Assembly: GCA_028278675.1 (NCBI GenBank)
Contig: JAQAJJ010000003.1
Coordinates: 63,042 to 127,041 of the forward strand
DNA: 64,000 nt
Direction of reading: 5' to 3'
From: Candidatus Azophilus lithoversatilis
GTDB lineage: Bacteria; Pseudomonadota; Gammaproteobacteria; Pseudomonadales; Azotimanducaceae
Part shown: piece after piece, positions 1 through 64,000 of the stretch
Position numbering within the stretch: position 1 is the stretch's first letter
Layout of the letters: each line of letters begins with the position of its first letter
Notes under the pieces: model-generated
Told to the model about the DNA's origin: nothing
What the model saw: the letters and a program-made list of their open reading frames with translations, nothing else
Databases searched by the model: none
Translations under genes and position numbers: made by a program

Positions 1-1
1 G

Positions 2-502
2 GGCAACGAGTTCAATTTGGCCGTGCCCGCCAACAGCTACGCCTGCAGCGACGGGCAGGTCTATGCCGGGGTGCTGCTCGACTCCCACTGGCAGCGCTTG
101 GCGGCCCATCTCGGCCGCGCCGACTTGGCCCATCTGACCACCATGGAGCGGCTGCCGCGGCGCGATGAGCTGAACGCGCTGCTCACCGATTACTGCGTCG
201 CCCGCACCACCGCTGAGGTGGTGGCGGATTTCGCCGAAATCGGGCTGCCCGCCACCCGCATCAACACCTACGCCGACTTGGCGCAGGAGCAGCACGTTGC
301 CTCCCGCGCCATGCTGACCGAAACAGAACTCGCTGACGGCCGGAACATTCCACTGACCTCACCGCCGGTGAAGTTCTCCCGCACCCCCACCCGCATCCGC
401 AAGCGGGCGGCGAAGCTCGGCGAGCACAATGAGCAAGTGCTGGCCGGGCTTGGGCTGACGCCCGAGGAAATCGCGGCGCTTGCCGATGACGGTGTGGGCT
501 GA
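2..502 (+). CDS. CaiB/BaiF family CoA-transferase, 3' part
   Basis: The reading frame is already open at the left edge, so this is the C-terminal ~166 residues of a longer gene. The segment VKFSRTPTRIRKRAAKLGEH near the end and the last stretch (EQVLAGLGLTPEEIAAL) are typical of class III CoA-transferases, which move CoA between carboxylic acids; these enzymes are normally about 400 residues. The substrate cannot be told from this part. It ends 68 bp before a toxin-antitoxin pair on the same strand, with no sign of shared function. Confidence 0.85.
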   Translation, partial: GNEFNLAVPANSYACSDGQVYAGVLLDSHWQRLAAHLGRADLAHLTTMERLPRRDELNALLTDYCVARTTAEVVADFAEIGLPATRINTYADLAQEQHVASRAMLTETELADGRNIPLTSPPVKFSRTPTRIRKRAAKLGEHNEQVLAGLGLTPEEIAALADDGVG

Positions 503-570
503 GGTTGAACAATTGCTCTGGACGATGGACAATGATCTAAATTCGGATCAACTTGAATATAGGTCAAACT

Positions 571-834
571 ATGAAAGTGATGTCCCTGTCGGAAGCCAAG
601 ATGAAGCTGAGTGCGTTGATCGAGGCCATAAACGTGTCGGACGAGGAAGTCGTCATAACCAAGAACGGTGCCCCTGCTGCAGTGCTGGTCAGCCCAAGCG
701 AATTCGAAAGCTGGCGGGAAACGATCGCAATCAAGTCCGATGCTGATTTGATGGACGAAATCAAAACGGGGCTGCGCAGGTTGAAGAAAAAGGAGACCCG
801 GCTTTACACACTGGACGAGTTGATAGGTGAGTGA
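571..834 (+). CDS. YefM/Phd-family antitoxin
   Basis: An 87-residue protein beginning MKVMSLSEAKMKLSALIE and continuing EEVVITKNGAPAAVLVS, the standard Phd/YefM fold in which the N-terminal half binds the operon's own promoter DNA and the C-terminal tail wraps the toxin. The ATG at 571 was chosen over an upstream TTG at 553 because the family starts right before this motif. The toxin gene follows 24 bp downstream, so the two form one operon that is probably autorepressed. Confidence 0.85.
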   Translation: MKVMSLSEAKMKLSALIEAINVSDEEVVITKNGAPAAVLVSPSEFESWRETIAIKSDADLMDEIKTGLRRLKKKETRLYTLDELIGE

Positions 835-858
835 GACGCAACTCGTTGATTTTGCCGA

Positions 859-1131
859 ATGAGACTCAAGGTTCCCGAAGAGACGGCAACGCTGATACGT
901 CACTCACACCCTGCGCTGAAGCGCCGAATTAGAGAGGCGTTGCGCACTATTGTTGAAGATTCAACATGCGGAAAGCCGTTGGTGGATGAGTTGCGCGGAT
1001 TGCGCAGCTTTCGTTTGGGAAGGATCCGCATTATCTACGCAGTCAATAAGAACAGTGGCATAGATATTGTCACCATCGGGCCTAGAAAGCGGATTTACGA
1101 GGAAACCTATCGGATAGTCAGCCGGAGGTAA
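859..1131 (+). CDS. RelE/ParE-family toxin
   Basis: A 90-residue basic protein with the RelE/ParE layout: an N-terminal helix pair (PALKRRIREALRTI), the central LRGLRSFRLGRIRIIYAV strand segment and a C-terminal strand with IGPRKRIYEE. RelE members cut mRNA on the ribosome while ParE members poison gyrase; the sequence alone does not decide which. The ATG at 859 is the first start after an in-frame stop at 847-849. It pairs with the YefM-like antitoxin just upstream. The length is normal and nothing is visibly broken. Confidence 0.82.
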   Translation: MRLKVPEETATLIRHSHPALKRRIREALRTIVEDSTCGKPLVDELRGLRSFRLGRIRIIYAVNKNSGIDIVTIGPRKRIYEETYRIVSRR

Positions 1132-1251
1132 GTTGCTGTCACTGTAGTGCTGAAGCACAATAAGCAAACTAGGGGTTTTGTGGGGGTTCGGAGAATCGCA
1201 CGATGCTCTACGGCCCACCCCCGGCTCTTCTACCAAAACTCGACACTACCT

Positions 1252-1494
1252 CTACTCCCCGCTGAAGGAACAACTCTCCGTCAGTTTCCGAATACTCCCC
1301 GAAGTTTCTTCGGTGACCGTCTCTTGTAGCCGAGCAAAGGTACGTCTCGCCCATACGCCTTGCTCGGTTCTTATCACCAGAACCGGGTCGTTCCGCAACT
1401 CCACCACGGCTACCTGAGGGTAGTTTTAAATGGTGGGTATGCCAGCCACAACCTCACCGAATGACTTCGGATTCCTGTAGTACTTGATTACAAA
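1252..1494 (-). pseudogene. Remnant of an unrecognised coding sequence with in-frame stops
   Basis: Reading on from the stop of the 1495-2049 gene in the same frame gives protein-like sequence broken by one TAA: first ~22 codons containing YYRNPKSFGEVVAGIPT, then ~54 codons containing VAVVELRNDPVLVIRTEQ, ending at a TAG at 1252-1254. Both segments have a normal residue mix. The simplest view is a decayed 3' continuation or a decayed separate gene. I do not recognise the family. Confidence 0.4.
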
Positions 1495-2049
1495 CTATGG
1501 AAAACGAAAAGCCTTTTCGACAAGGTTATGCCGCGGGTGAGGGAGTTCACTAATGAACTTCAGGTCCGGTTCACGACGTCCACCTTCAGGTCCGGTCGAA
1601 GCTTGTTCCGTGCTCTCTAATTTGGTGCCGGACGATTGCTTGGCTCTAGCATCCGCAACTGCCCTCTCTGCCAGATCGTAGATTCCGGGAACTTCAAAGA
1701 AGGGCTTCCGAAGGCTCCTCTCTACAGCTCTGCGTGCCGCAGACTTGCGCGTGACGTCTTTGAGGTTGTACCTCAATAGGTCACGTGTCGTTCCCAGCGT
1801 CATTTCGAACACCGACTCACTGTCTCTACGAATTTCTGTCATCGATTTGACAAGCGCCGAAACCAATTCGTAGTGACCCATCCGGGTCACTACATCATTG
1901 GTCCAGCTGGCGTGTCCCTTCGATGGCTCCCGCGAAAGTTGAAACCACCAATGTTCGTAATAGAGACTCGCAATCGTATTCCGCAAATCCGCTGGAAAGT
2001 CTCTCAATTTCCCTACGTCTTGGCACAACTCGGAAGCCGCTTTCGCCAA
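1495..2049 (-). CDS. Hypothetical protein, possible damaged second gene of a pair
   Basis: A 184-residue frame with no family I recognise. The only usable start is TTG at 2049, because an in-frame stop lies ten codons further up. The protein is rich in charged residues and predicted helices (MTEIRRDSESVFEMTLGTTR), with no signal peptide or membrane segment. It lies 44 bp after the other unknown gene on the same strand, suggesting a two-gene unit. The frame continues past its stop as the remnant at 1252-1494, so this may itself be a truncated gene. Confidence 0.45.
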   Translation of the reverse strand: MAKAASELCQDVGKLRDFPADLRNTIASLYYEHWWFQLSREPSKGHASWTNDVVTRMGHYELVSALVKSMTEIRRDSESVFEMTLGTTRDLLRYNLKDVTRKSAARRAVERSLRKPFFEVPGIYDLAERAVADARAKQSSGTKLESTEQASTGPEGGRREPDLKFISELPHPRHNLVEKAFRFP

Positions 2050-2093
2050 TATGTCTTTATCGATCTTTATTGGGTGACGTCACCCTGCGCGGA

Positions 2094-2723
2094 TCAGTGC
2101 CCAACATCAGACGAATTCGCACTCCAGGCAAGCTCTATGTATGGGCAACACCTTTGCATAGGATCATAGGACGTCAGAAAGAACGCGCGGTCAATTAGAC
2201 GCGGTCGCGTGAACCGGGTTTCGCGTATCGCGACCATTGTTTCGTAGTCAAGAAAACAGGCGTCATCGCAATAGACCACCAAGATGTAAAGATCGAAAGG
2301 ACCGCCCCGCACACTGGCGCAGCCCTTCCTTCGAACGACCTTCGAGATCCGTTCAATGACGGCCTGTGGTTTTGGGACGGCCTGTGGTGTTTTTGGTTCG
2401 TCAGGCCCAAACGTCTTTTTGACAGGCTCCTTGACTGCCTCCTTGACTGCCCCCTCATCAACGAGGTCGGTGACTTCAATCCATACCCGTTCCATATTGC
2501 TGCCTGTCGCTTCACAGTCTGGCGGATCGTCGCCCTGTCCGCGAGACTTAATCGAGTGATAGAACCATTCTTTTCGACGCAGCATCTCGTCACGTAGCAC
2601 ACGAACCACATCAACCTCATTCTCCTGCTTGTCTGCCGACAAGGTGAAATAGGGTGCATGTTTGCGCATTCCGTCAAAACAGGTTGCGAAATAATCGCGC
2701 AAATCGTCCGGCTCGCTACTCAT
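2094..2723 (-). CDS. Hypothetical protein, first gene of an unknown pair
   Basis: A 209-residue soluble protein starting at ATG 2723 (MSSEPDDLRDYFATCF); an upstream TTG at 2762 would add 13 unlikely residues. The middle is a low-complexity Lys/Glu/Pro linker (EGAVKEAVKEPVKKTFGPDE) joining an N-terminal domain to a C-terminal region with alternating hydrophobic strands (FDLYILVVYCDDACFLDYE). No known motif was identified. Base use is less GC-rich than the surrounding metabolic genes, which together with the toxin-antitoxin neighbour suggests acquired DNA. Confidence 0.55.
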   Translation of the reverse strand: MSSEPDDLRDYFATCFDGMRKHAPYFTLSADKQENEVDVVRVLRDEMLRRKEWFYHSIKSRGQGDDPPDCEATGSNMERVWIEVTDLVDEGAVKEAVKEPVKKTFGPDEPKTPQAVPKPQAVIERISKVVRRKGCASVRGGPFDLYILVVYCDDACFLDYETMVAIRETRFTRPRLIDRAFFLTSYDPMQRCCPYIELAWSANSSDVGH

Positions 2724-2762
2724 ATAAGTCACACCCAGCCCTCGCCGGAAAGTGGCCCCCAA

Positions 2763-3138
2763 CTATTCGCCGCATTCGTTCCCATTGCCACGCTGAAGTC
2801 GACCACCATTGTGCAAAGTGGCTCCGTCCGCGTTTTTCCCGAGGCCGCATTTCGGCTCGCCGCGACGCTTTCGGTCTTCCGGTCAAAGGGCAGTGAGAAG
2901 GAGCATCGGCTCTCGACATCCGCATAAAAGTTCATTAAAATCAGAAGGTTGATTGAGATATGTCGCTGAAGCGCAGGGAACGACCTCCAGCCCCTGCCAT
3001 TTCGAGGGCTAGATGCCCGGTCCGGGGAAGGATGCCGAAACCGGACATGGGTTCTTGGGCCGAGTTTCCATCTTGCCCTCGTTTGGAGTCTTGGAAGCTC
3101 CCAGCGGTAGGGAAGTGCCGTGGGTTCAAACGCCCATC
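2763..3138. other. Intergenic stretch with no supported gene
   Basis: About 375 bp between the unknown gene pair and the reductase gene. Several open frames exist but all have Arg/Pro/Ser-rich composition typical of chance frames in GC-rich DNA. No promoter, repeat or RNA structure stood out. Confidence 0.5.
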
Positions 3139-4158
3139 TCAAGCCGGGTCGGCAATCTTCAGCAGTTGCTTGCCTCGGTTTTGGCCGGTGAACAGCCGCG
3201 TCAGGGTTTGAGGGATGTTCTCGAAGCCCTCCTGGACGTCGTTATGATAGATCAGTTCGCCGGATTGGATCCAAGCCATCAGGTCGTTGGCCGCCTGGGC
3301 CATGCGGTCGAAGTAGTCGATGATGATGAAGCCCTCCATGCGGGCGCGATTGATCACTAGGTTCATCAGGTTGGCGGGGCCGGGCACCGGTTCGGTGGCG
3401 TTGTAGCTTGAAATGCCGCCGCACAGCACCACCCGGGCGCGCATGTTGATGTGGTTGAGCGCCGCTTCGAGTATGCCGCCGCCCACATTGTCGAAGAACA
3501 CGTCCACCCGTTTCGGGCAGAGTTCGCCGATGCGAGCGTCCACATCCTCGCTCTTGTAGTCGATGGCGGCGTCAAAGCGGGCCTCATCGGTGAGCCAGGC
3601 ACACTTCTCCGGCCCGCCGGCGATGCCGACCACCCGGCAGCCTTTGATGCGGGCGATCTGCCCGGCCACGGAGCCGGTGGCGCCGGCGGCTCCGGACACC
3701 AGCACGGTTTCACCGCTCTGCGGATTGCCCAAGTCCAGCAGGCCCCAATAGGCCGTGACGCCCGTGGTGCCCAGAACGGAGAGCATCAGGGCGGGGTCGA
3801 CGCCCGGCGGCAGCTTGGTCAGCCCCGGCAGCCCCTGGGCGGGCTTCACCACCACGAAATCCTGCCAGTTGCCTAGGGTCTGCACCAGTTCCCCGGCGGC
3901 AAAATCGGGATGGTTGGACTCCGCCACCTGGCCGACCGATCCGGCCCGCATCGGCTCGCCCAACTGCACCGGGGGCATGTAGCTCTCCCGATCCTCCATC
4001 CAGCCGCGCTGGGTGGGATCGAAGGACAGGTAGAGATTGCGCACCAGCACCTCGCCGTCGCCCGGTGCGGGAATCGGCGTCTCCTGGTATTCGAAGTTCT
4101 CCGGGCCGACCATGCCGAAGGGGCGTTTGGCGAGAGTCCATTGGCGATTGGTGTTCAT
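3139..4158 (-). CDS. NADP-dependent oxidoreductase, medium-chain reductase superfamily
   Basis: A 339-residue zinc-free MDR enzyme of the leukotriene-B4 12-hydroxydehydrogenase/CurA-like group, which reduce C=C bonds of enones with NADPH. Visible are the N-terminal segment LVRNLYLSFDPTQRGWM, the nucleotide-binding motif VSGAAGATGSVAGQIA, and the later VDVFFDNVGGGILEAAL typical of this group. ATG 4158 is preceded by AGGA at suitable spacing and matches the family start; a longer frame to 4191 lacks support. It is followed after 55 bp by nothing on its own strand and preceded by a crotonase on the same strand; a shared acyl or enone pathway is possible but unproven. Confidence 0.88.
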   Translation of the reverse strand: MNTNRQWTLAKRPFGMVGPENFEYQETPIPAPGDGEVLVRNLYLSFDPTQRGWMEDRESYMPPVQLGEPMRAGSVGQVAESNHPDFAAGELVQTLGNWQDFVVVKPAQGLPGLTKLPPGVDPALMLSVLGTTGVTAYWGLLDLGNPQSGETVLVSGAAGATGSVAGQIARIKGCRVVGIAGGPEKCAWLTDEARFDAAIDYKSEDVDARIGELCPKRVDVFFDNVGGGILEAALNHINMRARVVLCGGISSYNATEPVPGPANLMNLVINRARMEGFIIIDYFDRMAQAANDLMAWIQSGELIYHNDVQEGFENIPQTLTRLFTGQNRGKQLLKIADPA

Positions 4159-4213
4159 GACGGATTCCTGTTGTGTGCGAAGGCCTGACAAGGTGGCGAC
4201 TATACCTCAGTCC

Positions 4214-5089
4214 TCAGCCGTCATCTTCCTTTGGCCGCTCGCCGTAGTCGCCCCAAGGGCGGTCCCGGTCGCGGATGGTCTGGCGAAAGCCCTTGTCGGC
4301 GAAGTCCTCCACCCAGCGGTAGGCCTCCTCGGTGTGGCGGGTGATGCCATCGAACAGGGTGCCGAGCAACTGGGTCGTGCGCAGGCCCATGTTTTCATAG
4401 GCTTGGTTGATGAGCAGCTTGTTGAGTGCCAGCTGATTGGCCGGAATGTTGCGGTACAGGCGCGCCTCCGACTCCACGAATTCCGATAGAGCCTCTGGCT
4501 CGACCACGTGCGACACCAAGCCGATCCGGTAAGCGGTGGCCGCATCGATGGCGCGTCCGGTGAGCAGGAACTGCTTGGCGTGCTCCAGCTTCAAGCGGTA
4601 CACCCAGAGCATGGTCGTCGGGGTGCCGTAAACCCGGCTTGGCGCATAGCCGATGTGGGCATCGCTGGCCATGTAGAGCTGATCGCAGCACAGGATCAGG
4701 TCCGTGGCCCCGCCGATGGCCCAGCCCTTGATTTCACCCAGCACCGGCTTCGGGCAGTGCCAGATGCGCATGAAGCGGCGCACGTTCTCGCCCATGAAGT
4801 GCAGGTCGCGCACCGGATCCCAAGCGCCCTCACGGGCCTCGATGTCCGGCGCCCCGTAGGGCATCTCCCAGTCGCTGCGGTTGGCGGTGAGATCGTAGCC
4901 GGCCGTCAGCGTGTCGCCAATGCCGCGCAGCACCACCGCGGCCACGTCCTTGGCCCGGCTGGCCCGGTCGATGCCGTCCTCAATCCCCTGAATGACGCTG
5001 TTGGTCAGCGTGTTCTTCTTCTCCGGACGATTGATGGCGATGATGGCGATGCCATCGACTTCTTCGTAGAGGGTCTCGTCTGTGGCCAC
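4214..5089 (-). CDS. Enoyl-CoA hydratase/isomerase (crotonase) family protein
   Basis: A 291-residue crotonase. The family signature is clear: IAIIAINRPEKKNTLTNSV at the start, the oxyanion-hole loops around AAVVLRGIGDTLTAGYDL and KPVLGEIKGWAIGGATDLI, and the helical C-terminal trimerisation region. Crotonases bind acyl-CoA thioesters and hydrate, isomerise or hydrolyse them; the usual hydratase glutamates are not obvious, so the exact reaction is open. The start is GTG 5089 with GGGAG about 9 nt upstream. It may be co-transcribed with the reductase gene downstream (55 bp gap). Confidence 0.85.
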   Translation of the reverse strand: MATDETLYEEVDGIAIIAINRPEKKNTLTNSVIQGIEDGIDRASRAKDVAAVVLRGIGDTLTAGYDLTANRSDWEMPYGAPDIEAREGAWDPVRDLHFMGENVRRFMRIWHCPKPVLGEIKGWAIGGATDLILCCDQLYMASDAHIGYAPSRVYGTPTTMLWVYRLKLEHAKQFLLTGRAIDAATAYRIGLVSHVVEPEALSEFVESEARLYRNIPANQLALNKLLINQAYENMGLRTTQLLGTLFDGITRHTEEAYRWVEDFADKGFRQTIRDRDRPWGDYGERPKEDDG

Positions 5090-5266
5090 GTCGCGGCGCT
5101 CCCGATGGAGTGGGCTTGGGATTGTGGCGGGTCAACGGGGGTGGCGGCAAGCGGTGGATTCAGTTCGTGTTGGATTCAGTTCGTAAGCAAGCCCTCGCCC
5201 TGAGGCAAGGGCGTTCCAAGCGAGGGCAAGATGCCCTCGAGCCGGCGCGAACCTTCGGTTCGCGTT

Positions 5267-5290
5267 GGAGTTTCGCTGGCGCGAAACTCA
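5267..5290. repeat. Dispersed palindrome GGAGTTTCGC-N4-GCGAAACTC, copy 1
   Basis: Arms at 5267-5276 and 5281-5290 around TGGC; 9 of 10 arm positions pair. The same arms occur at 17510-17533 and 36352-36375 with different loops, so this is a dispersed REP-like element rather than a chance hairpin. Confidence 0.7.
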
Positions 5291-5377
5291 GTTGAAGTCG
5301 AGCATGATTCCTCTGACCGAGGGCGACCCGCCCTCGAAATGTTCTATGAGGATCGAATGGCCCCCAGATACACGAAA

Positions 5378-5397
5378 GCCCGCACTTTCGTGCGGGC
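5378..5397 (-). terminator. Possible intrinsic terminator
   Basis: Perfect 8 bp stem GCCCGCAC/GTGCGGGC with a GAAA loop when read on the minus strand, followed by TTTCGTG. It lies downstream of the ATPase remnant and upstream of the crotonase gene. The T-tract is short, so it may be weak. Confidence 0.5.
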
Positions 5398-5440
5398 CTC
5401 GGAAAGAGAGCAGGGCTTACGCCATGCGACTCAGTGGCGA

Positions 5441-6352
5441 TCATGGACCCGTTGGATGCTCCCACCAACACTCACTCAGCCCAGGTCGTGACCTCTTAGT
5501 CATTCCCGCCCTGCTGTACTGGCTCCGTGCTTGCGGCACCACGCCGGGACTGGCGGCGCGAACCATCGCGCTGGTGATGGGACTCTTGGGCGTTGCGTTC
5601 CGGACTTGAAACCCCCACTCCTGAATGAAATAGGGGAAGTTCTCCGCCGCGTCGAGGACTTGCTCCGCGGCGGCGTCCTCAAACGCCACGCCTTCGGCTT
5701 GCGCTGGCTTCAACAGTGCGGCACGGGCGTCGTCAGTTTCCAAGGCCCCCATCTGTGGATAGTCGAAAAGCCGTTCTGCGTCGGACTTGGCTTTGCCGGC
5801 CAGCGCCGTCCCGTGGGGCAATCCCGCGCCGACGAACAGGAAGGGCGGATTTCGTTGTGCGATTTCGTGGCAGGCGACAATGACGGCGGCGAGTTCCGAT
5901 GGCGGGAGGTGTTGGATTTCGTCGATGAACAACCCAATCGCGGTTTGCCGATCAGCGGCCGCTGCCGCCAGCGCGACCAGTAGCCGGGGCAGGTCCCGTT
6001 CCAGATTGCCGCTATCGCCCGCGCCGGGAGACAGGTCCACGCTGCATTCCAAGTCAACGTCAACGGCCTTCAGCTTGAAGCCTCGGGCGAACTTCGCCAG
6101 TACGTTGGCTGCGCGGCGCAATTGTTGGGTTGCGGCTTGGCGAAGATCAAGGCCATGCAGCAGTCGGCGCAGTTCGGGCACGAGCAGTTGCGGCAGGGAG
6201 GCACCTTCGGGCGCTTCGATGCGGGCAGTGCGAAAGCCCTTCTCGTCAGCGGTTGAGCGGAGCCGGTTCAGCAGGACGGTTTTGCCCACTCCCCGAAGCC
6301 CCAACAGAATCAAGCCCAGCGATGGGCCGCGAGAACCGATATCTGCCGCTGG
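5441..6352 (-). pseudogene. AAA-type ATP-binding protein, truncated remnant
   Basis: Shows Walker A (GLRGVGKT) almost at the very start and Walker B (AIGLFIDEIQHL) about 125 residues later, with a recognisable C-terminal piece ENFPYFIQEWGFQV. The family usually has 30-50 residues before Walker A and a longer C-terminal part after the ITSAMVRAASP segment; both are missing. No ATG precedes Walker A: the best start is TTG 6313, and the frame runs straight back to the stop codon of the flavoprotein gene at 6353. I read this as a decayed gene cut at both ends. Confidence 0.65.
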
Positions 6353-7711
6353 TCACGCCTTCCTGAAGCGCCAGCCGTACATGAGGCGGCCGAAGAAGTT
6401 GAACCACTTTCTGGCCTCCGCGTCCTGAAACGGGTAGTCCGCGCCCATTTGCCGGGCAGTCGCCAGACCGGACAGGAGGCAGTGTTCCTGGCTGTTCATC
6501 AGCGTATGCGCTCCGCAATGCCACGTCCGCCGCTTGCCCTGCGCGAAGCGGAACAGATGAACCAAGAGGGCCACGTGGCGCACGTCGTGCACGACGTGCT
6601 GAAACCACCACGTCTTGACGATTTTGTCGCTGTCGATGGGGCTGATCGGGTTGTAGGTCACCAAGCAGGGCTTGTCCGAGTGATGCGCCCAAGGTTGCTG
6701 GTTGTGCATGATGTAGGTGATTTCGTAGTTGTCGGGCCTCGCGCCGTACTGTTCGATGTGGTTGCTTCTGGTGGCCAGCGGCTCGGCGGCGTTGTCCGGC
6801 AGCACGCTGGCGTCGGAGTGGACGATGGCATGGTTGTGCAGTTCGCTCTCGTAGCGGATTGACGAGAGCAGCCAGGCTTCAAAGAAGGTCGGTTTATCCA
6901 AGGCCATCAGCGTCTGGTTGGCGTTGCAGGCGAACACCACATCGTCGAACGTCTCCCGGTTTCCTTGCTCGTCCTCGACGATCACGTGGGATGCGAGCCG
7001 ATGCACTTTGCGGACTGGCCGGTTGAGATGGATCTTGTCTCGAAAACCCGCTGACAGCTCCTCGTAGATGCGCCGTGTGCCACCTTCCCAAGTCCGCATG
7101 GGTGTTGCCGAGACGATGTCGAAGAACTCCAGGTACCGGCAAAACAGCGAGGCTGGCATGTCGTACACGTTGGTGGCCATCAGGAAGTTGACGAACATGG
7201 GTTTGAGAACCTTGTACCGGAAGTCGCCGGAAAAGCGGCCGAAGTTGAGGATCGTGCCCATGCTGACGTAGTTGAACGGGTTGAGGGCATTGAGCAGTTT
7301 CGACCGGGACTGGTTGAGTTGGCCAAACCACTGCAGGCGCTTCAGCAGTTTCTGAAACTTGTCAATTTCCGGCTGCAGCGCGCGGCCGATCTCGCTGTCC
7401 AAGTCGTGCGCGTAGATCTCGCCACGATACTTCACGCTGTAGCTGAAGCGGGTGCCGACGAGGTTGATGCCGTACTGCTGCGTCAGGAGCAGGATGTGGT
7501 GGTACAGCGAGGGGATGCACGCCGTCACTGAAATGTCGAACGGGACCGAGCTGCCGTCTTCCTGCGGCATGTCCGCGGTGATCGCGTTGCCGCCGACCTG
7601 GGATTGGGCCTCAAAGAGCCGGAAGTCGAACTGGTCGGGCTGCTGATGCAGCGCGTAGGCAACGCCCAGCCCCGACACGCCCCCGCCGACGATGGCAATC
7701 CGTCTTGGCAT
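6353..7711 (-). CDS. FAD-dependent amine-oxidase/desaturase-like flavoprotein
   Basis: A 452-residue protein with the Rossmann FAD motif IAIVGGGVSGLGVAYAL at residues 5-21 and the second motif FEAQSQVGGNA, belonging to the predicted NAD/FAD-binding proteins related to carotenoid desaturases and amine oxidases (COG2907-like). Start ATG 7711 is supported by AAGGAG 5 nt upstream; the longer frame to 7786 reads into a dispersed repeat. It is divergent from squalene synthase and lies at the edge of the sterol island, so a role in isoprenoid or sterol redox chemistry (for example a side-chain or ring double bond) is an inference only. It is not a clear HpnE squalene-desaturase homologue. Confidence 0.72.
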   Translation of the reverse strand: MPRRIAIVGGGVSGLGVAYALHQQPDQFDFRLFEAQSQVGGNAITADMPQEDGSSVPFDISVTACIPSLYHHILLLTQQYGINLVGTRFSYSVKYRGEIYAHDLDSEIGRALQPEIDKFQKLLKRLQWFGQLNQSRSKLLNALNPFNYVSMGTILNFGRFSGDFRYKVLKPMFVNFLMATNVYDMPASLFCRYLEFFDIVSATPMRTWEGGTRRIYEELSAGFRDKIHLNRPVRKVHRLASHVIVEDEQGNRETFDDVVFACNANQTLMALDKPTFFEAWLLSSIRYESELHNHAIVHSDASVLPDNAAEPLATRSNHIEQYGARPDNYEITYIMHNQQPWAHHSDKPCLVTYNPISPIDSDKIVKTWWFQHVVHDVRHVALLVHLFRFAQGKRRTWHCGAHTLMNSQEHCLLSGLATARQMGADYPFQDAEARKWFNFFGRLMYGWRFRKA

Positions 7712-7726
7712 CTCCGCTCCTTGGTT

Positions 7727-7815
7727 TTCTTGATCGCGGCAAAAGACAACCGAATCAGCCAACTTCCGTGCCCGGCTACCGCCCACTCGTCGGTCTGAGG
7801 CAACGCCTCGTTGGC
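7727..7815. repeat. Dispersed ~90 bp repeat, copy 1
   Basis: Begins TTCTTGATCGCGG, has a core GCCCGGCTACCGCCC and ends with the hairpin GAGGCAACGCCTCG. The same ordered blocks occur at 49201, 49771 and 50111 in the ribosomal cluster, in the same orientation. This copy sits in the divergent control region between the flavoprotein gene and squalene synthase. Confidence 0.8.
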
Positions 7816-7956
7816 ATTCGTTGATCCCAGTTTAACAGCGAGCGGGGTCATTCCAAGCGGGCTTGTTGCGAACGGACCGCGCACGGTGGTCATCAATGGC
7901 GGATTGGTGCGATACAATCCGGCGCAACGAGCTGGGGAGCGTTCATCCAGGGAGGC

Positions 7957-9075
7957 ATGTTGGTTGATTCAGAGCAAGGTCAGGATGCCATCGCGCCGGA
8001 AAGCGACTTGGCGTATCAGGTACTCGCTCTCCCGGGCGTTTCGCGCACCTTTGCCTTGACCATCCCGATCTTGCCGGATGACTTGGTCGCCGTGGTGACC
8101 AATGCCTACTTGCTTTGCCGCATCGCGGATACGATCGAGGACGATGCGGATTTGCCGAGCGCGCCGAAAGCGGCCGGTTTGCGTCAGTTTCTTGCCGTTG
8201 TGAGGGGGGATGGGGACGCCGCCGATTTTGCGGCATCCTTGTTGTCCCTACTGTCCCCGAACACACCGTCGGCCGAATTGGAGCTGGTGCGCAACGCTGC
8301 CAAGGTGATCCGCGTAACCCACGCGCTGACCGATGCTGAGCGATGCGCAGTGACCCGTTGCGTCACCGTCATGTGTACGGAAATGCCGAAATTCCAACGA
8401 AACGACTTGTCGGGACTCAAGAATATCGACGAACTCGATGCGTACTGCTATGCGGTTGCCGGGGTGGTCGGTGAAATGCTCTTTGAGTTGTTCTGCATTC
8501 GGTGCCCGGAACTCGAAAGGAAACGCCCGCGGATGCGGTCTTTGGCCGTGTCGTTCGGTCAGGGGCTGCAGATGACGAACATCTTGAAGGATGTCTGGGA
8601 CGATCGTCGCCGGGGAGTTTGCTGGCTGCCCCGGTCGGTGTTCGCAAACGGTGCCTTTCGGCTTGAACGCTTGGAGAGGCATCATCGGACCCAGGCGTTT
8701 GGGGACGGCCTCAACAAGCTGATCGCGATGACCCACGGCCATCTGCGCAATGCGCTGGAATTCACTTGCCACCTTCCCTCGCGAGAGCTGGGCATGCGGC
8801 GGTTTTGTCTTTGGGCACTCGGTCTCGCGGTGCTGACCCTACGCAAGATTCACGGCAATCCGCACTATAGGTCGTCTGAGCAGGTCAAGGTGTCGCGGCC
8901 GACGGTGCGCGCGACCGTTGCAGCCACTAACTTCATGGTGGCGCGCGACGGGGGTCTGCAATGGCTCTTCCGCTTGGCTGCCAACGGCCTCCCGCTGTCC
9001 AGGGTGCCGCTGAACAACTCCCATTCCCTCGGCGCCGCGCTGGTTGCGGATGGAAACGATGCTGCGGCGCAGTGA
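7957..9075 (+). CDS. Squalene synthase (farnesyl-diphosphate farnesyltransferase)
   Basis: A 372-residue all-helical prenyl synthase joining two farnesyl diphosphates to squalene. Both Asp-rich Mg-diphosphate motifs are present: DTIEDD at 58-63 and, near residue 205, QMTNILKDVWDDRRRG; PGVSRTFALTIPILP near the start is the usual N-terminal signature. One protein is present instead of the three-gene HpnCDE route. GGAGG lies only 1 nt before ATG 7957, so initiation at the adjacent TTG 7960 is possible. It converges on the cyclase gene, whose stop is 27 bp away, and supplies its substrate precursor. Confidence 0.92.
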   Translation: MLVDSEQGQDAIAPESDLAYQVLALPGVSRTFALTIPILPDDLVAVVTNAYLLCRIADTIEDDADLPSAPKAAGLRQFLAVVRGDGDAADFAASLLSLLSPNTPSAELELVRNAAKVIRVTHALTDAERCAVTRCVTVMCTEMPKFQRNDLSGLKNIDELDAYCYAVAGVVGEMLFELFCIRCPELERKRPRMRSLAVSFGQGLQMTNILKDVWDDRRRGVCWLPRSVFANGAFRLERLERHHRTQAFGDGLNKLIAMTHGHLRNALEFTCHLPSRELGMRRFCLWALGLAVLTLRKIHGNPHYRSSEQVKVSRPTVRATVAATNFMVARDGGLQWLFRLAANGLPLSRVPLNNSHSLGAALVADGNDAAAQ

Positions 9076-9102
9076 CGATGCCGCAAACCGGAGCGGCAAG
9101 TC

Positions 9103-12100
9103 TCAGCCAGCCGCCGCGGCAGCGGTGAGCGGTTTCACGGCATCCTGCCGGGCAAGGCGTCGCCGCTCGTAGAGGCCGAGCGCGTGCAAGGGGAAGTACT
9201 GCCGATACAGGACATAATCGAGAAGCGCGGTGCGGAAAAAGACCCCGGCCATGTCTTGCCGGGGCCATGCCCCATCGGCGCCCTGGCTGTCGATCAGAAA
9301 CTGTGCGCCGCGGGAAATTGCCGTCCAGTTGGAGTCGCCCGCTTCAAGGAGCGCGATCAGCGCCCAAGCCGTTTGGATGACTTGGCTTTCCTCATGCGCG
9401 ACGTATCGCCCAGCGACGCATCCGCTGTGGTGCTCACCCCATCCCCCGTCGCTGTGCTGTCGGTCCACCAGCCACTGGCAGGCCAAGCGCACCGCCGGCT
9501 CGCCGGGATGGGCACCGGCGGCGAGCAGGCCCCTGATGCCGAAATAAGTGCCGTAGATAAACTGCACGCCCCAGGCACCGCGCCAGGAGCCATCGGTTGC
9601 CTGTGTTCGATGCAGCCAAGCGGCTGCTCTTGAGATGGCGCCGGTCACTGTCTGATCCACGACTTCAGAGGAGATATCTCCGCAGGCGGCAAGCGCCGCC
9701 AGGCAGGAAGCGGTGCATTCGACGTAGGAGTGCTCGGTCATCGAATCAGCAAACATCTCAGCGGGATTGAGCCACTCCAGACTCACTCGGGAGCGCTGCG
9801 GCTCGTAGCTCCCAAAGCCCCCATCCGCGTTCTGGCCACGCAGCATGAACTGAACCGCTTCGCGCAGTGCGCCGGCACTGATCGCGGTGCGATTGGCCGT
9901 GACGATCCCGAGCACGGCTTCCGCCGTGCAGTCCGACACGGGCCAGCCATGCCATGCACCGGGGAAACACCAGCCGCCTTTGGGGTCGGCCCGATACGCT
10001 TCGCGAAATCCGTCGAAGCTGTCGGTGATCTGTTGGCGACGCAGGAAGTCGGCGCCTTGTCGGAGCGCGTCCGGCACACCGGCAAGGTCAGGCACCGTCG
10101 CCAGCGCCTGCAGGGCGAATCCCGTATCCCAGGAGGCGCTTCTGGCACCGGTGACCCGGGTGCCATGCGCCTCGTCTTCCCAGATCCAGCCTTCGAGCTG
10201 CGCCAATGCTGCGCCGCAATCGGGGTCATCCCGATCATGCAGCCATAAGGCCAGGATGTTGAGGAAGCCGCTGACGGGCGAAATGCTCGCGTGGTTGGAA
10301 TGACGCAGTTCCCATCGAATGTGCCGGATGAGCTGCTCGGCGCATCGCCGGCGCAAGCCCTTTAAGCCCAGGCGTTCGAAGGCGCGCGCCGCCGCGTACC
10401 CGACCCGAAGCCAAGCGCTGGGCGGGGCGTAGAGGTCGCCTTCCCGCAGGCGGTTGCGGCTGGCGGGGAAATTGACGTTGGCAAACCCCTCTGGAAACAG
10501 TTCTTCCCGCAACGAGGCGATCAAGGGCGTAACAGGCGCTTGGAATCGATTCGAATAGACCGCCGCCATCGCCGCATATATGAGCCGAGTGTGGCAGTAC
10601 CAGTTCGAAGGATGCAGCGGCATCCAACGCGGCAAGCGCCACAGTTCCGGCACAACGGGGTTCACCCCCCGCCAGTCCCATAGACTGAGCAGCGCCAGCC
10701 AGAACTTTCCCCAGCTCGGGATGGTTTCCACCCGCTCGGCCCGCACGAATCGCCCGGCCCTTTGGATGAGCGCGTCGCCCGGCTCAACGCCGAGCAGTCG
10801 CGCAGCGACGTAAACTAGGGTGGTGACGAAGAGGTAGGGCGGTGAGTGCGCGTGCAAACCCCACGCGCCGCCTTCAAGTTGGGTCCGCTCGAATTGGCGC
10901 AGCACCAGCCGGCGCCGCTCCGGTTCGAGTGGTTGGTGGATGATGTGGTGCAGCAGGACATATTGCGCCGTGAGCATGGGGCACCAGACCATTTCACCTT
11001 CCCAAGCCCCATCAGCGTCTTGGAGAGCCAGCAAGCGGTGGGTTGCCCGCTGCAGCGCGGTGTCCGCAGCGACTCCGGTCGCGTCAGCCGGGTGAACCGG
11101 TCGGACATTGCGAACTTGCGCTTGCATGGAGGTCAGAAACGCGCGGGCCAGCTTGTCTTGAGCCTGATCGGCGAACTCATCGCTGGTGCTGGCTCTCTTG
11201 CGCAATTCCCGAATGCCGCGCAGGAAATACCCGACGCGCACGGTTAGTGCGTGAACGATGTCGCGGGCTTGGTGCCACGCAATCGCATTGTAGGATCGCA
11301 TGATCGCTCCAACGACGGCCCGGGCCACAATCGTGTAGAACGTGAGACCCAAACGGGTGACCGACTTGTTTTCACAGGCGAGCAGGCTCATGGTCTGGTC
11401 CCGGAGCTTGGGATTGGCCCGCCAGTTCTGGTAAATCGTTTGCCTGAGCACCGACGCTTCGACCCGATGATCGGCAAAGACCTCGTACAAGCCCATGGCA
11501 AGGGTCTCCGGAGCGCGGATTTCCAGCAAACGCTTGGCGGTGAACTCGTCAAAGCCCTGCCCGTCGGCTAGCGTGAGCGCATCGCCGAAACCGAGGGTCA
11601 TGCCCACCGCGGTCAACGGGTGGTAGTGCCCCGCCGCGTCTCCAATAAGCACTCGGCGTGAGTTCCCGTAGGTCACCCGGGGCCTCAACTCATTGGCGGC
11701 GGCTTGGAACTTCCCCTCCTGCAGGGCTTCAATGAACCCGGCACGGACCGTTTCCGGCAACAGGCTGGCGTAGGATTCCGATAGCATACTAACCCGATCT
11801 CGAGGGGTCCAGTGGTCCAACGGCACGTCGGCGATGATGCGGACGCGATGCGCTCCCACACGAAACATGAAAATCGGACCGGGTGCGCCAAGCACCACGT
11901 GCCCGTAACCTTCATAGGGCAGAGTCGCCCCTTCGGCCAAAAGGCCGACCATTCGGGAGCAGGTGATGCGCTTGGTTGTCAGGCCCAACGACTGACGGAC
12001 GACCGAGGCCCGACCGTCTGCGCCGACAATCCTTGCGGCTGGCAAGGACTGGGTCACGCCATCCAACGCGAAAGTGACCCGATCGTCGTCGACTGCCCGC

Positions 12101-12495
12101 ACTCGCGCCCCGCAGTAGAAGTCCACTCCGGGCTCGTTGGCGATCGTTGTGTGCAATCTCGAGATGAGCGCCTGGTGCTCGTACGCGAAGCCGATGGTGC
12201 CGTTTGGGTAAGGGAGCACGATCGGTTCCGAACGATCTTCCGGAAACACCACGAATCCCTTGCCGGCGTTGCCGTTGGGTTGGTCGTCGAGGTCGATCGC
12301 GAGATTGCGCAATATCCTTAGGGCCGGCGGGTGGAGCCATTCCCCCGCCAACCGGCGAGCTGCCTTGGGATTGGCTTCGAGCAGAGCGACTCGGGCACCT
12401 TTGCGGGCGTGAGCGAGCGCGCAAACGCTGCCCACCGGACCGGCGCCGACGACAGCGATGTCGTAGCGCGCTTGCGGCAATGGGGTGCCCCTCAA
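9103..12495 (-). CDS. Squalene monooxygenase - oxidosqualene cyclase fusion protein
   Basis: 1,130 residues holding two consecutive sterol enzymes. Residues ~10-430 are a squalene monooxygenase: GAGPVG at 17-22, GADGRASVVRQ at 158-167, GPIFMFRVGAHRVRIIADVP at 206-225 and GDAAGHYHPLTAVGMTLGF at 285-303, which matches the eukaryotic HPLTGGGMT segment. After a short charged linker, residues ~475-1115 are an oxidosqualene cyclase with at least six QW repeats (for example QNADGGFGSYE), the WYCHTR segment (His635) and VSDCTAE with catalytic Asp855; there is no DxDD squalene-hopene motif. Val two residues before the Asp is the lanosterol-synthase state. No stop lies between the domains. The start TTG 12495 overlaps the CYP51 stop; TTG 12480 has a better ribosome site (GAGGGG). 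Expected product: lanosterol or a close isomer from squalene and O2. Confidence 0.93.
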   Translation of the reverse strand: MRGTPLPQARYDIAVVGAGPVGSVCALAHARKGARVALLEANPKAARRLAGEWLHPPALRILRNLAIDLDDQPNGNAGKGFVVFPEDRSEPIVLPYPNGTIGFAYEHQALISRLHTTIANEPGVDFYCGARVRAVDDDRVTFALDGVTQSLPAARIVGADGRASVVRQSLGLTTKRITCSRMVGLLAEGATLPYEGYGHVVLGAPGPIFMFRVGAHRVRIIADVPLDHWTPRDRVSMLSESYASLLPETVRAGFIEALQEGKFQAAANELRPRVTYGNSRRVLIGDAAGHYHPLTAVGMTLGFGDALTLADGQGFDEFTAKRLLEIRAPETLAMGLYEVFADHRVEASVLRQTIYQNWRANPKLRDQTMSLLACENKSVTRLGLTFYTIVARAVVGAIMRSYNAIAWHQARDIVHALTVRVGYFLRGIRELRKRASTSDEFADQAQDKLARAFLTSMQAQVRNVRPVHPADATGVAADTALQRATHRLLALQDADGAWEGEMVWCPMLTAQYVLLHHIIHQPLEPERRRLVLRQFERTQLEGGAWGLHAHSPPYLFVTTLVYVAARLLGVEPGDALIQRAGRFVRAERVETIPSWGKFWLALLSLWDWRGVNPVVPELWRLPRWMPLHPSNWYCHTRLIYAAMAAVYSNRFQAPVTPLIASLREELFPEGFANVNFPASRNRLREGDLYAPPSAWLRVGYAAARAFERLGLKGLRRRCAEQLIRHIRWELRHSNHASISPVSGFLNILALWLHDRDDPDCGAALAQLEGWIWEDEAHGTRVTGARSASWDTGFALQALATVPDLAGVPDALRQGADFLRRQQITDSFDGFREAYRADPKGGWCFPGAWHGWPVSDCTAEAVLGIVTANRTAISAGALREAVQFMLRGQNADGGFGSYEPQRSRVSLEWLNPAEMFADSMTEHSYVECTASCLAALAACGDISSEVVDQTVTGAISRAAAWLHRTQATDGSWRGAWGVQFIYGTYFGIRGLLAAGAHPGEPAVRLACQWLVDRQHSDGGWGEHHSGCVAGRYVAHEESQVIQTAWALIALLEAGDSNWTAISRGAQFLIDSQGADGAWPRQDMAGVFFRTALLDYVLYRQYFPLHALGLYERRRLARQDAVKPLTAAAAAG

Positions 12496-13889
12496 CGAAA
12501 AACGCTCGACTGCGAGCGACTACGGTAGCGGACCCGGCACGGCGTCTGAGGACCGGTCACCCAGCTGCCGTAATTCGGCCCTGGAAACGCGCTGTCGAGG
12601 AAAAAGTCGAAGCGTTCCAACAGCACCGTCCAGATGGCCTTGATTTGCATGATGGCAAAGTGTTTGCCCATGCACCGGTGGCGTCCCCCGCCAAAACCGA
12701 TCAAGGTGTACTGGTGTTGCTTGCCTTCGGACGCGGGCGGGGCGAAACGATCCGGGAAGAATCGCTCGGGGTTGGCGAACACCTCGGGCAGCCGGTGGGA
12801 GACCGCTGGCGACACCATGGCCAGGGTGCCGGCAGGTACCAGGCGATCCCGGTACCGCATGGGCTTGAGCACCTTGCGGATGAGAATGATCAGCGGCGGG
12901 TGCAGCCGTTCACACTCGCGCACGGCATTTTCCAACTGCAGTTGTTGCTTCAGGCCCGAGAAGCTTATGGCGCCTGCTTCGCCATACACCGTCCGCACCT
13001 CCTCTCTCACCCGTTCGAGGTAAGCGGTTGCCCTGAACATCTCCAATCCGGTCCAAGTGGCGAGGACCGCGCTGGTGTGTTGACCGGCGAACAATGCCGA
13101 CAGCAGGATTCCCGTAATCTCATCGTCGGTCAGCGCCCGGCCATCCTTGTAGCGGGCTCGCATGAGCGAGCCCATGAAGTCATGGGACTCCGCTTCCGAA
13201 AGCCGCCGTTCCCGCATGATGCGGCTGAAGATCTCGGTCACTTTGCGCCGCGCCCGGTCACGCTTTCGATGCGCCGGGATGGGCAGCCTCGGGAGAAAGA
13301 ACCCCAGCGTGTTGATGCCGTTCTGAAGATCGTGATACGCCTCGGCAAAACCAGCGTCCACCTCATTCCGAACTTCCTCGCCGAGGAAGCAGCGGCTGGC
13401 GATGTTGACCGTGAGTTGGTTCATCGCCACCGGCAGATCCAATTCCCCTTCCTCGTCCAGGGAATCAGCGAACAGGTTCGATTCCTCGAACATAATGCGA
13501 GCGAACCTCTCCATCGCCGATTCGCGCAGCGCCGGAAACAGAAATCCGAGTTGCTCGCTCATGAGTTCCGGAGAGACGTCGTAGGCCACGCCGCGCCCAA
13601 AGATCGGCACGGTGAACTGATAGACGGACTTGGCGTCCAGCTGATCGTCAGGTGCCTTGAAGTAGGCCGTGTGAGCGTCGGGCCCGGCGAACAGAACGAA
13701 ATTCTGGGGACCGAGCTGGAATTGGTAAAGGTCACCCAGCTCGCGCGAGCCGCGTTCCAGCATCGAGACCGGGTTCTTCTGGAACTCGCCTAGATGGCGG
13801 AGCAGGGCCCAGCCCCCCAGCAGCTCTGGAACGGCAGTAGCCGCCTGCTCCGAATGTGGTGTTGTGGCCCCATTTGATCGGTGCGCCAT
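12492..13889 (-). CDS. cyp51: Sterol 14-alpha-demethylase, cytochrome P450 CYP51
   Basis: A 465-residue P450. The CYP51 marks are all there: YQFTVPIFGRGVAYD at 90-104 (substrate region), FAGQHTS at 267-273 in helix I, an ExxR helix in ECERLHPP, and the heme loop FGGGRHRCMGKHFA with Cys406. It removes the C-14 methyl of lanosterol-type sterols in three O2-dependent steps. A longer frame to 14129 exists, but ATG 13889, 8 nt after the preceding stop and behind an AGGG site, fits the family. Unlike the known Methylococcus enzyme there is no fused ferredoxin domain, so a separate electron donor is needed. Its stop overlaps the start of the fusion gene by 4 nt. Confidence 0.93.
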   Translation of the reverse strand: MAHRSNGATTPHSEQAATAVPELLGGWALLRHLGEFQKNPVSMLERGSRELGDLYQFQLGPQNFVLFAGPDAHTAYFKAPDDQLDAKSVYQFTVPIFGRGVAYDVSPELMSEQLGFLFPALRESAMERFARIMFEESNLFADSLDEEGELDLPVAMNQLTVNIASRCFLGEEVRNEVDAGFAEAYHDLQNGINTLGFFLPRLPIPAHRKRDRARRKVTEIFSRIMRERRLSEAESHDFMGSLMRARYKDGRALTDDEITGILLSALFAGQHTSAVLATWTGLEMFRATAYLERVREEVRTVYGEAGAISFSGLKQQLQLENAVRECERLHPPLIILIRKVLKPMRYRDRLVPAGTLAMVSPAVSHRLPEVFANPERFFPDRFAPPASEGKQHQYTLIGFGGGRHRCMGKHFAIMQIKAIWTVLLERFDFFLDSAFPGPNYGSWVTGPQTPCRVRYRSRSQSSVFR

Positions 13890-13897
13890 CACCGCCC

Positions 13898-14971
13898 TCA
13901 ATAGACATAGGGCAGCATCGAAAAACGCGCCCGCTGCTTGTACTGATCCCAGAGCGCACCGTACTTGGCGTGACACCGCCGGTCGTCGCGTCTGGAACGA
14001 TGCAATAGCAATCCGGTCAGCCAGGCGGGCAGCAGCCACGGCACCCAAGACTCGAACCCGGCGGTCGCAATGAAGGCGACGTAGATGCAGATCTCGCCAG
14101 TGTAGTTGAGGTGGCGTCCTATGCCCCAAAAGCCGGACACGAGGAGTCGCCCCTCAAGGGTCTCCGCCGGCTGGCCCCAGATGGTGATGTTTGGATCCTG
14201 CTTGAAGCGGTGCTTCTGATCATTGGCGCCCCGGAACAGCCAGAAGCCGAACGCAAACAACGCCACGAGCAGGGTGGCGGCAGTGGGCGAAAGCGTATCG
14301 GGGGCGTGAACCAGCCACCAGCCCGCGATGCAGTAGAAGAACGGCACCAGCACGAAGTTCCCCCATGCCAGCATCCACCCGAAACGCTCGCTTACGATGT
14401 CCCAAGTGTGGATCATCCCGTATTCGAACTGGAAATAGTTGAGCACGTAAAGGAAGGTGAAAATCTGGTAGAGCGTCATCGCCAACGTTAGCCCGCCGTA
14501 GGTTTCGTATTGGACGGCGGCAAACGACAGGTTGAACAGTGCCAAGGCAATGAGGGATGGACGATAGCTGAAGAACTTCAAATCCATGCCGAGCCGAGTG
14601 GGGTTTAGCGTCCGACCGAGAAAGAAGCCGCGGCAAAATCCCGCTGGCGCGCCTTGGGTGCCAGCGCCTTGCCAGTAGAGCCAACCGGAGAGCGCGAAGG
14701 CGAACAGGTTGGCTGCTACCAACAAGGGGACGAAGTGGGTATGCAGCACGGACAGGGAGAACCAACCCGCAAACTGGGCAAGGCCAACTGCGGCCAAGGT
14801 GGCAAGGAACAGGACGAGGCCGTTGAGCTTGCAGGTGCGCGACGCGTTGTCGGCATCGGTCAATGCAAACCGTCGCCCGGGCAGCAGCAGGGAGCCCACG
14901 AACAGCGCGACGACGAATGCCAGCAGCATCGCCGCTGCCCCTAGTGTCTCGTCAAGCGTCATACGTCGCAT
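13898..14971 (-). CDS. ERG4/ERG24-family sterol reductase, probably sterol C-14 reductase
   Basis: A polytopic membrane protein of about 357 residues and eight or more hydrophobic segments. The family signature LLVSGFWGIGRHLNYTGE is at about residues 275-292, and the C-terminal motif (CHAKYGALWDQYKQRARFSM, ending LPYVY) is intact. Members reduce sterol double bonds with NADPH: C-14, C-7 or C-24(28). Directly upstream of CYP51 in one operon, C-14 reduction of the CYP51 product is the best guess. Start ATG 14971 (or 14962) is preferred; the frame runs on to 15166, overlapping the Rieske gene, but those 65 residues are low-complexity and look non-coding. Confidence 0.85.
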   Translation of the reverse strand: MRRMTLDETLGAAAMLLAFVVALFVGSLLLPGRRFALTDADNASRTCKLNGLVLFLATLAAVGLAQFAGWFSLSVLHTHFVPLLVAANLFAFALSGWLYWQGAGTQGAPAGFCRGFFLGRTLNPTRLGMDLKFFSYRPSLIALALFNLSFAAVQYETYGGLTLAMTLYQIFTFLYVLNYFQFEYGMIHTWDIVSERFGWMLAWGNFVLVPFFYCIAGWWLVHAPDTLSPTAATLLVALFAFGFWLFRGANDQKHRFKQDPNITIWGQPAETLEGRLLVSGFWGIGRHLNYTGEICIYVAFIATAGFESWVPWLLPAWLTGLLLHRSRRDDRRCHAKYGALWDQYKQRARFSMLPYVY

Positions 14972-15146
14972 CAGAGCTTCGGCGGCGCTCCCGAAGGGCG
15001 TCCGCCCCTTGGCCCGTGGCCGCGTTGCGCCCCTTGCCAATGGAGCTGGCCATTGCCTGCGTGTCGCGCCTTGCCACGAACCAAGGGGCGAACGCTGATG
15101 CGACAGCAGGGCGCCACCGGACAGCGGGGATAGCAATTCGGCCCGC

Positions 15147-16244
15147 TCAAGCCCCGCCATGGCCATTCTCCGTCTCGCGCTCCAGATGCTCGCGCCACTT
15201 GCGGACGGTCACGGCCTGGAAGGCCTGCACCGCCGGGCTCAATTCGACGGGCGTGGCGTCCCAGTGCCGCTCGTAGCCGACTTGCTCCGCTTCTACCGCA
15301 AACCGGTCCTGGTCGAGCAGGGGCGCGATCAGCAGGCGGTTCGAGAGCTTCAGGACTGCCTCCATGGCGAACCGGGGAATCCGCACCGGCAACAGGGGCA
15401 TCTTTAGCGACTTGAAGTAGAACAGAAAGAACACGCGGGTGGTGCGCTCATCGATCGGCAGCACGAACAGCCAGTGCTTGATGGCGTCATCCGTGTTCGA
15501 CCACTGGTAGGGATATTCGAAGCAAAGGTCCATGTGGCTGGTGTCAATCCGGTCGTGTTCGACGAAGCGCCCGGAGATGCGCCCGCGACCCACTTGGGCA
15601 TCGTAGGCAACATGCACGTTGTCGCCGACGGTCTCGCAGCGGGTGAGCTGGGCGTTGTCGAAAGGCCGGTAACGGCGGTGCAGATGGGCATGGGAGAAGT
15701 CGCTCACGTTGTCGATGATCATCGAGTGGTGGGACGACCAAGTGAAAACCAGCGGCACGCACGCCCATCGATCGGGGCCTTCGAGTTCAGGGATGTTCGG
15801 AACCTTGTGCGTTTGCGCCAACTCCGGGTCGCCGGGAAAGAGCCAGACCAAGCCGTAGCGCACCTTGACGGGATAGGTCCTAAGCCGCAGTTTCGGGAAC
15901 CCTCGTCCGTACCGCTCGTGAGGGATTTCGACGCACTGTCCGTTTTCATCGTATTGCCAACCGTGGTAGGCGCACACCAGCCGGCAGCCCTTGACGTCGC
16001 CCAAGGAGAGCTTGATTTGGCGATGTGCGCAACGGTTCTCGACAGCGTGGAACGAACCGTCCTCGGCGCGGAACAGCGCGATGGAGCGCTTCCAGAAAAC
16101 CACCTCGCCCACGGTCCCCGGCGCCACTCGGCGGACTTCCTCGACCGCGTACCAGTAGTTCGGGTCCATGCCGGCGGCGCGCGCCTGCTGGCGCAACCGC
16201 GAGGCGTCCTCGAAGGCGGGTGGCGCTTGCGGCACGGGGTTCAT
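15147..16244 (-). CDS. sdmA: Rieske oxygenase, SdmA-type sterol C-4 demethylase
   Basis: 365 residues. The Rieske [2Fe-2S] site is C72-x-H74 and C91-x2-H94 (CAHRQIKLSLGDVKGCRLVC region), followed by FFLFYFKSLK and, for the mononuclear iron, the D182/H185/H189 cluster in DNVSDFSHAHLHRRY. In Methylococcus capsulatus a Rieske enzyme, SdmA, works with the dehydrogenase SdmB to remove a C-4 methyl from sterols, replacing the eukaryotic ERG25/26/27 set. Here the same two families overlap by ATGA beside CYP51, so the assignment rests on family plus context. A cholesterol-7-desaturase-like role is the main alternative. A reductase partner is not encoded nearby. Confidence 0.85.
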   Translation of the reverse strand: MNPVPQAPPAFEDASRLRQQARAAGMDPNYWYAVEEVRRVAPGTVGEVVFWKRSIALFRAEDGSFHAVENRCAHRQIKLSLGDVKGCRLVCAYHGWQYDENGQCVEIPHERYGRGFPKLRLRTYPVKVRYGLVWLFPGDPELAQTHKVPNIPELEGPDRWACVPLVFTWSSHHSMIIDNVSDFSHAHLHRRYRPFDNAQLTRCETVGDNVHVAYDAQVGRGRISGRFVEHDRIDTSHMDLCFEYPYQWSNTDDAIKHWLFVLPIDERTTRVFFLFYFKSLKMPLLPVRIPRFAMEAVLKLSNRLLIAPLLDQDRFAVEAEQVGYERHWDATPVELSPAVQAFQAVTVRKWREHLERETENGHGGA

Positions 16245-17413
16245 GTCGGTCCGGCGCCGGCCGCCATGCCGGCCTCGTCAAATTTGGCCAGTGGAGCTTC
16301 CCGGTCCTCCGCATTCAAGCTGGGGGGCTTGGCGCGCGGGTTCCTGATGGCGTTGCGCTGGTAGTGAAACGCGTACGCCTCGTGAACCGCGGCCCGGATG
16401 TTTGTCGGCTGGTAGCCCAGCTCGCGTTTGGCCTTCTCGTTGTTGGCATGGCGCCGCATCTTCAGCAGCCGGATGGCGCCGGGCGTGAAGCGTTGGGGGA
16501 AGTTGGGGTGGTAGCGGCTTAGATAGAAGCTCGCCACTTCGGAAAAGACGTACATCAAGGGCGTCGGAATCCGCCGATGCGGCCGGGGAACGCCCGAGAC
16601 CTCCGCATAGAGGTCGATGATGTCGGAAATGGTCTTGTACTCGGTGCTGAAGATGTACTTCTCGCCGCTGCGGCCTTTGCTCATGCACAAAAGATGTCCC
16701 TGCACGATGTCCCGGGCCGCGACGAAAGCGAATCCGCCGTCCACGTAGGCATGAAGCTTGCCTTGGCTGTAGTCGCACAAGGTCCTTCCCAAACGCGAGG
16801 GGACGAAGTCCGCGCCTCCGACGACCGCGCAGCAGGTCGCGATGACGACGTCCTGACCAGCCGCAGCGGCGCGCAGGCATTCGTGTTCAACGAGAACCTT
16901 GCTGCGCTCATATGGCATGGTGCGATCCATGGGGTAGAACTGCATCGTTTCGTCGCTCGGTGCCGACGGGTCGTCAAGATTATAGCCTACTGCGCTGAAA
17001 GAGCCAGTGACCACCACGCGACCGGCCTGCGCCTCCCTGGCGGCCTGCAGGACGTTGCGGGTGCCGAGCACGTTGCACTCGAACACCTCCCGGCGATGGG
17101 CGTTGTTGCCGTCGATTGTGGACACCTTGGCCGCGCAGTGGTAAACGCCTTGGCAACCTTCGAGGGTGCGCCGGGTCGCCTCAAGGTCCCGGATGTCCGC
17201 ATAGGCCCGCTCCACCTCGAGGCCCTCCAAGGCTTCGTTCGGACTCTCCCGTCTCAACAGCACTCGGACCCGAACGCCGTCGTCAAGGAGCCGGCGCACG
17301 AGATTGGCGCCCACATGTCCAGATGAGCCGGTCACCAAAACGGGTGCCGCCGAGGGCGCGGCTGTGAAACCCTCTACCGCGTTCGATTGCGATGCCGTGC
17401 GATCATCTGACAC
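16241..17413 (-). CDS. sdmB: NAD(P)-dependent 3-beta-hydroxysteroid dehydrogenase/epimerase, SdmB-type
   Basis: A 390-residue extended short-chain dehydrogenase: TGSSGHVG at 28-35 binds the cofactor and Y168-x3-K172 (YERSK) is the catalytic pair. The 3-beta-HSD branch is suggested by the motif VYHCAAKVST and the long C-terminal part. As the presumed SdmB it would oxidise the 3-hydroxyl and drive loss of the C-4 carboxyl formed by SdmA, then restore the alcohol. It is the first gene of the five-gene minus-strand sterol operon; the start is GTG 17413 with AGGTGG 7 nt upstream. Overlap with sdmA by 4 nt implies coupled translation. Confidence 0.85.
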   Translation of the reverse strand: MSDDRTASQSNAVEGFTAAPSAAPVLVTGSSGHVGANLVRRLLDDGVRVRVLLRRESPNEALEGLEVERAYADIRDLEATRRTLEGCQGVYHCAAKVSTIDGNNAHRREVFECNVLGTRNVLQAAREAQAGRVVVTGSFSAVGYNLDDPSAPSDETMQFYPMDRTMPYERSKVLVEHECLRAAAAGQDVVIATCCAVVGGADFVPSRLGRTLCDYSQGKLHAYVDGGFAFVAARDIVQGHLLCMSKGRSGEKYIFSTEYKTISDIIDLYAEVSGVPRPHRRIPTPLMYVFSEVASFYLSRYHPNFPQRFTPGAIRLLKMRRHANNEKAKRELGYQPTNIRAAVHEAYAFHYQRNAIRNPRAKPPSLNAEDREAPLAKFDEAGMAAGAGPT

Positions 17414-17509
17414 CGGAAGCCACCTATGCCTGTCCGTCGTTGGGCGGGGTTGCCCATGCTATACCATTGCGTGGATTTCGGCCAAATGCGCGACCTGGCG
17501 GTCGCGTAT

Positions 17510-17533
17510 GGAGTTTCGCTGCCGCGAAACTCC
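17510..17533. repeat. Dispersed palindrome GGAGTTTCGC-N4-GCGAAACTCC, copy 2
   Basis: Perfect 10 bp arms at 17510-17519 and 17524-17533 around TGCC. Its right arm (GCGAAACTCC) runs into the tandem array, and the array's unit contains a related ACTCC step, as if the repeat had grown out of the palindrome. Confidence 0.75.
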
Positions 17534-17696
17534 GCGTCGGTGGAGTCGGGCAACTCCGGGTCGGCGGGGCCGCGAAGCTCCGGGTCGGCGGGGCCGCGAG
17601 ACTCCGGGTCGGTGGAGCCGCGAAGCTCCGGGTCGGCGGGGCCGCGAAGCTCGGGGTCGGTGGCGCCGCGAGACTCCGGGTCGGTGGCGCCGCGGA
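17524..17696. repeat. Tandem repeat, ~7 units of 24 bp
   Basis: Units share the core CTCCGGGTCGG followed by a C/T GG-G/A-GCCGCG segment, alternating AAGCTCC and AGACTCC starts; the first unit is the most diverged. Twenty-four is a multiple of three, so one plus-strand frame reads octapeptides such as SSGSAGPR, but no start or stop context supports a protein. It lies in the sterol/mevalonate divergent spacer. Confidence 0.8.
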
Positions 17697-17919
17697 CGGC
17701 CCGCCTGCCGCGCATGGAGCCATGGACAGCCCCGCATGTTCTTGAAACCGCGCGACCCCAGCTGGGTGGGTGCCGGTGCCGGTTGGGTATGCGCTCGGGT
17801 TCGGAGCGGTTGCCCCTCGGCACCGGACAGGGTGGCGGCGAGTGGGATTCAAAAGGCGAATCAGGTAACTTACGCCGCACCCGCGCCGTCGCCTCCCCGT
17901 CCACCTTGGAGCACCCATC

Positions 17920-19377
17920 ATGACCGAGATTGCGTTTCTCTCCGCCACGGAGCTTGCGGCCAAAATCCGCGGCAAGGAGATCGGCTGCGAGGAGTTGCTG
18001 CGGCACTACCTGGACCGGGTGGACCGCTACAACGGCGAACTCAACGCGCTGGTGGTGGACTTGCGCGAACGGGCCTTGGACGATGCTCGCGAAGCCGACC
18101 GAGCCATCGCCGGGGGCGGCGAGCTCGGTCCCCTGCACGGGGTGCCGATGACGGTGAAGGAGTCCTACAACGTGACGGGCACGCCCACCACTTGGGGCAA
18201 CGTCGACTGGAAGGACAACATCGCCGCTGAGGACGCCGAGCCGGTGCGCAGGCTCAAGGCGGCGGGTGCGGTGGTGTTTGGCAAGACCAACGTGCCCCTG
18301 ATGCTGGCGGACTTTCAGAGCTACAACGACCTCTATGGCACCACCAACAATCCCTACGACTTGAAGCGCATTCCCGGCGGCTCCTCCGGAGGGTCAGCGG
18401 CGGCGCTGGCGGCGGGCCTCACCGGCATTGAGACCGGCTCCGACATCGGCGGGTCCATCCGCAATCCGGCGCACTTCTGTGGCGTGTTCGGCCACAAGCC
18501 CACCTGGAATCTGCTTTGGATGCGCGGCCATGCGCCGCCAGGGGATGTGCGCAGCAAGCCGGACATCTCCGTTATCGGCCCACTGGCCCGCTCGGCGGCG
18601 GACTTGGAGACCGCCCTGCTGGCCATGGCGGGGCCGGACGACATCATGGTGCGGGGCTACCGTCTGGACCTGCCCAACCTCAACGGCCGCACGCTTGAGG
18701 ACCTGAAGGTGGCCGTCTGGGTCGATGACGACATGGCTCCGGTCGATGCTGAGGTGCGGCGCCGGGTGGAGCAGGTGGCGGCGGCCTTTCGCGACGGCGG
18801 TGCCGAGGTCAACCTGACGGCGCGGCCCGGCTTCGATCCCGCGCACAGCCACGCGACCTACCAGAACTTGCTGCAAGCCACCATGGCGGCGCGCATGCCG
18901 GAGGCGGAATACGACAAGATCAAGCGCCACGTGGAGACGTTGGCCGCCGATGACGACAGCGCTTCGGCGCGCATCTTTCGCGCCCAGGTGTCGTCTTTCA
19001 AGATGTGGAAGCACAACGATGAGCAACGGGCGCACCTGCGCTGGAAGTGGCATGAGTTCTTCAACGACTACGATTTGCTGATCGCCCCGATCATGGCCAC
19101 CGCCGCCATGCCCCACGACCAGCGGCCCTTTGGCGAACGCACCGTCACCGTCAACAACGAGCAGCGGCCGTACTTCGAGCAGGTGTTCTGGGCGGGTCTG
19201 ACTGGCGGGAGCTACCTGCCGTCCACGGTCATTCCCACCGGGTTGAATGCCGATGGGCTGCCCGTTGGGGTGCAGATCGCCGGGCCCGAATACGGCGATC
19301 TCATCACCATCGGCGCGGCCAAGCTGATGGAGGCGAGTGGCTTTGCCTTCACGCCACCACCGGCTTACGCGAGCTGA
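17920..19377 (+). CDS. Amidase, amidase-signature family
   Basis: 485 residues with the complete Ser-cisSer-Lys triad: Lys80 in MTVKESYNVTG, Ser155 in GGSSGGSAAAL and nucleophile Ser179 in GSDIGGSIRNPA. Such enzymes hydrolyse amide bonds; the substrate is not predictable. ATG 17920 has GGAG 8 nt upstream. Its stop and the start of the decarboxylase gene share one base (TGATG), so it is the first gene of the mevalonate operon and translationally coupled to it. Why an amidase leads an isoprenoid operon is unclear; co-transcription could be accidental or could reflect an amide-containing lipid substrate. Confidence 0.9.
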   Translation: MTEIAFLSATELAAKIRGKEIGCEELLRHYLDRVDRYNGELNALVVDLRERALDDAREADRAIAGGGELGPLHGVPMTVKESYNVTGTPTTWGNVDWKDNIAAEDAEPVRRLKAAGAVVFGKTNVPLMLADFQSYNDLYGTTNNPYDLKRIPGGSSGGSAAALAAGLTGIETGSDIGGSIRNPAHFCGVFGHKPTWNLLWMRGHAPPGDVRSKPDISVIGPLARSAADLETALLAMAGPDDIMVRGYRLDLPNLNGRTLEDLKVAVWVDDDMAPVDAEVRRRVEQVAAAFRDGGAEVNLTARPGFDPAHSHATYQNLLQATMAARMPEAEYDKIKRHVETLAADDDSASARIFRAQVSSFKMWKHNDEQRAHLRWKWHEFFNDYDLLIAPIMATAAMPHDQRPFGERTVTVNNEQRPYFEQVFWAGLTGGSYLPSTVIPTGLNADGLPVGVQIAGPEYGDLITIGAAKLMEASGFAFTPPPAYAS

Positions 19378-20318
19378 TGCAAACAACGGCCATCGCCCAT
19401 TCCAACATCGCCCTGCTAAAATACTGGGGTAAGCAGGATGGGCCGGGAAACCGTCCGGCAACGCCGTCGCTGTCCATTACCTTGGATGCCCTGACCACCA
19501 CCACCACCGTCGAGGACGCCCATGCCGATGCGCTCCGGCTGAACGGCTGCGCGATCCGCGACGCCAAGATCGAGAGGACCTTGGCCGAATGGCGGCGGGA
19601 TTGCGCAATCGGTCCGTTGGCCATTTCAAGCCGCAACAATTTCCCGACCGCGGCCGGGCTCGCCTCCTCGGCGTCCGGCTTCGCCGCCTTGGCGACTGCC
19701 ATCGACGCCCATTGCGGACTGCGCTTGAGCGCTGGCGAGCGTTCGGCCATGGCCCGGCGCGGCTCAGCTTCGGCGGCCCGCTCCATTCATGGCGGCTTTG
19801 TCGCGTTGGCGGCGCCGAATTGGCGTGGCGCCCAAGTGCTGGCCCCGGACGCTTGGCCGCTGGCCGTCGTGGTCGCCATCACCGCCTCGGAGCCGAAGGC
19901 GGTGTCCTCAACAGCGGGCATGGAGCGTTCCAAGGCGACGTCACCCTACTTTGGGGCTTGGACCGAGGCGGCAAGCGCGGACTTTGAAATCTTGAAGGCA
20001 GCCATCACCCACCGGGACTTCGACGCTTTGGCGGAACTTGCCGAGGCGAGCTGCCTTAAAATGCACGCGCTCATGCTGAGCAGCCGGCCACCGCTCATCT
20101 ATTGGCACGGCGCCACCGTCGAGTGCCTGCGAACCCTTCGTGAACTGCGCGCCGGCGGCTGCCGGGTCTTTGGCACCGTGGACGCGGGCCCCCAGGTCAA
20201 GGCTGTTTGCGAGCGCCAGGATGTCGAGCAGGTCGAGGCCGCCCTGCAAGACGTTCCGGGGGTGGAGAGCACACTGCGCTCGGGGCTCGGCGGCGGTGCC
20301 CGGGTTACGGATTCGTGA
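19377..20318 (+). CDS. mvaD: Diphosphomevalonate decarboxylase
   Basis: A 313-residue GHMP-fold enzyme that phosphorylates and decarboxylates mevalonate 5-diphosphate to isopentenyl diphosphate. Family motifs are intact: NIALLKYWGKQDGPGNRP near the N-terminus, the ATP loop NNFPTAAGLASSASGFAAL, the Arg-containing GSASAARSIHGGF, STAGMERSKATSPYF, and the catalytic Asp in GTVDAGPQVKAVC. Start ATG 19377 overlaps the amidase stop by one base; the phosphomevalonate kinase start overlaps its own stop. It provides the last step of the classical mevalonate route for squalene synthase. Confidence 0.95.
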   Translation: MQTTAIAHSNIALLKYWGKQDGPGNRPATPSLSITLDALTTTTTVEDAHADALRLNGCAIRDAKIERTLAEWRRDCAIGPLAISSRNNFPTAAGLASSASGFAALATAIDAHCGLRLSAGERSAMARRGSASAARSIHGGFVALAAPNWRGAQVLAPDAWPLAVVVAITASEPKAVSSTAGMERSKATSPYFGAWTEAASADFEILKAAITHRDFDALAELAEASCLKMHALMLSSRPPLIYWHGATVECLRTLRELRAGGCRVFGTVDAGPQVKAVCERQDVEQVEAALQDVPGVESTLRSGLGGGARVTDS

Positions 20319-21253
20319 TCGCTGGCCGCGCCCCCGGCAAGGCGGTGCTCTGGGGCGAATATGCGGTGCTCGCCGGAGCGCCTGCAGCCGTTCTGGCGGT
20401 GGATCGGCATGCCGTCTGCGAACTGACGCCAAGCGCAGCCTACCGCTTCATCGCCAGCGGTTACGAGGCCCCGGAAGCGGAGTTCCGCCACCTGCCTCCT
20501 CATCCTCCAAAGGCCGCTCCTGCGGCTTTGTTGGCATGGCGAGTGTTGCAAACCGTTGTTGGGGAGGGCCTGCGCCCGGCCACCTTCCGGCTGGGCACCG
20601 ACGCCTTCTATTCGAAGGGCCGCAAACTCGGCCTCGGCTCCAGCGCCGCCCTCTGCGTCGCCATCGAAGGCGCTTGCGCCAGCTGGCTCGGCCAAGCGCC
20701 TTGCTATGAGCGGGCAATGACCGCCCACCGCCGATTTCAAGGCGGTCGGGGCAGCGGCATCGATGTGGCGGCGGCTTTTTTTGGCGGAGCGCTGCGCTTT
20801 CAGGAGGGCAAGGCGCAGCCGCTGGCGGCTGCTTTGCCCGAACTCCGCATCGTATGGACCGGCGTGGGCGCCGACACCGGGCGTCACATCGACCGCTTGG
20901 CCTCATACTTAAGCGGCGACGACACCTTGGCACTCGATCGACTCGCTGAGTGTTCGCAAGGCCTATGTCGAGAGCCGAGCTTGGATGCGCTCAACGACTA
21001 TGCGCAGGCGTTGCGGCAACTTGACCGAGCTGCGGACCTTGGCATCTACACGGAGGCCCACCGACGGGCGGAATCGCTTGCAAAAGTCTATAAACTTGCC
21101 TATAAACCCTGTGGCGCGGGCGGTGGGGACATCGGCGCGGCGTTTGCGCAGTCTCCCGGCCAATTCGCCGATTTTGAGGTCGCCGCAGGGATGGCGGGTT
21201 TGACGGTTTTAGACTTGGAGGCTGCTCCTCATGGCATCGAAATCCGCAACTGA
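20315..21253 (+). CDS. Phosphomevalonate kinase
   Basis: A 312-residue GHMP kinase: GRAPGKAVLWGEYAVLAGAP at the N-terminus, the ATP-binding loop KLGLGSSAALCVAIEGA, GSGIDVAAAFFGGAL and the C-terminal KPCGAGGGDIGAAFA. This arrangement fits ERG8/PMK-type phosphomevalonate kinases rather than mevalonate kinase. The frame is open back to 20207 but those 36 residues are Arg/Gly-rich; GTG 20315, overlapping the mvaD stop as GTGA, puts the start right before the conserved motif. Its 3' end overlaps the next gene by 23 bp. Confidence 0.9.
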   Translation: MIAGRAPGKAVLWGEYAVLAGAPAAVLAVDRHAVCELTPSAAYRFIASGYEAPEAEFRHLPPHPPKAAPAALLAWRVLQTVVGEGLRPATFRLGTDAFYSKGRKLGLGSSAALCVAIEGACASWLGQAPCYERAMTAHRRFQGGRGSGIDVAAAFFGGALRFQEGKAQPLAAALPELRIVWTGVGADTGRHIDRLASYLSGDDTLALDRLAECSQGLCREPSLDALNDYAQALRQLDRAADLGIYTEAHRRAESLAKVYKLAYKPCGAGGGDIGAAFAQSPGQFADFEVAAGMAGLTVLDLEAAPHGIEIRN

Positions 21254-23474
21254 GCGCAGTTCGCGCATCCCCAATTTCTTTCGCTTAAGCGTTGCCGAGC
21301 GCATTGACGCCCTGCGCCAGCGCGGATTGCTGAGCGCCGGCGACAAGCGGCTGCTTGCCAGCGGCGAACACGGCCTCAGCTTGCCGGTGGCGGACAAGAT
21401 GATCGAGAACGTGATCGGCGTTTTCGGCTTGCCGCTCGGACTTGGCCTGAATTTCCTCATCAACGGCCGCGACTATGCGGTGCCCTTGGTGGTGGAGGAG
21501 CCCTCCATCGTCGCCGGGTTGTCGGGATCTGCCCGGGTCGCCCGGCTGGGCGGTGGATTTGCCGCTGAGAGCACCGATCCGGTGCTGATCGGCCAGGTGC
21601 AGGTGGTCGGGGCACCCGACCCGGAGGCGGCCCGCCAGCGCCTGATCGACGAGCGGGAGGCCATCTTGGCGCTCGCCAACAGCCTGCATCCGAAGATGGT
21701 CGCCCGGGGCGGCGGCGCGACCGACGTAGAGGCCTTCGTCCATCAGCAGACGGGCGATGCCCCCATGGTGGTGCTGCACCTGCTTGTGGACACCCGCGAC
21801 GCCATGGGCGCGAATCTGGTCAACACCATGTGCGAAGGCGTGGCTTCACTGGTGGAGACGCTGACCGACGGCAAGGTCTTTCTGCGCATTCTCTCCAACC
21901 TCACCGACCGTGCCTTGGCTCGGGCCAGCGTGCGCATCCCCGCCGCCAACTTGGAAGGCAAGGGCTATACTGGCGAGCAGGTGCGCGACGGCGTGGTGCT
22001 GGCGAGCGATCTGGCGCAGATCGACCCCTATCGGGCGACCACCCACAACAAGGGCATCATGAACGGCGTGGATGCCGTGGCCATCGCCACGGGCAACGAC
22101 TGGCGCGCCATCGAAGCCGCCGCCCACGCCTATGCGGCTCGCAGCGGCCTGTACAAGGCACTGTCGCGGTGGCGCAGCGACGAGGCCGGTGATCTGGTCG
22201 GGGAGATCGAAATGCCCATGAAGGTGGGCACTCGGGGCGCCTCGCTGGAATCCAACCCCAGTGTGCGCATCAATCACCAGATTCTCGGCGCCTCCTCGGC
22301 CACCGAGCTGGCCGGCGTCATGGCCGCGGTGGGGCTGGCGCAGAATTTCGCCGCCTTGCGGGCGCTTTCGACGGCGGGCATTCAGCAAGGGCACATGACC
22401 CTGCACGCCCGCAGCGTAGCCAGCACCGCCGGCGCTCCCGAGGCCGTCTTTGACCAGGTGGTGGACGCGCTGATCGAAAGCGGCGAGATCAAAGTGTGGA
22501 AAGCGAAGGAGATCGTCCGCAACCTGATGCGCAGGGCCACCACCGCGGATCAGGTCCAACGCAGTTCGGCCTGCGGCAAGGTGATTCTGCTCGGCGAACA
22601 TGCCGTGGTGTACGGCCGCCCCGCCATCGCCCTGCCTGTGCCGTTGGCAGTGGAGGCTCATGTGCGCAAGGGCGGCGATGGCGTGCAACTGGTCATCCCG
22701 CGCTGGGGCCTGGAGCAAAGGGTGGCGCCGGACCAGCGCCAGGGCGTCTCCGCCACCCTGAACATCATCCTTGAAGCGCTCGATGTCGTGGGCCAACCCA
22801 TGTTGATCGAGGTCATGCCGCACCTGCCGAGAGCCATGGGCCTGGGCGCGTCGGCGGCGTTGGCAGTGGCGGTGATTCGTGCCATCGGCGACGCCTTTGA
22901 ACTGGGCTTGACGGACGACTTCGTCAATCAAGTCGCCTTTGAATGTGAAAAGACCGCCCACGGCACACCTTCCGGCATCGACAACACGGTGGCCACCTAC
23001 GGGTCGAGCGTTCAATATCAAACTGACGGCAAAACGCCCCGCTTCAAGGCGCTCCGCCTGCCTGAAGCACTGCCCCTGGTGATCGGCATGACCGGAGAGG
23101 AAAGCCTGACCGCCAAGACTGTCGCCGGAGTGCGCGCCGCATGGACCGAGTACCCCGAACGCTACGAGGCCATCTTTGACCAAATCGCGGATCTGACCTT
23201 GGCCGGTGCGGACGCCATTGCGTCGGCTCGCTTCAGCGAATTGGGCCAGGTGATGAACCTGTGCCACGGCTACTTGAACGCCTTGCAGCTCTCCACCCCG
23301 GCCTTGGAGGCCCTGATCCACGTTGCTCGGGACCATGGTGCCTGGGGCGCCAAGCTGACCGGCGGGGGCGGTGGCGGCTCCATGGTCGCCCTATGTCCGG
23401 ACAACCAGGAGCAAGTGGCCGAAGCCATGCGAATGGCGGGCTTCAAGGCCTTGCCAGTGACGGTTGGGGGATAG
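21231..23474 (+). CDS. HMG-CoA reductase (class II) - mevalonate kinase fusion protein
   Basis: 747 residues. Residues ~1-435 are a class II (bacterial) HMG-CoA reductase: ENVIGVFGLPLGLGLNFLIN at 59-78, EEPSIVA with Glu90, DTRDAMGAN at 187-195, HNKGIMNG with Lys274 and GHMTLHARS with His388. Residues ~443-745 are a mevalonate kinase: SACGKVILLGEHAVVYG at 446-462, HLPRAMGLGASAALAVAV at 531-548, HGTPSGIDNTVATYG at 577-591 and KLTGGGGGGSMVAL at 708-721. The joint near residue 440 has no stop. One chain would convert HMG-CoA to mevalonate and on to phosphomevalonate, feeding the two upstream enzymes. A GGAGG site precedes ATG 21231. Confidence 0.94.
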   Translation: MASKSATERSSRIPNFFRLSVAERIDALRQRGLLSAGDKRLLASGEHGLSLPVADKMIENVIGVFGLPLGLGLNFLINGRDYAVPLVVEEPSIVAGLSGSARVARLGGGFAAESTDPVLIGQVQVVGAPDPEAARQRLIDEREAILALANSLHPKMVARGGGATDVEAFVHQQTGDAPMVVLHLLVDTRDAMGANLVNTMCEGVASLVETLTDGKVFLRILSNLTDRALARASVRIPAANLEGKGYTGEQVRDGVVLASDLAQIDPYRATTHNKGIMNGVDAVAIATGNDWRAIEAAAHAYAARSGLYKALSRWRSDEAGDLVGEIEMPMKVGTRGASLESNPSVRINHQILGASSATELAGVMAAVGLAQNFAALRALSTAGIQQGHMTLHARSVASTAGAPEAVFDQVVDALIESGEIKVWKAKEIVRNLMRRATTADQVQRSSACGKVILLGEHAVVYGRPAIALPVPLAVEAHVRKGGDGVQLVIPRWGLEQRVAPDQRQGVSATLNIILEALDVVGQPMLIEVMPHLPRAMGLGASAALAVAVIRAIGDAFELGLTDDFVNQVAFECEKTAHGTPSGIDNTVATYGSSVQYQTDGKTPRFKALRLPEALPLVIGMTGEESLTAKTVAGVRAAWTEYPERYEAIFDQIADLTLAGADAIASARFSELGQVMNLCHGYLNALQLSTPALEALIHVARDHGAWGAKLTGGGGGGSMVALCPDNQEQVAEAMRMAGFKALPVTVGG

Positions 23475-23583
23475 GGCGGACAGCGGGCATAGCCCGGAGC
23501 GCTCTGCCGCACCGCCTCACTCGCGCTCCAAAACGCACATAAGCCTCACTTTCTCCGAGGCACCTCATGACCGATGATTCTTT

Positions 23584-23604
23584 GGAAAAAAATGGTTTTT
23601 TTCC
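23584..23604. terminator. Possible bidirectional terminator hairpin
   Basis: A perfect 9 bp stem, GG followed by seven A, loop TGG, then seven T and CC, lying 110 bp after the HMG-CoA reductase fusion gene. It could end that operon, or act as an AT-rich upstream element for the damaged hip locus that follows. Confidence 0.35.
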
Positions 23605-23610
23605 GATTTA

Positions 23611-23628
23611 ATACCAATATTTCGGTAT
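23611..23628. promoter_or_regulatory. HipB-like operator palindrome
   Basis: ATACC-N8-GGTAT, just before the hip remnant. The Escherichia coli HipB operator has the same layout, TATCC-N8-GGATA. It is probably the surviving autoregulatory site of the lost hipBA operon. Confidence 0.5.
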
Positions 23629-23636
23629 ACCCCTTT

Positions 23637-24110
23637 ATGGCCAACTACCTGACGACCCTAGGCGAGAACCTGCGCCGCGCCCGCAAAAGGCAGTTTCCGC
23701 ACGACGACGTCGCGGGTCTGCTGTCCCGCCACTCGGTCGCCATCGAAGCCGGTCTCAAGCAACTGGCGCGTTTGGCCCTATTCAATCGCGCCATAAACAA
23801 CGCGGACGACCACAGCCGCAACTTCAGCCTCATCAACGATGGAGAAGGATATCGATTGTCTCCAGCCTACGACCTGGTGCCGCAACTGGCGATGAGTGAA
23901 TGCCACGCCGCCGGATTCTCCCACCAACCGAACCCTCCGAAGCCGAGCGAAATTTCCGGTGCGGGAAGGATGTTCGGACTCAGCAAGACTTGGCTGCGCA
24001 ACCGCGCTGACGAAGTTCTCGCAGGAGTTGATCGCTGGGGCGAGTTCGCGGAGCTGGCCAGCGTGGATGAGTCGGAGCGCGACCGAGTTGGGCGCCTTTT
24101 CAACCCCTGA
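23637..24110 (+). pseudogene. hipBA remnant: HipB N-terminus joined to HipA C-terminus
   Basis: The first ~27 residues (LTTLGENLRRARKRQFPHDD) are the start of a HipB-type XRE regulator; about 15 residues later the frame becomes the C-terminal part of a HipA kinase, with the catalytic/metal segment INNADDHSRNFSLI and the following LSPAYDLVPQL. Everything between, several hundred codons, is missing. The simplest cause is one large in-frame deletion. The ATP-binding half of the kinase is gone, so no kinase activity is expected. Confidence 0.7.
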
Positions 24111-24231
24111 TTCACGGGGGACGTCGCGCCGCTCCGCTACCGGCGTTCCGCATCGCGTTCGCGCCCAACGACACCGTCAGGTTTGCCATACGCCACGGGT
24201 TTGTCCAAGATGACTGGCTTGGGGGACTGGA

Positions 24232-25137
24232 ATGGACACTGGGATGGTCGCCGCGGAAATCGACGACTCAACGCAGTTGGCCGGCGACAGCATAGCGGCC
24301 CGCTTTCGCTATACGCCCGGCACGTCGATTTTCGACTATCCCACCCGCGTTGACCTCTTTGCCGACCCGAGGTCCTATCTGCAGGACCGGGTGGCGATGC
24401 TTTCGGAACTGCAGCAAAAGCTGTATGCGGAACAGCGCCTATCGCTGCTGATCGTCTTTCAAGGCATGGATGCGGCGGGCAAGGACAGCACCATCAAGCA
24501 CGTCACCAGTGGCGTCAATCCGCAGGGCTTCCAGGTTTTCAACTTCAAGCAACCCACCTACAAGGACATCGACCACAACTACCTGTGGCGCTATTGGCAG
24601 GCCATGCCGGAGCGAGGGCGCATCGGCATCTTCAATCGCTCCCACTATGAAGAGGTGCTGGTGGTGAAGGTGCATCCGGAGATTCTTGAGGCGCGCCGGT
24701 TGCCGCAGCAGTCATTCGACGAACGCTTCTGGCGCAACCGCTACCAAGACATTCGCTCCTTGGAGCGTCACCTGAACGAAAACGGCACCAAGGTGGTGAA
24801 GTTCTTCCTGAACGTGTCCCGCGAGGAGCAGAAGCGACGGCTGCGGAGGCGGCTGGACAATCCGGAAAAGTTCTGGAAGTTCGATCCTCGGGACATCGAT
24901 GAGCGCCAGCATTGGGACGATTACCAGAACGCCTATCAGCAAGCCGTCACCGCCACTCATACCGATGACGCGCCCTGGTATCTCATCCCGGCGGACCACA
25001 AGTGGATCATGCGGGCGATTGTCGCGGTCATTGTCACGACGGAATTGGGCGGCTTGGAGCCGCGCTATCCCGAACCCACTGCCGCGCAGATGGCGAAGAT
25101 CAACTGGGCGCGGGAGCAGTTGACGCATTGGGGCTAA
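24232..25137 (+). CDS. Polyphosphate kinase 2 family protein
   Basis: A 301-residue PPK2 enzyme, which transfers phosphate between polyphosphate and nucleoside (di)phosphates. Motifs: Walker A-like FQGMDAAGKDSTIKH at 76-90, GVNPQGFQVFNFKQPT, the lid region GRIGIFNRSHYEEVLVVKVHPE (split here in reading) and a Walker B-like VVKFFLNVSREEQ. Length and the absence of a second domain fit the single-domain type; direction and nucleotide preference are not decidable. ATG 24232 has a G-rich ribosome site. It stands alone, flanked by decayed genes. Confidence 0.92.
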   Translation: MDTGMVAAEIDDSTQLAGDSIAARFRYTPGTSIFDYPTRVDLFADPRSYLQDRVAMLSELQQKLYAEQRLSLLIVFQGMDAAGKDSTIKHVTSGVNPQGFQVFNFKQPTYKDIDHNYLWRYWQAMPERGRIGIFNRSHYEEVLVVKVHPEILEARRLPQQSFDERFWRNRYQDIRSLERHLNENGTKVVKFFLNVSREEQKRRLRRRLDNPEKFWKFDPRDIDERQHWDDYQNAYQQAVTATHTDDAPWYLIPADHKWIMRAIVAVIVTTELGGLEPRYPEPTAAQMAKINWAREQLTHWG

Positions 25138-25559
25138 AAAGGGGGGGGGGCAAGTGATCCTGTTGCAGGACAACAGCAGCGCTCTTCGCCATGGCGCGCG
25201 GATTGCTGCTTTGCATCCGCCACTTTGGCGATTGTCGCTGCAGCATGGATCGCTGATATACGCCTGCCGGTTCCTTCGGCCGCGTGAGACTCACTCCATT
25301 CACCTGAGCTTGCGGTGCCCTGCGGGGCTGGGGCAGACCAAGCATTAGGCGTTGGAACTTATAACATTCACAGCGCGAAAGGCCTTCGGTGTGGGCTATG
25401 CGGAGCATCTCGACTGGATTGCGGTGCGCGGCTTCGAAGTGTTGGAGAGTGGAAGTCGTCCGCACGGTGTTTCGGATCATCCCTTTTTCTGGGCACGTTT
25501 ACGGCTGGATTTGTGACCAAACCGTAAAAGTACGGCTTGCGCCCGCCGTTTAGGCCGCG
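25138..25559. other. Intergenic region with a homopolymer and a gene remnant
   Basis: About 420 bp. It starts with five A and ten G (25136-25150) right after the polyphosphate kinase stop, and its second half holds the EEP nuclease remnant listed separately. No intact gene was found. Confidence 0.6.
25345..25516 (+). pseudogene. Remnant of an EEP-family (endonuclease/exonuclease/phosphatase) gene
   Basis: One frame gives the EEP N-terminal motif VGTYNIHSAKG at about 25348-25383; a different frame gives the C-terminal part, containing FGVGYAEHLDWIAVRG and SDHPFFWARLRL with the catalytic Asp-His pair, ending at TGA 25514-25516. The middle ~200 codons are gone and the frames do not match, so this is an internal-deletion pseudogene. 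Confidence 0.6.
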
Positions 25560-25964
25560 TCACTGCGCGGCGATGGTGGGCACTCCTTCATCCAACGTCA
25601 CCCAAGCCTGCTTGCTGTCGCACCAAGTGTGGAACATGGGCTTGAACTCAGAGGTGTCGTCCAGGGTGCCGGTCTTCAGAAAGACGGTGTCCGGCTGCGC
25701 TTCGATCGCTGAATAGATGGGCGAGCCGCAGTTGCCGCAGAAGTAGCGCTGCACCGGGTTGCCGCTGGTGGTGTCGTGGTCTTCGTAGAGCTTCGGCTCG
25801 CCGTCGGTGAACGCGAATTCCGTCTTCGGCACGCCGGCCAGCGTGGAAAAGGCCGACCCGGCCTGCCGCTGGCAGTTCTTGCAGTGGCACACGCCGGTCA
25901 GGGTGGGCGGGTTCTGGATTTCGTACTTGAGGGCGCCGCAAAGGCACTGGCCAGTGATTGGCAT
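25560..25964 (-). CDS. GFA-family (glutathione-dependent formaldehyde-activating enzyme-like) zinc protein
   Basis: A 134-residue Mss4-like zinc protein: CLCGALKYEI, CHCKNCQRQAGSAFS and YFCGNCGSPIYS supply the zinc cysteines at the family's spacing. Members include Gfa, proposed to join formaldehyde with glutathione, but most are of unknown role. ATG 25964 has AAGGGG 7 nt upstream; ten more in-frame residues upstream are unsupported. A methylamine-type dehydrogenase, which could release formaldehyde, is encoded 3 kb away, but no operon links them. Confidence 0.85.
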   Translation of the reverse strand: MPITGQCLCGALKYEIQNPPTLTGVCHCKNCQRQAGSAFSTLAGVPKTEFAFTDGEPKLYEDHDTTSGNPVQRYFCGNCGSPIYSAIEAQPDTVFLKTGTLDDTSEFKPMFHTWCDSKQAWVTLDEGVPTIAAQ

Positions 25965-26012
25965 GGCAAATCCCCTTGTAGAAGTTGCCGGCAAGCATAG
26001 CGAATCAGGCCT

Positions 26013-26261
26013 TCAAGTGCCCGGCTCCTCCATCTCGCCGGGCGGTGTGTGATACCAGATGGGCGAGGTGCAGGCCCGCTCCCGAATGGTCGCCGGAGCG
26101 TCGGCGGGTCGCTCCCTGCCCCAGGGTGCGGCGTCGTAGGTGGTCCAGCGACGGGCCGGGATGGCGAGGATGCGGGCGTAGCAAAGGGCGGGTCGCTGCG
26201 GGGCGAAGTGCGGGTCGCGCCATGCCGTGGCGAGCGTGGCGGCGCCGATGGCGTTGGACTA
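26013..26261 (-). pseudogene. Remnant of a DUF3604 protein C-terminus
   Basis: The frame ending at TGA 26013 contains WRDPHFAPQRPALCYARIL, IPARRWTTYDAAPWG and IRERACTSPIWY, the usual end of DUF3604 proteins. Upstream the match (SNAIGAATLATAW) is interrupted by a TAG at 26259-26261 where the family has an aromatic residue, and nothing recognisable precedes it. Only about 85 codons of a normally ~600-residue protein survive. Confidence 0.6.
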
Positions 26262-26512
26262 GGTCGGCGGCGTCCTCGTTTGCCGCCACCGCACCGAAGC
26301 GGTTGCATGAGCGGGGGAAGCGGCGGATGGCATCGATCATGTCCACGAGGATATTGGGGTCGTGCCCGCAGGGCAAAAACCAATTCCGTAGTGTTATCCT
26401 CAACCCATCGCCCGGTTTTTCTTAAAATGGCTTAGTCTAGGAATCGCGCAAATCCCCAATGGCCTGAGAAATCGGCGGCTCAATCATCACCTAGCGGCAG
26501 TTCGCGCTTGAC
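26262..26512. other. Intergenic region before the sulfolipid genes
   Basis: Rest of the decayed stretch between the DUF3604 remnant and the glycosyltransferase gene. No coding or RNA feature could be supported; an AT-rich patch at about 26395-26440 is a plausible place for the promoter of the next operon. Confidence 0.4.
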
Positions 26513-27562
26513 GTGCGCATTCTAATCGTCAGCGACGCTTGGCTGCCGCAGCTGAACGGCGTTGTGCGGGCGCTTTCCACCACCCGCGAACGGCTGGTGG
26601 GCATGGGCCATGACGTGGAGGTGCTCGGACCGGACCGGTTCAATACCGTCCCCTGCCCCACCTACCCCGAAATCAGGCTGGCGCTGACGCTGCCTGGCCG
26701 GGTGGGACGCTTGATCGAAGCCTTTGCGCCGAATGCGGTGCACATCGCCACCGAGGGGCCGCTGGGCTGGTGCGCGCGCCATTGGCTCCGGCGGCGCAAT
26801 TTGCGCTTCACCACCTCCTTCCACACCCTGTTCCCACTCTATCTCAAGTTGCGCGCCGGGGTTCCTGAACGCTGGTCCTACGCGCTGCTGCGGCGCTTCC
26901 ACAATGCGGCGGTACACACCATGTGCTCCACCTCGTCCCTTGATGGGCTGCTTCGTGAGCACGGCATCCCGTCGGTGGCGCGCTGGATCAGAGGGGTGGA
27001 CACGACGTTGTTTCGGCCCATCAAGCCCGCCAACCTGAACCTGCCCGGCCCGATACTCATGTACATTGGGCGGCTGGCCGTGGAGAAGAACATCGAGGCC
27101 TTTTTGAGCATTGACCGGCCGGGAACCAAGGTGTTGGTGGGCGACGGTCCGGCGCGCACAGCCTTGGAGCGACGCTTCCCGGAGGCGGTGTTTCTCGGCC
27201 CTCGAACGGGGGGGGCCTTGGTGGCGCACTACTGTGCCGCTGACGTGTTCGTGTTCCCGTCCAAGACCGATACGCTGGGCTTGGTCATGCTGGAGGCGCT
27301 GGCCTGCGGCACGCCGGTGGCGGCCTATCCGGTGCAGGGGCCGAATGACGTCATCAGCACCAGCGGCGCTGGCGTTTTGGACGAGGACCTTGGCGCTGCC
27401 ATCGACGGGGCGCTGAACATTCCTGCCGAGACCTGCCTGAACCACGCGGCGAACTTTGATTGGGATGTGTCCGCCCGCCAGTTTGTGAATAATTTGGTTG
27501 CGGTAGAATTGGTGGTTCCCGCGATGGCGGCGGCGAAGGAAGAGGAGGGAGAGACGGCATGA
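26513..27562 (+). CDS. GT4-family glycosyltransferase, probable sulfoquinovosyl transferase (SqdX/SqdD-like)
   Basis: A 349-residue GT-B enzyme: glycine-poor N-terminal start MRILIVSDAWLPQLNGVVRA, then GPILMYIGRLAVEKNIEAFL opening the C-terminal domain and the nucleotide-sugar binding segment VFVFPSKTDTLGLVMLEAL. Its 3' end overlaps the UDP-sulfoquinovose synthase gene by ATGA. In cyanobacteria and proteobacteria the gene next to sqdB encodes the enzyme that puts sulfoquinovose on diacylglycerol, and this family (GT4) includes SqdX, so that role is likely; a mannosyltransferase of the same family is the alternative. Start GTG 26513. A run of eight G lies inside the gene near 27208. Confidence 0.78.
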   Translation: MRILIVSDAWLPQLNGVVRALSTTRERLVGMGHDVEVLGPDRFNTVPCPTYPEIRLALTLPGRVGRLIEAFAPNAVHIATEGPLGWCARHWLRRRNLRFTTSFHTLFPLYLKLRAGVPERWSYALLRRFHNAAVHTMCSTSSLDGLLREHGIPSVARWIRGVDTTLFRPIKPANLNLPGPILMYIGRLAVEKNIEAFLSIDRPGTKVLVGDGPARTALERRFPEAVFLGPRTGGALVAHYCAADVFVFPSKTDTLGLVMLEALACGTPVAAYPVQGPNDVISTSGAGVLDEDLGAAIDGALNIPAETCLNHAANFDWDVSARQFVNNLVAVELVVPAMAAAKEEEGETA

Positions 27563-28785
27563 AGGTCATTGTTCTTGGTGGCGACGGCTTCTGCGGTTGG
27601 CCGAGCGCCCTGCACTTATCGACCCGCGGGCATGATGTCACGATCGTTGACAACTTCTCCCGGCGCAACATCGACAATGAGCTCGAGGTGCAAAGCCTCA
27701 CCCCCATCCAGCCCTTAAGCGTCCGGCTGGCGGCTTGGCGGGAGGTGACCGGCAAATCGATCGGCTTCGAGCGTCTTGATGTAGCCGAGCAATACGACCG
27801 CCTCGTGCAGCTCATCGCCGAGGTGCGCCCGGACAGCATCGTTCACTTTGCCGAGCAGCGGGCGGCGCCGTACTCCATGAAGTCGTCCTGGCACAAGCGC
27901 TACACGGTGGCCAACAATCTGGGCGCCACCAACAACGTGCTTTCCGCCATCGTCGAGAGCGGGCAGGACGTTCACTTGGTGCATCTCGGCACCATGGGCG
28001 TGTACGGCTACTCGTCGGTGGGCGTGAAGCTGCCGGAGGGCTACCTGCGGGTGAAGATGACTGCCGAGGACGGCGCCGAGGTGGAGCAGGAAATCCTCTA
28101 TCCGTCCAATCCCGGCAGCATCTACCACGTCACCAAGACCCAGGACCAACTGTTCTTCGCCTTCTACAACAAGAACGATCAAGTGCGCATCACCGACCTG
28201 CACCAGGGCATCGTGTGGGGCACCCAGACCCGGGAGACTCGCCTGGACGAACGGCTGATCAACCGCTTCGACTACGACGGCGACTACGGCACAGTGCTCA
28301 ATCGCTTCCTCATGCAGGCCGCCATTGACTACCCGCTCACAGTGCACGGCAGCGGTGGGCAGACCCGGGCCTTCATCCACATTCAGGACACCGTGCGCTG
28401 CATCGAACTGGCGATCGCCAACCCCCCGGTGCCCGGGGAGCGGGTGAAGATTCTCAATCAGCTTACGGAAACCCATCGGCTGATCGACTTGGCGGAGCTG
28501 GTGTCCAATCTCACCGGCGCCCGCATCGAGCATGTGCCGAATCCGCGCCGGGAGGCGGACGCCAATGATCTGGAGGCCGCCAACAACGGGCTGTTGGGCC
28601 TGGGGCTGAAGCCCACTACCCTGCGCGAGGGCCTGCTGCGGGAGGTCACCGAAATCGCCGGCCGCTACGCAGACCGCTGTGACAGCGACCGCATACCTTG
28701 CGTTTCCGCTTGGACCCGGGACATCGCCCAAGCCTCCCAAGGGCACGAAGCGCCCAAGCGCGTCAATGAATCTCCAAGATCGTGA
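27559..28785 (+). CDS. sqdB: UDP-sulfoquinovose synthase
   Basis: A 408-residue extended SDR closely matching SQD1/SqdB: VIVLGGDGFCGWPSALHLS binds NAD, and family blocks SIVHFAEQRAAPYSM, HLGTMGVYGY, YHVTKTQDQ, GTVLNRFLMQAAIDYPLTVHG and PNPRREADAND follow in order. It makes UDP-sulfoquinovose from UDP-glucose and sulfite, the head-group donor for sulfolipid. Translation is coupled to the upstream glycosyltransferase (4 nt overlap). The C-terminal ~40 residues (after RYADRCD) go beyond the usual end and look unrelated to the family. Confidence 0.93.
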   Translation: MKVIVLGGDGFCGWPSALHLSTRGHDVTIVDNFSRRNIDNELEVQSLTPIQPLSVRLAAWREVTGKSIGFERLDVAEQYDRLVQLIAEVRPDSIVHFAEQRAAPYSMKSSWHKRYTVANNLGATNNVLSAIVESGQDVHLVHLGTMGVYGYSSVGVKLPEGYLRVKMTAEDGAEVEQEILYPSNPGSIYHVTKTQDQLFFAFYNKNDQVRITDLHQGIVWGTQTRETRLDERLINRFDYDGDYGTVLNRFLMQAAIDYPLTVHGSGGQTRAFIHIQDTVRCIELAIANPPVPGERVKILNQLTETHRLIDLAELVSNLTGARIEHVPNPRREADANDLEAANNGLLGLGLKPTTLREGLLREVTEIAGRYADRCDSDRIPCVSAWTRDIAQASQGHEAPKRVNESPRS

Positions 28786-28807
28786 GAGCAATACGAGGAC
28801 ACTCCGA

Positions 28808-29986
28808 ATGAAGGATCGGCTGATACCAAATTCCCGTCCCACGCGCTGGCTGAGCGGGGCGGTCGCGCTGCTCATGGCGGGCGTGGCCGCCGCTGACTTC
28901 GCTCCGGAGCCGATGAACGCCAACATCAGCCTGCCGGCCAGCTACCCCGGGCACTGGCTGGTGGTGCATGACGCCGCCTTCTTCCACATGCGTGAAGGCC
29001 GCTACCTGTTTGTCGATCCGAGCGCCGATACCCTGGGCGGGCAGGTGCGCGGGCTGCTGTCGGCCGATTTCATCGCCCACTACGAGCAAAGCCCCGCCCG
29101 TGGCGAGCACTACGTGATCGAGTCCTTCTTCTCCAGAGGCGGGCGCGGCGGCGAGCGCACCGATGTGGTCACCATCTACGACGCGGCGAGTCTTGAGGTG
29201 AGTGACGAAGTCATCATCCCGCCGCGCAAGCTGTCCTCGATGCCGGAGCGTCTCGCGACTGCCTTGGTGGCCGAGGACAAGCTGCTGGTGGTGTACAACT
29301 TCACGCCCGGCCAGTCGCTCACGGTGGTTGATCTGGAGCAGCGCGAGTTCGTCGCCGAGCACGGCATCGCCGGCTGCTCGCTGGCCATTCCCACGGGCGA
29401 TTCCGGGGTCACGTCGCTGTGCAGCGACGGTGCCTTCCTCACCACCACCTTCAGCGATGGCGGGGCGAACGCGGCCTCGGTGCGCAGCGAAGCGGTCTTT
29501 GCCGACGAATCGGATCCCATGTTTGAGAAGGCCGGCATCACCGGCGGCGTCGCCTACTTTCCCACCTTCAAGGGCGATGTCCTGCCGGTTGACCTCAAGG
29601 GCGATGCGGCGCTGCCCGGCGAGCGTTGGTCCTTGGCCAGCGATGAGGAAAAGGCCGCAGGCTGGCGTCCCGGCGGCTGGCAGCTCGTTGCCGCTGACCA
29701 TCTCGGACGCCTCTACGTGCTGATGAACCCCAACGGCGCCGACGGCAGCCACAAGGACGGCGGCGGCGAGGTTTGGGTGTTCGACGTCGCGGCAAAAAAA
29801 CGGATCATGCGCATCCCCCTGCCCAATTGGGGGATTTCCGTGGGGGTCTCCAATGCCGAGCAACCCCTGCTGGTGGTGACCAACGGCGAACTTAAACTGG
29901 AGACCTACAGCACCGCCACCGGCGAGATGGAGAAGACCCTCGCCGTCTCCACTCAAACCCCGTTCATCGTGCGCGGAGTGCGTTAG
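28808..29986 (+). CDS. Amine dehydrogenase heavy (beta-propeller) subunit
   Basis: A 392-residue periplasmic protein with an N-terminal signal segment (WLSGAVALLMAGVAAADF). It resembles the large subunits of methylamine dehydrogenase (MauB) and aromatic amine dehydrogenase (AauB), seven-bladed propellers that hold the quinone subunit; supporting segments are HWLVVHDAAFFHMREGRYLF and GGGEVWVFDVAAKKRIMRI. ATG 28808 with GAGGA 8 nt upstream was chosen over longer frames inside sqdB. It starts a B-E-D-A gene order shared by mau and aau clusters. Confidence 0.85.
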   Translation: MKDRLIPNSRPTRWLSGAVALLMAGVAAADFAPEPMNANISLPASYPGHWLVVHDAAFFHMREGRYLFVDPSADTLGGQVRGLLSADFIAHYEQSPARGEHYVIESFFSRGGRGGERTDVVTIYDAASLEVSDEVIIPPRKLSSMPERLATALVAEDKLLVVYNFTPGQSLTVVDLEQREFVAEHGIAGCSLAIPTGDSGVTSLCSDGAFLTTTFSDGGANAASVRSEAVFADESDPMFEKAGITGGVAYFPTFKGDVLPVDLKGDAALPGERWSLASDEEKAAGWRPGGWQLVAADHLGRLYVLMNPNGADGSHKDGGGEVWVFDVAAKKRIMRIPLPNWGISVGVSNAEQPLLVVTNGELKLETYSTATGEMEKTLAVSTQTPFIVRGVR

Positions 29987-29989
29987 ATC

Positions 29990-30529
29990 GTGTGGCTAAG
30001 CCACGTTTTTGCCAATGGCGCGAGCTGGGCCTTGGCCGGCGTCTTGGCTGTGGCTGCCGCCCACAAGTATACGAATTACTTGGAGTTTCGGGGCATTGTG
30101 GACCAATACCGCATCATGCCGAAGCCCTTGGTGCCCATCGCCGCACCCTCGGTGGTGGCGTTGGAATGCTTAGCCTGTCTGACTTTGGCCGTGCCGACCT
30201 GGCGCTTGCTGGGTGCACCCCTAACCGCGGGTTTGCTGGTGCTCTACAGTGTGGCGATCGCCATTAACCTATACGGCCGCGGGCGAACTGCGATGGACTG
30301 CGGCTGCGGCGGCGAGGCCACGCCGCTGTCCGGCTGGCTGCTTTTGCGCAACGGCCTGCTGCTGTTGCTGGCCTGCTCGTCTTGGCTGGCCGCACCGTCC
30401 TTCGTCATTGGCGGCGGTGAGGAAGCCTTGATCGCCGGGTTGATTGCCGGCTTGCTTTGGCTCGCCTACGCCACCGCCAATCAGCTGCTGGCCAATCAAG
30501 GGCGCGCGCTGGAAGCTGTTCATGAATGA
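29990..30529 (+). CDS. mauE: MauE-like membrane protein of amine dehydrogenase maturation
   Basis: A 179-residue protein with about four membrane segments and a cysteine motif MDCGCGG (Cys104, Cys106) in a periplasm-facing loop. MauE/AauE proteins are needed with MauD to form the many disulfides of the light subunit, probably by passing oxidising equivalents. Start GTG 29990, three bases after the heavy-subunit stop; the 3' end overlaps the next gene by 8 bp. Context supports the name more than sequence alone would. Confidence 0.82.
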   Translation: MWLSHVFANGASWALAGVLAVAAAHKYTNYLEFRGIVDQYRIMPKPLVPIAAPSVVALECLACLTLAVPTWRLLGAPLTAGLLVLYSVAIAINLYGRGRTAMDCGCGGEATPLSGWLLLRNGLLLLLACSSWLAAPSFVIGGGEEALIAGLIAGLLWLAYATANQLLANQGRALEAVHE

Positions 30530-31223
30530 GTTGCTGATCGCCTCCAACGTCGCGCTCTGGACAGGCCTGATGCTGTTGGCGGGCTTGATCTATGCGCTGG
30601 CCCGCCAAGTGGGCGCGTTGTTTGAACGAGTCGCCCCGGCGGGCGCACTGATGGTCAACGAGGTGCTCAGGCCGGGAGACCTCGCCCCGGAGGTCGCCGT
30701 CGAGGCCTTGAACGGCGCTGCACTGACCTTGGGCGGCGCGCCGGAGTCCGGCGCTTGGCCGCGCGCCACCTTGATCTTCTTTCTGGCTCCCGACTGCCCA
30801 GTGTGCAAGACCCTGCTGCCGGTGCTGCGCTCGGTGGCCAAGTCGGAATCCTGGGTGGACATCGTGCTGGCCAGCGATGGTGGCAGCGCCTCCGAGCACG
30901 CAGCCTATGTGGCCGAGCAGGGCGTCGGCGAGTTCCCCTACGTCCTGTCGGAGAGCCTTGGCCGATCCTACGGCGTCGGGAAGCTGCCCTATGCGGTGTT
31001 GATCGACGAGCAGGGAAGCATCGCCTCCCTGGGATTGGTCAACTCCCGCGAACACTTGGAAAGCCTGTTTGAAGCCAAGGAACGACAGGCGCCATCCATT
31101 CAGCACTACATGCAGCAACAGGCCGACGGGGCCTTTTACGAAGCCGACGGGCACGACGGGCAGCACCATGCTGACGACGCATACTACGAAGCCGAAGTTC
31201 CGGCAGGGGGGACCCAGACATGA
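30522..31223 (+). CDS. mauD: MauD-like thioredoxin-fold protein
   Basis: A 233-residue membrane-anchored protein: one N-terminal membrane helix, then a thioredoxin-like domain with the active-site pair C92-P-V-C95 (LAPDCPVCKTLLP) and cis-Pro region KLPYAVLID. It should help fold the cysteine-rich light subunit. The last ~35 residues form an unusual His/Asp/Tyr/Glu-rich tail (GHDGQHHADDAYYEAE), which could bind metal and is not part of the usual family. ATG 30522 overlaps the end of mauE; the stop overlaps the light-subunit start. Confidence 0.87.
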   Translation: MNELLIASNVALWTGLMLLAGLIYALARQVGALFERVAPAGALMVNEVLRPGDLAPEVAVEALNGAALTLGGAPESGAWPRATLIFFLAPDCPVCKTLLPVLRSVAKSESWVDIVLASDGGSASEHAAYVAEQGVGEFPYVLSESLGRSYGVGKLPYAVLIDEQGSIASLGLVNSREHLESLFEAKERQAPSIQHYMQQQADGAFYEADGHDGQHHADDAYYEAEVPAGGTQT

Positions 31224-31759
31224 ACGGGCATGACCAGTGGCTAACTCGATTCACCGATGCCATCGACCATTGGACGGAGCGCCGCGCCCGGGGCATAGCC
31301 CGGGGCAGCAGCCGCCGGAGTTGGCTCAAGACCCTGGGCGGCGCCTTGGTGGGCGGCGCGGTGCTGCCCCTGCTGCCGGTGGCCAGGGCGCAGGCGGCCA
31401 GCGGGGTGCCGGAGGAGGGCGATCCCGAATCCTGCGACTACTGGCGCTACTGCGCCATCGACGGCTTCCTGTGCAGTTGCTGCGGCGGCAGTGAAAGCGC
31501 CTGTCCGCCAGGCACGGAGATGTCGCCGATCACCTGGATCGGCACCTGCCACAACCCCGCGGACGGCAAGAGCTACGTCGTCTCCTATAACGACTGCTGC
31601 GGCAGAACGCCTTGCGGGCAATGCCTGTGCAACCGCAACGAGGGCGACCTGCCGATGTACCGGCCGCAGAAGAACAACGACATCAACTGGTGCTTGGGCA
31701 CACAATCGGCGGTGTACCACTGCTCCACGGCCATCATCATCGCCCAAGGTCTCGAGTAG
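31220..31759 (+). CDS. Amine dehydrogenase light subunit, tryptophan-tryptophylquinone (TTQ) precursor
   Basis: A 179-residue precursor with a long twin-arginine-type leader (SSRRSWLKTLGGALVGG) and a cysteine-packed mature part with 14 Cys. The two tryptophans that crosslink into TTQ are Trp106 (SPITWIGTC) and Trp157 (NNDINWCLG); Asp125 in YNDCCG corresponds to the catalytic aspartate. It oxidises a primary amine to aldehyde and ammonia in the periplasm. Methylamine (MauA) and aromatic amine (AauA) versions are similar; substrate type is not settled by what I can see. Confidence 0.92.
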   Translation: MNGHDQWLTRFTDAIDHWTERRARGIARGSSRRSWLKTLGGALVGGAVLPLLPVARAQAASGVPEEGDPESCDYWRYCAIDGFLCSCCGGSESACPPGTEMSPITWIGTCHNPADGKSYVVSYNDCCGRTPCGQCLCNRNEGDLPMYRPQKNNDINWCLGTQSAVYHCSTAIIIAQGLE

Positions 31760-31767
31760 CTGCCGCG

Positions 31768-32196
31768 ATGTGGGTTTGGGCGCTTCTAGCGCTGGCGTTT
31801 GCCGCTGCCACCGCTGCCGCGGAAGGTGTCGAGGTCAACCCCGACCGGGCGCGCATCAACTACATGCTGAATTGCCAAGGCTGCCACTTGCCGAACGGCG
31901 GCGGCGTGGGCGACATTCCGCAAATGAGAAACTTCGTTGGCAACTTCCTCAAAGTACCGGGTGGCCGGGCGTTTGTGGTGCAAGTGCCGGGCTCGGCCAA
32001 TGCCGCGCTGGACGATGCCGGACTTGCCGAACTGCTCAACTGGATGCTCCTCGAAATCAGCGCCGCGCAACTGCCTGAGGACTTCGAACCCTACACGGCG
32101 GCGGAGGTTGGGCAGTACCGGGCATTGCCCTTAAGCGACGTCAATGCTGTGCGCCTGCCGTTGATTCAAAAGATCGCGTTGCTGTCAGGAAATTGA
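31768..32196 (+). CDS. Monoheme c-type cytochrome, likely amine dehydrogenase electron acceptor
   Basis: A 142-residue exported protein: signal peptide WALLALAFAAATAAAEG, then one heme site C36-x2-C39-H40 (MLNCQGCHLPNGGG) and a Met-containing C-terminal half. It follows the light-subunit gene by 8 bp on the same strand, as a small cytochrome c gene does in the aromatic amine dehydrogenase cluster of Alcaligenes faecalis. It probably takes electrons from TTQ. It has only one heme motif, so it cannot be the di-heme MauG that builds TTQ. Confidence 0.85.
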   Translation: MWVWALLALAFAAATAAAEGVEVNPDRARINYMLNCQGCHLPNGGGVGDIPQMRNFVGNFLKVPGGRAFVVQVPGSANAALDDAGLAELLNWMLLEISAAQLPEDFEPYTAAEVGQYRALPLSDVNAVRLPLIQKIALLSGN

Positions 32197-32372
32197 TCCC
32201 CTCTCCTTGGGACTTGTTTTCGTAGGCAGTGTGCCGAGCCCGCTTCCACCAGATGGCGTTGGGCGTCGTCGTGCGCTGCCGCAGCCACCTGTCCCTTGTT
32301 TTGGTACGCATGTCCGCACTTCGGTTGATATAAGCCATTGACTTACCCCATCATTAGCTTACCATTCCAAGT

Positions 32373-32663
32373 GTGGAGATCGAATGGGATCCGGCGAAGG
32401 ATCAGAGTAACCAGCGCAAGCACGGGCTGTCGTTCACTGAGGCACGACAGCTATTTGAATCCGGCGCAAACTACTTGGAGATTTTCGATGTGGAACATTC
32501 TGAACACGAAGATCGATTCATAGCAATTGGACCCGTTGATCGTGGAATAGTGGTCGTCGTTTTCACGGAGCGGGATGAGGACATTGTCCGAATAATTGGC
32601 GCCCGCCGCGCCAGCGGGCGTGAGGAAGCGCTGTACCATTCAGAAAAGGACTATTTCAAATGA
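32373..32663 (+). CDS. brnT: BrnT-family toxin
   Basis: A 96-residue protein opening EIEWDPAKDQSNQRKHGLSF, the BrnT signature, with the following EDRFIAIG and VVVVFTERDEDIVRIIGAR strands of the RelE-like ribonuclease fold. BrnT toxins cut RNA and stop growth. Start is GTG 32373 with only a weak ribosome site. The downstream partner overlaps by ATGA; here it is an XRE-type regulator and not a typical BrnA. Confidence 0.85.
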   Translation: MEIEWDPAKDQSNQRKHGLSFTEARQLFESGANYLEIFDVEHSEHEDRFIAIGPVDRGIVVVVFTERDEDIVRIIGARRASGREEALYHSEKDYFK

Positions 32664-32950
32664 CGGATATCCCGGAACTGACCGACGAACAGTTGAAGAG
32701 CGCGATACCCGCCCGTGTGCGTCGGCGTCTGATACAGGGGCGCTTCCAATCCGGATCAGACGTTGCCGCACTGCGTCGCTTCGTCGGGCTGACTCAGACC
32801 GAGTTTGCCAGGGCGGTCGAGATCAGTGTCCACACCTTGCGCAACTGGGAGCAAGGTCGAAGAAGGCCGGAAGGTCCTGCGATGGCCCTTCTCAAAATCG
32901 CGGCGCGTCATCCAAAGATCATTCGCGAGCAGCTCAACTCCGCCGCTTGA
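32660..32950 (+). CDS. XRE-family antitoxin paired with BrnT
   Basis: A 96-residue protein with a C-terminal helix-turn-helix (LTQTEFARAVEISVHTLRNW) close to HigA/NadS-type antitoxin regulators, preceded by a short N-terminal arm (ARVRRRLIQGRFQSG). It is translationally coupled to brnT and should both bind the toxin and repress the operon promoter. Length and motif are intact, so the module is probably functional. Confidence 0.85.
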   Translation: MTDIPELTDEQLKSAIPARVRRRLIQGRFQSGSDVAALRRFVGLTQTEFARAVEISVHTLRNWEQGRRRPEGPAMALLKIAARHPKIIREQLNSAA

Positions 32951-33046
32951 CGCAGTAGGGAAAGCAGTGGCCGTGGCGATCGTCCCGGATGGTCAGGCGC
33001 CTGTCCTACTTGAAAATCGACAAAGAAGACAGCGGAGGGGATTAGC

Positions 33047-34705
33047 ATGGGCCGCAGAGCCATCGGATTCTTGTTGGGGATGGCGCTGCTGCTCGGCGTT
33101 GCATGGATCTATCGCGCCGAGATCGCCATTTGGGGCATCGGCGCATTTGTGCAGTGGAGCCGGGACATTGGACCGAATCGGGAAGTCGCCTGGCAGCGGG
33201 GCCCTGAGCAGCCGGCACAGCCACCGTCCGAACGGCCACCGAACATCGTGCTCATCCTCGCCGACGACATGGGCTGGAACGACGTATCGACCAACGGCGG
33301 CGGGGCCGGCGGCGGCACGGTCGAGACGCCGCACATCGATGCCATCGCGCGCGGGGGCGTGAACTTCACCTCCGGCTACTCGGGCAACGGAACCTGCGCG
33401 CCGTCACGCGCGGCCATCCTCTCCGGCCGCTACGGGACCCGCTTCGGCTTTGAGTTCACGCCAACTCCCTCGCAGATGGCGCCCCTGCTTGGGCTGGCGC
33501 GCTCGAGGGACGATACGCCGCGGCGCGCCTCCATCCCGAATCCGGATTTCGAGCTTGTGGAGTGGGAGGACATGGGGATGCCGGCGAGCGAGATCACGCT
33601 GGCCGAGACGCTCCAGGCAGCCGGCTACCACAGGGTCCACATCGGCAAGTGGCATGTGGGCGAAAGCAACGGCATGGCAGCCTACGATCAGGGCTTTGAC
33701 GAGAGCCTGCTCATGGAAGGCGTGCTCTTTCTGCCGGAGGATCATCCGGACGCGGTGAATTCCAAGCAGGCATTCGATCCGATCGACACCTTCCTGTGGG
33801 CGATGGGCGGCTACGGGGTGAGGTACAACGGCGGCGAGGCGTTCGAGCCCGAAGGGCATGTGACGGACTACTACACTGACCAGGCCGTGCAGGTCATCGA
33901 GGCGAATCGCAACCGGCCCTTCTTCCTCTACCTCGCGCACTGGGCCATCCACACGCCGCTGCAATCCACCCGTGCGGACTACGACGCCTATCCGCACATC
34001 GAAAGCCACACGGAGCGCACCTATGCGGGCATGATTCGCGGGCTCGACCGGAGCGTCGGGCGGGTGCTCGATGCCCTTGGCGAGCAGGGGCTTGCGGACA
34101 ACACGCTGGTCATCTTCACGTCCGACAACGGTGGCGCCGGCTACCTGGGCCTGCCCGATGTGAACCAGCCGTTCCGCGGCTGGAAGATCACCTTCTTCGA
34201 GGGCGGCATCCACGTGCCGTTCATGATGCGCTGGCCAGCGCAGATCAGTCCGGAACAGACCTTTGCGGAACCGGTGCACCACTTTGACATCTACGCCACC
34301 GCTGCCGCCGCCGCCGGAGCGCCGATGCCGAACGACCGCGTCATGGACGGCGTCGATCTGCTGCCCCACGTGAGCGGTGAGGCCGCCGACGTCCCCCACG
34401 AGACGCTGTTCTGGACCCAGGACAACTATCGGGTGGTCCTGCACCGGGGCTGGAAGCTGCAGCGCAGCGGGCCGAACGATGAGTTTGCGTGGTTGTTTGA
34501 TTTGAACGTGGATCCGACCGAGCGGAACAACCTGGCGGACGCCCGGCCCGACAAGGTGAGCGAACTCGATGCCCTGCTCGCAGCCCATCTCGCCGAGCAG
34601 GTGCCGCCGCGCTGGCCCCATCGGGCCTCGAATCCGATATCAGTGGACAAGCACTTGAACCAGCCCGAAGCGCCGGACGACGAGTACATCTACTATCCGA
34701 ACTGA
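33047..34705 (+). CDS. Sulfatase (arylsulfatase-like), membrane-anchored or exported
   Basis: A 552-residue type I sulfatase. NIVLILADDMGWND binds calcium, and Cys117 in TCAPSRAAILSGRYG sits in the C-x-P-S-R motif converted to formylglycine; later IFTSDNGG and FFEGGIHVPFM complete the family pattern. A hydrophobic N-terminal helix (AIGFLLGMALLLGVAWIY) suggests export with a membrane anchor. It cleaves sulfate esters. Start ATG 33047 behind AGGGG. It precedes sulfotransferase genes nearby and converges with a solute symporter, hinting at sulfated-compound turnover. No formylglycine-generating enzyme is in the window. Confidence 0.9.
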   Translation: MGRRAIGFLLGMALLLGVAWIYRAEIAIWGIGAFVQWSRDIGPNREVAWQRGPEQPAQPPSERPPNIVLILADDMGWNDVSTNGGGAGGGTVETPHIDAIARGGVNFTSGYSGNGTCAPSRAAILSGRYGTRFGFEFTPTPSQMAPLLGLARSRDDTPRRASIPNPDFELVEWEDMGMPASEITLAETLQAAGYHRVHIGKWHVGESNGMAAYDQGFDESLLMEGVLFLPEDHPDAVNSKQAFDPIDTFLWAMGGYGVRYNGGEAFEPEGHVTDYYTDQAVQVIEANRNRPFFLYLAHWAIHTPLQSTRADYDAYPHIESHTERTYAGMIRGLDRSVGRVLDALGEQGLADNTLVIFTSDNGGAGYLGLPDVNQPFRGWKITFFEGGIHVPFMMRWPAQISPEQTFAEPVHHFDIYATAAAAAGAPMPNDRVMDGVDLLPHVSGEAADVPHETLFWTQDNYRVVLHRGWKLQRSGPNDEFAWLFDLNVDPTERNNLADARPDKVSELDALLAAHLAEQVPPRWPHRASNPISVDKHLNQPEAPDDEYIYYPN

Positions 34706-34732
34706 AGCGGCACGTGGTTCAGGCCATGCGCG

Positions 34733-36265
34733 TCAAGGTTGATCATTGGCATCCCAGCGCACACCAGCCGACTTGATGTCGCCTCCGGTCTCGATCGAGT
34801 GCCGCAGACTGCCGATGAGCGGTTGGACATTGCCTGTGGGGTCGGCGTTTCGGCGAGATGTTCGGGCCAGCAGGGCGTAGGTGGCGCAGGAGATGGCCAA
34901 GGCGGGAAACACCTCGTGCAGGTGGGCCGACCAGCCGCTTGCGAGCCAAGCCAACAGCACCGGCACCCCCGTGGCCATGGCCCCAAGCGCCGCGCGGGCT
35001 GAGCCGCGCCGCCAGTGCAGGCCGAATACGATGGCCGGGAAGAAGCACACGGCGTACAGGCTGCCCGAGAAAATCGTCAGCTCGATGATGCCGGCCGGCG
35101 GGTCCAGGGCCAGGGCGGCGGCGACGGCGGCAAAGCCAATGATGCCCACGCGCGTCCAGACCAACGGCCGCTTGGTCGGCTTGATGGTCTTGATGATGTC
35201 GTTGTAGAGCACCGAAGCCGCCACCAGCAGCACGCTGTCCATGGACGACATGGCGGCGGCCAGAATGGCGATGATGAGGAAGTCCGACACTGCCAGCGGA
35301 AAGACGCTGCGGTCGTTGATCAGCAGCGGAACGATGTTGTCGGTGTCGGTGACGCCCTCAACCAGGAAGTGGGCGTACATGCCGATGGGGTAGAGGCAGA
35401 ACTGCACCAAGGCGATCCCGGTGACGGACACCCACATGCCGACCTTCAGCGCCTGCTCGTCGCGCAGGGCGTAGAAGCGGGCCACTTGCCTGGGATCGAC
35501 CAGCAGCTTCAGGCTGCCGCTCAGGGCGATGCCCATGAGCACCACCAAGGGCACCGCGCCGCCAAACTCGAAGAGGATGGCGGTGTCCGCCCGCTCCCGC
35601 AGTTCCGGCAAAACGCTGACGCCGCCCGCCGCCCTGGTGACGAAGTAGAACATCAGCGCGGAGCCGGCAACCATCAGCAAGCCCTGGACCACGTCGGTGC
35701 GCACCACGGAGACGAAGCCGCCCACCGAGGTGTACAGCATGACGATGATCAGGGTGACGCCAATGGCGGCGGTGTAGGGAATCTGCAGAAAGTGCTGAAA
35801 CAAGGCACCTGCGCCTTTGAAGATGGCCATCAGGTAGAGCAGGCTGGAGGCGACCACCACCAACGCCGACACCAGCCGCAACGTTGGTGTCTTCGGGGCG
35901 AAGCGGGCGTGCAGCAGGTCCGGCAGGGTGAGGGCGTCCCAGTGGGCGGCGAAACGGCGCACCTTCGGTGCCACGGTGGTCCAAGCGAGCCAAGTGAAGA
36001 ACACCATGACCCCGGCGTAAGCCAGCCACGGCAGGCCGTAGTCGTAGCCCTTGCCGGCGTTGCCGATGTAGCTGTTGGTGCTGGCGTAGGTGGCGAAGAA
36101 GGAAACCCCGATGACAAAGCCGCCAGCGCTGCGCCCACCGACGTAGTAGCCCGAAACCCCCCGCGACCGCCGTCGGCCCAGGTTGGCGTGATGCAGCAGC
36201 AGGCCGGTGTAGGCCAGCAGCAGCAGCCCGGCCAGCCAGTGCTCGGTCCACCAATCGAGGGTCAC
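34733..36265 (-). CDS. Sodium:solute symporter family transporter
   Basis: A 510-residue protein with about 13 membrane helices and the SSS-family traits GVSFFATYASTNSYIGNAG and, in a later helix, AAAMSSMDSVLLVAASVLYND, which carries the conserved Na-site serines. It imports an organic solute with sodium. The C-terminal ~30 residues are soluble. Start GTG 36265. Convergent with the sulfatase gene (27 bp gap), so uptake of a desulfated product is possible but speculative. Confidence 0.9.
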   Translation of the reverse strand: MTLDWWTEHWLAGLLLLAYTGLLLHHANLGRRRSRGVSGYYVGGRSAGGFVIGVSFFATYASTNSYIGNAGKGYDYGLPWLAYAGVMVFFTWLAWTTVAPKVRRFAAHWDALTLPDLLHARFAPKTPTLRLVSALVVVASSLLYLMAIFKGAGALFQHFLQIPYTAAIGVTLIIVMLYTSVGGFVSVVRTDVVQGLLMVAGSALMFYFVTRAAGGVSVLPELRERADTAILFEFGGAVPLVVLMGIALSGSLKLLVDPRQVARFYALRDEQALKVGMWVSVTGIALVQFCLYPIGMYAHFLVEGVTDTDNIVPLLINDRSVFPLAVSDFLIIAILAAAMSSMDSVLLVAASVLYNDIIKTIKPTKRPLVWTRVGIIGFAAVAAALALDPPAGIIELTIFSGSLYAVCFFPAIVFGLHWRRGSARAALGAMATGVPVLLAWLASGWSAHLHEVFPALAISCATYALLARTSRRNADPTGNVQPLIGSLRHSIETGGDIKSAGVRWDANDQP

Positions 36266-36351
36266 GCCGGTCCCACCGCACCCGCGCAGCGAAGACCGCC
36301 GTGGTGTCCAGGTTCAGAAACACATCGGAAACTTCCATACCCAACACGCGC

Positions 36352-36375
36352 GGAGTTTCGCGTTAGCGAAACTCC
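36352..36375. repeat. Dispersed palindrome GGAGTTTCGC-N4-GCGAAACTCC, copy 3
   Basis: Perfect 10 bp arms at 36352-36361 and 36366-36375 around GTTA. A second hairpin (CGCACCCGC/GCGGGTGCG, 36379-36399) follows at once, as in other REP-like clusters. Confidence 0.75.
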
Positions 36376-36547
36376 AAACGCACCCGCGCAGCGGGTGCGC
36401 TGGTTCACCTCAACGCCGATTGCCGTTATGCTTCCAAAAACGCGACGCGGCCCCACTTTGGGAGGCCTGCCCATTCGGCGGGCTTCCCCACTGACGGAAT
36501 CGGAGCTATCGACAGGCTCGCAACGCCCAACCAATCCGTGGCTTCCC

Positions 36548-36730
36548 ATGCGCTACCTCATTCAGTTCGTCGTTCCCGCGCTCATTCTCATCGCCGTCAT
36601 CGCCATCGTCAGCCGCAGCCGCAGGCAGGGCGATGATGATGATGGCCGAGGCGTCTTCCTGACGCTTCTGGTCATCGGCGCGGTGGCTGCGGTCGCAATT
36701 CTATTCGCGATTCAAGGGTATTTGGATTAG
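36548..36730 (+). CDS. Small two-helix membrane protein
   Basis: A 60-residue protein: first membrane helix IQFVVPALILIAVIAIV, a charged loop RSRRQGDDDDGRG, second helix FLTLLVIGAVAAVAILF. The regular two-helix plan and clean composition support a real gene although the ribosome site is weak. It sits 32 bp before the tandem sulfotransferase gene on the same strand. No function can be assigned. Confidence 0.65.
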   Translation: MRYLIQFVVPALILIAVIAIVSRSRRQGDDDDGRGVFLTLLVIGAVAAVAILFAIQGYLD

Positions 36731-36762
36731 GGAGAGGAAACGAACGCTCTGCCCGTAACCTC

Positions 36763-38421
36763 ATGAACCGGAACCTCATCATCACTGGCATACCGCGTTC
36801 CGGCAGCACCTTGACCTGCTCCCTGCTCGACCGCCTGCCGGATGTGGTGGCCCTCAACGAAACCATGAACGTCGGCGACCTGCTGGCCCTGCCGGATGCC
36901 GACTCCCGGGTCCGGGCCATTGCGGACTACTTTGCCGAGACGCGCCGGACCATTGATCGAGCCGGCAAGGTGCCCCGGCTTCGGGTTGCCGGGTCCGAGG
37001 ACAACATGTTTCTCTCCGAGACTCCGACCGGGCGCCAGTCCGCCAAGCGCGGCAATGCCTTGGCCGACGTCGGCAAGGTGCTGCCTGCCGGCTATTGGCT
37101 GGCCCTGAAGCACTTGAACGCCTTTGCCGCCCTATTGCCGGAACTGCGGCATCGTTTTGACTGCTTCGCCCTGGTGCGCAACCCGTTGGCGACCTTGGCG
37201 TCCTGGCATACGCTGGACCATCCCATGAAGCACGGCCACATGCCGGTGGCGGAGGCGCTTGATGAGCGGCTCGCCGAGCGTCTTGCCGGCATTGACGAGG
37301 GTCGCGAGCGTCGATTGGCACTGCTCGACTGGTACTACCGGCGCTTCACGGATTTCTTGGCGGCGGGACGCATCCAACGTTACGAGGACATCGTGGCCAC
37401 CAACGGCGGCTGCCTGGCCGAAGTCCTGCCATCGGCAAGCGACCTGCCGGTCTTTCTGCGGGAGTCGCTTGAGGGCCGCAACGAGAGCCTTCTCTACGGT
37501 GCGGCGGCGCAGGCGAAAGCGGATGCCAATGCGCTGCTCAAGGACCGGGGCCACGCTTGCTGGCGCGTCCATGATCCCGCCGATGTCAGGGCGTTGCTGG
37601 GCGTCTATGGAAAACGGGCCGCGGCGCCGCAGGCGGCCGAAGACGCCGTGCCGGGCGCGGATGAAACGCAGGGCTATCGGCCGCAGGTGAGCTTCATGGT
37701 CGTGGGTGCGCAAAAGTGCGGCACGTCGGCGCTGTGGCGGTATCTTGGCGCTCATCCCCAAGTGGGCATGTCCTCGCCGAAGGAGGTGCAACTGTTCAGT
37801 GGTCCCGACTACTCGCCCGAATGGTCTCCCCAGGAGATCGATCAACGCTACGCGCCTTGGTTCCGGCACTGCCCCCAAGCGGAGGTCCGCGGCGAGGTGA
37901 CGCCAATCTACCTGTTCTTCCCTGAAGTGGCGGCCGAATTGAAGCGCTACAACCCGGATTTAAAGTTGATCGTGCTGCTGCGCGACGCTGCGGAGCGGGC
38001 CGTATCCAACTATTACATGCAGCGCGCTAGAGGCAAGGAGAAGGCGCCCCTTTGGATGGCGCTGCTGGCCGAGCCCTGGCGCTTGCGGCGTTGCGCCAAC
38101 CCCCGCGAATGGGGCTCGCCAACCCGCGTGTGCAGCTACCGCGCCCGGGGCCTTTACAGCCTGCAACTGCGCAACCTGCATCGGCACTTCCCCCGCCAGC
38201 AAGTGCTCATCGTGCGCAGCCGCGACCTGCAGCAGGACCACGAGGCCGTGCTGCGCCGGGTCTTCGCCTTCCTGGGCGTCGCCGAGAATGTGGAGATTCC
38301 TGAGCGCACCGCGATGCCCGGGGACCGGCACGGCAAGCGCCGGCATCGGATCCTGTCGGCCTTGCTTCGGCTGAGCTATCTGGCCGAACGATGGCGGGCG
38401 CGGGGGCTGTACGAACTATGA
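36763..38421 (+). CDS. Tandem (two-domain) sulfotransferase
   Basis: 552 residues with two sulfotransferase domains in one chain. The first (1-~300) opens LIITGIPRSGSTLTCSLLD, the PAPS 5'-phosphosulfate loop. The second starts near residue 309 with FMVVGAQKCGTSALWRYLGA, followed by the typical KEVQLF, LIVLLRDAAERAVSNYY (3'-phosphate binding) and DRHGKRRH end. Each domain belongs to a different sulfotransferase subgroup. They move sulfate from PAPS to a sugar, lipid or other hydroxyl. A glycosyltransferase with its own sulfotransferase-like domain follows 13 bp on, which points to a sulfated glycan or glycolipid. Confidence 0.85.
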   Translation: MNRNLIITGIPRSGSTLTCSLLDRLPDVVALNETMNVGDLLALPDADSRVRAIADYFAETRRTIDRAGKVPRLRVAGSEDNMFLSETPTGRQSAKRGNALADVGKVLPAGYWLALKHLNAFAALLPELRHRFDCFALVRNPLATLASWHTLDHPMKHGHMPVAEALDERLAERLAGIDEGRERRLALLDWYYRRFTDFLAAGRIQRYEDIVATNGGCLAEVLPSASDLPVFLRESLEGRNESLLYGAAAQAKADANALLKDRGHACWRVHDPADVRALLGVYGKRAAAPQAAEDAVPGADETQGYRPQVSFMVVGAQKCGTSALWRYLGAHPQVGMSSPKEVQLFSGPDYSPEWSPQEIDQRYAPWFRHCPQAEVRGEVTPIYLFFPEVAAELKRYNPDLKLIVLLRDAAERAVSNYYMQRARGKEKAPLWMALLAEPWRLRRCANPREWGSPTRVCSYRARGLYSLQLRNLHRHFPRQQVLIVRSRDLQQDHEAVLRRVFAFLGVAENVEIPERTAMPGDRHGKRRHRILSALLRLSYLAERWRARGLYEL

Positions 38422-38434
38422 AGGGCACCAGCCC

Positions 38435-40447
38435 TTGACCCGGTGTCCGCCGGCTTGCGTCTTGGTCGCAGGAGACTACGGGGTGGAAGGTTCCGCACTG
38501 CCGCAGTGGCTCGAAGACCAAGGCTTCCATAGCCCGCCCTTAAGCCAATCAAATGACGCCTTGCGCATCAACAGGGAATTTCCGGCCACTTTGGGCTGTC
38601 GCTGGTGGGATCCCGAACCGCTCCCGGACGGCTGTTTCTCAAACTCGGCGGCCGTGAGGGCGCAGGCTGAAATTGGCACCTTGCTCGATCAGTTGGCGGA
38701 TGCCGACGGCGATGTCCTGCTCCAGGATGCGTCCTTTGCCCGCTTGGGGCCGCTGTGGCTGGAGGAACTCAAGGCGCGCTTTGAGCCGGTTGTGATCGTG
38801 CGGGTTCTGAGCCGGGCGGATGCTGCCTTCCAAGCGTTGTCCCCGAGCGCTTTGGGGGACGCCGAAGAACCGTCCACCGCCGGCCGAAGCCGCTTTGATT
38901 TGTTGTGGCTGCATTGCAATCTGGAGCTTGAGCGCTGGACGCGCGGCGAGCGGCGGTTGCTCGTGGCTTGCGAAGAGCTCGCGCAATCGCCGCAAGAGGG
39001 CAGTCGCCAGCTGCGCTTGGCACTTGAACAGGCGTTGGGTCGTGAGATGCAGGTGCTCGATGCGCCCGCCTTGCCGGTCGTGCGTACCACTGCGGAGCCC
39101 GTGCCTTCCGACCGCGACCGGGCGCTTGAGCGCATCTATCAAGCCTTGAGCGCGCGTCCCGAGGACGAAGACGCAAAAGACTGCCTGGACGCAGCCTGGG
39201 AGCAACTGCAGGTGGGGGTTCCGGCTGCGCACCAAGCGTTCGGCGCTTCCGCCGATGTCGAGTTATTCCACGGGGCGCGATTGCAGCGTTTTGTTGGCTT
39301 GTGCGAATACTCGCCCCAGTTTCCGAACGTCTCGCCCGTGCGCAGGATCGCGGACCGAGTCGTGCGCCGCCTTCGGCGCCGCCGCAGACCGCAGCCTGAG
39401 GATCCGCCCTTCCTTTTCATATCCGGCAACCCGGCTGCGCGGAGCCATCTCTACCGGGTGAGGAACCCGATAGAAGGCTTGCATCGCTTGGGTGCGCCCG
39501 CCTGCTGGATTTCGGCGAAGATGCTTGGGCGTTGCGACGTTGAAGCCATCAATGCCCGTTGCGTCATCCTGCATCGATGCGTCGAGCATGAGGCCATCGA
39601 CGCGCTCATCCACCGGTGCCGAAGGCTGGGGGTGCCGGTCGGCTACGACATCGACGATCTGATCTTCGATGCCAAACTCATCCGCGCAGGCGGCATTCAC
39701 TTCATCGCCAAACTGCCGGAACCGGAGCGCGAGGCCTGGATTGGAAGCACCCGCGGACACCGGCGTCTGATGGCGGCAGCGGACTTTTGCCTGACGCCCA
39801 CCAAGGCGCTGGCCGAGCACGCCCGCCGGGTCAACCCGCAGGTGCGAGTCATCGAAAACGGCTTCAGTGCGGAGGTGTTGGCGCTGTCGGACCTGTGGCG
39901 CAGCCGCGGCTTCCCCAACGGCCACCCGCGGGTGGGCTACGCCAGCGGCACCGCCACCCATGAGGCTGACTTTGCAACCATCGCTCGACCCCTTGCGCAG
40001 GCACTCAAGCGCCAGCCGAACCTAGGCTTCACCTTGGTGGGCAGCTTGGATCTGGCACCCTACGAAAATCTGCTGCCGGCAGCGCAGTTGGAACAGCGCC
40101 CGCTGGTTGAGCACGTCAACCTCGCCCACGAACTGGCGCGGTTCGACATCAACCTGATCCCGCTGCAGTCCAACCCCTTCTGCGATGCCAAGAGTCCCCT
40201 CAAGTACTTCGAAGCGGCCTTGGTCGGCGTCCCGTCCGTTGCGGTAGCCAATCCCACCTACGAGGCACTGATCAGGCATGGGGAGAATGGCCTGTTGGCG
40301 CATTCGGGGGATGAATGGGCGGCGAACATCGCCTCGTTGGCCACCGATGCGAAATTACGGATGCGACAAGCGGCATTGGCGCGAGAAGAGTGCGTGGCGA
40401 GGTTTCATGCCGACCGGCTTGCGGAGAAGTATCTGGCCCTACCCTGA
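38435..40447 (+). CDS. Glycosyltransferase with N-terminal sulfotransferase-like domain
   Basis: A 670-residue protein. Residues ~95-215 (SFARLGPLWLEELKARFEPV, VVIVRVLSRADAAFQAL, WLHCNLELERWTRGERRLLV) follow the pattern of sulfotransferase-like domains seen in polysaccharide proteins, but I see no PRSGTS loop, so that domain may be inactive. Residues ~320-670 are a GT4-like GT-B transferase: VGYDIDDLIFDAKLI, HPRVGYASGTATHEADF, INLIPLQSNPFCDAKSPLKY and EAALVGVPSVAVANPTYEAL. TTG 38435 behind AAGGG is the proposed start; no better one is available. Probably in one operon with the tandem sulfotransferase. Confidence 0.75.
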   Translation: MTRCPPACVLVAGDYGVEGSALPQWLEDQGFHSPPLSQSNDALRINREFPATLGCRWWDPEPLPDGCFSNSAAVRAQAEIGTLLDQLADADGDVLLQDASFARLGPLWLEELKARFEPVVIVRVLSRADAAFQALSPSALGDAEEPSTAGRSRFDLLWLHCNLELERWTRGERRLLVACEELAQSPQEGSRQLRLALEQALGREMQVLDAPALPVVRTTAEPVPSDRDRALERIYQALSARPEDEDAKDCLDAAWEQLQVGVPAAHQAFGASADVELFHGARLQRFVGLCEYSPQFPNVSPVRRIADRVVRRLRRRRRPQPEDPPFLFISGNPAARSHLYRVRNPIEGLHRLGAPACWISAKMLGRCDVEAINARCVILHRCVEHEAIDALIHRCRRLGVPVGYDIDDLIFDAKLIRAGGIHFIAKLPEPEREAWIGSTRGHRRLMAAADFCLTPTKALAEHARRVNPQVRVIENGFSAEVLALSDLWRSRGFPNGHPRVGYASGTATHEADFATIARPLAQALKRQPNLGFTLVGSLDLAPYENLLPAAQLEQRPLVEHVNLAHELARFDINLIPLQSNPFCDAKSPLKYFEAALVGVPSVAVANPTYEALIRHGENGLLAHSGDEWAANIASLATDAKLRMRQAALAREECVARFHADRLAEKYLALP

Positions 40448-40482
40448 CGAACTGCGGCGTCCCGTGCTCGCTTTGGGGCGGC

Positions 40483-41466
40483 TCACCAGATGCTGTGGAT
40501 GTTGCCGAGAATTTCGTGGAAGGCCCGCCTCTCCTTGGTCAAGCTGTGTTGGCGGACCGTTTCCTCGGCCCGACGGCGCAGCGCTTTGCGGGCCTTTGGG
40601 TAGAGCGCCAAGGCGTGGATGGTGGCGGCGGTCAGGACGTGCGGCTCGGCGGGGGCGATGAGGCAGTTTTGCTGGTTGTGGCAGAAGCTCCGATTGCCGA
40701 TGCAGTCCAGGGTCACCACGACGCTGCCGCAGGCCATCGCCTCCAAGGCGGGTAGGTAAAAGCCCTCTTCCGCATTGGGGAGACAGACCGTCACCTCCGC
40801 ACCCGCCAAGGCGGCCAGGAATTGTTGACGAGGCAGGAAGTCCCGCAGCAGTTGATGCGGCACTTTGGCGTCGGCAAGGTGTTTCGACAAGGTGTTTGCC
40901 AGATCCGGGCGCTTGTAGCCGACCACGATGACGGAGCGGCGCCGGCGGGGCAGCAAATCGGCCGCGAAGCGGTGCAGAGCGACAACGGGCGGCGTATGCA
41001 TGCCGTTGGCGATGGTGAACACCGGACCGTTGACTTGGCCGGTGGCGCTGAGCGCCTCCGCCACGGCTTCGCTGACGCAGATGCGCACCGCCTTCTGCCT
41101 CAGGTAGCCGTGCAGTTCGGTGTCCTCGTGGGCGTGGCGAACGTGCTGAATCAAATTGATGCGCGGGTTGGGCAAGACGTCCAGGCCGCTGTCGATGAGG
41201 TAGCGCCAGTCCAGCCCGGCGAGAAAGAGAACATCTTCGCGGCTCGGTCGCCAGCGTTCCGCGTAAGCCCCCTTCTTGGGAGGCCAAAGGCGATGTTGGT
41301 CGGGGTGGGGTGATGCGCCGGGTTCGGCGGTGAAACTGATGCGGGGGGCGTATCCGGGCAGGTGCCGAACATGGTCAAAGTAGTGGGCATGCTTGAGGTG
41401 GCCCCCGGTCAGGCGTAGAAAGTGGCGGTGAAACCAGACCGTCGTTGCGTCCTTCCCTGCCGTCAT
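40483..41466 (-). CDS. Glycosyltransferase, GT4-like
   Basis: A 327-residue protein whose C-terminal half shows GT-B features: RSVIVVGYKRPDLANTLSKH, AGAEVTVCLPNAEEGFYLPA and LEAMACGSVVVTLDCIGNRS, the last two being the donor-sugar binding region. The N-terminal half is variable as usual. ATG 41466 has AGGA 9 nt upstream; the longer frame to 41574 is poor. It is convergent with the fusion glycosyltransferase (35 bp between stops), so the two may serve the same glycan but are transcribed apart. Confidence 0.8.
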   Translation of the reverse strand: MTAGKDATTVWFHRHFLRLTGGHLKHAHYFDHVRHLPGYAPRISFTAEPGASPHPDQHRLWPPKKGAYAERWRPSREDVLFLAGLDWRYLIDSGLDVLPNPRINLIQHVRHAHEDTELHGYLRQKAVRICVSEAVAEALSATGQVNGPVFTIANGMHTPPVVALHRFAADLLPRRRRSVIVVGYKRPDLANTLSKHLADAKVPHQLLRDFLPRQQFLAALAGAEVTVCLPNAEEGFYLPALEAMACGSVVVTLDCIGNRSFCHNQQNCLIAPAEPHVLTAATIHALALYPKARKALRRRAEETVRQHSLTKERRAFHEILGNIHSIW

Positions 41467-42091
41467 GGCGATTGTCCTGCAAGCTCTAGGCCCCTTCGGA
41501 CAGTCTATGCCAAAGCGGAGCGGGGTGCCCATCCGCGCAGCAGTCAATAGTCGATTTTGGCGACGCCCATGCACACGATACCCTGAAGTTCCGCAAAGAA
41601 CCTGACAAACGTGGGAGTTGAACTGCTGAAGGCACAGCCTTCAGTGCTGCTGCCGCTGCGGATGTCCACTTGTCCGCCCTTGGTCGTCGATCGGCTGATC
41701 GGTCTCGCCGGCAGATCCGAAAATCCGCTCAGGACGATGGAGAAAGACAGCAGGCTCCCGCCGCGAATGGCGCTTGCTGAGTTGGACAGTGACCGCAAGA
41801 AGACCGGGGAGGTCGTGGAGAAGTTGGCAGACCCGGATTTTTTGTATGGCTGGAGCGCGAGGGCGACCCGTCCAAACAGGAACGGTACCGCGCGGCGACG
41901 ATTGTTGCTGATCGCTTATGCGCAGCCGTAGCTAATCCAATGCGGAGGTGGCTTGACGTTGACTTCGGCAAAGCCAGCGATGGACACCCGCCGCGCCGTC
42001 GTCACTCGAACGGCCTTCATCGAGCAGACGCGGTACGCGGTGCGGGAGCCAGCGCTGACATGCCAGCGCCGCACCGCGCTTTCGTGAGTTC
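41467..42091. other. Intergenic region without a supported gene
   Basis: About 625 bp. A minus-strand frame is open from about 41915 to 41544 (contains LLSFSIVLSGFSDLPARP and FVRFFAELQGIVCMG) but lacks a good start and any family match. An inverted repeat CGCGGTGCGG/CCGCACCGCG at 42036-42078 lies just downstream of the small gene at 42092-42211 and could help end its transcript. Confidence 0.4.
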
Positions 42092-42211
42092 CTAGTGATG
42101 CGTCGGCGGCGGCTTGGGCTGCGGGAGTTCCCGGCTGGTGTCCGGGCCGAGCACGTAGAGCGCGCCGAGGGCGATTAGCGTCCATACCAATAGCGAGAGC
42201 GTCAGTTTCAT
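42092..42211 (-). CDS. 39-residue membrane peptide downstream of the PQQ dehydrogenase
   Basis: ATG 42211 is preceded by AGGAG at 8-9 nt, an excellent ribosome site. The peptide has one hydrophobic helix (LTLSLLVWTLIALGALYVLG) and a proline-rich tail (PQPKPPPTHH). It lies 61 bp after the quinohemoprotein gene on the same strand. A small membrane subunit or anchor for that enzyme is a reasonable inference; no known family was recognised. Confidence 0.65.
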   Translation of the reverse strand: MKLTLSLLVWTLIALGALYVLGPDTSRELPQPKPPPTHH

Positions 42212-42272
42212 GTTTTCGTTCTCCTGTTAGGTTTCACAACCGCTTGCACCGAAGCCGCTCCAAGCCCTCAGC

Positions 42273-44513
42273 TCAAGGCACCCAGCTTAGGCGCGGCCTG
42301 TCCTTTTCGCCAATCGCGACCTGCCGATCCTCGTGGGCGCGATGGCGGACGTAGGCGTGGATTCGGGTCACGTCCTCATCGGTCAGCGAATCGGCGAACG
42401 AGGCCATGCCGTTGGCCGCCAGCAAGCCCTCGAGCACGACCTGGTTGAAGGCGGTGTGGGAGCCTTCGCCGATCAGGCGCAGGTCGGTGATGGCGCCGCC
42501 GGAACGGGCGAAGAGGCCGTGGCATACGGAGCAGTAGGTGTTGTACAGGCGCTCGCCCCGGACGAGGTCCTCGTCGCTGATTTCCGGCAACGTCTGTTCG
42601 GGGATGTTGCGGTCCACCGCGGTCGGCACTGGCAACTCGGCACTTCCACCCAGCGTGAAGGCCAGCAAGCGGCCCGCATTGCCATAGGTGAGGGAGGCCG
42701 GCGTCGGCGCGGTCTCGCCGCCGAACAGGTCGCCGCCGCCGCTGCCGGTGAGAATGGTGAGGTACTGGACGCCGTCGATCTCATAAGTGATGGGCGGGGC
42801 CAGCATGGATGTGTGGGTGTTGAACTGCCACAGGGCGTCGCCCGTATCCTTGTCGTAGGCGGTGAGCATGCCCAGCGCATCGCCTTGGAACACCAGGCCG
42901 CCCGCGCTGGCGAGGACGCCGCCGTTCCAGTAGTGCGGGTGCTCCACCACCCATTTGTCCTCCCCGGTCAGCGGGTCGAAGGCCTTGAGGTAGCCGACCG
43001 GCTTGGGTTGGGTTTCCAGGTTGGTCTCGACCAATTGCGAGACGCGCGCTATTTCGACGCCGAGGTTCCACGCGTTCGGATTGCGTTTGTACAGGCCGGT
43101 ATCCTGATGGGCATCGGGCATGTTGAAAAAGAACGGGTTGTCCTGAGCGGGAATGTAGGCAACGCCCGCTTCCACATCCACCGACATCGCCTGCCAGTTG
43201 TGAGCGCCCAGCGGGCCGGGCAGCACCCAGAGACCCTCCTTTTGGTAGTTCATACCCGGGTTTTCCACGGGTCGCCCGGTCTCCAGGTCCACATGGGTGG
43301 CCCAGGTCACGGTGGCGAAGGGGTGGGCGCGCAGCAGGGTGCCGTCGGCACGGTCGATGACGTAGAAGAAGCCGTTTTTCGGCGCCTGCAGCAGCACCTT
43401 GCGCACCTCGCCGTCGATCGACATCTCGGCCAAGGCCATGTCCTGCACGGCGGTGTAGTCCCAGTTGTCGCCCGGCGTGGTCTGGTAGTGCCACTTCATT
43501 TTGCCGGTATCCACATCGAGGGCGACGATCGATGAGAGGAAGAGGTTGTCACCGCCGCCCGGCGAGCGGATCACCCGGGTCCATGGCGCACCATTGCCGA
43601 CACCGAGATAGACGTGATCGAAGTCGGGATCGTAAACGATGGAGTTCCACACCGTGCCGCCGCCGCCAAACTCCCACCATGCGCCGCCCTTCCAGGTCTT
43701 GGCGGCCATTTCCATTTCCTCGTGCTCGAACGGCAGCGAGGGGTCGCCCGGCACGGTGAAGAAGCGCCAGGCCTGTTCCCCGGTTTCGGCATCGTAGGCG
43801 GTGACGTAGCCGCGTACGCCGTACTCGGCGCCGCCGTTGCCGATGAACACCTTGCCCTTGGCGGCGCGTGGGGCGCCGGTGATCGTGTAGCGGCGCTCCC
43901 GGTCGATGACGGTATCCACTTCCCAAACCACCTCACCGGTGGCCGCATCAAGGGCGATCAGACGACCGTCGAGACTGCCGACGTACACCCGGCCTCGATA
44001 GACGGCGACGCCCCGGTTGACCACGTCGCAGCAGGCCCAGCGGGCCCATTCGCCGGGCACTTCAGGATCGTGGAACCACAGCTGCTCGCCAGTGGCCGCG
44101 TCCATGGCGTACACCCGGCTCCAAGCGCTGGTGAAATACATCACGCCATCGACGACGATCGGGGTCGATTCCTGGGCGCGGTTGGTGTTCATGTCGCGGT
44201 GCCAAGCCAAGCCCAACTCGGTGACGTTTTCACGGTTGATCGCCGTCAGGGGCGAGAACCGCTGCTCCTCGTAGGTGCGTCCGTGAGCCAGCCAAGCGCC
44301 GGGCTCGTCGCGGTCGGCGTTGTTGATGCGTTCATCGTCGATCAGGCCCGCCGAAGCTGCACGAGGCGCTTGGGCGTCGGGGCCGCCTGCGTTCTCGTTG
44401 GTCGCTGCCGCTTCATCGATGGGCGCTGCCGTTTGCGACGCCTCGTCTCCCATCAAGATGAAGACCGCAACCAAGGCTGCGACGAGAAGGCCAATCCAGA
44501 TAGTGTTGCGCAT
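42273..44513 (-). CDS. PQQ-dependent quinohemoprotein alcohol dehydrogenase
   Basis: A 746-residue type II quinohemoprotein: an N-terminal hydrophobic segment, then a PQQ beta-propeller domain with W-motifs (DAATGEVVWEVD), the vicinal disulfide WACCDVVNRG and the active-site Asp in GDNWDYTAVQ, and a C-terminal cytochrome c domain with C661-x2-C664-H (YCSVCHGL). It oxidises alcohols in the periplasm and passes electrons to its own heme. The residue two after the Asp is Thr, not the extra Asp of lanthanide-type enzymes, so calcium is expected. ATG 44513 has GGAGG 10 nt upstream. PQQ synthesis genes are not in the window. Confidence 0.92.
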   Translation of the reverse strand: MRNTIWIGLLVAALVAVFILMGDEASQTAAPIDEAAATNENAGGPDAQAPRAASAGLIDDERINNADRDEPGAWLAHGRTYEEQRFSPLTAINRENVTELGLAWHRDMNTNRAQESTPIVVDGVMYFTSAWSRVYAMDAATGEQLWFHDPEVPGEWARWACCDVVNRGVAVYRGRVYVGSLDGRLIALDAATGEVVWEVDTVIDRERRYTITGAPRAAKGKVFIGNGGAEYGVRGYVTAYDAETGEQAWRFFTVPGDPSLPFEHEEMEMAAKTWKGGAWWEFGGGGTVWNSIVYDPDFDHVYLGVGNGAPWTRVIRSPGGGDNLFLSSIVALDVDTGKMKWHYQTTPGDNWDYTAVQDMALAEMSIDGEVRKVLLQAPKNGFFYVIDRADGTLLRAHPFATVTWATHVDLETGRPVENPGMNYQKEGLWVLPGPLGAHNWQAMSVDVEAGVAYIPAQDNPFFFNMPDAHQDTGLYKRNPNAWNLGVEIARVSQLVETNLETQPKPVGYLKAFDPLTGEDKWVVEHPHYWNGGVLASAGGLVFQGDALGMLTAYDKDTGDALWQFNTHTSMLAPPITYEIDGVQYLTILTGSGGGDLFGGETAPTPASLTYGNAGRLLAFTLGGSAELPVPTAVDRNIPEQTLPEISDEDLVRGERLYNTYCSVCHGLFARSGGAITDLRLIGEGSHTAFNQVVLEGLLAANGMASFADSLTDEDVTRIHAYVRHRAHEDRQVAIGEKDRPRLSWVP

Positions 44514-44569
44514 TTTTCTGATCCTCCCGTTCCCGTTAAGAAAGCGTTGTGCTTTGTCAACTTCTCCTT

Positions 44570-44605
44570 ACTTTGAATTCGACTTTGAATTCAATTTGGA
44601 ATTCA
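44570..44605. repeat. Three tandem copies of a 12-bp ACTTTGAATTCG-like unit
   Basis: Units centred on TTTGAATTC (the third TTTGGAATTC) repeat every 12 bp between the quinohemoprotein gene and rplQ; the last one overlaps the rplQ stop codon at 44603-44605. Confidence 0.6.
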
Positions 44606-45067
44606 AGCGGTTGACGGCGACTCCTCTGCCTCGGACCCGCTTTCCGGCTCCGCTTCGGCGGCAGACGGCTGCGCTTCGATGGTGCGCTCATCGCCGTCGG
44701 CGTCTTCTTCAAGCGAGCTCACGAATTCGATGTAGGCCATCGGTGCAGCGTCGCCTGGGCGGCGACCGCACTTGAGAATGCGTGTGTAGCCGCCCGGCCG
44801 GTCTTGATAGCGCGGCCCGAGCTCCACGAACAGCTTGGCCACCGCCGCATTGCTGCGAACGCGGGCGAAGGCCAAGCGTCGATTGGCGACCGTGTCCTGC
44901 TTGGCCAGGGTGATCAAGGGCTCAATGACCGGGCGCAGCGCCTTGGCCTTGGTGGCGGTGGTCTTGATCAACTCGTGCTCGATCAACGAAGCCGCCATGT
45001 TGCGGAACATCGCTTGGCGGTGAGCGCTGGTTCGATTCAGGTGCCGCCCGCTTTTTCGGTGACGCAT
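44603..45067 (-). CDS. rplQ: Ribosomal protein L17
   Basis: 154 residues; [21 protein letters not shown] at the start (first 20 diagnostic) and [20 protein letters not shown] later identify L17, which binds 23S rRNA near the exit tunnel. It carries an extra acidic C-terminal tail of ~38 residues ([10 protein letters not shown] and onward) compared with the ~127-residue Escherichia coli protein. Last gene of the alpha operon, 31 bp after rpoA. Confidence 0.97.
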
Positions 45068-45098
45068 AGCTCAATTCCTCGCCTTTCAGGGGTTGCCT

Positions 45099-46112
45099 TC
45101 AGGCGACCTTGTCTTCGCCGTGGGGTACCGTCCAGTTTTCCAGACGCATGCCCAATGTGAGGTCGCGCGCCTCTAGAACGCCCTTGATCTCGGTCAGCGA
45201 TTTCTTGCCCAGATTCGGAGTCTTCAGCAGTTCAACCTCGGTGCGTTGCACGAGGTCGCCGATGTAGTTGATATTCTCCGCCTTGAGGCAATTGGCCGAG
45301 CGCACGGTCAGCTCGAGATCATCCACCGGACGCAGCAGCACCGAGTCGATCTGCCGGTTGGGCGCTGCCACAGCAGGTTCGGCGACGCGGCTGTCGGCGA
45401 ACACGGCTTGTTCGTGGAGGATGCGCTCCGCTTCCCGCATGCACTCCTCCGGGCCGATGGTGCCATTGGTCTCGATGTCCAAAATCAGCTTGTCGAGGTC
45501 GGTCCGCTGCTCGACCCGGGCGCTCTCGACGCTGTACGCCACGCGGCGTATCGGGCTGTGGGTGGCATCCAGGCGCAGCGCGCCAATCGCCCGCGACTCC
45601 TCTTCTTCTTCATCCTCCTCACGGCTGTCGGCGGGCACGTAGCCGCGGCCCCGAGTGACCTTGGCCTCCATGCGTATGGCGCCCTTGTTGTTCAGGGTGC
45701 AGATGAGGTGGTCCTGATTGATGATTTCGACGTCTTGGCCGAGCGTGAAGTCGGCGGCTCGGACCTCCGTGGTCTCGCCATCGCCGCTGCGCGACAGGGT
45801 GATCGTCGCGTGATCCGAATCGTGCAGCACGATCGCGACGCCCTTGAGGTTCAAGAGGATGTTGATCACGTCCTCGCGCACCCCCTCCAGGGTCTCGTAC
45901 TCGTGCTGGACGTTGTCGATCTCCACTTCGGTGATCGCGGCACCGGGCATTGAGGACAGCAGAATGCGGCGATAGGTGTTGCCGATGGTGTGCCCAAACC
46001 CGCGCTCGTAGGGTTCGATGCTGATTTTTGCCCGAGTGGGGCTGATTTGCTGAATTTCCATCTTCTTGGCGGTGGGCAACTCAAGCAATGAATGTGTCGA
46101 TGATGATGCCAT
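45099..46112 (-). CDS. rpoA: RNA polymerase alpha subunit
   Basis: 337 residues from ATG 46112, which has GGAG 6 nt upstream; the longer frame to 46178 is not used. N-terminal dimerisation domain ([20 protein letters not shown]) and C-terminal domain ([19 protein letters not shown]) are complete. A run of acidic residues ([13 protein letters not shown]) near residue 170 is longer than usual. Part of the rpsM-rpsK-rpsD-rpoA-rplQ alpha operon. Confidence 0.98.
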
Positions 46113-46187
46113 GATTTTCTCCGATTTCCTGCGACGACTTGATTCTGCTGGCGCCCAGTCATTAAGGGCGCGTTGCACGGCTTCCCC

Positions 46188-46820
46188 TTACTTGGAGTAC
46201 AACTCCACGATGAGGTTCTCATTGATTTCGCTCGGCAACTCGCCGCGGTCCGGCGGACGCCGGTAGGTGCCCTCGATTTTTTCACCTTCGGGATCCGCTT
46301 CGGTGTCCACCCAATCGACCGGCGCCCGCTGGGCGGCGATCTGCAGCGCGGCTTGAACTCTGAGTTGCTTGCTGGCCTTGCCCGTGAGTCCGATCACGTC
46401 CCCGGCGCCGACCTGATAGGACGGAATGTTGACGCCCTTGCCGTTGACCGTGACCCCCTTGTGCGAAACCAGCTGGCGCGCCTCGGCCCGAGTCGAGCCG
46501 AAGCCCATGCGGTACACCACGTTGTCGAGGCGGCCTTCGAGCAAGCGCAAGAGGTTTTCGCCAGTGGCGCCCCGCTGCCGGTCAGCCCGCTTGTAGTAGT
46601 TGCGGAATTGCTTCTCGAGCACTCCGTAGAGCCGGCGCACCTTCTGTTTTTCGCGCAGCTGCACGGCGTAGTCGGAGGGCCGCCCGCGGCGCACCCCATG
46701 TTCGCCCGGCGGCTGATCGATCTTGGCCTTGGAGTCGATCGGGCGCACACCGCTCTTCAGAAAGAGGTCGGTGCCCTCCCGGCGGGACAGCTTTAGTTTC
46801 GGTCCTGTGTATCGAGCCAT
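46188..46820 (-). CDS. rpsD: Ribosomal protein S4
   Basis: 210 residues with the S4 RNA-binding domain ([20 protein letters not shown], then [18 protein letters not shown]). A primary 16S rRNA binder and, in enterobacteria, the translational repressor of the alpha operon. Between rpsK and rpoA as expected. Confidence 0.98.
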
Positions 46821-46863
46821 GCTTTCCTCTTAAGCTTTCTTAGCCGAGCCTGCCTTGGTGGCA

Positions 46864-47238
46864 CTAGCCACGCCGACGTTTACGCGGCCGGCAGCCGTTG
46901 TGCGGAATCGGGGTGACGTCGGCGATGCTGTTGATGCGCAGCCCCGCGGCATTCAGCGCCCGGACCGCGGATTCCCGCCCCGGCCCCGGCCCCTTGACCA
47001 GCACATCGACGCTCTTCATGCCCATGTCCGTGGCCATCGCGCAGACGCGCTCGGCAGCCACCTGGGCGGCGAACGGCGTGCTCTTGCGCGAACCGCGGAA
47101 CCCCGAGCCACCGGCCGTGGTCCAGCACAGGGCGTTGCCCTGCCGGTCGGCGATGGTGATGATGGTGTTGTTGAACGAGGCGTGGATGTGCGCCACGCCG
47201 TCGGTCACGATGCGTTTGGTTTTCTTTCGCTCAGCCAT
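46864..47238 (-). CDS. rpsK: Ribosomal protein S11
   Basis: 124 residues from ATG 47238 ([20 protein letters not shown]); the family motif [14 protein letters not shown] and the C-terminal [17 protein letters not shown] are complete. The open frame further upstream overlaps rpsM and is ignored. Forms the platform of the 30S subunit. Confidence 0.98.
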
Positions 47239-47255
47239 GTCACTGCCTGCTCCGG

Positions 47256-47612
47256 TTACTTGCGGATCGGCCGCCGGGGGCCTTTGCGGGTGCGCGCGTT
47301 GGTTCGGGTGCGCTGTCCGTTCACCGGCAGCCCGCGCCGATGGCGCATGCCCCGGTAGCATCCGAGGTCCATCAGGCGCTTGATGTTCATGTTCACCTCA
47401 CGCCGCAGATCGCCCTCGATGGGCATCTTGGCAACTTCGGAGCGCAGGGCGTCGAGATCCGCTTCGGATAGATCCTCAATCCGATCCTCAGGGTTGACCC
47501 CAGCGGCATCGCAAAGCCGGGCCGCGGTGGTGCGCCCCACGCCAAAGATGTAGGTGAGCGATACGCCGGCGTGTTTGTTGTCGGGGATGTTGACCCCAGC
47601 TATGCGGGCCAT
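47256..47612 (-). CDS. rpsM: Ribosomal protein S13
   Basis: 118 residues from ATG 47612 ([20 protein letters not shown]), with the C-terminal [20 protein letters not shown] arm that contacts tRNA. First gene of the alpha operon block, 43 bp after rpmJ. Confidence 0.98.
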
Positions 47613-47655
47613 GATGTTCCTTCCATTTCGTCTTGGTGGTTTTAGCCTTTGGACC

Positions 47656-47772
47656 CTAGCCCTGCCGCTGCTTGTGCCGCGGCTCGGCACTGCAGATCAC
47701 CCGCACGACGCCCTTGCGTCGCACGATTTTGCAGTTGCGGCAGATTTTCTTCACTGATGCCCGGACTTTCAT
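47656..47772 (-). CDS. rpmJ: Ribosomal protein L36
   Basis: Only 38 residues, but unmistakable: [20 protein letters not shown], then [17 protein letters not shown], with the zinc-type Cys and His ligands (Cys11, Cys14, Cys27, His33). Its place between secY and rpsM, without adk or infA, fits gammaproteobacteria. Confidence 0.97.
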
Positions 47773-47862
47773 TTTCACGCTTCCTTGATTGCTTTTGCAC
47801 TGTGTTGGTCGTCATGCCCGTCCTTGTTGTCAATCGGCAGTCGCCGCGGGGGCAAACCCCGG

Positions 47863-49185
47863 CTAGCGCCGGCGGCCATAGCCCTTGAGGTTCGATTTCT
47901 CCATGAGCTTGGCGTACTGGCTCGACATCAGGTGCGCCTGCACTTGGGACATGAAATCCATCGCCACCACCACGACGATCAGCAGGGCGGTGCCGCCGAG
48001 TTGAAAGGTGACGTTGGAAGCCACCACCATGAACTCGGGCAGCAGGCAGACCAGCGTAACGTAAAGGGAGCCGAACACGGTGAGGCGGGTGACCACGTCA
48101 TCGATGTAGTGTGCCGTCTGTTGGCCCGGGCGGATGCCCGGCACATAGGCCCCTTGGCGCTTCAGGTTGTCCGCCATGTCCTTCGGGTCGAATTGAATCG
48201 CCGTGTAGAAAAAGCTGAAGAAAATGATGCCGCCGGCAAACATCAGGATGTAGAGCGGCTGCCCGGGCGAGAGCACCAACGCCACCTGCTGCAGCCAGCC
48301 CAGCCCCGGCCCTTGGCCGAACCACTGGGCCACGGAGGCGGGCGCGAGCAGCAGGCTGGATGCGAAGATGGCAGGTATGACCCCGGCCATGTTGATCTTC
48401 AGCGGCAGGTGGCTGGCCTGGCCCTGAAAGACGCGCCGGCCCTGCTGGCGCTTGGCGTAGTTGACGGTGATGCGCCGCTGGCCGCGTTCGATGAAGACCA
48501 CGAAGCCGACCACCAAAATGGCGAGCAGGGCGATGGCCAGCAGGGCGATGATGTTGATGTCGCCCTGGCGGGCGGCTTCGAAGGATTGCCCGATGGCGCC
48601 CGGAAAGCCGGAAACGATCCCCGAAAAGATGATCAGCGAGATGCCGTTGCCGACCCCCCGTTCGGTGATCTGCTCGCCCAGCCACATCATGAACAGCGCC
48701 CCGGTCACCAGGGTGACGGTGGCCACGAAGTAGAAGGCGAAGCCAGTGGAGAAGGCGAGCCCCTGATTGGCCAGCGTCACCGACAGCGAGAGGCCCTGCA
48801 CCAAGGCGATCAGCAGCGTGCCGTAGCGAGTGTATTGAGTGATTTTGCGCCGCCCGGACTCCCCCTCCTTGCGCAGTTGCTGCAGGCTGGGGTACATCAT
48901 GCTCATCAGGTTCATGATGATGCTGGAGGTGATGTAGGGCACCACGTTCAGGGCCAGGATGCTCATCCGCTCCAAGGCGCCGCCGGAGAACATGTTGAAC
49001 AGCTCGAGAATGCCGCCCTGATTTTGGTCGAACAGCGCCCGCAGCCGATCCGGGTTGATGCCGGGCAGCGGAATGTGGGTGCCGATGCGATAGACCAGCA
49101 GCGCAAACAGGACGAACAACAGCCGGTTGCGGAGTTCGGTCAAACCCGCCTGCGTACCGCCCAATTGTCCTGGAATAGCTGCCAT
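47863..49185 (-). CDS. secY: Protein translocase subunit SecY
   Basis: 440 residues with ten membrane helices; [20 protein letters not shown] and the plug region near [20 protein letters not shown] are diagnostic. It forms the channel of the Sec export machine. It is separated from rplO by 132 bp that contain a dispersed repeat (49201-49290), where most relatives have only a short gap. Confidence 0.98.
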
Positions 49186-49200
49186 TATCCTTCTCTAGCG

Positions 49201-49290
49201 TTCTTGATCGCGGGGCAAGGTTGCCATAGTAGTCAACTTTTGCGCCCGGCGACCGCCCTTGAATTAGTCTGAGGCATTGCCTCGTTAGCC
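49201..49290. repeat. Dispersed ~90 bp repeat, copy 2 (rplO-secY spacer)
   Basis: TTCTTGATCGCGG, then GTCAACTTTTGCGCCCGGCG, ACCGCC, and the end hairpin GAGGCATTGCCTCGTTAG. Same blocks and orientation as the copies at 7727, 49771 and 50111. Confidence 0.85.
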
Positions 49291-49317
49291 GTATGCCCAG
49301 CCCGTCAGCCGACGGGC

Positions 49318-49758
49318 TCAGGTCTCGATCTTGCCTCCCGCCGCTTCGATGGCCGCGGCGGCGCCGCGGGTGACATGAACGTCGTTGCCGCATACGCTGA
49401 GCGCGCGCTCGATCCGCCCGGAGAGCACGATGCGCGCCCGCTTCATGTCGCGGCGCACGAGATTGGCTGCCTTTAGCTGCGCCATGTCCACCACCTCGCC
49501 TTCGATGCGCGCCAATTCGCCGAGCCGAACCTCGGCCGTGGACGCCCCGACCCGGGAGCGGAAGCCGAACTTGGGCACCCGCATTTGCAAGGGCAGCTGC
49601 CCGCCTTCAAAACCGGGCGGCACACCGCCTCCGGAGCGCGCCTTTTGGCCCTTCTGGCCGCGGCCCGCGGTCTTGCCCCGGCCGGAGCCGGGGCCCCGTC
49701 CGAGGCGGCGCTTGGCGCGTTTGCTGCCCGGTGCCGGATGCAGGTCATTAATGCGCAT
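49318..49758 (-). CDS. rplO: Ribosomal protein L15
   Basis: 146 residues from ATG 49758 ([20 protein letters not shown]), with the Gly/Lys-rich [20 protein letters not shown] loop that threads into 23S rRNA. An ATG three codons upstream is possible. Normal length and composition. Its start is only 5 bp from the unusual rpmD end. Confidence 0.98.
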
Positions 49759-49763
49759 TGCTC

Positions 49764-50072
49764 TCAAACCTCTTGATCGCGGGAAGAGTTTGCCGAATGT
49801 GTCGGCTTTTGCGCCCGGCGACCGCCTTCCCGTCGGTCCGAGGCATCGCCTCGGTGGACTCCAACCACCCGGACCAGATAGCTGACCCGGTTAATCATGC
49901 CGCGCACCGCTGGCGTGTCCTCCACCTCCACGGTGTGGCCGATGCGGCGCAGCCCCAAGCCAGCCACGCAAGCTTGATGCTTCTTGAGGCGCCCGGCCGT
50001 GCTCTTGATCTGGGTCACCCGGATCATCGGCTTATCCGTTTCCTCTGTCTTGGCGGCATTATCTTCAGGCAT
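49764..50072 (-). CDS. rpmD: Ribosomal protein L30 with an extra C-terminal tail
   Basis: The L30 core is clear: [20 protein letters not shown] and [15 protein letters not shown], about 60 residues as usual. It then runs on for ~30 residues ([20 protein letters not shown] region) encoded by dispersed repeat copy 3, where relatives stop. The start could be ATG 50072 (15 extra residues, [15 protein letters not shown]) or ATG 50027. The tail is basic and Ser-rich, unlike L30, and looks acquired by repeat insertion. Confidence 0.93.
49771..49857. repeat. Dispersed ~90 bp repeat, copy 3 (inside the rpmD 3' end)
   Basis: TCTTGATCGCGGG, core TTTTGCGCCCGGCGACCGCC, end hairpin CGAGGCATCGCCTCG. It overlaps the last ~30 codons of rpmD and supplies that protein's tail. 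Confidence 0.85.
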
Positions 50073-50110
50073 GCTCGCTATCCGTCTTCTTCAAGCCCAG
50101 CGTCCAAGTT

Positions 50111-50217
50111 TTCTTGATCGCGGGAATCTTGATCGCGGGAATAAGGTTGTTAAATGAATCAACTTTTGCTCCCGGCGACCGCCTTGTCGTTGGCCTGTGG
50201 CATCGTCTCGTTAGGCG
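50111..50217. repeat. Dispersed ~90 bp repeat, copy 4 (rpsE-rpmD spacer)
   Basis: Same blocks as the other copies, but the left end CTTGATCGCGGGAAT is duplicated in tandem. The right end reaches the last codons of rpsE. Confidence 0.85.
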
Positions 50218-50714
50218 CTGATTTCCTCGACGCTCTTGCCGCGCTTTTCGGCGATCGCGGCGGGGGAGCGCATATTCGTCAGGGCGTTGAACGTCGCCCG
50301 CACCACGTTGTCCGGATTGGTCGAGCCGTAGCACTTGGCCAGCACGTTGTGCACCCCCGCCGCTTCCAGAACGGCGCGCATGGCGCCGCCGGCGATGATG
50401 CCGGTGCCATCGGAGGCCGGCTGCATATAGACCTTGGATGCGCCGTGGCGTTCCGTGATCGCGTACCAGATGGTGGAGCCGTTGAGTTCGATTTCAACCA
50501 TGTTGCGGCGGGCGACCTCCATGGCCTTTTGAATCGCCACTGGCACTTCCCGGGCCTTGCCGCGCCCGAATCCGACTTTGCCCTTGCCGTCGCCCACCAC
50601 GGTGAGGGCGGTGAAGCCAAAGAGCCGGCCGCCCTTGACGGCTTTCGCCACCCGGTTCACCCGGACGGTTTTCTCAAGCAGCCCCTCTTCGCGAATTTCC
50701 TCGGTATAGGCCAT
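50211..50714 (-). CDS. rpsE: Ribosomal protein S5
   Basis: 167 residues with the S5 domain ([20 protein letters not shown]) and the C-terminal [21 protein letters not shown] segment ([15 protein letters not shown]). ATG 50714 is only 3 bp from the end of the 325-bp inverted-repeat element, so its ribosome-binding region lies inside that element and no clear Shine-Dalgarno is visible. Confidence 0.98.
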
Positions 50715-50717
50715 GCG

Positions 50718-51042
50718 AGTGCTCTATCTAATTGATAATTTGGAATCAGCGCGTCCACAAGCGCTCAGATGTGCGGCGCAGGCCCGCAGGTGTATCCAGC
50801 ATACGCCAAGGGCCGACAACGGAGCCTTCAGTCGGGGAGCGCGCGGGGATACCCCTCGCGCAACCGCAGATGGGCGCTTGTGGGCGCGCCCTTCGGGTGG
50901 CATCGGGAGCGCCCCATGCGGCGTTGCGGCCGCTTGAAGCAGGTCGGCTGCGCCTGCGCGATCGCGCCCGCCTGCACGGGAGCGCAGGGCCTGGAGCGCT
51001 GCCGATGCCACTGATGCGCAATTGTCAGTTAGATAGAGCACT
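50718..51042. mobile_element. 325-bp MITE-like element with terminal inverted repeats between rplR and rpsE
   Basis: The two ends match as inverted repeats over about 32 bp (27 identical), the outer 14 perfectly: AGTGCTCTATCTAA. The inside is GC-rich with smaller inverted repeats and no coding sequence. One end lies within the rplR stop codon, the other 3 bp before the rpsE start. No target duplication was seen and no transposase is present, so it is a non-autonomous element if mobile. Confidence 0.75.
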
Positions 51043-51391
51043 AGAACTCCAATCCCGCCGCCCGGGCCGCCTCGGCAAGCGCCTTTACGCGACCGTGAAA
51101 CTTGTACCCGGAGCGGTCGAAGGCGACCTGCCCGATGCCCGCTGCCTGGGCTCGCTCGGCAACCAGTGCGCCCACTTTGGCGGCAGCCTCCACATTGCCG
51201 GTGGCCCCCTCGCGCAGGCTCTTGTCGAGCGTGGAGGCTTGCGCCAGGACATCGGCCCCGTCAGCCGACAGCACCTGGGCGTAGATGTGGCGCGGCGAGC
51301 GGTTGACGGTCAACCGGTTGACGCCGAGCTCGCGCATCTTCATGCGCCCTCGGCGCGCCCGGCGCAGCCTTGCCTGTTTCTTGCCGATCAT
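51041..51391 (-). CDS. rplR: Ribosomal protein L18
   Basis: 116 residues ([20 protein letters not shown]; later [20 protein letters not shown]). Binds 5S rRNA. Its TAG stop (51041-51043) shares bases with the end of the inverted-repeat element, so the gene ends exactly at that boundary; the protein itself has the normal end, AGLEF. Confidence 0.98.
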
Positions 51392-51432
51392 AATGCGTGC
51401 TCTCCGCTTTCCCGCCGCCTAAATCCTTGCCG

Positions 51433-51966
51433 CTACTTCTTCTTGGCTTCCTTGCGCCGTACCTGCTCACCGAGGTAGCGCACGCCCTTGCCCTTGTAGG
51501 GTTCCGGTGGCCGAAAGCTGCGAATCTCCGCTGTCACCTGGCCAACGAGCTGCTTGTCGGCACCGGAAATGACGATTTCCGTCTGGCTGGGGGTCTCGGC
51601 GCTGACGCCCTTCGGCAACTGATATTCGACCGGGTGGGAGAAGCCGAGCTGCAACGTCAGCATCTCTCCCTTGATGGCCGCGCGGTAGCCCACCCCTTGC
51701 AATTGCAGCCGCTTCTCAAAGCCGGCGCTGACGCCCTGCACCATGTTGTTGACCAAGGAGCGGGTGGTGCCAGCCATCGCTTTGGCGCTCTTGGATTTGG
51801 AGCGGGCCTTGAAGCGCAGCACCCCGTTCTCCTGGGCAACCTCGACAGCCGGATGGATCGCCGTCTCCAAGGTGCCCTTGGCGCCGGACACCCGGATGCT
51901 GGCGCCGCTGATAGCTGCCTCGACCCCTTCCGGCACGGCGATTGGATTGTCGGCTATCCGGGACAT
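51433..51966 (-). CDS. rplF: Ribosomal protein L6
   Basis: 177 residues (MSRIADNPIAVPEGVEAAIS) with the C-terminal signature PPEPYKGKGVRYLGEQVRRK. Located near the factor-binding site of the 50S subunit. Three bases separate it from rpsH. Confidence 0.98.
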   Translation of the reverse strand: MSRIADNPIAVPEGVEAAISGASIRVSGAKGTLETAIHPAVEVAQENGVLRFKARSKSKSAKAMAGTTRSLVNNMVQGVSAGFEKRLQLQGVGYRAAIKGEMLTLQLGFSHPVEYQLPKGVSAETPSQTEIVISGADKQLVGQVTAEIRSFRPPEPYKGKGVRYLGEQVRRKEAKKK

Positions 51967-51969
51967 CCG

Positions 51970-52362
51970 CTAAAACACCGTGCAAAGGACTTCGCCGCCG
52001 ACGCCCAGCCGGCGCGCGCGGCGGTCGGTCATCACCCCTTTGCTGGTGCTGACGATGGCGACGCCCAAGCCGCCGCGCACCTTGGGCAATTCCGCTTGGC
52101 CCTTGTAGATCCGGAGCCCAGGCCGGCTGACCCGGTGAATCTCCTCGATGACCGGCTGCCCGGCATGATACTTCAGCCGCACGGTCAATTGCCGCTTGCT
52201 TTCGTCGCTGACATTGAAGCCCTCGATGTAGCCTTCCTGCTCAAGCACCTCGCAGACGGCCACCTTGGCCTTGGAGTGCGGCATGGCTACTTCCGGGTGG
52301 CCGACGCTCTGGGCGTTGCGCACCCGGGTAAGGAAATCGGCGATCGGATCCTGCATGGTCAT
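51970..52362 (-). CDS. rpsH: Ribosomal protein S8
   Basis: 130 residues ([20 protein letters not shown]) ending [20 protein letters not shown] then the usual [12 protein letters not shown] 52362 has GGAG 6 nt upstream. S8 is the known repressor of the spc operon in Escherichia coli. Confidence 0.98.
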
Positions 52363-52371
52363 CGGCTGCTC

Positions 52372-52677
52372 CTACCAACTCGCCTTCACCAAGCCCGGCA
52401 CGTCGCCCCGCATTGCCGCCTCGCGCAGCTTGTTGCGGCCGAGGCCAAACTTTCGATATACGCCGTGGGGGCGGCCAGTGAGGCCGCAACGGCGCTGCCG
52501 GCGCACCGGCGAGGCGTTGCGCGGCAGCTTCTGCAGCTTGAGCTGCGCCGCCCAATGCTCGTCATCGGACAGATTCCGATTGTTGATGATGGCCTTGAGC
52601 TCGGCGCGCTTGGCCTGGTAGCGGGCGGCCACCTTGGCGCGCTTCTTTTCCCGCTCGATCATCGATGCCTTTGCCAT
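52372..52677 (-). CDS. rpsN: Ribosomal protein S14
   Basis: 101 residues ([20 protein letters not shown]). The central [20 protein letters not shown] is present, but only one of the four zinc cysteines is kept, so this is the zinc-free long form typical of gammaproteobacteria. Confidence 0.98.
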
Positions 52678-52727
52678 GGTCTTGATCCGCTTAGCTGATG
52701 CCTAGTTGATGGGAATGCCGCTCGGCC

Positions 52728-53276
52728 TTAAGCCGCTGGCTGCCGGAAGGGGAACTTGAACTGCCGCAGCAGGGCGAGGGCCGCCGCGTCGGTGGCGGCG
52801 GTGGTGGTCACCGTGATATCGAGGCCGCGAATCTTGTCGATCTTGTCGTAGTCGATTTCAGCAAACACGATCTGCTCGACGATGCCCATGGAGAAGTTGC
52901 CACGCCCGTCGAACGACTTGGGGTTCAGGCCGCGAAAATCGCGAATGCGTGGAATGGCCACGCCCACCAGCCGTTCCAGGAATTCGTGCATGCGCCTGCG
53001 GCGCAGCGTCACCTTGCAGCCGACCGGGTAGCCCTCCCGGATCTTGAAGCCCGCCTCGGACTTGCGCGCCTTGGTGATGATGGGCTTCTGGCCGGATATG
53101 GCCGTCAGGTCGGCGACGGCCGCCTCCATGATCTTGCGGTCGCCCACCGCCTCGCCGACCCCCATGTTCAGGGTCACCTTCTCCAGCCGCGGCACCTGCA
53201 TGACGCTCACCAGCCCCAATTCCTCCTTGAGGGCGGGGCGGATCCGATCTCGGTAGTCTTCCAGAAAACCGCTCAT
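52728..53276 (-). CDS. rplE: Ribosomal protein L5
   Basis: 182 residues with [20 protein letters not shown] and [20 protein letters not shown]. Contacts 5S rRNA and P-site tRNA. Its start overlaps the rplX stop by 4 bp. Confidence 0.98.
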
Positions 53277-53584
53277 TCCAAAACTTCGCCTGTTGACTTT
53301 AAGTAGCGGACCTTTTCGTCGTTCTCAATCCGAAAGCCCACCCGGTCGGCGCGTTGCTCGGCGTCATTCCAGATGGCGACGTTGGAGGCGTCGATCGGGC
53401 CTTCGCGCTCGATGATGCCGCCTTGCTGGCCGCGATTGGGGTCGCCTCGTTGGTGCTTCTTCAGCAGATTGACGCCCGACACGATGAGTCGGCCGTCGCG
53501 GCGCACTTCGAGCACCTCGCCGCGCCGTCCGCGGTCGCGTCCGGCAAGCACGATGACTTCGTCGTCTTTCCTTATCTTATTCAT
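53273..53584 (-). CDS. rplX: Ribosomal protein L24
   Basis: 103 residues from ATG 53584 ([20 protein letters not shown]), the KOW-type RNA-binding motif. The open frame back to 53758 overlaps rplN and is ignored. An assembly initiator of the 50S subunit. Confidence 0.98.
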
Positions 53585-53627
53585 CGATCTGTCTTGTCGA
53601 TCCTGGCGGCGCACTGGTGCGGCGCAC

Positions 53628-53996
53628 CTACAACACCTCCGGGGCCAGCGAGACAATGCGCATGAAGTGCTCGGTGCGCAGTTCCCGGGTAACGGGGCCG
53701 AAGATGCGCGTTCCCACTGGTTGATTTTGTTGATTGAGCAGCACTGCGGCGTTCTCATCGAAGCGGATCAGCGAGCCGTCCGGCCGCCGAACGCCTTTGC
53801 GGGTGCGCACCACCACTGCGTTCATGACCTGCCCCTTGCGCACCCGGCCCCGGGGTATGGCCTCCTTGACCGCCACCTTGATGATGTCGCCGATGCCGGC
53901 GTAGCGGCGATGGGAGCCGCCGAGCACCTTGATGCACTGCACCCGTCGTGCGCCGCTGTTGTCGGCTATGGCCAACGTGGTTTCTGCTTGAATCAT
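53628..53996 (-). CDS. rplN: Ribosomal protein L14
   Basis: 122 residues ([20 protein letters not shown]) with the family core [20 protein letters not shown]. First gene of the spc operon in the usual order, 14 bp after rpsQ. Confidence 0.98.
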
Positions 53997-54010
53997 GGGC
54001 GTTCAACCTG

Positions 54011-54304
54011 TCAGGCCACCGCGGCGCGCTGATCGACGGACTTCAGCCGCCACGATTTGGTCTTGGAGATGGGGCGGCACTCCTCGACGGTGACCAAGTC
54101 GCCGACGCTGCCCTCGTTGCGCTCGTCATGGGCATGCAGCCGGGTCGAGCGACGGATAATCTTGCTGTACATCGGATGCTGAACCTTGCGTTCCACCAGC
54201 ACCGTGAGGGTCTTGTCCATGCGGTCGCTGGTGACGACCCCGGAAACGGTACGCCTGTTTTGGCGACCTTGGTCGCGCCGGCCAGTCTTGATCGGCTTAG
54301 TCAT
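54011..54304 (-). CDS. rpsQ: Ribosomal protein S17
   Basis: 97 residues with the S17 core [20 protein letters not shown] and the extended N-terminal part [18 protein letters not shown]. The start overlaps the end of rpmC by 8 bp. Confidence 0.98.
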
Positions 54305-54533
54305 CTGCCTTCTCCTCCGGTGCCTGCTCCGCCGGTGCCTGCTCCGCGGGCGCCTTCTCTCGCATGATGGTCTTCACCCGGGCGAGGTCGCGCCGGGTCT
54401 CCTGCACCAGATGGGTTTGACCCAACTGGCCACTGGCTCGCTGCATGCGCAGGTTGAAGTGCTCCTTGCGCAGCCGCAGCAGCTCGCTCTTGAGCTCATC
54501 CGGGGCCATTTCCCTCAAGTCCGTTGCGTTCAT
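54297..54533 (-). CDS. rpmC: Ribosomal protein L29
   Basis: 78 residues from ATG 54533 ([20 protein letters not shown]). The core [17 protein letters not shown] is standard; a repetitive Pro/Ala/Glu tail ([14 protein letters not shown]) adds ~15 residues beyond the common length. The upstream open frame belongs to a different, overlapping region. Confidence 0.97.
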
Positions 54534-54576
54534 CGCCCTAACCGACCTTGATCCATCCGTCCGCTTCCATGCCGCA

Positions 54577-54993
54577 CTAGGCAGCGACGGTCCGTTTTGC
54601 GAAGGACGTGGAGAACGGCAACTTGGCGCCAGCCAATTCGAAGGCCCGCCGCGCCACGTCCTCCGGTACGCCCTCAATCTCGTACAGGATGCGTCCCGGC
54701 TGCACTTGGGCAACCCAGTATTCGACGCTGCCCTTGCCCTTGCCCTGGCGCACTTCAAGCGGCTTCTTGGTGATCGGCTTGTCCGGGAAGGCGCGAATCC
54801 AGATCTTGGCGCCGCGGCGCACGTGGCGCGTCATGGCCCGCCGCGCAGCTTCGATTTGGCGCGCGGTCAGCCGCCCCCGGCTGGTCGACTTGAGGCCGAA
54901 TTCGCCGAAGCTCACCGAGCTGCCGCGGTGCGACAGGCCGCGGTTGCGGCCTTTGTGCTGCTTTCTGAATTTCGTTCGTTTCGGTTGTAGCAT
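54577..54993 (-). CDS. rplP: Ribosomal protein L16
   Basis: 138 residues ([20 protein letters not shown]) with [20 protein letters not shown] and the [20 protein letters not shown] segment near the peptidyl transferase centre. Confidence 0.98.
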
Positions 54994-55053
54994 GGCTGTT
55001 CAACTCTTCTTGCCAACTCTTCTTCCTGCCGCTCAAGGCTGCGGCCCGGACCC

Positions 55054-55713
55054 TTAGCCGGCCGCGGTCTCGGCTTCTTCCGGACCCAGGATTTCACCCT
55101 TGAACACCCACACCTTGATGCCCAGCACCCCGTAGGTGGTCTGCGCCTCCCAATTGGCGTAGTCGATGTCGGCGCGCAGGGTGTGCAGGGGCACCCGTCC
55201 TTCGTGGTACACCTCCGAGCGGGCGATCTCGGCACCGCCTAAGCGGCCGGCCACCCGCACCTTGATGCCTTGGGCGCCCAGCCGCATGGCGTTTTGGATG
55301 ACTCGCCGCATCGCGCGCCGAAACTGCACCCGCCGTTCCAACTGCTGCGCCACGTTCTGCGCCACCAACAGGGCGTCGATCTCGGGCTTGCGAATTTCCT
55401 CGATGATGACATGCACCGACTGCAGCCCCATCAGCTTCGTCAAGTCCACCCGCAGGCGCTCGACGTCCTCGCCCTTCTTGCCGATGACGATGCCCGGGCG
55501 GGCGGTGCGGATGGTGATGCGCGCGGTCTGCGCCGAACGCTTGATTTCGATGCCGCTGACCGATGCCTGAGCCAAGCGTTTGCGCAGGTACTCGCGCACC
55601 TCCAGATCCTTGAGCAGGTATTCCGAATACTGCTGCTTGTCCGCATACCAGATGGACTTGTGCGACTTGACCACGCCAAGGCGGATTCCGGTGGGATGTA
55701 CTTTCTGGCCCAT
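55054..55713 (-). CDS. rpsC: Ribosomal protein S3
   Basis: 219 residues ([20 protein letters not shown]) with the KH-domain loop [20 protein letters not shown] and the C-terminal half containing [12 protein letters not shown]. Located at the mRNA entry site. Confidence 0.98.
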
Positions 55714-55717
55714 CTTG

Positions 55718-56050
55718 CTACTCGTCCGACAGGGTCACGGTGATGTGGCTGGTGCGCTTGAAGATGCGGTCCGCCCGGCCCTTGGCGCGCGGCTTTATGC
55801 GCTTCAAGGTAGTGCCTTCGTTGACTTGAATCTCAGAAATCCAGAGTTCGTCCACATCCGCGCCCTCGTTGTTTTCCGCATTGGCGATGGCTGACTCCAC
55901 CACCTTGCGCACCAGAACCGCCGCCTTGGCCGGGCTGAAGCTCAGGAAGCCCAGTGCCTGATCCAAGGGTCGCCCGCGCACTTGGTCGGCGACCAAGCGG
56001 GCCTTCTGGGGCGAAATGGTGAGCCGTCTGGCGGTGGCGGAAAGCATCAT
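55718..56050 (-). CDS. rplV: Ribosomal protein L22
   Basis: 110 residues from ATG 56050, preceded by AAGGA at 9 nt (an ATG six codons further up is less likely). [20 protein letters not shown] and the exit-tunnel loop region [19 protein letters not shown] are intact. Confidence 0.97.
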
Positions 56051-56130
56051 GAGCGCTCGTCCTTCCATTCCTGACCGGGTTTTTCCTGCATGCGTTCCAT
56101 GGTTTCCCTGCTCAGCGCCATTCGCCGCCC

Positions 56131-56406
56131 TTACCGGCGGGCCTTGCGGTCCGCGGCATGGCCCCGGTAGGTTCGCGTCGGCGCAAATTCACCGAGCTTG
56201 TGGCCGACCATCTCCTCGCTGATGAAGATCGGCACATGCTGGCGACCGTTGTACACGGCAATGGTCAGCCCCACCATGTCCGGCAGGATCATGGAACGGC
56301 GCGACCAGGTCTTTATGGGCCGCTTGCTGCCGCTCTGCACGGCCTGATCCACCTTCTTAATCAGGTGAAGATCGACGAAGGGACCCTTTCGCACCGATCT
56401 CGGCAT
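56131..56406 (-). CDS. rpsS: Ribosomal protein S19
   Basis: 91 residues ([20 protein letters not shown]), with [20 protein letters not shown] and the [20 protein letters not shown] end. Four bases separate it from rplB. Confidence 0.98.
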
Positions 56407-56410
56407 GGCC

Positions 56411-57238
56411 TTACCTCCTGCTCCGGCGGCGCACTATGAGCCCGTCGGTGCGCTTGTTGCTGCGCGTTTTGTGGCCCTTGGTGGGCACACCCCAGGGCGA
56501 GACCGGATGCCGGCCGCCCGAGGACTTGCCTTCACCGCCGCCGTGGGGATGGTCGACCGGGTTCATGGCCACGCCGCGCACGGTGGGCCGAACTCCGCGC
56601 CAGCGATTGGCTCCAGCCTTGCCGAGGGATCGCAGGTTGTGCTCGCTGTTGCCCACTTCGCCGACCGTGGCGCGGCATTCAATGAGCACCCGGCGCATCT
56701 CCCCCGAACGCAGGCGCAGCGTGGCGTAGTTGCCTTCCCGGGCAACGAGTTGCGCGGAGGTGCCGGCGCTGCGGGCGAGTTGCGCTCCCTTGCCGGGCTT
56801 GAGTTCGATGCAGTGCACCACGCTGCCGACCGGAATGCTGCGCAAGGCCATGGCGTTGCCGGGTCGAATGGGAGCGCTGGCGCCGCTCATGACCGGATCA
56901 TTGGCCCGCAGCCCCTTGGGCGCGATGATGTAGCGCCGTTCGCCGTCCGCATACTTGAGCAGGGCGAGGTTGGCGGTACGGTTGGGGTCGTATTCAAGGC
57001 GCTCGACGCGGGCTGGGACGCCGTCCTTGTTGCGCTTGAAGTCGATGATTCGATAGTGGCGCTTGTGTCCGCCGCCCCGGTGCCTGGTAGTGATGCGGCC
57101 GTGGTTGTTGCGTCCCCCGGATTTGCTCAAACCCTTGAGCAGCGGCTTGTGCGGTGCGCCTTTGTGCAGATCCGGATTGACCACCGTGACGGTGAAGCGC
57201 CGGCCCGGGGAGGTTGGCTTTGCCTTGACCACCGCCAC
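56411..57238 (-). CDS. rplB: Ribosomal protein L2
   Basis: 275 residues ([20 protein letters not shown]) with the conserved C-terminal [20 protein letters not shown], which includes the histidine important for peptidyl transfer. Normal length. Confidence 0.98.
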
Positions 57239-57242
57239 GGCC

Positions 57243-57539
57243 CTACTCCGTCACCATGGTGTCGAGTTCCTGGCCGGCGGCGACGCGGACGTAAGCCTTC
57301 TTCCAGTTCTTCTTGCGCGCGGTGCCGTGCCGGTTGCGCTTCACCTTGCCGCGCACGTTGAGCGTGGTCACGTTAAGCACCTCGACGCCGAACAACTGCT
57401 CCACCGCCTCCTTGACTTCCGCCTTGGTGGCGTCCTTGGCCACCTTGAATGCGTATTGGTTGCTCGAATCGCCCAGATTGGTGACTTTTTCCGATATGTG
57501 CGGTTCGTCGAGCACGATGTAGATGCGTTCCTCGTTCAC
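57243..57539 (-). CDS. rplW: Ribosomal protein L23
   Basis: 98 residues with [20 protein letters not shown] and [20 protein letters not shown]. Sits at the tunnel exit and docks trigger factor and SRP. It overlaps rplD by 4 bp. Confidence 0.98.
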
Positions 57540-58147
57540 GCCAGCGCCTCCTCAAGCTTCTTCAGGGCGCCGACGGTCATCAGCACGTGATCGAAGCTCA
57601 CCAAGCTCAACGGATCGATGGCGGCAACGTCGCGAACGTCAACCTCGCGCAGGTTGCGGGCCGCGAGTTCAAGGTTGCCGTCCACGCCGTCGGCGACGAT
57701 GAGCAGCTTTCCATCAGGCTTTGGGTCCAGGGAGGCGAGTTTGTCTAGAAGGGCGCGGGTTTTGGGGGCGTCGATGGAGAAGGCGTCGAGGGCGATGAGG
57801 CGGTTTTGGCGGATCAGCTCGGACAGAATGCAGCGCACTGCGCCGTGATACATCTTGCGATTGACCTTTTGCGAATGATCCTGCGGCTTGGCCGCAAAAG
57901 TGACGCCGCCGCCGCGCCAGATGGGGCTGCGGATGCTGCCCGCCCGGGCTCGTCCCGTGCCCTTCTGCCGCCAAGGCTTACGGCCGCCGCCGCGCCGTTC
58001 CGAGCGGGACTTGTGGGCTCTTGAACCCTGCCGGCCTGCGGCTTGGTAGGCGCTGACCACCTGATGCACCAGGGCTTCATTGAATTCGCGGCCAAAGGCC
58101 GCTTCGGACAACTCCACGCTGCCGCCGGCTTGCAACGCAACCTTCAC
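57536..58147 (-). CDS. rplD: Ribosomal protein L4
   Basis: 203 residues; the tunnel loop [20 protein letters not shown] is diagnostic. In Escherichia coli L4 also represses the S10 operon by acting on its leader, which is relevant to the hairpin upstream of rpsJ here. It overlaps rplC by 4 bp. Confidence 0.98.
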
Positions 58148-58815
58148 GATGGGACCGCCCTGTCGGCCTCGGTGGCCCCTGCCGCCTTGATGGCTGGGCG
58201 AATTTGCACATCGCCCCCCGCAGGCCCCGGCACCGAGCCCTTCACCAGCAGGAGATTGCGCTGCTTGTCCACACGCACAACCTCAAGGTTTTGGGTGGTC
58301 ATGCGGGCATTGCCGAGTTGCCCGGCCATCTTCTTGCCTTTGAACACCCGCCCCGGCGTTTGACACTGGCCGATGGAGCCGGGCGCCCGGTGGGAGATGG
58401 AGTTGCCGTGGCTGGCGTCCTGGCCGCGGAAGTTCCATCGCTTGATGGTGCCGGCGAAGCCCTTGCCCTTGGAGGTGCCGCGCACATCCACCCGTTGTCC
58501 GGCCTCGAAGACCTCGACGCCGAATTCGGCGCCGGGAACCAAGGCTTCGTCAATGCGGTCCAAACGGAATTCCCAAAGCCCCCGGCCGAGTCCGGCACCG
58601 GCCTTGGCGAAGTGGCCGGCAATGGGGCGAGTGACATGATTGCGCCGGCCAGCGCCGGCGGTGACTTGAACCGCGGCGTAGCCGTCGGTTTCCGGTGTTT
58701 TGACTTGGATGACCCGATTGGGTTCCACTTCAATCACCGTGACGGGCACGGACGCGCCCGCGTCGGTGAACACCCGAGTCATGCCGCATTTTTTGCCGAT
58801 CAAGCCAATCGCCAT
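58144..58815 (-). CDS. rplC: Ribosomal protein L3
   Basis: 223 residues from ATG 58815 ([20 protein letters not shown]) with the loop [20 protein letters not shown] that reaches the peptidyl transferase centre. A 243-bp gap with a terminator separates it from rpsJ, unlike the usual tight spacing. Confidence 0.98.
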
Positions 58816-59021
58816 GCTTCGATCCTGGTTGTGGCCCAACCCCCCAACTCTCTCGGAGGTCTTGAGCGCCCTTCAAGCCCAAAAGCACCCGCCGCTCCTT
58901 TCCCTGTGTTGAGCGGAAGGCGCACTGCTTCGCCAGCCCTCCAATCGGGGCCCTATACGCCCATCGGGGCGCTTTAAGCCCCCGCAGGGGCGCTGTCGCA
59001 CTTAGGGGGTCAACCCCCCCC

Positions 59022-59056
59022 AAAAAAAACGCCGGCCATCGGCGGCGCGGCGTTTT
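59022..59056 (-). terminator. Intrinsic terminator directly after rpsJ
   Basis: On the minus strand AACGCCG (59054-59048) and CGGCGTT (59034-59028) form a stem with a GC-rich loop, followed at once by a run of eight T (59029-59022). It begins 5 bp after the rpsJ stop and would end or attenuate transcription before rplC. Confidence 0.75.
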
Positions 59057-59058
59057 CG

Positions 59059-59370
59059 TCAATTCAAACTGATCTGCACCTCAACCCCGGCCGCCAAATC
59101 AAGCCTCATCAGCGCATCGACGGTCTTCTCGGTGGGTTCAATGATGTCCAGGAGACGCTTGTGCGTTCGGATTTCGTACTGGTCGCGGGCATCCTTGTTG
59201 GCATTCGGCGATATCAGCACGGTGAATCTTTCCTTCCGCGTGGGCAGGGGTATCGGCCCGCGGACCTGCGCCCCGGTGCGCTTCGCCGTATCGACAATCT
59301 CTTGGGTCGATACGTCGATCAGCTTGTGGTCAAACGCTCTCAGGCGAATGCGGATGCGCTGGTTGGGCAC
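59059..59370 (-). CDS. rpsJ: Ribosomal protein S10
   Basis: 103 residues from GTG 59370, which has GGAGG 8 nt upstream; the open frame to 59610 is ignored. [20 protein letters not shown] and [20 protein letters not shown] identify S10 (NusE), also a partner of NusB in antitermination. First gene of the ribosomal run; tuf, fusA, rpsG and rpsL do not precede it here. Confidence 0.98.
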
Positions 59371-59392
59371 CGAACGACCTCCAAAACGCGGC

Positions 59393-59428
59393 AAAAAAAC
59401 CCCAACCCGCACTGCGGCTAGGCTGGGT
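59393..59428 (-). promoter_or_regulatory. Terminator-like hairpin in the rpsJ leader
   Basis: Read on the minus strand: CCCAGCC, an inner CCGC-AGT-GCGG hairpin, GGTTGGG, G, then seven T, ending 22 nt before the rpsJ GTG. Position and shape suggest an attenuator like the L4-responsive S10 leader of Escherichia coli, though the leader is much shorter (~90 nt). Confidence 0.6.
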
Positions 59429-59467
59429 ACCTCTCCTGTTAAAGAACCCCCGAAATCGGGACGGGGC

Positions 59468-59496
59468 ACTATACAGAGCCGCCATCCGTCCCGCAA
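59468..59496 (-). promoter_or_regulatory. Sigma-70-type promoter for rpsJ
   Basis: Minus strand: -35 TTGCGG (59496-59491), 17 bp spacer, -10 TATAGT (59473-59468). Transcription should start near 59461, giving a ~90 nt leader before rpsJ. Confidence 0.6.
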
Positions 59497-59499
59497 CCG

Positions 59500-59865
59500 C
59501 CAATCTCGGAATAATTTCGAATTGTTTTCCAAACTGGCGCGGCGCCCGGCAGAGCCGTTCGGCAGCAGCCACTGGCAATCGCGCCAGCGACGGCGACTGG
59601 CGCCATGCATTGCTTACTGTGGTTGAGCAGTGGACGATGGCCCATCCCGGTTCGAAGCTGGTGCCGGCGCTCGACGAATCTCAATGGATCGCCGCTTCAA
59701 GCCCCAAGTGCTGTCGGAGCCGCAGCACTGCTGGGACCGGGTGTGGAAAAACGCGGTCAATGTGGTTCTGCCGCTGTGCGGTTCCTGCATCGGCTTCATG
59801 AAGCGGGAGGTGATCGGTCGGTCAAGCCCCCTGCTCGGCCCTCGCACTTGCAGCAATTCGTGAGG
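59500..59865. other. Region upstream of the rpsJ promoter
   Basis: Several chance frames but no supported gene. A plus-strand frame through 59690-59860 (contains LPLCGSCIGFMKREV) could be a decayed upstream part of the small ORF at 59866; a frame break between them would be needed. Confidence 0.35.
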
Positions 59866-60018
59866 ATGGGCTATCTGCGCCGCCGCTACCCGGTGGACCG
59901 CCGCCGCCTCAACCCCAAGCAGTTGCGCTTCGACATCGACGATCCGCTGCTGCGCTGCAGGAACGCGCCCGACTGGCATTCGCTGGAGGACCTTTACGCC
60001 CTGAACCAAGGCGTTTAG
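59866..60018 (+). CDS. Small hypothetical protein, possibly a gene remnant
   Basis: 50 residues from ATG 59866: LRRRYPVDRRRLNPKQLRFD, then DDPLLRCRNAPDWHSLEDLY. The composition looks like real protein and not chance frame, but I do not recognise it. It may be the surviving 3' end of a larger gene. It ends 15 bp before the short-chain dehydrogenase gene on the same strand. Confidence 0.4.
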   Translation: MGYLRRRYPVDRRRLNPKQLRFDIDDPLLRCRNAPDWHSLEDLYALNQGV

Positions 60019-60033
60019 GTATATTAGGCACCC

Positions 60034-60729
60034 ATGAAGATCCTGCTCATCACCGGCGCCAGCGCCGGCATCGGCCTTGCCACGGCAAGGCGCTTCGCCG
60101 CCGCCGGCTACGCCGTGACCAACATCTCCCGCCGCCCCTGTCCGCTGCCGTCGGTCAATCACCTGGCCGGGGACCTGTCGGATGCGAGTTTTCTTGACGA
60201 CCTGAGCGAACGGCTGGGCGAGGCCCTTTCCGGCGCGGATGCCGTGGCGCTCGTCCACAACGCCTCGCGGCTGTTGAACGACAGCGCCGCCGATACGCCG
60301 AGCGATCAGTTGCGCACCGTGATGGAAGTCAACCTCGCGGCCCCGAACACGCTCAACCGCTTCGTCATTCCCCGCATGCCGCCGGGCTCGTCCATACTCT
60401 ACGTCGGCTCGACGCTGGCCGAGAAAGCGGTGCCCAACAGCTTCTCCTACGTGGTCACCAAGCACGCCCTAATCGGCATGATGCGGGCCACCTGCCAGGA
60501 TTTGGCCGGGCTAGGCATCCACACCGCCTGCATCTGCCCCGGCTTCACGGACACGGAAATGCTGCGCGCCCATGTGCCGGCCGAGGCCATGGACGCCGTG
60601 CGCGGCCTTTCCGCCTACGGCCGGCTCATCGAACCCTCGGAAATCGCTGACACCCTGCACTGGGCGGCGGAAAGCCCGGTCATCAACGGCGCTGTGCTGC
60701 ACGCCAACCTCGGCCAAGTGGAACACTAG
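60034..60729 (+). CDS. Short-chain dehydrogenase/reductase
   Basis: A 231-residue classical SDR: TGASAGIGLATARRF at the N-terminus binds NAD(P), HNAS follows strand 4, and the active-site Ser (VGSTLAEKAVPNSFSYVVTK) and Tyr-x3-Lys (YVVTK) are intact. The PGFTDTEM segment after strand 6 is typical. Substrate unknown. It is convergent with the transporter gene, with only 5 bp between the stops. Confidence 0.9.
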   Translation: MKILLITGASAGIGLATARRFAAAGYAVTNISRRPCPLPSVNHLAGDLSDASFLDDLSERLGEALSGADAVALVHNASRLLNDSAADTPSDQLRTVMEVNLAAPNTLNRFVIPRMPPGSSILYVGSTLAEKAVPNSFSYVVTKHALIGMMRATCQDLAGLGIHTACICPGFTDTEMLRAHVPAEAMDAVRGLSAYGRLIEPSEIADTLHWAAESPVINGAVLHANLGQVEH

Positions 60730-60734
60730 TGTTT

Positions 60735-61493
60735 CTACTCGGTCGCCTCTTCGGTGCCGGTCAGGCCCAGGTAGGGCCGCAACCAGCGAACCAACAGGTA
60801 CACCGGGCCGGTATCGAATGCCGCCACCAGCAGCTTGAAGACGTATCCGGAGAGGATGAACGTCAGCAACTGCGGGGCCAAGGGCGCCGCTTCATCAATC
60901 GGCAGCGCATGGGCGTAGAAGTGGGTGATGAGGATCACCGCGGTGGTGTCGACCATTTGGCTGGTCATCGTCGAGGCGTTGTTGCGTAGCCACAGGTGGC
61001 GTCCGCCGGTGAGCTTCTTCCAAAAGTGGAACAGGCGCACGTCGCAGAATTGGGCGGCCAAGTAGGCAATCATGGATGCCGCCACCGCGCCGAAGGCGAG
61101 CTGGCGCACCTCGAAGAAGACCGGCAGCCGGCCGGCGGCATCGGTCTGCGGCAGTCCGGTGGCGGGGTCCATCGGCTCAAATCCAGGCAGCGCACCACCG
61201 AGCCAAAGCAGGAACACCACCCAACCATTAAGCAGCAGGCCCACCCAGACCATGTCCCGCGCCTTCTTCTCGCCGAACAGTTCGCTGATCAGGTCCGTGC
61301 ACAGAAAGGTGATGGGATAGGGGAGAACGCCGATGGCCACCACCATCGGTATGTTGACGCCGAACAGTTCGAACGACAGGTCCAGGAAGCGGCTGATGCC
61401 GAGCACGTTGAGCAGCGCCAAGGTGCCGAGAAACACCCCCGACAGGATCAGAAAGACCCGTTGGCGCCGCTTTTCGAAATTCGGTTCAGCCAT
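60735..61493 (-). CDS. Queuosine precursor transporter family protein (YhhQ/VUT-1)
   Basis: A 252-residue membrane protein with about six helices. The family pattern IGVLPYPITFLCTDLISELFGEKKARDMVW (read as PYPITFLCTDLISELFG plus EKKARDMVW) and the later NASTMTSQMVDTTAVILITH identify the YhhQ group, which imports queuosine precursors such as preQ0/preQ1 for tRNA modification. An insert after helix 3 (PGFEPMDPATGLPQTDAAG) is longer than in YhhQ. ATG 61493. Confidence 0.88.
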   Translation of the reverse strand: MAEPNFEKRRQRVFLILSGVFLGTLALLNVLGISRFLDLSFELFGVNIPMVVAIGVLPYPITFLCTDLISELFGEKKARDMVWVGLLLNGWVVFLLWLGGALPGFEPMDPATGLPQTDAAGRLPVFFEVRQLAFGAVAASMIAYLAAQFCDVRLFHFWKKLTGGRHLWLRNNASTMTSQMVDTTAVILITHFYAHALPIDEAAPLAPQLLTFILSGYVFKLLVAAFDTGPVYLLVRWLRPYLGLTGTEEATE

Positions 61494-61509
61494 CAGCAGC
61501 TTGGCGGAC

Positions 61510-62520
61510 CTATGCCCGCCCGTCGAGCAGATGTTGGTTGACGCAATTCTGCAGCCGACCGCCGGCCAAGAAAGTCAGCGCAATTTCGCCGCCCTTGAAA
61601 CGCATGTCGTAGGCCGATTCCGGGGTGAAGAAGGCGGAATGGGGCGTGATGAGCAGACGGTGGTCCACCCAATCCTCGTTGCTGGCCCAAGACTTGATGA
61701 GCGGATGTTCCGGGTCGGCGGGCTCCTTCGGCAGCACGTCGAGGCCGGCGGCCTGCACCTGGCCGGTCCGCAGGGCGTCCGTCAAGGCGTCGAGATCAAC
61801 GATCGGCCCGCGCGCCGTGTTGATGAGAATCAGGCCCGGCTTGCTGGCGGCCAGCACTTGGGCATCGATCATCTTCTCGGTTTCGGGCGAAAGCGGCGCA
61901 TGCAGGCTGACCACGTCGCTGGCGGCGAACAGCTCGTCCAAGGCATGCACCCGCCGCACGCCGATGGCGAGATCGACGCCGTTGCCGAGGTAGGGGTCGT
62001 AAAACACCACGTCCATGCCGAAGGCCTTGGCCCGCAGCGCTGCGGCGGTGCCGATGCGGCCCAGGCCGACAATGCCCAAGGTGCAGGCGGACAGCCGCCG
62101 CCCATAGGGATTGAGGGCCGGGCGCCAGTGCTCTTGAGGGTTCGCTTTGAGCTCCCTGGTGTGGAAGGTGATGCCCTTCATCAGCGACAGCATCAGCGCC
62201 ATGGCGTGGTCGGCCACCTCTTGGGTGCCGTAGTCGGGCACGTTGCACAGCGGGATGCCAAGGTCGGCCCAGGCGGCGAGATCGAAGTTGTCGAAGCCGA
62301 CCTTGGGCGCGACGACGATGCGGCATTGGCGCAGCTGGGTGCGGCAGCTTTCCGGCAGGTCGGCCACGGTGACGATGGCGTCGCAGGTTGCCCACTGCGC
62401 GGCGCTGACCTCCTCGAAGGTGGTGCTGAACTCGGCGCGCCCGGTGCTGCCCATGCTGGCGAGTTCCACGTCGCGGTTGCGGCCCCAACGAAAGAATGGA
62501 TACAAGACGGTAAAGGCCAT
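61510..62520 (-). CDS. D-2-hydroxyacid dehydrogenase family protein
   Basis: A 336-residue NAD-dependent dehydrogenase: LGIVGLGRIGTAAALRAKAF binds NAD, and the catalytic Arg (NTARGPIVD), Glu (DVLPKEPADPEHPL) and His (LLITPHSAFFTPES) are all present. C-terminal-binding-protein-like members share this layout. Substrate unknown. It is 18 bp from the luciferase-like gene on the same strand and probably co-transcribed. Confidence 0.9.
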   Translation of the reverse strand: MAFTVLYPFFRWGRNRDVELASMGSTGRAEFSTTFEEVSAAQWATCDAIVTVADLPESCRTQLRQCRIVVAPKVGFDNFDLAAWADLGIPLCNVPDYGTQEVADHAMALMLSLMKGITFHTRELKANPQEHWRPALNPYGRRLSACTLGIVGLGRIGTAAALRAKAFGMDVVFYDPYLGNGVDLAIGVRRVHALDELFAASDVVSLHAPLSPETEKMIDAQVLAASKPGLILINTARGPIVDLDALTDALRTGQVQAAGLDVLPKEPADPEHPLIKSWASNEDWVDHRLLITPHSAFFTPESAYDMRFKGGEIALTFLAGGRLQNCVNQHLLDGRA

Positions 62521-62538
62521 GGGAATCCTTGCGGTAGG

Positions 62539-63450
62539 TCAGAACAATTCGAGGACTTCGGCGATGGAAGCCATCAGCCGCTGCTCGGCAATGCCGCCGA
62601 TGCGCAGGCGGGTGATGACGATGTGCGTGGCGCCAAGCACCTCTTGGTACTCATCGAGTTTTGCCGCCACATGGCCGCGATCGCCAACCAGCGCCCAGTC
62701 GTCGATTTCCGCGCCGGCGTCGCGCTGCGGCCGGCCGGCGTCGGCGAGGCTTCGCCGCACCTCCTCCACCTCCCCTCGGCTGTGGCCGATGAACACCGTG
62801 CGCATGATGGGCCGAATGGTCAAATCGCCGTGGCCTGCTTCCACCGCCGCCCGTCCGTGGGCCTCGAAATTGGCCTGCAGGCTGCTCAGCGTTTCCATCG
62901 GTGACGCCAGATACGGCAAGCCCAAGCGCCCCGCTTGAGCCAAGGCTTTTGGCCCAAATGCAGCCACCCAAATCGGTGGGTGGGGTTGCTGGACGGGCAG
63001 CGGGTCGAGCCGCAGTGGCTCATCGGCGCCCTCCACGGCGATGGGCTCCCCAACCCAGGCTCGCATCATCACGTCCAGATTGGCCTCGAAGCGTGCCCGC
63101 TTCTCCCGCGGGACCACGTCAAAAGCTCGCAGCATGGCAGGCGCGTAGCCGCGCCCTACGCCCAGCAGCACCCGTCCAGCGGAGAGTTGATCGAGCACCG
63201 CCACTTGCTCGGCGGCCAGCAGGGGATTGCGCATCGGCAGCAGATAGGAGGTGGTGCCAAGCGCAATGGTCTCGGTGCCTGCGGCGGCCGCGGCCAACAG
63301 CATGAGCGGGTCGGGCAGGGCGCCCGCCGTGAAGTGGCTTTCCGGCAGCCAGAACGATTGATACCCCAAAGACTCGCCAATTTGCGCCTGCCGGGCCAAG
63401 GACTTGGCCGAACGGTCGTTGAAGTTCCAGGGCGTCAAACCGAGGTGCAT
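62539..63450 (-). CDS. LLM-class (luciferase-like) flavin-dependent oxidoreductase
   Basis: A 303-residue TIM-barrel protein of the bacterial luciferase superfamily: GYQSFWLPESHFTAGALPDP, IALGTTSYLLPMRNPLLAAE and LSAGRVLLGVGRGYAPAMLR are the family blocks. Such enzymes use FMNH2 or F420 to oxidise aldehydes, sulfonates, nitriles or other compounds; the substrate is not evident. It lies 4 bp from the agmatinase-family gene, so these three minus-strand genes look like one operon. Confidence 0.88.
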   Translation of the reverse strand: MHLGLTPWNFNDRSAKSLARQAQIGESLGYQSFWLPESHFTAGALPDPLMLLAAAAAGTETIALGTTSYLLPMRNPLLAAEQVAVLDQLSAGRVLLGVGRGYAPAMLRAFDVVPREKRARFEANLDVMMRAWVGEPIAVEGADEPLRLDPLPVQQPHPPIWVAAFGPKALAQAGRLGLPYLASPMETLSSLQANFEAHGRAAVEAGHGDLTIRPIMRTVFIGHSRGEVEEVRRSLADAGRPQRDAGAEIDDWALVGDRGHVAAKLDEYQEVLGATHIVITRLRIGGIAEQRLMASIAEVLELF

Positions 63451-63454
63451 GGCG

Positions 63455-64000
63455 TCAGTTCCTTGGCTTGCCAGCCCCGGAAGCGACCGGAGTCTTCAAT
63501 GCATGGGACTTCTTGAGCGCTTGCAGGCCAATGAAGTCATGGGCGAGGGTGGCCGCGGCGATGGCGGTGATTTCGGCGTGATCGTAGGCGGGCGCCACTT
63601 CCACCACGTCCATGCCAACGATGTTGAGTGGCCCAAGCCCGCGTACGACAGCCAGCGCTTGGGCCGACGACAGGCCGCCGGCCACGGGCGTTCCGGTGCC
63701 GGGTGCAAAGGCAGGATCCAGGCAATCGATGTCGAACGTGAGATAGGCCTTGCGGTCGCCCACTAGGGCCAGAGTCTCCTTGAGCACCGCGCCCGGCCCA
63801 TGCTCATGCACCCAAGGTGCGTCCAGTATGGTGAAGCCGTGGTCGCTTTCGCTGTAGGCGCGGATGCCAACCTGCACGGAGTGCGCAACGTCGATCAGCC
63901 CCTCGCGCTTGGCGCGCAGGAACATCGAGCCATGATCCAGGCGTTCGCCGTCGTCGGCCCAAGTGTCCACATGGGCGTCAAAATGAATCAACGCCAGTGG
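63455..64000 (-). CDS. Agmatinase/arginase (ureohydrolase) family protein, 5' end beyond the window
   Basis: C-terminal ~181 residues; the frame is open to the right edge. The binuclear manganese ligands are in HFDAHVDTW and [18 protein letters not shown], and [16 protein letters not shown] with [18 protein letters not shown] completes the family end. It hydrolyses a guanidino compound to an amine and urea; agmatine is the commonest substrate of this branch. First gene (as far as seen) of the minus-strand unit with the flavin oxidoreductase. Confidence 0.9.

Follow-up and report, generated by a model that had tools for sequence, protein, structure and literature searches.

A squalene monooxygenase–oxidosqualene cyclase fusion in a bacterial sterol locus and its fused and split relatives

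Introduction

Does one long reading frame in a bacterial sterol locus encode squalene monooxygenase and oxidosqualene cyclase as a single protein, what would that protein make, and how does it relate to loci in which the two enzymes have separate genes? The frame in question lies in a 64,000-nucleotide stretch (the window) of the genome of Candidatus Azophilus lithoversatilis, which comprises 3.77 Mb in 104 contigs. The initial annotation, made from the letters of the window, read it as a fused epoxidase-cyclase; this reading is right, and many genomes show the same architecture. Its accompanying view, that bacterial sterol loci carry the two enzymes as adjacent genes, holds in part: adjacent pairs in the same order do exist (loci L147-L149), but fused SMO/OSC proteins had already been reported from sponge bacteria (PMC7074536, 2020; PMC10070321, 2023). 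The gene in the window is a further example of this known type and, the fused architecture being in print, the surprise is modest.

A single frame with two enzyme domains

The proposed 1,130-codon frame is present at 9103-12495, without an internal stop, and runs on the minus strand (Table 1). Its start is probably the TTG at 12480: this codon is preceded by GAGGGG, and the protein record P0002, which is the same fused protein, has 1125 residues, in agreement with initiation there. The frame's first TTG, at 12495, shares bases with the stop codon of the upstream P450 gene. A search of the genome found no other cyclase gene.

Table 1. Features of the sterol locus, in window coordinates; functions other than the frame itself are predicted.
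Feature	Position	Strand	Details
Fused squalene monooxygenase/oxidosqualene cyclase gene	9103..12495	-	probable start TTG 12480, 1125 residues
Squalene-monooxygenase-like domain	11191..12471	-	residues 9-435
Junction	11074..11190	-	residues 436-474, about 40 residues; tether proper about 459-474
Lanosterol-synthase-like oxidosqualene cyclase domain	9145..11073	-	residues 475-1117
SdmB-like dehydrogenase (C-4 demethylation, predicted)	16241..17413	-	NF052578 SdmB 309 bits, cut-off 600
SdmA-like Rieske oxygenase (C-4 demethylation, predicted)	15147..16244	-	NF052579 SdmA 406 bits, cut-off 600
ERG24-like delta-14 sterol reductase	13898..15166, probable start 14962-14971	-	Pfam ERG4_ERG24 228 bits; 4quv delta(14)-sterol reductase 240 bits
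CYP51-like sterol 14-demethylase	12492..14129, probable start 13889-13892	-	Pfam p450; best solved relatives Cytochrome P450 51, 361 bits
Squalene synthase-like gene, convergent with the fusion	7957..9075	+	Pfam SQS_PSY 174 bits; TIGR01559 96 bits, below cut-off 286.75

Four Pfam domains, all exceeding their cut-offs, cover the protein: FAD_binding_3 (residues 11-310) and Squalene epoxidase (157-397; PF08491, 92 bits, cut-off 20.1) in the monooxygenase half, and SQHop_cyclase_N (482-775, 177 bits) and SQHop_cyclase_C (786-1110, 195 bits) in the cyclase half. A join at about residues 430-475, as first proposed, is consistent with a monooxygenase domain that ends at 435 and a cyclase domain that begins at 475. 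The middle of the junction (about 446-458) is a monooxygenase tail, LARAFLxS, that split monooxygenases also keep, so only the last part of the junction is a tether proper. The AlphaFold2 model of the whole fused protein that was kept, built from 108 diverse rows, is confident (mean pLDDT 89.4, pTM 0.87), an earlier one from 20 close rows having been poor (pLDDT 56.9, pTM 0.44); the model predicts a fixed relative arrangement of the two domains.

Recurrence of the fusion in related genomes

A first protein search returned 1481 matches, the best 120 of which are 1111-1186 residues long and share 65-100% identity with the window's protein over 76-100% of its length. In a scan of species genomes, 193 of 307 candidate stretches were confirmed to be relatives; the best 80 of these 193, which span most or almost the whole of the query, were kept. 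The search for the same architecture in related genomes, which the initial annotation had proposed as a check, bore it out: both domains lie in one frame in 79 of these best 80 loci, a set that leans to fused genes because the scan patterns came from the monooxygenase half and the ranking favors long matches. The exception, L071, has a frame broken inside the cyclase. Altogether 203 full-length fused proteins were gathered, and fused forms are commoner than split ones in the sets gathered, most of which had been chosen for their resemblance to the fused protein.

Close to home, 8 of the 97 genomes around the window's own (itself included) have a match: the genome itself, five with fusions (59-85% identity), three of which are the genes also recovered as L005, L041 and L064, and two with a cyclase only (28-29%). 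A relative from the same genus is 85% identical over the whole fused protein. The nearest named relative is L005, from a Pseudomonadales MAG, with an identity of 72% in the two junction blocks, 64% at residues 101-150 and 78-96% elsewhere. Among 398 genomes from the phylum of the window (its own included), the fusion occurs only in the window's own, and 50 others match one half only.

An assembly or gene-calling artefact that joined two adjacent genes, which the separate adjacent genes of L147-L149 might suggest since a lost stop would look like a fusion, has next to no probability in view of 79 loci of the same architecture from many assemblies, the 203 full-length proteins, their consistent junction (46-56 residues, and 50 in 162 of the 203) and the whole-length identity to the same-genus relative; for the fused family, chance or assembly error can be considered excluded on these sequence comparisons.

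A genuine frame could nevertheless yield two proteins, if internal initiation or proteolysis freed a separate cyclase. Ahead of the ATG at residue 502 stands GGGAAGGTGAA, and the equivalent methionine is the listed start of some proteins that are split or consist of a cyclase only (P0139, P0212, P0136, P0133). The DNA ahead of Met502, however, encodes the conserved WEGEM and so need not be a signal, and a cyclase begun at this residue would, according to the model, miss the first helix of its domain; at Met457, no stretch resembling a ribosome site was seen ahead, as judged by eye. Separate products are thought very improbable, and the frame is taken to yield one fused protein.

Predicted activity and product

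The fused product probably epoxidizes squalene and then cyclizes the resulting 2,3-oxidosqualene, with lanosterol as the predicted outcome and the membrane as the likely site, as its sequence relationships suggest. From homology and fold, the N-terminal FAD domain would use O2 and reduced flavin to convert squalene, supplied by the neighboring squalene synthase, into oxidosqualene; Asp855 of the tethered cyclase would then protonate the epoxide to give lanosterol, Val853 being of the residue type read as lanosterol-forming; and the CYP51-, ERG24-, SdmA- and SdmB-like enzymes would strip the C-14 and C-4 methyl groups. The fixed ratio of the two activities that had been claimed follows from their fusion in one frame, which sets it at 1:1 and keeps the enzymes side by side; direct passage of oxidosqualene between the domains is a hypothesis.

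The assertion that all key motifs of both enzymes are present stands for the cyclase DCTAE motif (D855-C856-T857) and the FAD motifs and gives way at individual residues: 16 of 26 compared positions of the human cyclase are identical and 10 differ, and both Tyr195 of the human monooxygenase and Thr381 of the human cyclase are replaced. The monooxygenase domain has the fold of human SQLE, FAD motifs included. Tyr195 of human SQLE is an important active-site residue; its counterpart here is Phe81, and phenylalanine occupies this position in all 203 fused proteins and in 14 of the 15 other monooxygenase rows compared. Since Tyr195 belongs to one characterized member and is not required across the family, the domain is still classed as a squalene monooxygenase (SQLE/ERG1). 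Thr381 corresponds to Ala784, an alanine in 202 of the 203 fused proteins. Because of Phe81, Ala784 and the differing cyclase positions, the rate or the product could differ from those of the human enzymes.

The cyclase half scores 502 bits against the squalene/oxidosqualene cyclase model TIGR01787 (cut-off 322.7). A squalene-hopene cyclase was considered and rejected, as TIGR01507 (hopene_cyclase) reaches 259 bits against a cut-off of 431 and human LSS scores above SHC when compared with the fused protein (416 vs 186 bits). The NCBIfam model osq_cycl (TIGR03463) scores 723 bits, below the cut-off of 851 for the whole protein, and this was counted against the predicted function.

The cyclase half might make parkeol, cycloartenol, an arborane-type compound or a mixture instead of lanosterol: Ala784 stands where the human enzyme has Thr381, and the literature searched, as far as its available text goes, yielded no activity tests of the fused enzyme. 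Yet Val853 is conserved in 203 of 203 fused proteins, and Calothrix P0231 (NIES-4071), presumably a near twin of the NIES-4105 Osc, shares residues at the seven positions compared. The Osc of Calothrix sp. NIES-4105 produced lanosterol in E. coli (PMC10202945). Another product is accordingly judged unlikely, and lanosterol is the product preferred here.

Gene neighborhood

Upstream of the fusion and on the same strand lie, in this order, the SdmB-like, SdmA-like, ERG24-like and CYP51-like genes. Among the NCBIfam models, the Rieske and dehydrogenase genes match SdmA and SdmB best, respectively, both scoring below cut-off. CYP51-, SdmB-, ERG24- and SdmA-like genes recur upstream in 54, 54, 53 and 53, respectively, of the 64 loci with more than 5.5 kb of upstream sequence; 19 of the 80 loci showed no queried neighbor, some owing to a contig end, and some fused genes stand alone. 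A squalene synthase-like gene was found anywhere on the locus in just 10 of the 68 loci with more than 2.5 kb downstream.

Several other genes lie nearby. A flavin-containing amine-oxidase-like gene is found downstream of the squalene synthase (6353-7786, minus strand; Pfam Amino_oxidase 58 bits), and several related loci have genes like it beside the fusion. On the plus strand, at 21231-23474, a second fusion unites HMG-CoA reductase (residues 3-393; TIGR00532, 404 bits) with mevalonate kinase (447-721; TIGR00549, 237 bits) in a single frame of 747 residues. Matches to this second fusion lie in the flanks of L022, L024, L026 and L037 and, truncated by the locus end, of L005; among the papers listed by a literature search on such fusions, none looked on point by title. 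The second fusion is preceded, at 19377-21253 (plus strand), by a diphosphomevalonate decarboxylase-like gene and a GHMP kinase that is phosphomevalonate kinase-like and scores below its NCBIfam cut-off, so that much of the mevalonate pathway (19377-23474) adjoins the sterol genes. A single sterol methyltransferase C-terminal match lies on another contig of the same genome (PF08498, 78 bits; L111, G000 contig C66:685-876) and hints that the organism may make side-chain alkylated sterols.

Relation to known systems

The closest described counterpart is MsbE (PMC7074536, section 2.4), which, like the window's protein, holds both domains in one protein and has the key valine of the lanosterol type. 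As that paper letters them, msbA-E are an oxidoreductase, a Rieske protein, a sterol reductase, a demethylase and the fusion, the same order as here, and the window likewise carries the two domains in a single frame, with CYP51, ERG24, Rieske and SDR genes next to it, MsbE being likened by its description. The msb locus includes a sterol methyltransferase gene and has its squalene synthase on another scaffold (PMC7074536), whereas in the window's organism the squalene synthase is adjacent and the methyltransferase match is on another contig. The record P0096 (“uncultured bacterium”, 66% identity) could be MsbE.

A methods passage of PMC10070321 (2023), a study of metagenomes including sponge symbionts and of SdmA/SdmB, mentions “Fused SMO/OSC homologs” that were trimmed before tree building; they share the domain fusion seen here, and the passage gives neither sequence nor activity. 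ERG24-CYP51-LSS/ERG7 clusters, with evidence for horizontal transfer, were described in 115 of 537 Ircinia symbiont genomes from ten phyla (PMC9531527, 2022). Their gene order is that of the window, with the last gene named LSS/ERG7, and the word “fused” has no occurrence in the main text of that paper. Its LSS/ERG7 alignment of 3,765 positions and its mean cluster of 5,910 bp, next to 5,869 bp for the ERG24-CYP51-fusion span here (14971 to 9103), suggest to us that LSS/ERG7 may be a fused gene.

Split relatives and the history of the fusion

Unfused relatives were found by querying with pieces of the fused protein. Thirty cyclase/monooxygenase split pairs were recognized by the proxy of equal-sized contigs, and the DNA of split loci was obtained from three genomes (L147-L149). 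In these the cyclase gene directly follows the monooxygenase gene on the same strand (e.g., TGAGAGGATG in L147): the enzymes and their order are those of the fusion, but a stop and a new start separate the genes. In the family of G488, an Acidimicrobiaceae MAG, the cyclase was found in 10 of 51 genomes, seven with fused frames of 1116-1146 residues and three with the two domains in two frames. What is new here is that the pair also occurs unfused, adjacent and in the same order, even inside one bacterial family (7 fused and 3 split among 10 carriers). Given these adjacent unfused genes, the fused and split forms appear from sequence to be two states of one locus type. The split-gene search found the cyclase in 16 of 245 genomes of the class of G489, a Chloroflexota MAG, 14 with both domains in one frame and the remaining two a truncated frame (L121/L136) and a contig end (L134/L137); in the class of G488 the same search gave 1 of 247 genomes. 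In the split loci L148 and L149 (genomes G997 and G985), an SdmB-SdmA pair directly precedes the monooxygenase-cyclase genes, and CYP51 is on another contig; the eight other carriers of the G488 family (7 fused, 1 split) gave no CYP51 match at E <= 1e-40.

The main tree comprised 25 fused and 11 paired split proteins, with both domains, over 1063 columns; all trees used for state changes were built with LG+G4, the FastTree tree excepted. Grouping the fused proteins as one clade in this 36-row tree costs 81.7 log-likelihood units (AU p = 0.022), and at least four state changes are needed (5 in the cyclase tree and 4 in the monooxygenase tree). These figures, the position of split P0182 inside the fused clade and the order of the split genes, adjacent so that one stop gained or lost would be enough, favor the view that the forms interconverted several times, through repeated fission or repeated fusion, and not in one main event. 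Against it, the rejection of one fused clade hangs on P0182: without this protein a single clade has p = 0.77, and without P0138 as well it fits better than the tree found (p = 0.85), whereas removing P0138 only gives p = 0.0005, with fused proteins plus P0182 as one clade not rejected (p = 0.33). The P0182 split is known from protein records, and one sequencing error creating a stop would give the same picture; the position of the root is also unsure, as the outgroup monooxygenases are fused partial proteins (P0357, P0345, P0347, P0334) together with apparently separate ones. Repeated interconversion is a plausible though not a favored account, and fission “at least four times” was rejected as a claim, since it depends on the single pair P0182/P0250. 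The data are compatible with one event separating fused and split clades, plus the split pair P0182/P0250 inside the fused clade.

That pair, on equal-sized contigs, has domains that nest securely in the fused clade, close to the subgroup that includes the window's protein, and may be a reversal, in which the fusion was undone, or one false stop. The first-branching ingroup rows are fused in two trees, one of them the monooxygenase tree; in the FastTree tree an early, weakly supported branch is formed by the split pair P0198, P0212, and the careful cyclase tree leaves the branching order unresolved. More distant fused proteins, all partial, are P0238, called fused by eye from its N-terminal extension, P0357 (labelled Myxococcota), P0334 (Burkholderiales), P0345 and P0347; by their sequences, the fusion may not be confined to the sponge-type group.

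On a tree of 79 loci, the nine named phyla need 8 changes, the minimum (75 rows, 4 rows of unknown phylum being left out), so that frequent recent transfer between phyla is not indicated. Median identities are 66.0% across phyla (1586 pairs) and 66.6% within them (1189 pairs), and a cross-phylum value hardly below the within-phylum one hints at old transfer between phyla. A more sweeping account, of an old fusion acting as one rigid unit over the membrane from which oxidosqualene would never leave, common to sponge-associated bacteria from many phyla and re-split into adjacent genes more than once, seems doubtful.

Significance

Some related loci come from bins named after sponges, e.g., Spongia_Bin9 and lac_sponge_s2o1, and the window's organism is likely a sponge symbiont. 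The fusion spans the two steps by which squalene is committed to sterol synthesis. Within one family, the fused and split forms offer matched pairs in which to ask whether tethering alters flux or the escape of oxidosqualene; these forms also have a bearing on the extent to which sponge bacteria produce their own sterols.
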